Source of the DNA: Ichthyophthirius multifiliis
Taxonomy: Eukaryota > Ciliophora > Oligohymenophorea > Hymenostomatida
Assembly: GCF_000220395.1 (NCBI RefSeq)
Contig: NW_004087271.1
Span: forward strand, 4,185-47,523
Direction of reading: 5' to 3'
DNA: 43,339 bases
Under the pieces are notes generated by a model that was not told where the DNA came from, did not search any database, and was given only the letters and a program-made list of their open reading frames with translations. The position numbers were made by a program, and so were the translations under genes. Numbering within the stretch: position 1 is the stretch's first letter; each line of letters begins with the position of its first letter. Below, one piece after another: positions 1 to 43,339 of the stretch.

Positions 1-1946
1 GATAAAGATAATAAATAAACAAAAGAATAATAATATCCTACTAAATTTAATAATAAATTTAATTTTAGTTAACCTTTAGAAAATACAAACAAAATGTAGT
101 GTATATCATTTGTGAAAAATAAATGGACAAACAATTTTTGTTAAAAATATTTAGAAAAACTAAGTATAAAACTGTCAAATAAATTTCCTGTATATGTGAT
201 TCTTAAGGTAAATAAACTCTTGTAAATGATATAAAAGGAATATTTACTGAAAATGAAAATTTATTAAGTATTTTTTCTGATAAAGGAATTTAAAAAATAT
301 AAAATTTACATAATTGGTATGAATATTCTTCTATTTGGATTTCTGGTGCACTATTTTTAGTTTATGTTTTTCTATATTTTAAATTAAAATAAATAGATAA
401 ATTAGAAAATGATAATTTTAAGTAAAGTTCGATAAAAAAAAATTAATTAACTGAAATTTTATTTTCGCAAGAATAAAACTAAAAGAAGAAAAGCTAATAA
501 ATATCTAATATTATAAGCTTTTATCAAATAAAAGAATAAAGTATTAATATATTAATTTATTTATTTATTCTTAGTATTTTATAATTTTTTTTTTTAAAAA
601 AAAAGAATTACTAGATGATTTAAACATTGTAAAAAATTAGTAAGTTTATCAAAATAGAATTATTTCCCCACTTAATAAATTATAATATTATTCTAAATAT
701 GATAAAAGTATAAATTAAAATAACGATTTTAATTTTATTAATTAAAATGCGTAGAAAATGTAGAAAATGTAGAAAATGTGGAGAATTTTGAAAACGAAAA
801 ACAATATGACTTAAAATAAATGAATAAGAAATAGAATAATATAATATTGAATAAGAAAATAATTAAAGATAAAATGAAATTAAAAATAGTTAACGATAAA
901 TTGTTACTGCAAATAAAATAACATAAGGAATAAAAATTATAAATGATGTAAATTAAAATAATAAAATATCAAGAAGAATAAATTAAAATAAATAACGAAA
1001 ATCATAAAATAAATTATAATTATTCATATAAAATGATAAAAAAGAAAATGATTATAAATAAAATGATTTAGATATTATAAATAAATATTATGGAATGTAA
1101 AGCAATTAAAATAAATTAAACATATAAGTATATCCTAAATAATCGAGATCATCAAAAATTTATTGTATTAATAATATAGTAAAGGGTAATTTTTTGATTA
1201 TTATATATAAATATATATATGTATATAAATATTTATATATATATATGTATATATAATTTTTTTTTTTTAATTTTATTTTTATATAATTTTTATTTATAAT
1301 AATAGAAAACAATGATTAAAATATTATTTAAAAATATGATTATAATTATTTTTAAGATTAACTTTATTTTTTTTATAATTAAATATAGTAAAATAAAATT
1401 ACCTTTTTTTTTAGAATGCATGGATTTTTAGAAATGTTTACTTTATTTGATTAAAATTTAAGCCGTATCACAAGATTAAGTCTTTTTTATTTTAAATTAT
1501 TATTTTCAATGGTTGTGAATTGTGTTTTTACTTTAGATTACAATATTCATTAGAAAATATTTCTTAACTTTTCTTTAGCAATTGTGTCAAATATTATTAA
1601 TAAAGTAATAGGTATAACATTTTAATCTGAAAAAAAAATTATCAAAATATTTGGACTATTTTTTTTAATTGGAATCATATCGTTTTTATATTATTCTTTA
1701 TTAGTATCTATTTCTTCAAATAATTCTAAATCTTCTAATTAATGGTTGCTTTTTTATTCATTAGGTATTTTTTTTGACACATTTTTAATTGGTTTTAGTT
1801 TATCGGCATTAAGATATTATGTTTTGATTAACTCTTTAAATATTTCTAATTTAAATAGAAACATTAGAATTATTAGAACATTATTTAAATTATTTAAATT
1901 AGAGGTTTAGATAATGTAAAACTTTTAATTAAAATATTTAGAATGA
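1..1946 (+). CDS. REJ/polycystin-type membrane protein, 3' part (5' end outside window)
   Basis: The frame is open from the left edge and ends on TGA at 1944-1946. It carries a short Cys-containing stretch ending in CICDS near 185-205, which resembles the end of a GPS-like segment. A membrane segment follows (WYEYSSIWISGALFLVYVFL, about 316-375), then a Lys/Gln/Asn-rich linker, then an exon from about 1416 reading MHGFLEMFTLFDQNLSR and several hydrophobic segments (KLLFSMVVNCVFTL, IFGLFFLIGIISFLYYSLLV, LGIFFDTFLIGFSLSALRYY). This order matches the C-terminal half of ciliate REJ/PKD-domain proteins, where an 'F-T-x-x-D-x-x-x-S-R' segment precedes the next membrane span. Function in the family: surface or ciliary membrane proteins related to polycystins. 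At least two introns are needed, around 540-735 and 1190-1414; their exact borders are not settled because more than one frame is open there. Confidence is good for a membrane protein, moderate for the family. Confidence 0.55.
749..777 (+). repeat. 9-bp tandem repeat (about three copies) in a coding linker
   Basis: The unit gtagaaaat is repeated three times with a diverged fourth copy (gtggagaat). In one frame it reads repeated Val-Glu-Asn, in another Lys-Met-Gln. It lies in the low-complexity linker of the REJ-like gene. The total length is a multiple of three, so copy changes keep frame. Confidence 0.6.
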
Positions 1947-3708
1947 TTATTTTAATATTCATTTATAATAAAAAAAGTTAAAATTTAATTTTGTTTTTTA
2001 TTTATATTTTTAAAAAAAAAAAATATATTTTAAAATAATTGAAAAAAAAAAATTATGTTTTTAATTATTAATATACTTCAAAAATAAAGAAATAAAAAAA
2101 ATTGCTATTATAATATTAACAATAAAATAATATTATAAATATAACATATTTATATATATATATATTTTTTATATTTATATATTAATGTATTAATATATTA
2201 TTATATATTAATTTAAATATTTTATTTTCTAAATATTTATCATTTTAAAAATTAATTTTCAAAAAAAAACAAAATATAAATTATCAATAATAAATATTAT
2301 AATTATATATATTATTTTTTTTTTTTAATATAAAATAAATGGATTATTGTGTCTAAATTTAATTTTAATTTATAAATAAATATTATTTAAATAATGGATA
2401 TTTATTGCAATTTTTACAATTTATGTATTCTAAAATAATATTAATTATTTTATATTTAAATTTTAATTTTAATAAATATTAGTGATTTACTTCATGATTT
2501 TAAATATATAATTATTTTATCATTTCCTCAAAATTAATTTTATATATATTATAATTTAAAATAAAAGTATTTATTTATTATAAAAAGAAATTATAATTCT
2601 AAATTATATTCTTTTTTTGAAAATCAATATATAAATAAAATTTAATTTTTATATATTATTATCCTAATTAATTATAATATAAAAAATAAAAATTTAATAC
2701 TAATAATTTTTTATTTAATTTGGAAAATAAGCTATTATTTTTAAATTTAAATCAAAATAATATATATAACTAATATAAATATATATTTTTGAATCTAACC
2801 TTAATTTTATTAATTTAATTAGATCATCATCAAATTTTTATTTTTAAAAAATAAATTATTTTAAGTAATAATATTTATCTTTTTTAAAGTTAGAATATAA
2901 TTTTTATATTAAAAAAATATTTTAAAGGTTATAAATATAAAATGATTATATTATTTTACTCAATTATAAATATTAAGATAAAAAAATTAACTATATATTT
3001 TATTTTGATAATAAAAAAATATATATAATAATAATATATAATTTATATATTTTATTTAATAATACAAATATAAAATTTACAAAAAATTATTTGACGAATT
3101 TAAATAAATTTATTTGTAAATATAAAAATTATTTTTACCATAAATATTAAAAATAAAAATATATAAAGATATATACATAAGAATTTAAATAGTACATATT
3201 ATGAATTTAAAAATTATAAAATAAAAATTAATTAAGCCTGTAAATAATAAAATTTAATATATATTATACACTTACAATATATAATCTTATTTTGTAATAA
3301 AAATCTATATAACATATAAGTAATATTATTTAAAATAATATTGTTTATAATTATTAAATATAAGCTATATAATTTTCTTGTAAAATATATATATAATATT
3401 TAATATATTATTAAAATTTTTTCTAATGATATTGCATATTATTTTTAAATAAAATATAAATTAGTATTATCTTTTTATATATAAAAAAATTCTAGAAATT
3501 AAAATTAAATTATTCTTTTACAATATATTATTATATACTGAATAAAATAAATATATTAATATATTATTAAAACGCAAGCTAAAATAATATTTTAATAAAT
3601 AAAATATTTTATTATTAGTTTTATTATAATTAATTTATTTTTAAATATTCTTTGGTTTAATAAATGTAATTTTTAACTAAAAAAAATAAAAAAGTATATA
3701 TAAATAGT
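1947..3708. other. intergenic, extremely AT-rich
   Basis: Between the REJ-like stop and the start of the microexon gene I see only A/T-rich sequence with short AT microsatellites. I found one AG-NNN-GTA match here (CCT at 3237), so this stretch serves as a composition-matched contrast to the dense array that follows. A TATA-like run (aaagtatatataaatag, 3692-3707) lies immediately upstream of the proposed ATG. No gene is supported. Confidence 0.6.
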
Positions 3709-3842
3709 ATGTTAAAGGTAAAAAAATTATATTAATTATAAATTTTATTGAAATTTATGATTTAAAGATTAACAAATTTTAGAATTTCATTTGTTTGCTA
3801 TTACTTATAATTTATTCATAACTATATTATGTTTAAAGCCAA
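3709..3842 (+). CDS. microexon gene, exons 1-2: start codon and signal peptide
   Basis: Exon 1 is 3709-3717 (Met-Leu-Lys), followed by GTAAAA at 3718. The 65-nt intron ends ttttag at 3782. Exon 2 is 3783-3842, 60 nt: Asn-Phe-Ile-Cys, then four Leu and two Ile, then Tyr-Ser-Gln..Gln-Ser-Gln, followed by GTATTT at 3843. Joined, they make a classical N-terminal signal peptide: one Lys, a hydrophobic core of about ten residues, then a polar region. The start was chosen because it is the only Met that splices in frame onto this hydrophobic exon. This independent logic fixes the frame of everything downstream: the next exon is a Cys codon in phase 0. Confidence 0.8.
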
Positions 3843-6800
3843 GTATTTATATATAAAATAACTTATTAAATGAATTAAAATTTTATAAATATAATTTATT
3901 ATCTATGTTTTTTAAATAAGTGTGTAAAAATTAATGCTAATTGTTTTTGTTTCTTTAATAAAATATTTTTGTATATTTTAGAAGGTAAAATATATTTTAA
4001 TTTTTTTAAAATATATATATATATATATATATACATATGTCTATTTATTAAAAAATAAAAAATAGGATGTAAAAAATTATTTTTCTGTTATATATTTTTT
4101 AACTTTTTAAAATAAAGTGTGTAATACATAAAATAATTGTTTATCATTAAATATTTACTTTTATTTAAAAACAGCAAGTATAATTTTTTTTTTTTTAATA
4201 ATAAATAAATTAAATAAAATTTATTTGATAGTATGTAAATAAAAAATAAAAAAAAATTATATGAAATAATAAAAAAAAATAAAGGGGGGTAAATAATTAA
4301 ATGAAAAAAATAAAAAAATGAATTTACAAATAAGAATGTATAAAAAATAAAAAAAAGAAAATTTAATTTATTTAATAAAAAGATTGTAAAATAAAATAAA
4401 ATAAAAATAATTTAATATAAAAAAAGTGCGTAAATATATAGTTAAAAAAAACTAATAAAATCTTTATAGTTAGTATGAATAAAAAAAATATTTAATATAA
4501 AAAACTAAACTAATTAAAAGCTTGTAAATATTAATAATAATTATTGGAAAATAATAATATAAATATAAATTTTAGTGTGTATAAATAATTTCTAAAATAA
4601 ATAAAAAATATAATTAATAAATAGGTAAAATAATATATAATTAATAAATATTAATAAATTTTATATAGAGAGTAATAATATATTAATATACATTATAATA
4701 TATAATGAAGGTTTAAAACGTAAAAATTATATTATTTTAAAAATAAAAAAACAAATAAATATTTAATTATTAAAAGTGCGTAAAAATAAAATAAAGTCAT
4801 ATATAAAAACAAATAAAAGACTGTATAATTTTAATAAAAAAATTTAAAAAATATTTTTTTTATTTTTAAGCAAGTAAATAAAGATAGAAATAAAATAAAA
4901 AAAAATATTAATAATAGATGGTAAATTAAATAAAAATATTATTTTTGTTTTATTAATTTTTATTAAAAATAGAAAGTAAAATTAAATAAAATTGCAATTT
5001 TAGTTTAAATATATAAATTTTTATTAAAAATAGTATGTAACTACTAAATAAAATAACCTTTTAGTTTATATTAATTAATTATGAATTCAACAGGATGTAT
5101 AATCTAATAAAATGAAATTTATTGATTATATTAAATTATTTATTATAAATTATAGATAGTTATATCATTTAAAATATTATTATTTGTTCAAATTTATAAT
5201 AGGATGTAATTATAAAAATAGAATTTTAGTTTTAAATTTAATTTAGGAAGTAATATTATAAATAATATAAATATATAATTAAATATTGTCTAATTATATT
5301 AAATATAGGATGTATTATTTATTATTATTAGTATTTTAATTATATTAAAATAAAGGCTGTAATAATAAATAAAAAGGCATTTTATTTAATGATTTTTATA
5401 TTTTTTATAAAAATTAGTTTGTAATATTTAAAAGAATTAAACAATATAATTTGATATTCATAATAATATTTAAAAAAATAGAAAGTAAAAATAAATAAAA
5501 TATAATTTTATAATAATTTTTTTGTATATATTATAGTTTGTAATTATATATAAAATATTAATATAAATTAATCAATATTTCGTTTTCAATAGGGAGTAAT
5601 ATTATATAAAATAAAATTAAGTTTAAGTTTATAATTTTTTAATTAACAATAGTCAGTAAAATTTTTAAAAATATTATTTTAGTTTTTATATATAAATTTT
5701 TGTTAAAAATAGATAGTATATAATAAATTATATAAAACAGAATTTTAAATTTTTAATAGATTGTAAATTTTTAATAAAATAATATTTTTATTTTAAAGTT
5801 ATATATATTTTTATTAAAAATAGTATGTAAAAATTAAAAAGAAATAGTATTTTTAGATTAAATTAAATAAAATATTAAATATAGTGGGTAATAAAAATTT
5901 TTTCTTTTTATTTTAAGTTAAAATTTATAAATTTAGTCAGTAATATTAAATAAATTAATATTTTGATTTCATATTAATATATTTTTTATTAAAAATAGTA
6001 TGTAAGATTAAATAAAATAGTATTTTAATTTAAATTAATAATAGACTGTAATATTAAATATTTTATCAATATTTTATTTTATTTTTATATAAAAAAAGTA
6101 TGTAATATAGATATTTTATTTTAAATATATTAATTTTTATAAATATTAGTGGGTAAATATAAATTAAAAATTTTATTTTTAGTTTAAATTTATTAATATT
6201 GTATAAAATAAAGTGGGTAATATTAAAAAAAGCATTTATCATTTTTTTATATTTTTTTTTATAAATATTAGGAAGTAATATTTAATAAAATAGCTTTTTT
6301 AATTTAAATTAATTAATTTTTTAAATAGAAAGTAATATATATATTATTATTATTTTTGGTTAATATTAATAATTTTTTATTAAACTAGGTTGTAATGTTT
6401 TAATTAAAATAACATTTTTATATATAAATTATTTATTTTAAAATAGGATGTATTATTATAAAATAAAAATAATTTTTATTACTTTTAATATAAATCTATA
6501 TTTTTTATTAAAAATAGATGGTAAAATTATTATTTTTAGTATAATTTTTCATATATATATTATTAATAATAGTTAGTAATATTTAATAAAATAGAAATTT
6601 TAGTTTAAATTAATCATTTTTTTATTATAATAGAACGTAATTTTAAATAAAAATAAATATTATGTTTAAATTTTACAATTTTACAATTTTTTTATTATTA
6701 AATAGATGGTAAAATTAAATAAAATAGTATTTTTAATTTAAAGTTATTTTTTTTTATTAAATAGAATGTAATATTAAATAATAAATTAGCATTTTTAGTT

Positions 6801-9800
6801 TATATTTATTAAATTATTTTATAATATAGGGAGTAATATTAAATAAAATAAAATATTTGGTTTATATTCATGAATAATTTTCTTAAATATAGACTGTAAA
6901 TAAAATAAAGTTTTTATTTTAATTTATTTTAATTTTTAAGTGTGTAAATATTAATATTTAAAGCTTTTATTTAATTATTTTGTTTAGTCAGTAAAAATAT
7001 ATTATAATAATTTTTGTATTTATAATATAATTAGTTGACACGTTAAATAATTTTTTTTATTTAGTATTATCATAAATTAATTAAAATATTACTTTTAAAA
7101 ATCTAGTAAATTTAAAATTTTATTATTAATTTAAAACATATATATATATATTTTTTTTATAGGCTGTAAAAGTAATAAAATACTTTTTTTGAAAAATATT
7201 ATATAACTATATATATATATTTTATTTCTTTTTAATATATTTACTTTTATTAAAATTTATTAACAATTTTGCAAGCTTTTTTTTACAATAGACATATTAT
7301 ATTATTACTTTTATATTAGGAAGTATTTATTAAATTTCTAGTTTATTTTATTTTTTATTTAATTAGCATGAAGTAATATTAAATAGATTTTATAGTTTTA
7401 ATTCATTTAAATAGAAAGTAATATTGATGATTTTCTTATTTTTAATTTTATATAGATAGTAATATTTTATTATTGTTTTTTTATTTATAATTTCTATAAC
7501 TATAATAGTGCGTACTATTATTTTAGTTTATTTTTAAATACAATTTTAATTTAGCAAGTAATATATTTATAATTTATATAAACAAAATTTTTTATTTAGT
7601 CAGTAATTAATTAATTATTATACTTTTTCTAATAAAATGAATAAATATATTTAGTGTGTATGAGAAATGATTTTTTATTATAATAACTTTTTTTCAATAA
7701 ATATATAAATAGATAGTAAATTTTTTAAAATATAAAAATTTATTATTTTGTTCATTTATATTATTTTTATTATTTAAAATAAATATAGACAACAGTAAAC
7801 ATATAATAATTTTATGATTTTTTAAAAATTCATATAAATAATATAATTAATTTTTTTAATTTAATTATTTTAAGATATAAGTAAAAAATTAATCTAATTA
7901 TTTATTTAATTAATTTAATTTTTCATTCAAACTATACTATTTTTGTTTAATATAATTTTGATTAGCCATCTGTTATTTTTTTATTTTATTTTTATTATTT
8001 TATATTTTTTTTTTGAATTAATTGTAGAAAAATACACTTGACGTAAAAATAAAATAAAAAAATATTTATAAATATTATTTTAATGATATTTTTGAAAAGA
8101 TATAAGTAAAATTATTAAATTAATTTATTTATTTTTTTAAAAATACAAAGCCTGTAAAATTATATAGATTTAATAAATATAAAAAATTCAATCTTTCTAA
8201 TAGTGTGTAATATTGTTTTTTTTATAAAAAAATATATTATAATATTTTATATAAATCTAGACTGTAATTATAATTTGCATTATTATTTTTTAATTTATAA
8301 TAGACTGTAAAATTAATATATTTTACTCAATTATTTTAAATAATATTAATAGGAAGTAAAATTTTATTTGAATAAAATTTTATTTATATATTTTTAAAAA
8401 ATCTAGTGTGTATCTATTTTATACCTATTTATAAAAAAAATAAAAAATAAAGCTTGTAATAATATTTTTAATAATAAAATACATATTTATAAAATAAGAA
8501 TGTAAACTATTATTATAATCTTTTTTAAAAAAATATTTTTTAAAAAGTGTGTAATAATGAAGTTAAAAATCAATTTAAATTAATTTTTAAAATTTAGTTT
8601 GTAAAATTTATATAAATAAATTTAAATAATATATTTTGTAAACGTATTTATTAAATAAACTAATTAAATTTTATTAATATAGATTGTATATATTATCACA
8701 TATTTAAAATTATCTATTTTTAATTCATTTTTAGTTAGTAATATTTTTTTTTAATGTTATATATTTTATACATTTATTTTTATAAATAGATTGTAAGATA
8801 ACAATTCTTTAAAAATTTAGTTATAATATAATTATCATTAATAGGCCGTATGACAAATATTAATTATTTTTTATTTGAATATTAATTATAAATTATTTGA
8901 TATAGTCTGTATTTTTTTTTTATTAATTTCATAATTAATATAATTCATTATAAGGGGGTATAATATTATATATAATTTTTTAACATTAATTGTTTATCTA
9001 ATAAAGACAGTATATTATAATATTAACATTATGATTTAATTATTTTATTTTTAAAAAAAAGTTTGTAAATTTTAAATTATTAAATAAATCACAATTTTTA
9101 ATCATTAAATAGATGGTAAGAAATTTATAATTAATTAATATTTAAAATAATATATTTTTAATATAAGGATGTATGAAGCAAATATATATATAATATATTT
9201 ATATTAATTTTAGGATGTAATTTTTCTAAAACATTTATTATTTTAGATTTTTATATTAATAAATAATAAAATCGATAGGATGTAAATACATTAATTTAAT
9301 AAAATAATTTAATATATCTTATTTTTAAAGGGAGTTAAAATAATTTATTTTAATTTAATTTATCTAATTAATTAGATATGGGTAAATATTCTAGAAATTT
9401 ACATGAATTATTTAAATATTTTTTTAATTTAAATAAGAAAGTAATATATATTAAGATTTTTAATATTTATTTAAACATTTATATAATATAGTGCGTAGAT
9501 ATTATTATTTATTTATAATTTTTTTAATTTTATTATTATTTGAATTACAGAATGTAATATTTTTAACTATTCTATTATTTAATTATGATAAACATAGAGC
9601 GTATAATTTTTTATTATTTTTATTAATTAAATAAAATTTAGAAAGTAATATTTTCTATATAATTAAAGCATTTAATTTTTAAATAAAGAAAGTAGAATTA
9701 TTTTAATTAATTACTAGACAAAAATATTTTTAAATAGATAGTAATATTTAAATTAGATTTATTTTATTCAAAATTTAAATAGGATGTTAATTAAATAGTA

Positions 9801-11687
9801 TTTTTTATTAATTTGAATTATATATTTTAAGGATATGGATGTTTTCAATAATATTTATTTATCAAAAATAAATAATTTATTAATTTAAAATCAAAAAGCC
9901 AGTAATTTATATTTTTATTATTAAATTATTTATTTTAATTTTAATTAGTTTGTAAAATTATTCAGATTCAATTATATATTATTAACAAATTCTAAATAGT
10001 CAGTAAAAATTTTTATATATTTAATAATTTTAAATTAATATATGTCCTTTATAATAAAGAGAAATGTAAGTTCTTCCTAGAATTCATTAAAAAATAAATA
10101 AAAATAGTTAGTAATTGTTAAATTCTAATATTTTTTAATCATTTTAAATTTATTAAAAAAATTAGTGCGTAAATCATTTAATATAATTATTTAAAATTAA
10201 TAATAATATTATTTTAGTAATGCGTACATCTTTATTTATATTATTATTTTTTTAATGAGTTATAATAAAAAGAAAGTAATATTTTTATTGTATTGAATTT
10301 AAATTATATATTTTTTTTTACCCTTAACCAAAATAGAATGTTTATTTATAATTTTTTTTTTTTCATGAATGATTTGTTTAATAATAACCAGAGTTAGATT
10401 TCTTAATTTGTATTAATATAATTATTTAATTTAAATTAAATTAATATAATAATTTTGATTATTTATATTTCTGTTAATTTTAAAGGTAATAATATTAAAT
10501 ATCTTTTTTTATTAAAAATTATTTTTTTTATAATTATAATTATTATATTATTTGAAGAGTGATGTAGTAAAGTATTTATTATGTATTTAATCTTAAAAAC
10601 TTAATATAGGCAGTAATTATCTTTATATACTTTCTTTTTAAAGAATATTTTATAATAAAAAACATTTTATAATTATTTTTATTAAATTAAGAATGTAAAA
10701 TCTTAAATAAAATATTATAATATTATAATAATCTTAAATAGAAAGTTAATATTTAATTAAGATATGTATATATTTAGTTTAATATTATAGATTCCAAATG
10801 TAAAATTTAAATTATTACCTTCGATTATATTTTAATTAAATATTTTTAGCTTTAATTAGTAAATTTTATTATTTAAATTTAAATGTTTTCTCATATCAAA
10901 TTAGATTGTTAAAATTAATAATTTTATATATTGATTTTAAATTATAAATTCTATTCAGTGTGTAATTTTATTATCTTAAGTTTTTAATAATTATTATGAT
11001 TAAAATAAGGATGTGAGATATATTTTTTAAATATATATCATCAATAACATATATAAAATACTATAGAAAGTATAATTTTTTTATATTATTATATTTATTA
11101 TTTATTAAATAAAAAGCATGTATTTTAATACTATTTTTAAATAAAATGTTTGAATTAATCAAAAAATAGAAAGTTATGCTTTATTTTTAGTGTTATATTA
11201 ATTTAAATAAAGGACGTAATATTTTAATTACTTTTTAATATTTTTATTTATTTTTAATTCAAAATAGTATGTAATTTGTTTTGAAAATAAATAAATTATA
11301 AAGCATATATACAAATATAATTAGTGCGTAAAATTTATTTTATAATTAAAATAATTTGAGAAAATTCTTAAATAGGAATAAGTAATTTAAAATTTAAAAT
11401 AAATTATAAAATAAAATATAAAAAGAAATATATTTTTAAAAAATAAAATAAATATTTAAAATAGTTTATTTTAATTTTTATATTATCTAAATTAAAATTT
11501 TATATTATATTATTAGGAATTTAAGGTATTTTAGTGTATATTAATTAAAATATCTCTTAACAAAGGTTAAAATGAATATAAAAATAAAAGAATTTTAATA
11601 TTATTATAAAAAATATATTAGATTGAAAATAAATGGTATAATTTAATTTAATTTATATAAAATAATATAAGAAAAAAAAGAAGTTGA
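3709..11687 (+). CDS. hyper-fragmented gene: secreted Cys-rich protein built from about 113 single-codon exons
   Basis: A gene of about 8 kb encoding only about 235 residues in about 132 exons. Exon 1 (ATG TTA AAG) and exon 2 (20 codons) give a signal peptide. Then about 113 exons of exactly 3 nt and 17 of 6-18 nt follow, each preceded by TAG/AAG/CAG and followed by GTAA, GTAT or less often GTTA. The last exon is 171 nt and ends TGA. All but one exon are multiples of three, and all introns are phase 0. No single codon is TGA. Introns are mostly 40-85 nt. The product after signal removal is cysteine-rich with C-x-x-C spacings (exons 3/6, 12/15, 63/66, 78/81), like secreted or surface Cys-rich proteins of ciliates. 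I do not recognise the family. Exons are listed block by block in the entries that follow. Two irregular points (4285, 7035) are unresolved. The splicing itself is inferred; no transcript was seen. Confidence 0.8.
3921..4578 (+). CDS. microexon gene, exons 3-15 (single codons)
   Basis: Exon start and codon: 3921 TGT (Cys), 3982 AAG (Lys), 4066 GAT (Asp), 4118 TGT (Cys), 4175 CAA (Gln), 4232 TAT (Tyr), 4285 GGGG (Gly, four nt, see findings), 4335 AAT (Asn), 4383 ATT (Ile), 4427 TGC (Cys), 4470 TTA (Leu), 4521 CTT (Leu), 4576 TGT (Cys). The result is two C-x-x-C pairs (CKDC and CLLC) immediately after the signal peptide. Introns in this block are A-rich and 40-81 nt long. Confidence 0.8.
4669..5311 (+). 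CDS. microexon gene, exons 16-28
   Basis: 4669 AGA (Arg), 4711-4719 three codons GTT TAA AAC (Val-Gln-Asn), 4777 TGC (Cys), 4820 ACT (Thr), 4871 CAA (Gln), 4918 ATG (Met), 4973 AAA (Lys), 5034 TAT (Tyr), 5094 GAT (Asp), 5156 ATA (Ile, donor GTTATA), 5203 GAT (Asp), 5247 GAA (Glu), 5309 GAT (Asp). The in-frame TAA of the 9-nt exon is Gln under the ciliate code. The long gap 4579-4668 holds a zero-length AG|GT site at 4624/4625. Confidence 0.78.
4920..6900 (+). repeat. family of mutually similar about 57-bp introns in the microexon array
   Basis: Many introns in this part share ordered blocks: a start close to GTAATATTAAATAAAATA, a middle tttttagttt-like block, and an end close to tttttattaaaaatag. 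Examples begin at 4976, 5037, 5940, 6002, 6709, 6768 and 6833. Similarity by eye is well beyond shared AT richness, though low complexity makes this hard to judge without alignment. It suggests that a single intron-like unit spread through the gene. Confidence 0.5.
5356..6331 (+). CDS. microexon gene, exons 29-46 (18 consecutive single codons)
   Basis: 5356 GCT (Ala), 5418 TTT (Phe), 5482 AAA (Lys), 5537 TTT (Phe), 5593 GGA (Gly), 5653 TCA (Ser), 5713 ATA (Ile), 5760 ATT (Ile), 5824 TAT (Tyr), 5885 TGG (Trp), 5937 TCA (Ser), 5999 TAT (Tyr), 6045 ACT (Thr), 6099 TAT (Tyr), 6150 TGG (Trp), 6214 TGG (Trp), 6272 GAA (Glu), 6329 AAA (Lys). This is an aromatic-rich part with three Trp codons. TGG sits one base from the TGA stop, and no TGA occurs. 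It is the most regular block, with introns of 44-61 nt that often share similar inner sequence. Confidence 0.85.
6389..6990 (+). CDS. microexon gene, exons 47-57
   Basis: 6389 GTT (Val), 6447 GAT (Asp), 6518 ATG (Met), 6573 TTA (Leu), 6634 AAC (Asn), 6706 ATG (Met), 6765 AAT (Asn), 6830 GGA (Gly), 6893 ACT (Thr), 6941 TGT (Cys), 6988 TCA (Ser). The peptide contains Asn-Gly-Thr-Cys. The next regular exon is 172 nt away. In between, a 7-nt AG-TTGACAC-GTTAAA (7035-7041) breaks the rule and is not included. Confidence 0.8.
7163..8105 (+). CDS. microexon gene, exons 58-72 (mixed 3, 6 and 15 nt)
   Basis: 7163 GCT (Ala), 7320 GAA (Glu), 7367-7372 CAT GAA (His-Glu), 7415 AAA (Lys), 7456 ATA (Ile), 7509 TGC (Cys), 7555 CAA (Gln), 7600 TCA (Ser), 7655 TGT (Cys), 7713 ATA (Ile), 7789-7794 ACA ACA (Thr-Thr), 7875-7880 ATA TAA (Ile-Gln), 7966-7971 CCA TCT (Pro-Ser, donor GTTATT), 8028-8042 five codons (Lys-Asn-Thr-Leu-Asp), 8100-8105 ATA TAA (Ile-Gln). 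CQSC is another C-x-x-C. Two exons contain TAA, read as Gln. Gaps 6991-7162 and 7166-7319 are longer than usual and could hide missed exons. Confidence 0.72.
8151..9009 (+). CDS. microexon gene, exons 73-89 (17 single codons)
   Basis: 8151 CCT (Pro), 8204 TGT (Cys), 8261 ACT (Thr), 8304 ACT (Thr), 8353 GAA (Glu), 8407 TGT (Cys), 8453 CTT (Leu), 8499 AAT (Asn), 8548 TGT (Cys), 8598 TTT (Phe), 8683 ATT (Ile), 8735 TTA (Leu), 8790 ATT (Ile), 8845 GCC (Ala), 8906 TCT (Ser), 8955 GGG (Gly), 9007 ACA (Thr). The peptide PCTTECLNC continues the cysteine pattern. At 8955 the run of five G is exactly AG+GGG+GT, unlike the six-G run at 4284-4289. Confidence 0.82.
9062..10002 (+). CDS. microexon gene, exons 90-108
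   Basis: 9062 TTT (Phe), 9113 ATG (Met), 9168 GAT, 9214 GAT, 9279 GAT (three Asp), 9331 GGA (Gly, donor GTTAAA), 9376-9381 ATA TGG (Ile-Trp), 9438 AAA (Lys), 9492 TGC (Cys), 9551 AAT (Asn), 9598 AGC (Ser), 9642 AAA (Lys), 9689 AAA (Lys, donor GTAGAA), 9738 ATA (Ile), 9783 GAT (Asp, donor GTTAAT), 9832-9840 GAT ATG GAT (Asp-Met-Asp, weak donor GTTTTC), 9899 CCA (Pro), 9949 TTT (Phe), 10000 TCA (Ser). Confidence 0.78.
10060..11381 (+). CDS. microexon gene, exons 109-131 (mixed 3-18 nt)
   Basis: 10060-10065 AGA AAT, 10108 TTA, 10166 TGC, 10218-10223 TAA TGC (Gln-Cys), 10273 AAA, 10337 AAT (donor GTTTAT), 10392-10409 six codons Ser-Gln-Ile-Ser-Gln-Phe, 10558-10563 AGT GAT (or 10558-10566 with donor GTAAAG), 10610 GCA, 10692 AAT, 10742 AAA, 10791-10799 ATT CCA AAT, 10850-10858 CTT TAA TTA, 10905 ATT, 10959 TGT, 11010 GAT (donor GTGAGA), 11067 AAA, 11117 CAT, 11170 AAA, 11213 GAC, 11268 TAT, 11325 TGC, 11376-11381 GAA TAA. 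Splice sites are a little looser than upstream and more exons carry several codons. A zero-length AG|GT lies at 10485/10486 in the long gap 10410-10557. Confidence 0.7.
11517..11687 (+). CDS. microexon gene, terminal exon with TGA stop
   Basis: After tattag at 11511-11516 the frame begins Glu-Phe-Lys-Val-Phe-Gln-Cys and runs 56 codons to TGA at 11685-11687. It uses TAA/TAG as Gln and ends Arg-Lys-Lys-Arg-Ser. There is no strong C-terminal hydrophobic anchor, so the product looks secreted rather than membrane- or GPI-anchored. This exon is of ordinary size, so fragmentation stops abruptly here. An apparent intron at 11526-11534 would be only 9 nt, and the frame is open through it, so it is read as exon. 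Confidence 0.7.
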
Positions 11688-12779
11688 TGAAATTGTAGAG
11701 AACATAAACATAGAATATATATATAAATTAAAAAATATAGTTATATAATATTTATATTAATTAATATATATAAAAAATATAATTTATATATTTATAAATT
11801 TTTATAAAATATATATAAATATATAAATTTAATTATATTTTTTAAATTATTTTATTTTATAAATAATAAATATCTTACTTTCTTATATATAATATATTAT
11901 TAACTTAAATAAATCATTTATTATTATTAATTTTTAATAATAAAAATATTTTTATGTAAAAGATTTTTGTTTATAAAATATAAAATATAATTTTTTAATT
12001 ATATTTTTTTAGTATATTTTTCAAAGTTTTTATTTATTTAACATTTTTTTTATTTATTTTAAATTATATTAATTTTTTTTTTATTTATATATATATATAT
12101 ATTCATATATATATATTAAATAAAATTTTAAAATTTATGTATTGTTAATTTATTTAATAAAGAATTTTCTTCTCTATTTATATTTCAATATATATATATT
12201 TTTAAAATAAGTTTAAATTATATTTATAAAATGTCAAAAAAAATTATATAAATATTAAATTATTAATATTTGCTATATTTTTTTAAAATTTAATATCTAC
12301 TTTTTTTGTTCTTTTTTTATTTGATAAATGTAGGACTTTTTATGTTTTTTATAAACTATTTCTTGTTGTCCTTTAAACCCTTTTTTCGAAAGATAACTTA
12401 TAAATTTATTAAAATTTTGATTTATATTTTATTAATATTTTTAAATGCATATTTAATTTAGAACATAAATTAGAAAAAAAATATATATATATAAGAATTT
12501 AAAAATTATTTCGATTGACTTTCTCTAACTATCTAACTAGTAACCAAATCCCATAAGCAATAATATTTAATATATATAGATATAAATTCATATTATTTAA
12601 TTTTATTTATTATTATATTTTAATAATTATTTTTATTAAAAAACAAAAGCAAATTAGAATTATTAATTTTATTATGAAATTATTATCTATAACTTTGATT
12701 TTTAATTAATGTTTATTAAAAAGTAAATTAAAAAATAAATAAATAAAAAATATATAAACCAAAACACAAACAAAATTAA
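11688..12779. other. intergenic, AT-rich
   Basis: Terminator or 3' UTR of the microexon gene and upstream region of the phosphatase gene. AT microsatellites occur near 12090 and 12190. I found no AG-NNN-GTA units here, so the array stops cleanly. No gene is supported. Confidence 0.6.
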
Positions 12780-13967
12780 ATGAAATTAAAAAAAAGTAGC
12801 ATTTTTTTAAAGGAGAATTTGAAAAAAAAAGCAAATTTTTATGCATGTTTTGCGGAGGAAAAAATTGTCCAAAAGAAAATTATTTAAAAAATCCAAATAT
12901 AAATGCAATTGAAGGATTACACTCAGATTGGATAAATAATGACATTTTAGCAATGTAAAGACCTTCATCTAGGATAATAAAAGACTTTAATTTAATTTAG
13001 TAATTTAAAAATAATAAAATTAAAGCAGTTTTTAATCTCTAGTTACCAGGTGAGGTAAATTTATATTATTTATTATAAAAATAAAAAGTAGTTTATAATT
13101 TTTTTTTATTTTTAAAAAAATAAAGCATCCTTATTGTGGTGATAATTTAAATATAAATAGTGGATTTACATATTCAATAGAAGAATTTACTGATAGTTAA
13201 AAAAAAAAATTAAATATAATGTTAATTCTAAAAAAACAAAAAAATAAAAAAAGATAATATATATTTCTTTAATTATGGATGGACTGATATGACTGTTACG
13301 AATCCAACATATATGATGAAAATAATGTCTTCTATAGATTTTATTATATCCTAAGGATATAAAGTAAATATTAATATTTTATTAATTAATTAAAATAAAA
13401 ATATTTATTAAGATTTCAGTACATTGTCATGCTGGTACTGGAAGAACTGGATTAGTAATTGCTTCTTGGTTAATATTTAATGAAGGGATGAGTTATGAAT
13501 AAGCAAGAAACCTTTTTAAATAAAAAAGAAAAGGAGGTTTAGGAAAAAATATATAGAAAATATTTTTAAAAGAATTTTAAGAATGTAAAATATATATTAA
13601 ATTTATATTTTAAATAATATAATTACTTTATATATAGTTTTAACATAATCTAGAATTACTTTTGGACTTAAATAATTAATTGATTTTGAACATTTTATTT
13701 AAAAACAAGAGTTAATTTTATTAACAAATATAAAAAATCAAGCAAAATATTAACCTTTAATATTCCATTAATCATTAGATAGAATAAAATAATTAATATA
13801 ATATAATTATATTTCAGCAGAAGATGTATACATTAAAAAACAAATTTATTATAATTATATTTATAAAATAGGCTTGTTTAAGTTTTTATGATATGTAACA
13901 TAAATAATAGTAATGGGGAACTGAATAGGAAAAATAAATAAATGAGTTAAAAGTAAAAACTATATAT

Positions 13968-14019
<52 letters not shown>

Positions 14020-14809
14020 TATTTTTAAACAAAAAAAGAGTTTAATAAATATGTTTTAATTTAAATTTTCGTAATTTCCAGATTGTAGAATAATAAGTTA
14101 ATTATTACTTGATTTTTTCGATTAATAATAACTCTAAGCAATAAAAAATCAATCTGCATTAGTATTAAATGAAACATTAATTTAAACAAAGGATTTCGAG
14201 TAAGTCTTTTTGAATAGAAACATTGTTTTGTTACTAGGTAGATATGAATTTACAATACTTTTTCGTTTAATAGAATTTTCTTATGTCTTTTTTTTCCTTA
14301 ATAAAGTAAAAATTTAACTTATAGAAAACTTTTTATTAAGAATTTGTATTTCTTTAGTTTCTAAAAGATAAAAATTAGAAAATATATTCATTATGCGTTC
14401 TTTTTTATGTAAATAATACGATGATTAAGTTGTTTAAAGTCTCCATTCTTTTATGAGTAAATGGTTAAATTAGTGCATTTAAAATGGAGAAATCAATTAT
14501 AATTATTAAAAAGCTTTTTATACTATTTGTAATTAAATTTAATATGAAAAAAAACATGATTTATAGTCTAAAAATAATGGTTCTACAAAAGTCCATCCAA
14601 TTATTTAAAATCTAGAAAATGAAAGTTTAAGTAAAAAAAATATTTCTGATATTTTAATTGGAACTAATATTATTTAATAAAATAAAGAAGTAAATTAAAA
14701 ATCCTTAAATTAATCTTAGATTAAAAAAAACAATGAATAGTATGCTAATTTATATGATCATGAAGAAGAACATAATAATAATTAAGATATATTAGAAATT
14801 TAAAATTGA
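12780..14809 (+). CDS. PTPDC1-like dual-specificity/tyrosine phosphatase
   Basis: The start at 12780 leads to CMFCGGKNCPKEN and then IEGLHSDWINNDILAMQRPS, closely parallel to the N-terminal part of animal PTPDC1 (a Cys-rich segment, then 'W-x-x-x-x-I-L-A-M-x-R-P-S'). After the first intron (from about 13054) comes HPYCGDNLNINSGFTYSIEE. The next part reads FFNYGWTDM. The catalytic loop HCHAGTGRTG lies at about 13422-13451 and fits the HCxxGxxR signature, with Cys as nucleophile and Arg binding phosphate. The rest is a long Gln/Asn-rich tail ending with acidic DHEEEHNNNQ and TGA at 14807. There are about five introns (for example around 13054-13124 and 13950-14038). In animals PTPDC1 is linked to cilium length and centrosome function; the same role here is inference. 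Confidence 0.85.
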
Positions 14810-15433
14810 TTTTTTTTATATTTATAAAATTAAATTATGAATAATTTTTTTTTATTAATTATATATTAATTAAATTTTCAAAATTTTGTTTTTTAAAGAA
14901 ATAATTTTTTTTTATATATATATATATATAATTTATTTTATTGTTTGATATATTAAATATCTTTTATATTTTATTTTATTTTGAATAAATATTTATCTCA
15001 CAAAAAATTAATTAAATATTAAAAGTATGTATTTTAAATTATTATATCTTACTTTATCTTTAATATTTTTTTAATAGTAATACTTATTTTATTAGCAAGT
15101 TATTTTTGAAATAATATCACAAATCTTTAATTTTTTGGGCTTATAGTATAAAAATATATTAATCATTAATACGAGAAAAATTGAACTATAGACCATACAC
15201 TTAAAGAGACCTATAAATTAAAAACATTAAATTTTATATTTAAAATTACTTTTGGGAAGATATTATTTTTTATGAAAAAAAATTAATTTCTCCTTTTATA
15301 AATTTATAAAAAATTAAGTATTTATATTTTTATATTTTAAAAGCAATGTTTAATTTTTTTTTAAAAAAAATGCTTTAATAATATAAAATTTAAAATTGTT
15401 AATATATTAAATAATTAAGGTTATAAAAAAAAA

Positions 15434-15483
<50 letters not shown>

Positions 15484-15599
15484 TTATATATATTATTTTT
15501 ATATATTAATACATATACTTATTATTATTATTCAATTAATATATACATATATATTAATATATGTAAAAAAAAAAAAAATAATATATAATATAAATTTTA
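14810..15599. other. convergent intergenic region with (TA)n
   Basis: The region lies between two genes that end toward each other. It contains a long (TA)n run at about 15436-15477 and otherwise AT-rich sequence. No gene was seen. Confidence 0.6.
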
Positions 15600-16910
15600 T
15601 CACAAAATTGGAATAGAATCATTCCAATCCAAAACCATATTTTTGCCCCATTTAGTTTTCATTACCTGTTCAATTAGAGGAACTAGATCTTCATCTTATT
15701 TATCATCCTAATCTTTTTTTTCAAACAATCTTTTATTATTTTCTGTTTATTCCTTAAAGCTGACTGTCATAATAATTCTATCATCTTTATTATATAACTC
15801 GTCATAAAGTATTATATCAAACTTCCCATTATTTTTAATTTCACAAACCCTATAATCAAGTGCAAATATCACTGAATAATGATATTCTTTACATATCACC
15901 CAAATTGGAAAAACTGGTTTTTTAAGATATTCCCCTACCTCTATATATTACAGATGCTCGAAAATCGTCAAAAACCCAAACTAACTTTTTTAATCTATTC
16001 CCCTAAGTCTAAGTTCATCATCGAGTACTTTTTCACCATCAAAGCAATTTGATCTGGCCTTTCCTGTCAAAAACAAATTCACTTATTCCTATTAACAATG
16101 CCCATGATGTCCTATAAGAGCGTTTTCTTAAGAATCCATTTCATCTTTTATATTCTAAACTCCTTTTGTCAAAACAACACTATAAAGGAAAGTCGTAATC
16201 CCACTATTATGCTATCCAATAAACTCTTCTTTGAATTAATGCAGTCCTTCATAAGCTTACTCAATTGTATTAGCTTTAAATTAGCAAATTCCACAATTTT
16301 CAACGGGAACAGCATTTTAATATGTAGTCTATGTAATGACTGCAATCTTAATATTATTATCACTTTCTTTACAATTAAATAAAATTTCCGCTAAAGCAGC
16401 AACTAAACAATTCTCCCTTAATTATTTATTTTTATAAAATTCAATATTATTAACTTAATTATTTACAGGAGGTGCAACAAACATTAAATATTTCAAAAAA
16501 AGAGCCTAAACGCATGCTATAATTCCACAAGGACCTCCTTCTTTTTAAACCAAACCATAAAATGTATTTTCATTATCGTTTAAAATAAAACCTTAAGACC
16601 ATGAATAAGGTAAAAACTTATTCTATTGCTAGTTAAAGAGAAGCTTTTTGATTTCCTATATATCGTTTCCTTATATTGGAGTAGTAATTCTTTTTGATAA
16701 ATTTTGGAGAGTAGTATTTTTATTTAAGTTTAGTTATTGAGGACATTTATAGTTTTATCCTATTTTACCTTTTTCAAATAAATTTATTTTTATATATTTA
16801 TTCAAATTATTCTCTTGAAATTCTTCTTATTCTTCTTATAGAAAATTAGGGCATTCCATGTTTATTAATGTTGGTTTTACATTAAAATTCAATTATTATT
16901 CATTATTATA

Positions 16911-16967
<57 letters not shown>

Positions 16968-17897
16968 TTCCTATTTCTTTTATTCTTCCATTTATTTGTT
17001 TTTGTTAAAAAAATTAAATGTTTTTATACTTTCTCCATTATTATTTTCTTTCTAAAATAATTTTTCTTCTTAATTATTTACTATTCGAGATTCAATTACA
17101 TTATTATTATTATTAAATAAAGAATCATTAACAAAACCACTTATTTTTTATTATTATTATCCTTATTCTCTTATTTTTACAAAAAAATCTGAATTTTAAT
17201 TATTCTATTGCACCTCTGAAATTTAATAACTTTTTGGAATTTCATAGTCATATTTAAGTTCTGTAAATGTATTTTCTATTTTATATTAATTGTTTACATT
17301 TTCTTGCAATTTAGAAAATTTTTTCATGTTTGTCCTTCTCGAAGTTAAATTAAAATCATCATTATCTTTTACTTATTCTTATATTTGCTCTTTTATTTCA
17401 TGTTTATAATCATTTATTATATTACCTTTAGATTACTTTTTTTTTAAATTAATTTTTTTTTAAACAATTAACATATATATATACTTTTTTTTATATACGT
17501 TTTTATTTTAATTTTCTATATTTATATTAACAAAATTATCTTATTTATTTTAGTTTTGATTTTCTGATATCTTGGCAGTAATCAAACCTAATTAAGTTTT
17601 TTAACTATTTTATATTATATTATTTGATCTCTATTTAAATTTAGAAAATAAATATTCTGATAAAATTTCAATTAATGATATTTATGGTGTTGGGTTAATT
17701 TTATTATTCTTTACTAACCTTTCCATTGATAATAATCTTATTAAATCTAATTTTGTCATTTTTACTCTTGGTCTTTTATCTTCTAATTCTAACATATTTA
17801 ATGTTTCTTTAAAATCATATTTTAGTAAAAATTCTCTTATTAAACTTCTTGCTAAATCTTCGGGTTTTACTATATTTTCTAACTATTTAAAATCCAT
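15600..17897 (-). CDS. MINDY-4 (FAM188B)-like Lys48-type deubiquitinase
   Basis: The protein begins MDFKQLENIVKPEDLARSLI and continues as a LisH-like helix pair (REFLLKYDFKETLNMLELE), as in the N-terminus of MINDY-4. A long Asn/Gln-rich middle follows. The catalytic domain has GLVQKEGGPCGIIACVQA (about 16510-16560), where the Cys of GGPCG is the nucleophile. It also has VNLFLTGKARSNCFDG and EYHYSVIF (the His is the expected general base), and it ends MKTKWGKNMVLDWNDSIPIL before TGA at 15600-15602. The order and motifs match the MINDY-3/4 (DUF4205) family, which trims polyubiquitin chains. The N-terminal LisH-like part favours MINDY-4. One or more small introns lie in the middle (near 17460-17560). 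It is divergently transcribed from the kinase gene. Confidence 0.88.
16902..16967 (-). repeat. (ATT)n encoding a poly-Asn tract in the deubiquitinase
   Basis: Trinucleotide run of about 20 units. On the minus strand in the gene's frame it reads AAT, giving a poly-Asn stretch between the N-terminal LisH-like part and the catalytic domain. It is typical of AT-rich ciliate and Plasmodium-like proteomes. Confidence 0.75.
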
Positions 17898-18369
17898 GAT
17901 TTTTTTTTAAATTTAATATTTTAATATTAATCTGTATTTTAAAAATAAATAATTTTATATTTAAAAAAAAAAAATTAAAAAATAATTTATAATTGTTTAA
18001 ATATATATATATTATTTGGATATGTATTTTAATAATGTATTCTATATTTTTTTTTTTTTTTCAAATTTAAATCTTAATACTAATATTTAAAATATTAAAA
18101 CTTAAAAAAAAAATATTCAAATATATTTTATTTTTAAAAAATTTCTTAATAGTAAAAATATAACTTAAGATTATATATAAGTATTTTTAAAATTTATTTT
18201 ATTTTTTGTATTTATAAAACTTTTTATTATATATTATCAATTATATATTAATATAAATACAATATAATTAATTATTATAAAACTTATTTATTTCAATTAT
18301 TATATTATATTACTTAAATAAAAAATTAATTAAAAGATCATTTAAAAAAGTAAATATAAGAAATATAAA
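17898..18369. promoter_or_regulatory. divergent upstream region shared by MINDY-4-like and CDPK genes
   Basis: The 472 bp between the two outward-pointing start codons must hold both promoters. The sequence is AT-rich with homopolymer tracts (for example T-run 18049-18061). No specific motif can be named. Confidence 0.4.
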
Positions 18370-20648
<2,279 letters not shown>

Positions 20649-21167
20649 TGGAAAAAATATAAAATATTTTATTTATTATATAAATATATTTATCATTTAA
20701 AAACAAAACATATATATATATATATATATATAAAATATTTAGTTTAATATAATACAATTTAATTTATTTTTTAAATAATAAAATTTTTATTAACTTTAAT
20801 AATCTTTTTTTTATTTAAAAAAATATAAATTTAAATAATAATGAATTTTTTTTAATTTAAATTTTTATATTTTTAAATATCTAATTATTTAATTTATTTA
20901 ACCAAACAAAATATATTTTATTAATATTTACTTTCCATATAAACGTTTATATATTATATATTTAAAAAAATCTTATATTATTTCTTATTGCATTAAAAAA
21001 AATTAACTTTTTATGCTCTTTTTTATTAATCAATTATTAAATTTCTTTTCCTTTTCCTTTTTCTATATTTTTTTTTTAATTCTAGTTATTTTAAAATTAT
21101 TATATACAAAAATTATATTTAACTATATTTATAATAAAAATAAATTAAGTTTTATAAAATATAAAAA
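20649..21167. other. intergenic, AT-rich
   Basis: 3' region of the kinase gene and upstream of the golgin gene, with a (TA)n run at about 20710-20732. No gene was seen. Confidence 0.6.
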
Positions 21168-21723
21168 ATGAATTAAAATTTTTTGTCAATTGATTAGCAA
21201 AAAAAAAACTATAATTATACACCATTAAATTTTCTGTATAAATTATAAAAAAAAAAAAAAGATTTATATATTCCTGTTAAAAACATAAAATAACTATATA
21301 AATAATAAATAAAAAAAAGATTTAAAAATGTTCATTTAAGTGAAAACTCTACAAACTTAAGAAAATAAAATGTTTATAATAGTCAAGAAAGGAAATTAAG
21401 TTAAATGAGCATTTTAAATAAAGAAAATGAATTTAATCATTTAGTAAAAGGAAAAGAATAGCCAGTTAATTTTTTTTCGCCATAAAAATAAATTAAAGAT
21501 AATAACTAAAATTAGTTAGATGAATTATTAAGCTTCACAAAAAAATTAATTTATTCATCAAATTAAATGAAATAATGTTTAATTCAAGAAATAAAAAATA
21601 GTTTAAATTTCGAATCTTAATTTAACATAAAAATTTATGAAAGCGATAAAAAATAACTTGAACAAAGTTTATTATTAATTTATAGACAAAACACAGTATA
21701 AAAATAAATAATATATTATTATA

Positions 21724-21770
<47 letters not shown>

Positions 21771-24378
21771 TATATTATATATATTTAATATAGTATTAGA
21801 GATTTTAAAAAGAATGCTAATAATTAAAAAAATTAAATATGACTATTGATTAATAAAAGAAAGAAATTTTATAACTTTAATAAAATTTAGAAAAATAAAA
21901 TTTAAAAGCTAATAATAGAAAGACTATTATTTAAAATTTTAATTTAAAATTGAAATATCCATTAGATTTGTATGTTTAATTTCTTGATAATTTCATACAA
22001 ATCGATTATACTTAAAATATATAAAAATATATTGATATTAGTATTAAATTGAATGAACTTACTTAAAATTTCGAAAAAGAAAATGACATGCATAAAATTT
22101 AAGATATACAAAATTCTATAAATTTTTTTTCTATATAAAAAAAAGATATTTTTTTGGAATATAAAAGTATTATTAAATGCATAAAATTTTATTTTTTTAT
22201 TTTTTTTATAATATAACAGAAATTTTGTTTGATAGTTTTTAAAATAAAGAAAATTTTAACGAATAAATAAATAAATTATAAAATGAAATTCTAAAAATAA
22301 ATTAATAATTGGCATCTGAAAATTAAATAAAAATAAACTAATAATTTGATTTTATTTTAAATTAAATTGATAAAAACTTTAAAGATACAAATGAAAATTT
22401 GATTCTTAACATTAAAGAAAATTTAGAATAAAATTTTTAGATTTTAAAAAATAATGAAAATATTTAAAGTTTTTAATAAAAGAAGGTTTAGGAAAATTAA
22501 TAAAATATAATATAAAACCTTGAAAATGAAAATACAAAATAATAATAAGAAAATTAAAAATTGTATCAAGAATTATATAAACTATAAGATTAGTATAATG
22601 AAATACAATAGATAAATAAATAAAATTAATAACAAAACATATAATTTTAATAATAAATTTAGATTATTTAATAAGTTAATCAATAATATATTTAAGATGC
22701 CTAAAAATATAAAGAAAAAAATAAAAAACATAAATTAAAAAATGAAGAATATTAAAAAGAAGTATAATAATTTTAATTAGAAATATAAAAATATTAAGAA
22801 CAAATATAAAGATTATTAGAAAAATTATAAAAGAAAAAAGAAAAATAAAAAGAAGAAAATTAAAAATCTTAAAAAGAAAAATAAAATGAAAATTAAAAAT
22901 ATTAGGTTAATAATCAAAAATATGAAGAAGAAAATTTTAATTAATTATAATAAATAAAATAACAATAAGAAACTATAAAATAAATATAATTTGAAATATA
23001 ACAATAGATTGAAAAAATAATATTACTATAAGAAGAAAATTAAAAATATAAACAAGAAAATTAAAAATAAGAGATAGAATTATAAAAATAATTACTTGAA
23101 ATTTAAAATTATATAGAAGAAAATTAAATATATATAAAAGAAAATTTATAATTAAAATAAGAAATAAAAAAACACGAAACATAATATATAGAATAAGATA
23201 AAATTATTCAAAATAAATAAGAAGAAATTAAAAAAAACCAAGAAGAAATATAAAAATAATAAGAAGAAACAAAAAAATACAAATAAGAAATATAATTATA
23301 AAATAAATAAATACAATAAAATTATTAATAATAAATCTAAAACTTAACTGATAATTAAAGCTAATAACAAAAAGAAGAACTATTTGATGATAAAACAAAT
23401 AGATAAAACTAAACTACTAAAATTTAAGAATAATAAAATCAAGAAATAACAGATAATCAAGAAAATATAACAGAAGAAATTATAAAAAAACAAAAAACTA
23501 TATTTTAAAACTCGAATAATTACTCGATGATATTTTAGAAAACAGCCCCGAGCCTTAAAACAATAAATAAAAAGGCCAAAAATTTATTACATTAGATTTT
23601 ATAGAGGAAGTAAATAATGAAAATCAAAATAAATATGATCCTACAATTTTATCAAAGGAAGAATAAGAAAAGGTTACAATGTATTAATTACTTTTAAACG
23701 AAAAAAAATAGAAGTTTTAATAATTAAATAATGAACTAGAAGAACTAAGTGATAAAAATATATAATTTTAATAACTATGTAAAGTATAAAAATAGAACTT
23801 TTTTAAATAATGCGAATAAATAAATGAAGAAGAATTCGAAGATGATGAAGATGGAAGTTTTTTTAAAATAACGAAAAAATAATTTAAATTAAAAAATTTA
23901 AGAATATTAAAAAGAAATTTAACAATAATAAAAATAAATTTAAGAATTAAAAATTAGATTTATGATTTATAAAAATAAATTAAATATTTAAATGATGAAA
24001 TAATTGATTAAAAAATATACATATAAAAGAAAATTAAGATATTAATTAAAAATTTTAAGAATAAATTCATTTACTAAATGATAATATTAGTAAATATTTA
24101 TCAGAAAAAGCTCATCTAAAAAATGTTTTTGTCGGATTTATTTAGGCTAAGTAATTTTTTTAAAAAATAATATTGATAATATTTTATTTTTTTATATAAA
24201 CCTTTATTTTATTATTTTTTTTAATTTAAATAGAAAAAATAATAAAATTATTGAGATGGAAAATTATATTAATATTGTATTTAGCTTTCTTAATATATAA
24301 GAAAAAGAAAAAGAAGAATTAATAGTAAAAGTTTGTGGTAAATATGATAAAAAAAAATCTATTATATAATAATTATGA
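21168..24378 (+). CDS. golgin-like long coiled-coil protein with C-terminal GRIP-like domain
   Basis: Starting MNQNFLSIDQQKKNYNYTPL, the protein has a polar N-terminus, then hundreds of Gln/Glu/Lys/Asn-rich residues with heptad-like spacing and almost no Pro or Gly, so a long coiled coil is expected. The C-terminus reads HLKNVFVGFIQAK, an intron (about 24151-24231), then MENYINIVFSFLNIQEKEKE. This parallels GRIP domains (Y/H-L-K-N-V..F, then 'L..V...M-L-x-L-S..E'), which bind the GTPase Arl1 and tether golgins to the trans-Golgi. It ends on TGA at 24376. Other introns lie near 21705-21795 and 22175-22220. The usual conserved Tyr of the GRIP domain appears as His here, so the domain call is probable, not certain. 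Confidence 0.7.
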
Positions 24379-24512
24379 AAAAACAAAAAAGCTAATCTAA
24401 TAAATTATAAGATTAACGAAATCAAAAATACTTTAATTTATATATATAAAAATAATAATTAAAATAAAAAGTTTTTTTTTTTATTATTTTTTTTTTTATT
24501 GTTTTTTTTAAG

Positions 24513-24544
<32 letters not shown>

Positions 24545-24587
24545 TAGAGATAATAATTTTTATAATTAAAAAATAAACAAACAAAAT
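24379..24587. other. convergent 3' region with poly-T/poly-A tracts
   Basis: Short gap between two genes that end toward each other. A long T-run (about 24470-24531) is followed by an A-run at 24533-24544, forming a potential hairpin. No gene was seen. Confidence 0.5.
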
Positions 24588-26190
24588 TCACTTTTTCAAT
24601 ATAACTTTTTTACTTTATTCATGGTTAATTTTATTAACATTTGAAACCAAATTTTTAATCATATATACAAAATCATCTCTATTAGGATTTTTAAAAATTC
24701 TTTTAGTTTTATTTTCTAAAAAATTTTTTATTAGTTATTCTTTCATAAAACTTTCAATTACTTATCTTTTATAATCAATATGATTATATGATTAATAAAT
24801 ATTATTTTATAATCTTCTAATTAATTACTCTTCTTTCATATCTTTATTTATTTTAATTTCAATAATATTAGTAATTATATCTAAATAATATTTTTCCCAT
24901 AACTAAAGCAAATATTTTTTATAAAACTACATTTTCTTAAAAAATCCTTTTAAGACTTAACAAATTTTCTAGGCTTTATAATAATATAAATTTAATTTAT
25001 TTAAAATATTTTGTCTTTCTACATTTAAATATAAAATTTCAGTTAATATTTAAGAGCTTTGATTTTTTTGATTTTTTTTCATTAGTAAAGTATATGTTTT
25101 CAAAACATTATAACAATTAATAATTATTCTTTATTCAATTTTTATCTTTTTATTTATATATAAAAATTAGAATATATATTTATTTACTTATTTCATTTTA
25201 TTTTTATGTTTTATAAATGGACGAAGCATCATAAATGCCATATTTCTCATTACTATATATCTATGTTTAAATTTATCATATTTTTATTTTATTTTATGAA
25301 TTACAATCGATAGTTTTATTACTGTTAACCATAAGAAAAAAACTACTTATTTATAAAATTTCTTAATTTGTTTTATTTTTTAAACTCTATTAATTTTTTT
25401 CTTTAATTCCTATTTTAATATACATATTATATTTTTATATAGTAAAATAATTACCTTAATATATATTTTATCTTATTTTTGTGCTATTTCCTTAAAAATA
25501 TTATCAATCTTTATTTTTTAGCATTATATTATTTTCTATTTTTTCGATTAACTTTAAGAACTTTTTTATTAATTTATTGTATACTAATTAATCTATTTTA
25601 CATTTATTATATTTTAGCGAATATTATTATTTCTAAAAATTAAATTTTATTTCCTTTTATTTAAAATCATTTAAACTTCTTAATTAAGTATTTAATCATT
25701 AAGTTATTTAACTAAATTACTCCTATTATTTTTCAAAGATATATTCGTATTATTTGTTTTTAATTAATTGTTTTCTCCCCCTCCAAAACTAAATCTTAAT
25801 TAAAAAATACATTCATAATTACAATATAAAGAAAAAAAGAAAAATTCTTAATCCAAAAATTTTTTATCATTATTATTACTTTACAAACAAAAATAATTTA
25901 CTTAAATTTTAAAATCATGATTTAATTGGCTTGGAGTATCAGATTTTTTACTGACATAAATTCTAAATTCTAGATTTTTTATTTCTATTTATAATAATTA
26001 TCTTCAGAACAAAAAATATGAACTTTAAGAGGTGATATTTAATCCTTTACATTAATACAAAAATAGGTAAATTAACTTTAAATTGTTTATATTTAATTAA
26101 TTATTTTTTCTTCTAATTTTTAATTTAGTGCACCTTATTTTTTTATTTATATAAATAACTTTTTTTTAAAAATAAAATAAAATAAAAAAT
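24588..26190 (-). CDS. uncharacterised Lys/Asn/Gln-rich spliced protein
   Basis: The C-terminal exon reads RIFKNPNRDDFVYMIKNLVSNVNKINHEQSKK and ends TGA at 24588-24590. Upstream it contains RYIVMRNMAFMMLRPFIKHKNK and NVERQNILNKLNLYYYKAQK, with many basic and aromatic residues that suggest helical repeats. A further exon reads KFSFGGGENNQLKTNNT, joined by an intron (about 25815-25900) to a region containing CINVKDQISPLKVHIFCSED. The mixed short introns and lack of TGA support a real gene. I do not recognise the family. The start is uncertain: it may begin near 26190, or the gene may continue into the ORF further upstream. Confidence 0.55.
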
Positions 26191-26254
26191 AGTCATACTA
26201 ATATTTGGCTTATATATAATTATTTATTAATTATTATGTTTATCTTAAAAAATT

Positions 26255-26255
26255 A

Positions 26256-26311
<56 letters not shown>
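26255..26311 (-). repeat. (ATT)n trinucleotide run
   Basis: About 19 units, reading poly-Asn, poly-Ile or poly-Gln on the minus strand depending on frame. In the frame of the upstream ORF it would be poly-Asn, but a TGA (26329-26331) precedes it. Confidence 0.7.
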
Positions 26312-26312
<1 letters not shown>

Positions 26313-26328
26313 CATTATTATCTTAATT

Positions 26329-26890
26329 TCATAAATTTAATAATTTTTCATCATATTGGTTTATTAAAAAAACTGAGTTCTCATATTTTTATTTTATTTA
26401 TTAAAATTATTAATCACTTTCTTAACTTAATTTTTATTTAATTTTATCAGAAAATTAAGATTCTTCTTCTTAATTCAATCTTCTTTTTTATTAAAACTTG
26501 CTTTAAATAAAAAATTAAGAATTCGAATTTTAAAAAATCTGCTTTTATTTCTAATTGAAATATTATTTAAGTTTCAATTTTTTTTAATTTTTATTAAATA
26601 TTGATTGTGTTCTATCAGTAATTAAACCTAATTTTGATATATTAAACTAACTTTTATCATTTAAAATCTAACTTTCCTCTGTTTTTATTTATTATTTAGT
26701 TTAGTTTAGTTATCTATATTATGGTTTTTTATATTAGTTTAATGTATCTATATTATTTAATTTTGTATTATTTTTGCTCAAAGAACGTGCTTTTTATTAA
26801 TTTTCGTCTTCTTTAGATTATTTTTAATTTTAAAAAATTATTATGGTAGAGTTTAATTTTATTATTCATTTCGTAAACTTTTATTTTCTA
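26329..26890 (-). CDS. Gln/Asn/Ser/Lys-rich reading frame, possibly N-terminal part of the neighbouring gene
   Basis: The frame includes KARSLSKNNTKLNNIDTLNQ, ISKLGLITDRTQSIFNKN and EEESQFSDKIKQKLSQESD, then reaches TGA at 26329-26331. It looks coding: mixed polar composition and Leu/Ile at helical spacing. The start is not fixed; an ATG near 26879 is in another frame and a further one lies near 27018, so a small 5' intron is likely. It could be a separate gene or the first part of the gene ending at 24588 if an intron removes the TGA. No family was recognised. Confidence 0.45.
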
Positions 26891-28779
26891 GTTTATATTT
26901 TAAATTTATTTTTTATAATTTTTTTTATTTTACATTAGTTTTAGTAAGTTTAATTATTTTTTAAAACTTATTTATTAAATAAATTTTAATGAAACCTTTG
27001 AATTTAATTTATATTTTTCATTTTATAATGTCTTAAAATAACTATAATTTTTTTTCTCTTTTTTATATTAATATTTATATTTAATTGAAAAAAAAAATAT
27101 GTATATATATATGTATTTGTAAATAAATATATTAAAATTAATATATTATATTTTATAATATATTAAATAAATTTCTTTAATGAATTTTATAAATTAATGT
27201 ATTTATAAATTATTTAAATATGTATGATTAATGTATAAAAATAAATCTAATGATTGCTAGTATTTATATTTTTTTTAAATATATTTGTGTATTTTCAATA
27301 ATTTTTATTGATATTTTAATTCAAATGCAATTCAATTAATTATTTTTATTAAGAAAAAAAATATCAAATTGTAACAGAAAATTTATATAAAACTAATTTG
27401 ATTACTAATTTTATAAAACATATTTATTTTATTTAAGTATATAAAAAAATTATATACTCTATTTATATATTTATTATAATTATTTAATTTTTTATATTTG
27501 TAAATGCTGCTTTAATAATTATTATATAAAAACGAAAGATTTATTATTAAATTATATAATTTTTTATTTTTTGATATATTTTTTAAATGAAAATCAGGTT
27601 TTGTTATTTTTATTATAAAAACTTTGGAATAGTATTTTTTCTTGAAATATTTTAGTCCTTTAAATCTGCATTTTAATTAATTAAACATTTATTTTTTATC
27701 AAAAAAAAGTATTTTTTCTGTTATTCAATAATACTTACTACTTTTGTCAATATTTTTTATAATTTTCTCCTTTTTATTTTATATAGAAAAAGCTTTTTAT
27801 AATTAAAATATTTAATTTATATATAAAATTTATATAAGATATTTCAGTATAATATTAATTTTTTGATATTATTTAGTAAATAATATTCAGCATTTTTTTT
27901 ATATGTGTATTATATTATTAATAATCATATTTTTAAAAACATTAGTTTTAATTATCTATTATTATTAAATATTTATTTTTATAGTCATAATATTTTTAGT
28001 TATTACTTTAATTATTATATAATAATTATATTTATTTATATTTTTTTAAAAATAAAATAAAATATTAGATATATAATTATTATAAAATAAGGCATTTTTT
28101 ATAGTATTTTCAACAAAAAATTAATATAAAAAATATATATAAATAATTTTTAATTAATATTTAATTGACTTAGCTTATTTTTTTAAATATTATAATAATC
28201 GTTTTTTAATATTGTTTTTAAATATATAAAGACAAAAATTATTTTTATATCTTTAATATTTGTATGCTAAACGATTTCGTATAAGATTGTAAATAATTTA
28301 GAATAAAAATTATAAAATTTATCATTTTAATATAATTAAATTTAATTTTTAATTAATATATTATATATTTATAATAAATTAATATAAAAATATAAAAAAT
28401 AATATATATATATATATATATTATTATTATTTAATATAAAAAAATAATTAAAAAAAATAATATTTAAATGATATTTATAATATTAAATAATTATAATTAT
28501 AAAATTAATGTTATTATTTTAATATAAAAAATAAAAATTTTATATCATCATTATAACTGATGTTTTTATATTTTATATTTTTATAAAAATAAATTAGTAT
28601 ATAATTCTATTATTATATTTTATTATTTTTTATTTTATAAAAAATTAAATATTATAATTATATTTATTTAATATATATTTTTTTTAATAAAAATAATCAT
28701 TTAATAAATAATATATTATAAATTAATAATATACAAAATATTTAATTTAATTATAAAATAATTAATAAATCTTTACATT
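26891..28779. other. long AT-rich stretch, no supported gene
   Basis: Mostly noncoding in appearance. On the minus strand about 27560-27790 contains a short reading frame with a plausible mix (NADLKDQNISRKNTIPKFLQ). On the plus strand an ATG at 27588 opens a long hydrophobic frame. Neither has clear splice partners or a recognised family, so neither is called. Confidence 0.4.
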
Positions 28780-29149
28780 CATAATCCTAAAGGACTAAAA
28801 TTTAGGGATGGGGCATGTGAGAGTATTATGGTAATATAATAGGGGCTTAAAATAATTGGATGATTATAATAAATATAAAAGAAGAAATTATAGTTTTTAG
28901 GCATTTGGATAATTCTTTTTGTTCTGACTTAAATATTTTATACAATAATGAATTATTTCGCGATTTATCCAATAAAAAAAAACGAAATTGTAATATTTTT
29001 TTTTATTTTTTTATTTTTACGGAAAAAAAAGTTATGCTTTTCATCAAATCTATTAAAAAATAATATCAAAAAATAAAAAAATCGTATTCTAAAAAATTCT
29101 AAAAGTGATCAACTTTAATCAGAGACTCGAAAATTTAATTATATTTTAT

Positions 29150-29441
29150 TAATTAGATTTTTTGATTTTAAATGTCTTTTCTTCTTTAACCTCTTTACAC
29201 TCCGGAGAGTATAAAAGTAAGTTCTCGAAATACACTAGAGGGGGGGGGCTCCTAAGCCGATAAACCAGAGAGTAAGAAAATTAATAAAGAAATAGAGGTC
29301 GAAACGTGTTAAATTATAAGAATGAATACAATATAAGATTAATTTATATAAGAAATATTTTAAAAAGGGTATGAAAGTCCTATATATATAAATAAAAACT
29401 TATATAATTCCTTATTTGAGCAAACACATGTTTTATATTGA
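29150..29441 (+). CDS. possible terminal exon of an unrecognised gene
   Basis: A frame reading LYTPESIKVSSRNTLEGGG, then ADKPESKKINKEIEVETCQI and GYESPIYINKNLYNSLFEQT, ends TGA at 29439-29441. The residue mix looks like protein rather than AT noise. An ATG-started frame at 28860 (MIIINIKEEIIVFRHLDNSF) could be an upstream exon. The opposite strand also has plausible stretches, so strand and gene identity are uncertain. Confidence 0.3.
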
Positions 29442-29637
29442 ATTAAAAGGAACTTTCAATTAATTAAAAATATGATAAGGAAATTATAATTAGTATTAAT
29501 AAAAAATATAATAATAAAGAATAAAATTAAATATATTTATAAATCTCAAAATAATATTAATAATATGATTAAAATTTTATATATTCATATAAAAAATATA
29601 TTTTATTTATATTAAAATATAAAATTAATATATAAAA

Positions 29638-29654
29638 AATAACCCGGGGTTATT
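29638..29654. repeat. 17-bp perfect inverted repeat with GC core
   Basis: Sequence aataaccc-g-gggttatt: eight-base arms and a one-base centre. A G+C core of seven bases is rare in this window. It may be a protein-binding palindrome or the tip of an element end. There is no further evidence. Confidence 0.5.
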
Positions 29655-30067
29655 CTATTTTATGTTCTAGATATGGCGTTTTTATTGAAAAAAGCTAAAA
29701 TATTAATTATAAATTTATATACTAAAAAATTCTACAAAAACCAATTTATATAAACAACAGATATTATGGGCTTAGAATTATTACTTTAACTATAATATCT
29801 GATGATAAATATAAATTGAAAGAGCTTTGAACATAGTAGGACCTTAGAGTATGTGGGGAGGATGGGATTGGTGTTTATTTTACATATAAACGTTATTATT
29901 GATTATTTTTTTTTATTTTTTTTCTTTTTATATTTTTTGACTGTTTTTTAGTTTAGTTTTTAATTGCAAACACTCGTTTTTTTTTAATTTTTATATTTTA
30001 TTGGTTTTTTTTTTTTTAGCTAATCTTTATTTAATATGTAAATAAGCTTATTATAAAAAAATAAAAA

Positions 30068-31061
30068 ATGAGTTATAATGTTATAGATAATTTAAGTGAA
30101 ATTAAAGATTGTTTTAATGTAAGCTATAAAAAATAAACTTTTAATTTATTTTATAGGAAAATCTACATTCATAAGATAATTTTGAACCATTAAGAGATAA
30201 AAAAACAAACAAAGTATTCTTTTATTGTTTTGTTTTTTTTTCATTTAAAAAAAAAAAAACTTAAAAATAGAAAAATAAATTGAATAACATTTATCAAAAG
30301 AACAACTAATAATAGAACAATAATCGAAATAAAAATTAATAAATTAAAAGGCAATAAACTAATCTATACCAATAAGCTAATAATTAAAATAAAATTTTTA
30401 TAATTAAGGTTAGGAAAATGACTTTTCTTAAATTTAGAACTAAATCTAAAATCTAAATTAATATAGTAGGAACAAGAATAATAATGAAAATTCGAAAAGT
30501 TTTTAATAAAATGATGAATAGTTTTAATATAATAATAGAAGATTTTAAAAATATGGATATTAAAATCAAAACTAAGATTAATAATAAGAAAAATAATACA
30601 GAAATTATTATAAGAAATAATATTAACCAAATAGAAAACCAAATAATAATAATAATGATAGCAAAAATAATAGTTTTTATAAATAACCTTATTAATAATA
30701 AGAAGTATCTTTTAAACCTAATAGTAAAATTTATAACTAAAGTTAAAATTATAATAGATATAATAATAATAATTATCGTAATAATAATTACGATAATAAT
30801 TAATTTAAAAATATTAGCAATTAATTAAGGTAATTATAATTTAGTATTTAATAAATAGATGATAGATTAATAACTATTTAACTCGAAAATAAAAACCTTA
30901 ATAGTAAACTTAGTAAATAAAAAAATGGATAAACTGATCTTAATTAATAATAAATTGAATTTATATAAAGTGATTATTTTTAAGAATGTTATGAAAGTTT
31001 TAATGCTTAAAAATAATAAAAATCCAAAAAATAATATGGAAATAAAAAAAATAAATTATGA
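30068..31061 (+). CDS. Asn/Gln-rich low-complexity protein
   Basis: Exon 1 reads MSYNVIDNLSEIKDCFN and ends before GTAAGC. Exon 2 starts after ttttatag with ENLHSQDNFEPLRDKK. After a second intron the frame is long and rich in Asn, Gln, Tyr and Arg (for example QYNNRRFQKYGYQNQNQ and YNRYNNNNYRNNNYDNN). It ends IEFIQSDYFQECYESF..NKL and TGA at 31059. The Tyr/Arg/Asn/Gln-rich middle resembles prion-like or RNA-granule proteins; that is inference from composition only. ATG-started frames at 30364-30642 (minus) and 30484-30828 (plus) are other-frame shadows. Confidence 0.65.
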
Positions 31062-31548
31062 AAAAATATCTATATATTAATTAAATATTATTCAATATAT
31101 TTTTGTTATTTTATGTAAAACTATATACATATAATAAAATATATATATATACATATTTAATATTATATCATTAAATTTAATTATTAAATGATTACTATGT
31201 TAATGTATTTTATGTTTTATTTTATTTATTTTTTAAATTATATTTTAAAGATTTATTTTATTTTAAAGACCAACTTTTTTCTATTTAATCATTAAAATTA
31301 ATTATATATTTATTATTATTAATTTAAACTTTTTATTTATTTAATCTAACTAAACTTAATTATTTATTTTATTAACTTTAAAAATTTAATAATTTATAAT
31401 TTTAAGTAAGTAAAGGTTATTTCAAATTTATTTTTTAAAACAAATTTTTCTATTATAATAATTGAGCATTTTAATTATCTAATTTTAATTATTCAATAAA
31501 ATTATTGTTTAAATTTTTTAATCTATATTAAGAATCAACTAATAAAAC

Positions 31549-31591
<43 letters not shown>

Positions 31592-31861
31592 TATATATAA
31601 ATATATATTATTTTTTAATTATTACAATTTTCCATTTTAAAAATTAAAGATGAATAATTTTTAAATAATTTTATATTATCTTATTCTTTATACAATTCTT
31701 TTATATAAACTGTTTTCCTTTATTTTTGTTTTTTTTGTACAATTTTTCTATTCTAAACCATTATAACAGGTTATATTTTTTTTTTTAAACTTTACGATTA
31801 TAAATTTAAATATGACTATATGATATATAAAAAAAATAAAAAATAAATTATATAAAATAAT
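31062..31861. other. intergenic, AT-rich, with (TA)n
   Basis: Convergent region between the Asn/Gln-rich gene and the coiled-coil gene. A (TA)n run lies at about 31557-31586. The exact 3' end of the minus-strand gene may lie inside this stretch. Confidence 0.5.
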
Positions 31862-33595
31862 AAAACAAAAAACTTCTTCTGTTGAAAAATTTTCCTGTGA
31901 TTTAACTTTATTTTATTTTTCTTTTCTAAAATTTTAGTTTTATACATTTTTTTTTTTTGTCATATTTTAAATAAATTAAATTATGTTTTCATTTTTTTTC
32001 AGTTATTATTTTTAATTTAATTCAATTTAATTTGAATTTTCAAAAACATCATCTAATATTTTATTATCATCATTAATAATTTATTATTATAATCTATTTA
32101 TTATTTTTTTATTATTATTTTAAATAAAACTGCTATTTTTAACTTCACTATTCATATTATTTTAAACTAATTTAAATTTTGATTCTTTTTTATATTTTTA
32201 AATATATATATTTTATTAAAAAAATTACTTTCTTTTTTTATAAAATTAAATAGATAAAAAAATCCTTCCATAATTTTTTAATATTTCTAATGAATTTAAT
32301 TAAAAATATCTTATTTTAATTACTCAAAATCTTAAAACAACTATATTCCATTATCTTAATTAAATAAATAAGTATTAATAATATTATTAATATGTTAATT
32401 AATAATCTTTTTATCACCAAAATATTTCAAAACCTTTTCTTTTTGTATTTTTTTTTTTAAATCTTAAACTAATTAATCTAATTTTTGATTTTATTATTCA
32501 AAAGTTAATGATCTGTTTCTTTTTTAAGTTTCATATAATTAATCTATTTCCTAAGTTTAAGAAAGTATTTTAATTTAAAATTTTTTGCTTATCAATTTTA
32601 ATTGTTTTATAAAAATAGGCTATTATTCATTTATTTGATTACTAAAATTAATTATGAATTAATAAAGTTCATTTGGTATTTTACAATAACTTAATTTTTA
32701 TATTAAATTTATTATCAAAAATATTCTATTTAGTAAATCTTCCAAATTTAAATAAGAACTATAAATAAATTTCATTTATTTAATTATTTTCTCATTTATA
32801 CTTTAAATTTCTTTCTCGCTTTTTTATGCAAAATTAAACTCATTTATTGTATTAATTTCTCTAGTTTCTTCCTATATTTATATTATACTGCTATTTAAAG
32901 TTGCTTCTTATCCTATAGGTTCATTAATTATTTTATTTTCTCGAGTTTCATTTTAAATTAAAAAATAATTATTTTTTAATATTTCATCGATTTCTTATTC
33001 CTTTTCAGATAGAATTTTTGTTAAAGTTTGCTTTTGTTTTAATTTTTCTTAATATAATTTTTCAAGAAAATTATTTTCATTTATAATTGAATTATAGTAT
33101 TAAATTAAAAGATTTGTGATTTTTTACAAATTAAACTAATTTTTTTTTAAAAAAAAATATATATAATTATATATATATATAATATATATATATATTTATA
33201 TTTATAACATTTTAAAAAAATATATTATTTATATTTTAATTTATTTAAAAAATATTTATCATAAAAAAAAGTAATAAAAAAATTATAGAATATTTTTTAT
33301 TTTTATGTTTTAATCAAAATTATTTTAAATATAATATAAAAATAATTTTATTAAAAGTAATGTAAATTATTTTTAATACTTAATTGAAAAATTATTAAAT
33401 ATTATTCAATATTTCGATTTTAGAATATGTTGGAGGAGAAGGTATTCTATATAATTTTATCAAATTTTTTTAATTATTTTCTTATGATAAATTATGTTTT
33501 TAAAAATTATCACTAATATATAATTATTTATGTTAAATATAAAATATCTTCTTATCTTTTTATTAATCAAAATCAAAATATTTATTATCTAACAT
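31862..33595 (-). CDS. coiled-coil protein, uncharacterised
   Basis: It starts MLDNKYFDFDQQKDKKIFYI and continues YRIPSPPTYSKIEILNNIQQ to a donor near 33385. After an intron come long helical stretches: NNFLEKLYQEKLKQKQTLTK, SEKEQEIDEILKNNYFL, EEIREINTINEF-like repeats, YSSYLNLEDLLNRIFLIINL and EIDQLYETQKRNRSLTFEQQ. A last exon (after an intron near 32220) includes INDDNKILDDVFENSNQ. It is Leu/Ile-Gln/Glu-rich, so a coiled coil is expected, perhaps ciliary or cytoskeletal (inference). The 3' end is approximate because no clear TGA follows in frame. Confidence 0.6.
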
Positions 33596-34089
33596 TTTAT
33601 AAAATTAATTATTATTTCCATTTAATAAATCAATATCTTATTATAAAAAATGTCTTAAGCAATATTAAATAAAAAAAAAAAATTATAAATATATAAAAAT
33701 AGATAAAAAAATAATTAAAAACATTTTTAACTAATCAATAACGAAAAGATTTTAACCAATTATATAGTATTATTTACATTCATTTTATTTAGATAAAAAT
33801 TATTCGTTCAATTATTAGATTTCTTATTATTGTTATAAAAGTAAGTTTTTATATTACTAAAAATAAAAAAAAAAAAATGAAAAATAAATATATATATAAT
33901 GATATTTAAATATATAAATATATAAATATATATAAAAAAATTTAAATATTATATATATAATAATTTATACATATATAATCAAAAATAAATTATTTTTTCT
34001 ATAAAAAATATATATATATATATAAATTTATAATTTCTATTCAATTATATATATCTATTTATATAAATATTTTTTTTATACCTATATTT
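33596..34089. other. short divergent upstream region and AT-rich filler
   Basis: An ATG on the plus strand at 33650 opens a frame of about 60 codons ending at a GTAAGT near 33841. In a second frame the stretch reads QYYLHSFYLDKNYSFNYQIS. A small gene or first exon is possible but has no partner exon, so it is not called. From about 33850 on, TA-rich repeats dominate. Confidence 0.3.
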
Positions 34090-34955
34090 ATATATAATCA
34101 TTTTACAATTTTTCTTCATGAAATTATATATCATTTTTTATTTGATTTAATTGTTATTTTTTTCCCCATAATTAAGTATCCCATATTTAACATGTTTTTT
34201 TAATTAATTCTTTAGCAGTATTTATTTTTCGATTATTTTCAATCTTAATAAAATTATTTAAATTTTTATAATTTTTACTTATATATTTATAGTATTCTTT
34301 TATAATTTTTCTGTATCTAAACATCTATGATAAGCTAAGTTATTTATTCTTTTTTAAGAAAGATATTTTATTTAATTTAAATTCTTTTTAATATATATTT
34401 TATTAAAAACAAATATATATTATATTAATTTATACTTTTGTATATTAAAGTTATTTAATATTATTTTAAATTTCCATTTATATTTATTATTCATTTGTTA
34501 TATTAATTTCTACATCATGAATTTATTTCTAAATATTTTATATTTATTATTGAAGTTAAGATATTTTTTCATTTGACATTTTACTGTAAAAATTTTTATC
34601 AATATAAGAATCCTTAGAAAAAAAGTATTTGAAAAACTTTTAATATTTAATTAGATTTATTTATTATTTTTTAATTATATTAACAATGTATATTTTTTTA
34701 ATTATCTTATAATAATTTATCATATTCACATTTAATCTTTATTTTTATTTTTATTCAATTATTTTATATATATTTTTTATATATTACACCAAATATTAAA
34801 ATATTTTCATTATTACATTGTGTTGCTAGATTAATTTATTAACATTTGAATTAAATGTTTTTTTTTATTAAATATTAATTTGCTTATTATTTTAAATATA
34901 ATTCTTCTTCATTATTATTAGAAGATTATTATTAATATATTTGAGTTTTTTACAT
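34090..34955 (-). CDS. small coiled-coil protein, uncharacterised
   Basis: Three to four exons. The first starts MQKTQIYQQQSSNNNEEELY and ends near 34786. The second (about 34620-34440) reads FSKDSYIDKNFYSKMSNEKI, then SQLQQQIQNIQKQIHDVEIN and EQQIQMEIQNNIKQLQYTK. The third reads LAYHRCLDTEKLQKNTINIQ and splices in phase 0 over a 35-nt intron (GTAAAA..TTAAG) onto IENNRKINTAKELIKKTCQI and KNDIQFHEEKLQND. The protein is strongly helical and Gln/Glu/Lys-rich. The 3' end is approximate. No family was recognised. Confidence 0.5.
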
Positions 34956-35116
34956 TTTTTTTTATTTTATTTTATAAATAGATATTAATTATATTTAATA
35001 AAAAAAATTGATAAAAATATTTATTTTATCTAACTTTTTTTTTTTTTTTTTAAATACATTTTGTAAAATATTTATTATTTTCCCTTTTTTATAAAATTTT
35101 AATTTATTTTCAAAAA

Positions 35117-37100
35117 ATGGAAACGTATAAAAACATTATTTTTAATAGAAGTTTACAAAAATTTACAAGTAAATATTTAATAATATTTTTTTTTAAAAAA
35201 AATATAGATAGATATATTAATGATGATTTAAATAAAATAAAATTGTAAACAAATGAAAATATTAAAAACTAAAAAGATTATCAAAAATAAAAGGATAAAA
35301 AAAATATCAAATTAAAAGTAGATGTGATACAAAAAGAATAGTAATTAAAAATTTTGCCGACATTAATAAAATATAATGCTGATTATAAAATTATAAATAA
35401 CTAAAAGCCATTAAAAATCTAATAAAATAAAGTATAAATATAAATTATTACTTAAAATAAAAATAACAACTACAACAATAAAAATTTAAAAAGGAATTTA
35501 GAATAACATCGTAATCAAAATATATAGTATCATAAAATAAAAAAGAAAATATTCAATAATAATTACCAGCATATATTCATAAAGGAAAAACAAATTATAC
35601 AGTATATATATATATTTAATATAATATTTTGATTAATCATTTATTTATAAATAAAAAATATAATTAATAATTAGTATATTGTAGAACAAGGAAATAATTC
35701 AGAATTAATTAAAAAAGTACTATAATGTAGAAATTGGATGAGCATATAAAATCCGAATTTTCCTCAAAATTATAGTTTTAAATGGAAACCAACAAATAGT
35801 GGAATAAATAACGGAAATATTTAAAAATCAAATAAAAAAATATAATGTTTAAATCATATAATAAACCATTCTTAGTTATCTTAAAAAGCCAAACTATATA
35901 ATAATATAAAATTATATTGTTATGTAAATATAAGCTTATTAAGAAATATTAAAAATAAAATAATTTATAAAGGAAAAAAGCGATTATGTTAATAATTATT
36001 TACCTCATTCATTTATATTTAATTTAGATTCTGAAGATTTTAGACATTCTCTTGACGAGTTTTTAGATTTATTTATCACAATAGCATAATCTACAGGACT
36101 TAAAAACATTTGGATGTTAAACCCTACTGATACAAATAGGGGTAATGGTATAAGAATATTTAATGACTTGTGTTAATTTTAATAAATAATGAAAGAATAT
36201 GGAAAGAAATAAATAGTAGAAAATGCTATAAATAAAATAACAAAATAATTAGATTATACATTAAGCGAAAGTAATAATTATTAAGAAAAAAATTAATAAA
36301 AGAATTAAAAAAAAATAAATAAAAATTAAATAATAATTCAAAAATATATTGAAAATCCTCTTTTAGTAAATAATAGGAAGTTTGATATAAGAGTATGGGT
36401 TTTAATAAATTAAGATTTTAATTATTATATGTTTAAGTAAATAATAAAATATATATATATATATATATTAGTTAATTTTTTAAAAAAAATAAAAGAGAAG
36501 GATATGTAAGACTTTCATCTGAAATATATAATATAAATAAATAAAATTTAAATAATATTTATATTCATTTAACTAATAATGCTATTTAAAAAGTTTCCTA
36601 AAATTATGGAAAATATGAAAATGGAAATATTATTTCATATAAATAATTAGAACAAGCATTATAAGAAAAATACTAAAATATTAAATTTTAAAATATTTTG
36701 GAATAAATATAAAACCTTATTATCATTTCAATTGAAAGTTGTAAAAAATAATTAAATAAATAAGAAAATAGGTTTAATTTCGAACTTTTTGGTTATGATT
36801 TTATGATTGATGTTGATGGTCATGTGTATTTAATTGAAATTAATTCAAATCCATGTTTAGAAGAATCAAACGATCTTTTATCTTAACTAATTCCAAGAAT
36901 GATTGGTATTTTTTATTTTTTTAATTAATATTTATGTATAAAAATAGATGATATGTTTAGATTAACTATTGATAAAATTTTTAATTAAAATTATTCATTA
37001 TATGAATTTAGTGGATAAAAATCTAAATTAAATCAATAATAAACTCCTTAATTAGATTTTTATGTTGATGGACATAAAATATATGAAAATTTATGGTAAA
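35117..37100 (+). CDS. tubulin tyrosine ligase-like (TTLL) protein
   Basis: It starts METYKNIIFNRSLQKFTS, followed by Lys/Asn-rich N-terminal exons. The ligase domain follows in order: NYSFKWKPTNSGINNGN, LPHSFIFNLDSEDFRHSLDE, NIWMLNPTDTNRGNGIRIF, RKFDIRVWVLI, YIHLTNNAIQKVSQNYGKYE, and FELFGYDFMIDVDGHVYLIE continuing into INSNPCL. These are the ATP-grasp motifs of the TTLL family, including the acidic D-x-D and E-x-N metal/ATP site. TTLL enzymes add Tyr, Glu or Gly to tubulin tails; the subtype is not decided here. The last recognised coding part is VDGHKIYENLW near 37095, followed by a likely donor GTAAAT, so a small final exon downstream is expected. Several introns contain (TA)n. Confidence 0.85.
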
Positions 37101-37632
37101 TATATATTATTCTTTTTTAAATATTATTAAAAAAAAGGGTTTATTTAGGATAATTATGATTAATATTTATATTTATTTATAGTTAAATTTGTAAAAAAAT
37201 AAAAAAACAAAAAATTACAAAAAAACAAAATACACTATTTATATAAAAATATATAATATAAAATATTAAGAATATTTACAAAGAAATATATTAAATAAAA
37301 TATCTATTTTATAAATATATTAATTATAATATTTTTAATAGATATATAAAACTTAAATAATATATTTATTTATATTATATAATATTTAAATAATAAAAAA
37401 CAACCAATAGAATTAATATAAACAAATATTTTTTTATATATTAAAATATAGTAAATATTTTTAATAATTGTGTAAATATATATATTTAATAAACTAATTG
37501 ATATAATTTTGATATTTTGATTAAACATTATTAAAATTTCTGGACAAAAATAAATATAATAAATTAAATCAAAAACAAATTGTTATAAAATAAAATTCTT
37601 AAAGAGAAAATAAAAAAATTATAAAATAATAT
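37101..37632. other. 3' part of TTLL locus and intergenic sequence
   Basis: A short Lys/Gln-rich frame from about 37182 may be the last TTLL exon (after ttatag), but its end is unclear. The rest is AT-rich with no gene signal. Confidence 0.4.
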
Positions 37633-37849
37633 ATGAATACTAACAACTCTCCTTTAAAAAATAAGCTACAAAATAAAATTATGAATAAAAAAGCAGAATA
37701 AGTGATATGTATAAGTTAAGAGCAAATAGTTTTTAATAAAAAAAAGAAGAAATATTATAAAATGTAAAAAGAGAAAAAACAAATAGTGATGACTTATCAA
37801 TAGGTGAAAATACTAATTAAAATAGTATTAAAATATAATATATATAAAA

Positions 37850-37887
<38 letters not shown>

Positions 37888-39646
37888 ATTATATTTATTA
37901 AATAATTTTTTTAAAATTTTATTTATCTTAAAAAGAAATATAGCAACATAATCATTATACTTAATTTGAAAATAATACTTATTAATAAAATTTATTTTAT
38001 GATTCTAATGAATATTTAATTATTAAAAATAAATATATAGATTCTCTTATATTTTCTTTAACTTAAGCAATGGAAATTTCTAATTAATACTAAGTACTTT
38101 TTAACAAAACAAAATTATTAAAAAAAAAAAAATATCTATTTTTATTTAAATATAATAAAAGTTAGAAAACAAAATTTTTTTAAGTTAACTATAAATTTAT
38201 TTACCCTTAATGATATCGGATTTAACTAATTAAAAAGATAATTAAATTATAAGAAATGATATAAGCATAATAAACTAAGGCCAAACAGAGAAACAAAAAA
38301 CAATAAATAACTAATAAAAAATATCTTAATATAAAGAAATAATAGAATACATAATAAAATTTATTGACTATTTGATAGATTTATTACACGGGAAAATTCC
38401 GGAATATAAAAATGAATTTTTTAAAATAAAAATAGAAGAAGAAGTTAAAAAGATATTATTTTTAATATCTTTTGAAAATCTTAAAAATACAAAAAGCTTT
38501 GAATAAATTTAATTTAATTTTAAATAATTTTTCAATTAAGAATATGCGAATATTTTATAGATTAAAGACGATGATTTACCTTTCTTAGAATAAAATTAAT
38601 TTTTAACTTAATATTAATTAGACTAACTTTAATAAAAATACTGTATTTCTTTTGCATAAAAACCTTATTTTTATAATAGTTTTTTCCTTGATGTTTTCTA
38701 TGAAAAACCTTTAGATGGTTATATTAAGATTTTTTAAGAGTTAAATTAGAAAAGTTTTTTTGTATTGAAATTCTATTTATTTAATTAATTTAAAATAATG
38801 GAATTTTCAAATAGAAAAATTCAAAAATTTCTCTAAAAATATGAAAAGCTACGTCTTTGGAAATTTAAAGAAATGTATTAAATAAAAGAAACATAAAGTT
38901 TAATTAATTCTTTATTAAAATGTATAGAAAATAATCCTATTTTGAATAATTTTTTGATAGATAAAGATTTGGTTTTAGAATTTATAAAATATTTATTTAA
39001 ATATATTTTCGATGAATTTAAAATAAATGATTTTTAAGAAAAAATAAAAAAGGAGTATTTAAAATAAGAAATTGATATAAATTTAATTTGTTTATTATAA
39101 TAAAATATGAAGAGAATACTTTAAGACTAAAATAAATAATTATAATAAGAAATAGAATTTAAATTTATTATTTTATAATAAAAATTTTATTTAAAACCAA
39201 GTTTTAATCTTTCATTTTGTTTAATTAATGAAGTTATTCAAAATTTATAACATTATGTTAGTTTTTTGGAAAATTCTAAATATAAATATAACTATGGTTG
39301 GTTAAAATATAAATAAATATAAATATACAAAAATATTAATTTTTATTATTATTATATTTAAAAAAAAAAAATTATAAATAATATAAATATGTTTTTTTTT
39401 AAAAAATTAGATTAAATAAAATAATATGATTTTCTAGAGTTTATATTATTTTGCTGTTTTTCATAATTTGAATGTTTTTCTATTACTGATATTATAGAAG
39501 GAATGTAAAGTTTAGGAATTGAAACTAGTATTTTTAAGTTTTGGATTAAAGGAATTAAAAGAATGCTAATGAAATTACATGTTTCAATGCAAGAAATTAT
39601 TTATATTGAAGAGTTTTTAAATAAAATATATAAATTTATTATATGA
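37633..39646 (+). CDS. large uncharacterised protein
   Basis: It starts MNTNNSPLKNKLQNKIMNKK. After an intron with (TA)n come YDSNEYLIIKNKYIDSLIFS, then a long exon with EIIEYIIKFIDYLIDLLHGK, QKPYFYNSFFLDVFYEKPLD and KFLQKYEKLRLWKFKEMYQ, and a last exon from about 39406 with FECFSITDIIEGMQSLGIET before TGA at 39644. The composition is rich in Phe, Leu, Ile, Lys and Gln with helical character. The exons look solid, with no TGA within. No domain was recognised; it could be a cytoskeletal or spindle-pole-type protein, but that is a guess from composition only. Confidence 0.6.
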
Positions 39647-39772
39647 AGATTACAAAAATTAAATATTTTATTAAATTAAAAAAAATTAAAAAAACGATAA
39701 TTTTTTTTAATAATTTTTTTTTTATAAATTAAATTTATATATGTTTTTTAGCATTTTTAAAATATGTTATTT

Positions 39773-39879
39773 TCATTAGTCTTCTGTATCTTCTTTCTTT
39801 TCTTCATCACTATCAGTTTCTACAACATCAGGTGGTACATTAGGATTAGGCTTTATTTTTAAGTATGTATATATATATT

Positions 39880-39956
<77 letters not shown>

Positions 39957-41413
39957 TTCATTTATATAAATATAATTATTAATAATTACTTCAGGATATT
40001 CTTCAGTATCATCTTATTCTTACTACATATCATCTGGTCCAACAGGTAAAAATGGCGATTGATTTTATTTTAATCCATATCCAATATAAATATTACAATA
40101 TTATTAAGACTTTTATAAAAAAAATAAAAAAATAGTTTACTTTTCATAAAAAATACATTTGAAACTAAATATGCACCTGGCCAAGTTAAATTTTTAAAAC
40201 ATATAACACTATAGTTCAATTATGTTCCCTATTATATATATTAAATTATATAAACATATATATATATATATATATATGTTTATTATTTAATATACCTCAT
40301 CTTAACTATTAAATTATTAAAGATCGCCAAATTCTCTTTTTATCCAATTCGGATCTCCTTCTTCTTCTTCTCCTTTTGCAAATGGAGCTTATATATTAAA
40401 ATAATAAAATTAATAATTATAAAAGTGAATATATATTTATTTAAATATATTATTATATCCACATTTTTCTTATGATATATCTCTTAATCTCTCAACTTAA
40501 GTATCAGCATCATCATTTTTTAATTATTCTAGTTTTTCTTCTTTTATATCTTCTGGTAAGGAAGGATCTACATAAAGAGATACTCTACCTTATTTAAGAA
40601 TTATAGGATTTAAATGAACCTTTAATAAAGCAAATATATATATAAACAAAATAAAAAAAATACCCAATTTTCAAGCGTTAATAATTCTTAATAATCTTAA
40701 AGTTTAAAAGCTTCTTCTTCAAATTCTATTTCTTTATCATTTTCATCTTATAATTTATATAAACCCTTCGGACATAATTCACAACCATGAGTAATTCTAA
40801 CTATTTATGCTTTTAACTATTATTTAATTTTATTAAAAAATAATAAAATATTTTTATAAAATTGATTTTTTTAAACAAAATGCTTTTCTTTGCCATTAAA
40901 ATGTGGATAGGTTTATACATTTGCATTCAAATCTCCTTTACAAATGTATTTTATTTATTTTGCTATTTACATTTATTCGGCTGTAATTAAAGGTAATTCA
41001 ATCCATTCATCTAAAACTAATAAAATAATTATGCTTAAAAAAATAAATTAAAAAATATAAACCGTTTTATGTAACCCAATATGAATATTTATTAACTCCT
41101 GCACCATATTATTCATCTTTATTTTACATTTTATCACTATTAAGATTATTATAAAAACATTAAGCGACATAATAATCATTTCCTCTAGTTAAAAACTTAC
41201 CCCAAAATCTCATCTAAGAAGCATTTATTTAATCGGCTAGTCTTCTAATAGAATGGTGTATTTAGAAAGATTCTTCTTCTTAAAATGAAATGGAAGCTGT
41301 TTATAATATTTAACTTTATTCATAAAAATTTGGAAACAGTAATTTTTATTTATTTTTTTATTATTTCTTTATATCCTAATTAAAATAATTATTAAATATA
41401 ATATAAATATGTA

Positions 41414-41452
<39 letters not shown>

Positions 41453-41997
41453 ATATTTTTATAAATTATTTTATAAATATATATTATTATTTAAAAAAAT
41501 ATTTCTATTATATACTATTTCTTAAATATTTATTTATAATTTATTAAGATTTTTTATTTTATAAATATATATATTTTTTTTTATGATTATAAAGTATTTT
41601 ATATTTATTTGTATTAATATATATATTTTTTTATATAATTTCTATTTATTTTTATATAAATTTATATTTATTTTCATTTTTATGTTAATTTTTATATATT
41701 TACTTTAAATAATTATTTGATTTATTCTATCCATTCTTAATGTTCTGCTATTGCTAAAGGAATATTATTTACTTCTTTATCAGTTAACGGATTTGTATAA
41801 TTTAAACAATTTTTTTTTAAAAATTAGGATATTAATTCTAAGTTATTTATATTTGTAAGTTTATTTGGATTCTTTAAATATTTGTGTATTATTCGATATA
41901 AATGTTCATGAATAGTAATTCCTTCTTTACTTTTGTTTTTTTAAATAAAATTAGTTATATTATTAAGATTTGTATTGTTTTTAATTTCTTAAGACAT
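39773..41997 (-). CDS. radial spoke head protein 4/6 (RSP4/RSP6, RSPH4A/6A family)
   Basis: It starts [20 protein letters not shown] with the family's N-terminal helical region ([12 protein letters not shown]). It then shows [62 protein letters not shown] and [11 protein letters not shown]. It ends with a tail [20 protein letters not shown] before TGA at 39773-39775. The order and the two marker motifs (R-F-W-G-K-x-x-G, and W-P-G-A) match RSP4/6. The protein is part of the spoke head that regulates dynein arms in motile cilia. At least seven introns, one of them holding the very long (TA)n at about 39860-39952. The translation seen at 39776-39961 is the C-terminal exon running into that intron. 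Confidence 0.9.
39868..39952. repeat. long (TA)n microsatellite inside an RSP4/6 intron
   Basis: About 80 bp of almost pure TA, with two interruptions by g. It lies in the last intron of the radial-spoke gene and can fold back on itself. Similar but shorter runs occur at 13973-14012, 21727-21754, 37854-37882 and 41415-41448, mainly in introns. Confidence 0.8.
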
Positions 41998-42209
41998 TTA
42001 TTTTTGTTATATTTAATTTAAAATTATTTTTTTATTTTAAAATAGTTACAAAAAGAAAACAAAAATATAAATATATATAAATATATATTTATATATATAT
42101 TAACTTTTTTCTCTTGTAATATATTTTTTTTACTGTTATTATTAAAAAAAAAATTTTAAAATATATTGTATAAATAATATATATATTTTTTATTAAAAAT
42201 AAAATATAA

Positions 42210-42240
<31 letters not shown>

Positions 42241-42429
42241 TTATATTTTTAATTTATCTTATATTTTTTTTAATTTTTTTTTATAATTAATTACTTATGA
42301 TATAAAAGAATATTTAGAATGATTCAATTTTAATATTTATTAATCATAAAAAATAAAAATAATATAAAAAATATATTATTTAATCTTATAAACTTTACTA
42401 AAATATTTTTTTTTACCAAAATTTAACAG
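41998..42429. promoter_or_regulatory. upstream region of RSP4/6 and of the last plus-strand gene
   Basis: A divergent gap of about 430 bp with AT runs and a (TA)n near 42217-42238. No named motif was found. Confidence 0.35.
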
Positions 42430-43170
42430 TAATTATAATCTAAATAGAAAAATAAAAAATAAATATAAAAATAAATATTAAGTTAAAATTAAACCAAACA
42501 AATAATTTAGAACTAAAAAAATCATAAAACTCTCGTTACAAAACTATAATTTAAATATTATAAGTTTTTCATATAAAAATATATTTCTATAGTTAACTAC
42601 TAATAATATATATACGAATTTGTCTAAATTAAGCTATTAAAAACAATAAGAATAATACAAATTCTCTTTAATTATTCCTAAATACATAAAATATAAAAAA
42701 GTAAATATATTCTATTATAAAATTTAATACTTCTTTTTTAAATATAGAGAAAGTTATTGTGCAAAAACTTTATTTGTAAATATTTAAATAGGTTAAAAAT
42801 ATTACTATAAGTCGATTTTATATACTTATAGATATACATTTTATGAAAAATTTTAATATTTTTTCTTAAATTCCTATTCCAACATATATATTATTTGCAT
42901 AAAAAATAATTATTTTCTTAAAAACGGATAAAAATTATGTTTCATTTATCTACTGCTAAATAAAAACAGCTAAAGAACATATAATAATAACATGAATAAT
43001 AAATCAAACAAAATAATAAAAGCATAAATAAATAATTAAGATAATTAAACTTCTTGTCAGCAAAATATAAAAAAAGCAACAATAAATATAATAATTATAA
43101 TTATGAAGGAAGTAAAAATTATAATAAATCATAGAATCACTAAATATTAAATATAATTTATATTTAATGA
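42430..43170 (+). CDS. uncharacterised spliced gene (start not fixed)
   Basis: The first supported exon reads KLKLNQTNNLELKKSQNSRY and RICLNQAIKNNKNNTNSL and ends near 42699 before GTAAAT. A short exon RESYCAKTLF lies at about 42748-42777. The last exon reads KRIKIMFHLSTAKQKQLKN, then LRQLNFLSAKYKKSNNKYNN, and ends TGA at 43168-43170. The residue mix and splice borders look genuine. No family was recognised, and the start codon was not identified. Confidence 0.45.
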
Positions 43171-43339
43171 TAAAATATATCTTCTTTTATCTTAAAAAAA
43201 ATTAATTTATTAGTAAATAATAATTTATTTATTTATTATTTTTATTATTATATATATATATATATATATATATCCTTATATACATATATTATATGTATAT
43301 ATATTAATTTATTACTATTTTACTTTTATTTTACTAAGA
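43171..43339. other. right edge, AT-rich with (TA)n
   Basis: Mostly AT with a (TA)n run at about 43250-43273. Nothing else was seen. Confidence 0.6.

Follow-up and report, generated by a model that had tools for sequence, protein, structure and literature searches.

Genes for putative secreted cysteine-rich proteins that appear to be cut between single codons almost throughout in the ciliate Ichthyophthirius multifiliis

Genes Built from Very Small Exons

The available portion of the report on the MEGs of Schistosoma describes gene families with signal peptides and short symmetric exons of up to 36 bp (PMC8293314). In aphids, the available part of the source gives the bicycle genes phase 2 exons, on average about 17 per gene, and gives megacycle more than 100 microexons and a protein of about 2000 residues (PMC9168663). 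Conserved exons no longer than 15 nt are reported from plants and animals (e.g., PMC8831610).

A locus of the ciliate Ichthyophthirius multifiliis is compared here with these systems. It lies in the window, i.e., the whole stretch of DNA that was analysed (43,339 nt; NW_004087271.1, positions 4,185 to 47,523, forward strand), and it belongs to a gene family whose putatively secreted, cysteine-rich products appear, from sequence, to be encoded by reading frames cut between single codons almost throughout. Like the Schistosoma MEGs, as far as that portion of the report describes them, the ciliate genes are organized in families, lack homologues in other genera, carry putative signal peptides, and have short symmetric exons whose omission would keep the frame; the exons are mainly multiples of 3 (1150/1205), and 11 of 13 copies have a signal peptide as judged by hydropathy only. 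In contrast to MEG exons of up to 36 bp, those of the ciliate family are mostly of 3 nt, with more than 100 in succession. With no match at E 1 among 5.8 billion proteins, common descent with the schistosome MEGs is not indicated, and the likeness is one of build only. The family resembles the aphid bicycle and megacycle genes, as described in the available part, in its many tiny internal exons, which share one phase almost throughout, and in coding for putative secreted effectors. The bicycle exons are phase 2, whereas the modelled ciliate exons are phase 0, with the junction of the 7- and 8-nt exons as the sole exception. Given a protein of the reported size, the exons of megacycle would average many codons, against one codon in the ciliate family. 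The preliminary description knew of no gene with over one hundred exons of one codon each; no such run was found in the literature either, whereas more than 100 microexons per se are known from the aphid gene (PMC9168663, same part). The literature search, with subscription journals and preprints largely outside it, returned no report of genes made of single-codon exons. Isolated microexons of plants and animals are single exons within otherwise ordinary genes; the ciliate exons share their tiny size but stand in long runs.

Predicted Exon Structure of the Window Copy

On the + strand between 3709 and 11687, AG-NNN-GTA occurs 104 times, against a mean of 4.1 and a maximum of 10 in 200 first-order Markov shuffles of the region, which rules out a chance origin of the array and confirms that the AG-NNN-GT recurrence noted earlier is real. 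The motif occurs once on the − strand of this region and, in the rest of the window, 15 times on the + strand and 5 times on the − strand. When inner gaps of 0 to 21 nt were scanned (200 shuffles of 3709–11687), only gap 3 stood above every shuffle; gap 6 (nine occurrences) equalled the shuffled maximum, and gaps 9 and 4 (six each) and the remaining gaps lay inside the shuffled range.

A dynamic-programming chain through the window copy comprised 129 units spanning 3708–11381, with the donors GTAA (91), GTAT (23), GTTA (8), GTAG (3), GTAC (2), and GTTT (2) and the acceptors TAG (88), AAG (36), and CAG (5). As the GT and AG ends were preset by the scan, the test lies in the motif excess and the wider signal; both were found, GTAA or GTAT making up 114 of the 129 donors. 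The unit at 3708 was rejected as false, since it overlaps the start codon, and the 75-nt unit at 3768 and the 78-nt unit at 10486 were corrected to 3783–3842 and 10558–10563, respectively. Up to 11381, the final model comprises 130 exons, of which 110 measure 3 nt; a further 10 have 6 nt and 6 have 9 nt, and lengths of 7, 15, 18, and 60 nt occur once each. These numbers are close to the roughly 113 triplets counted earlier alongside 16 longer units. The spliced length in the model is 544 nt, out of 7673 nt. Under code 6, stop-to-stop ORFs gave 97 frames of at least 250 residues; in DNA so rich in AT, most of these are spurious, and the gene model makes no use of them. The predicted features of the window copy are as follows.

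3709..3717, + strand: exon 1, ATG and two codons (MLK); a 9-nt exon followed by a hydrophobic exon 2 in 11/13 copies
3783..3842, + strand: exon 2, remainder of the putative signal peptide, NFICLLLLIIYSQLYYVQSQ; best 10-residue hydropathy 3.27
3921..4873, + strand: N-terminal block of single-codon exons, C-K-D-C-Q-Y-N-I-C-L-L-C-R-VQN-C-T-Q; best-conserved family part, mean pairwise identity 0.69
4918..6832, + strand: variable zone, single-codon exons and introns with a common 58-nt consensus; residue identity 0.20
6893..6990, + strand: single-codon exons T-C-S
7035..7041, + strand: 7-nt exon that opens the asymmetric pair; 7 nt in 13/14 copies examined
7163..7171, + strand: closing exon of the asymmetric pair, 9 nt in the window copy; 8 nt in 13/14 copies
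7320..11381, + strand: C-terminal block, E-HE-K-I-C-Q-S-C ... I-C-K-H-K-D-Y-C-EQ; single-codon exons predominate, with some of 6, 9, 15, and 18 nt
11382..11687, + strand: 3′ end including TGA, exon limits tentative; seven C-terminal ends compared under two readings

Regarding the terminal exon, neither the read-through nor the spliced reading was decisive across the seven ends; at the second C281 end, the length differs in a way that argues against a read-through exon.

A Gene Family across the Genome

Beyond the preliminary description, the locus is a member of a gene family, with one asymmetric exon pair and a middle zone resembling an array of codon-plus-intron units. The fetched parts of the genome contain 22 further chains of the same build and at least 16 family N-termini, and no control chain scoring 40 or more was found on 236 kb of reversed and complemented sequence. 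With a flat prior over 1–12 nt, 1003 of the 1205 family exons are 3 nt long and 1150 are multiples of 3; the scan excluded any exon of such a length that carried TGA in frame, a bias that acts against this result. The spliced family proteins align, with 31–46% identity to the window copy. Three shorter microexon chains besides the family (on C539, C618, and C764) have no clear match to it (best E 0.018 in a set of 14 sequences), and the process may thus extend past one family. A pattern for the Cys-Arg junction gave 3 matches only; the window intron there (90 nt) is longer than that pattern allows.

The spliced signal peptide proposed earlier recurs with the same build in 10 other copies. Including the window copy, 11/13 copies have a first exon of 9 nt, or of 12 nt in a single case, and a second of 48–60 nt; the test used 14 anchors, one of them a false second anchor on C807, and a hydropathy criterion only, by which the same search yielded an equally hydrophobic candidate for 23/1000 random stretches.

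The 7+8-nt exon pair is present in 12/14 copies, where five residues can be read from it, among them Cys in 10/12. The background for a 7-nt exon is 0.06 per 200 nt, and C305 is without it. At 7163, the preliminary description had read GCT as a single triplet; judged by the relatives, this is instead the start of the second half of the pair, and with 9 nt in place of 8 the modelled frame of the window copy is off by one nucleotide there. Some copies may therefore be defective, through the frame slip in the window copy and the exon loss in C305. One scan placed a 69-nt exon ahead of the [DE]-H exon in several copies; this exon was dropped, since two of 13 aligned copies differ by 8-nt gaps and the 7+8-nt pair fits 12/14 copies.

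No homologue was found at E 1 or better among 5.8 billion proteins. Pfam profiles gave nothing above cut-off among the matches listed (best E 0.01, each family via one member), and neither search thus supplied an intact relative to confirm the joined protein. The best E in a PDB profile search was 0.78, and tRNA and Rfam scans of the window were empty. A search of the organism's own genome for an uninterrupted relative also returned nothing; it was run without a positive control, and its empty answer is uninformative.

Codon Constraint and Codon Choice

Comparison of the copies shows that the triplets are ciliate-code codons under amino-acid constraint and in one frame, with intron places common to the copies. 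In family chains built without a stop filter, TGA occurs once in 1527 triplets, whereas positional base frequencies predict 47, and TAA (25) and TAG (9) are present. Fifteen columns selected for at least 70% Cys contain 131/137 TGY codons, with T (71) and C (60) at the third position, and one Gln column of 11 codons has CAA and TAA five times each, so that TAA is interchangeable with CAA. Relative to random pairing, copy differences are 0.62, 0.50, and 0.72 at codon positions 1, 2, and 3. Over all copy pairs, which are not independent, junctions are present in both copies in 3724 cases, in neither in 412, and in one only in 305. The GC content is 0.25 in exons and 0.096 in introns. The pooled pN/pS is 0.96; because synonymous sites look saturated, the ratio shows no constraint, and the case rests on the column patterns. 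Over copy pairs, the similarity is 0.60 to 0.80 between homologous introns and 0.54 to 0.65 between unmatched introns (the matched ones are the less similar in one pair), and as homologous introns are also alike, kinship accounts for part of the exon similarity. Thus, the triplets are not random among relatives, a condition that the preliminary description had named as refuting its reading: their order is the same, amino acids are conserved, and third positions vary, which supports the earlier reading of probable exons of a coding gene.

Several codons that create rival splice sites are avoided in the microexons. GGT makes up 0/53 Gly codons there versus 16/52 in ordinary exons; NAG and NAA number 9 and 151 versus 35 and 196, and Val and Ile/Leu number 7 and 157 versus 47 and 168. 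The avoidance is absent for Gln TAG/CAG (p 0.78) and Ser AGY (p 1.0), and GTA within Val gives p 0.09. The Val deficit may alternatively come from the kind of protein.

Introns and the Variable Zone

The family introns have a median length of 50 and a mean of 52.9 nt (n = 1036; 30–110 nt only), which fits the length class reported for Ichthyophthirius spliceosomal introns, given as class means of 48.3 and 69.5 in the available part of that report (PMC5014332). Five introns of a neighbouring kinase gene, read by eye, have end signals of the same kind. On sequence evidence, we consider that the locus is a protein-coding family gene split by ordinary short GT-AG introns of about 40–60 nt after nearly each codon, with a probability of about 0.93.

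In the window copy, 28/34 zone introns exceed the shuffled 99th percentile for a 58-nt consensus, versus 1/87 elsewhere in the gene. As the consensus was built from 27 seeds of this zone, the other copies serve as the test: 189/285 zone introns pass in all copies versus 24/716 elsewhere, and 161/251 versus 23/629 with the seed gene left out. The 58-nt sequence has at least 18 genome matches, 18/18 on family contigs, and none in the control. The zone contains 21 to 39 codons in nine spanning copies and 14 to 39 in the twelve that reach it, counts that missed exons may blur. These data suggest a fast-evolving middle zone growing by codon-plus-intron units, and the variable part would have grown and shrunk via tandem duplication of units of about 61 bp.

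Introners are introns with one common sequence, and an invasion of an ordinary gene by such mobile introns is an alternative origin of the zone introns, one that we consider rather unlikely and that is compatible with the preferred reading of the gene. The sequence shared among many introns of one zone would fit, as would the finding that adjacent introns are barely more alike (0.344) than distant ones (0.291 to 0.328), tandem growth favouring a clearer gradient. However, the sequence is not dispersed over unrelated genes, its matches (a lower bound) lying solely on family contigs, and the zone varies in codon number; introns outside the zone have no shared origin under either reading.

Alternative Explanations

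Loss of expression in a formerly spliced, now decaying pseudogene family would account for the frame slip of the window copy, the missing exon of C305, and the pooled pN/pS of 0.96. This is improbable, however, given the near absence of TGA and the retention of the cysteines and the 8-nt exon in diverged copies. As the host is a ciliate and the segments between triplets are short and AT-rich, these segments might instead be germline-type internal eliminated sequences cut from DNA, the contig being unprocessed. Paramecium IESs have TA at both ends; here, 41/129 3′ ends are AAG or CAG, so that TA-bounded excision misfits, the GT..AG ends are those of the kinase introns, and the avoidance of rival splice sites is not predicted by DNA elimination, which makes it very improbable. 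A non-coding AT-rich satellite that resembles splice sites by chance is hardly conceivable: one zone is indeed repetitive, but the motif excess over shuffles, exon lengths in multiples of 3, the TGA deficit, the conserved codons with free third positions, and the splice-aware codon choice all stand against it.

Proposed Splicing and Implications

In the preferred reading of a spliced coding gene, the spliceosome would take 120–130 introns out of one transcript, splice sites being paired across the intron (intron definition). Since a 3-nt exon is too small for two adjacent spliceosomes, the removal of neighbouring introns would be sequential, the exon lengthening by one codon at every step, and a bias towards short introns would prevent use of the next acceptor. 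Skipping of a single-codon exon would cost one residue and keep the frame. In recursive splicing, an acceptor is directly followed by a donor and removal is stepwise; in contrast, each step here would leave one codon. Cysteine-rich and either secreted or located at the surface, the product would combine a conserved cysteine frame with a variable middle part.

As a tentative generalization, to which we give slightly less than even odds, exon and codon would coincide: more than 100 stepwise splicings would read out a secreted protein residue by residue, and the codon-plus-intron unit would act as a minisatellite, so that DNA changes could add or remove single variable-zone residues, and RNA splicing could skip them, with the frame kept, in a process that may reach beyond one family. 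If this is true, one codon becomes the minimum exon size for entire genes, and a spliceosome fidelity above about 99.5% per intron would be needed (0.99^128 = 0.28; 0.995 gives 0.53). Splice sites three bases apart, the order in which they are served, and length as the sole guard against skipping would then become testable. The structure also suggests that annotation could miss a whole family of secreted proteins in the genome of a fish parasite, and it suggests a route to single-residue protein change through intron-borne repeats.

A probable gene of single-codon exons

The recurrence of an AG-triplet-GT motif on one strand, proposed in the preliminary description for the putative gene at 3709-11687 (+), is borne out by counting: AG-N3-GTA occurs 104 times, a 25-fold excess over the shuffled mean of 4.1, and a single time on the opposite strand. 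Chains of units were built by dynamic programming. The resulting model of this copy comprises 130 exons up to position 11381, 110 of which are one codon long, and these 7.7 kb carry 544 nt of coding sequence (terminal exon left out). When all lengths of 1-12 nt were given equal prior across chains of the family to which this copy belongs, 1003 exons of 3 nt, 98 of 6 nt, 44 of 9 nt and 5 of 12 nt were obtained, with 55 of the other lengths together, which speaks for reading the triplets as codons.

Genetic code and reading of the triplets as codons

GC content ranges from 7 to 25% per kilobase of the window, where the longest frame with the standard stops has at most 123 residues. Reading TAA and TAG as Gln lets conserved proteins emerge, such as the protein of 15843-17039 (-). 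It shares 41-48% of its residues with the MINDY-4-type proteins of Paramecium, 45% with the Tetrahymena one and 50% with its nearest unnamed relative. The ordinary genes near the window copy are as follows.

Neighbouring ordinary genes (the last three are presumed from motifs)
15843-17039, - strand: adjoining ciliate gene, MINDY-4-type deubiquitinase
13419-13550, + strand: presumably dual-specificity phosphatase
18740-20470, + strand: presumably calcium-dependent protein kinase
36000-36900, + strand: presumably tubulin-tyrosine-ligase-like protein

Low GC content, Gln at TAA and TAG and ciliate-like proteins fit with Ichthyophthirius multifiliis, for which the genome report gives 15.9% GC, introns of 12.3% GC and scaffolds totalling 49.0 Mb (PMC3341644).

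In the family chains (the window copy and the related chains of the same build), TGA, the sole stop of this code, occurs once in 1527 triplets against 47 predicted from base frequencies by position with no bar on stops, and TAA and TAG occur 25 and 9 times. The joined proteins from 14 sequences can be aligned along their length. TGT (71) and TGC (60) make up 131 of 137 codons in the columns picked because cysteine prevails there, and one column of 11 sequences holds CAA five times and TAA five times, an exchange that supports both the ciliate code and the reading of triplets as codons. Difference relative to random pairing is lowest at codon position 2 (0.50) and highest at position 3 (0.72). 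The pooled pN/pS of 0.96 was counted against the codon reading; it is ascribed to synonymous sites that look saturated.

Copies in the genome

The window covers positions 4185-47523 of contig C177 in a genome of 45.0 Mb and 937 contigs. In this genome, a pattern of two neighbouring units gave 47 matches against 3 in the backward control, and a second such pattern 529 against 53, with about 100 places listed. Within about 236 kb of examined sequence, window included, 26 chains score at least 60, totalling 1816 exons (1577 of 3 nt), although some longer units in spacers are false (e.g. in contig C281) and in some cases one copy is split over several chains. The reversed and complemented sequences of the same 236 kb yield no chain scoring 40 or more. 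Family members account for 23 of the 26 chains, the window copy counted. As 430 matches of the 529-match pattern (our own count) lie in the examined loci, most of its excess belongs to them; beyond these, contig C434 and parts of C550 and C878 probably hold further copies. Contigs C281 (stretches L018/L019), C348 (L023/L024) and C550 (L028/L029/L033) each carry at least two copies, and many contigs of the family are short, with a copy cut off by the contig end. In the 11.3-kb contig C6 (L010/L011), positions 29-127 and 10894-10992 match identically; because the contig start recurs at its end, this copy may belong to a tandem array, a circular contig being the alternative.

The other three chains, listed below, have no clear relation to the family.

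Microexon chains outside the family
L036 (contig C539), 883-1540, + strand: 13 microexon units, of which 11 are single codons
L032 (contig C618), 754-2251, - strand: 27 units, of which 18 are single codons; contains cysteines
L027 (contig C764), contig positions 53018-54390, - strand: 26 units, of which 21 are single codons

The L036 chain reads G-C-P-SWCGP-YSC-N-G-R-C-S-Q-C-C, and TGA directly follows its last acceptor.

Conserved exon places and the variable zone

Over 4441 adjacent aligned residue pairs, counted across non-independent pairs of copies, an intron is present in both copies in 3724, in neither in 412 and in one only in 305; judged from these alignments, the exon places are old. 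The signal peptide is split alike in 11 of 13 copies, by a 9-nt exon (12 nt in one) followed by a 48-60-nt exon, and an equally hydrophobic candidate arises in 23 of 1000 random stretches. The other two copies gave no candidate, one of them (C807) with little upstream sequence searched. In 12 of the 14 copies with an H-x exon (C310, C348 and C577 lack this exon and are left out), it is preceded by exons of 7 and 8 nt. Joined, these read [ILM]-[KTN]-[GR]-[CS]-[YQN], with Cys in 10 of 12; the 8-nt pattern was derived from the alignment, so that these counts are descriptive. The background of the 7-nt pattern is 0.06 per 200 nt. The window copy departs from the pair with 7 and 9 nt, and C305 is without the 7-nt exon. 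The single-codon rule thus has one conserved exception, in which the frame is kept by the pair only.

In alignment columns 42-93 (4918-6832 in the window copy), introns share a 58-nt sequence: 189 of 285 exceed the shuffled 99th percentile versus 24 of 716 elsewhere, and 161 of 251 versus 23 of 629 after removal of the gene that supplied the seed. Allowing up to 3 mismatches, its core has at least 18 matches in the whole genome, all on family contigs, and none in the control. Protein identity is 0.20 within this zone, 0.69 before and 0.375 after it, and codon number varies from 21 to 39 among the nine copies spanning it; counting all twelve that extend into the zone, the range is 14 to 39. The zone is read as tandem growth by units of codon plus intron. 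Neighbouring introns are slightly more similar (0.344) than distant ones (0.291-0.328), so that the order of duplication is not visible.

Proposed splicing, putative product and relation to known genes

Regarding splice-site use, comparison with 963 codons from ordinary exons of the window (ten comparisons, uncorrected) revealed avoidance in single-codon exons of GGT (p 3e-6), GAG (0.008), AAG (0.025), AGG (0.02) and Val overall (5e-7), with p 0.09 for GTA within Val. The Val deficit may be partly due to the kind of protein, and Gln TAG/CAG and Ser AGY are not avoided relative to the same codons. The avoidance of several codons that would create an additional donor or acceptor suggests that the sites flanking the single codons are used. 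The introns belong to the ordinary length class, and inspection by eye of five introns in the neighbouring kinase gene shows the same ends, one of them starting with GTGA. Since 3 nt between an acceptor and the next donor are too few for two spliceosomes to assemble next to each other, neighbouring introns would be taken out sequentially. Any single-codon exon could be skipped with the frame intact. The cysteines and the signal peptide suggest a putative product that is secreted or at the surface.

The same logic is described for schistosome micro-exon genes and aphid bicycle genes, although their exons contain many more bases; one aphid gene uses more than 100 microexons for about 2000 residues. 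As this logic is known with larger exons, and the literature searched (covering few subscription journals and preprints) contained no report of genes of single-codon exons, the family would be a new, extreme form of the microexon-gene build.
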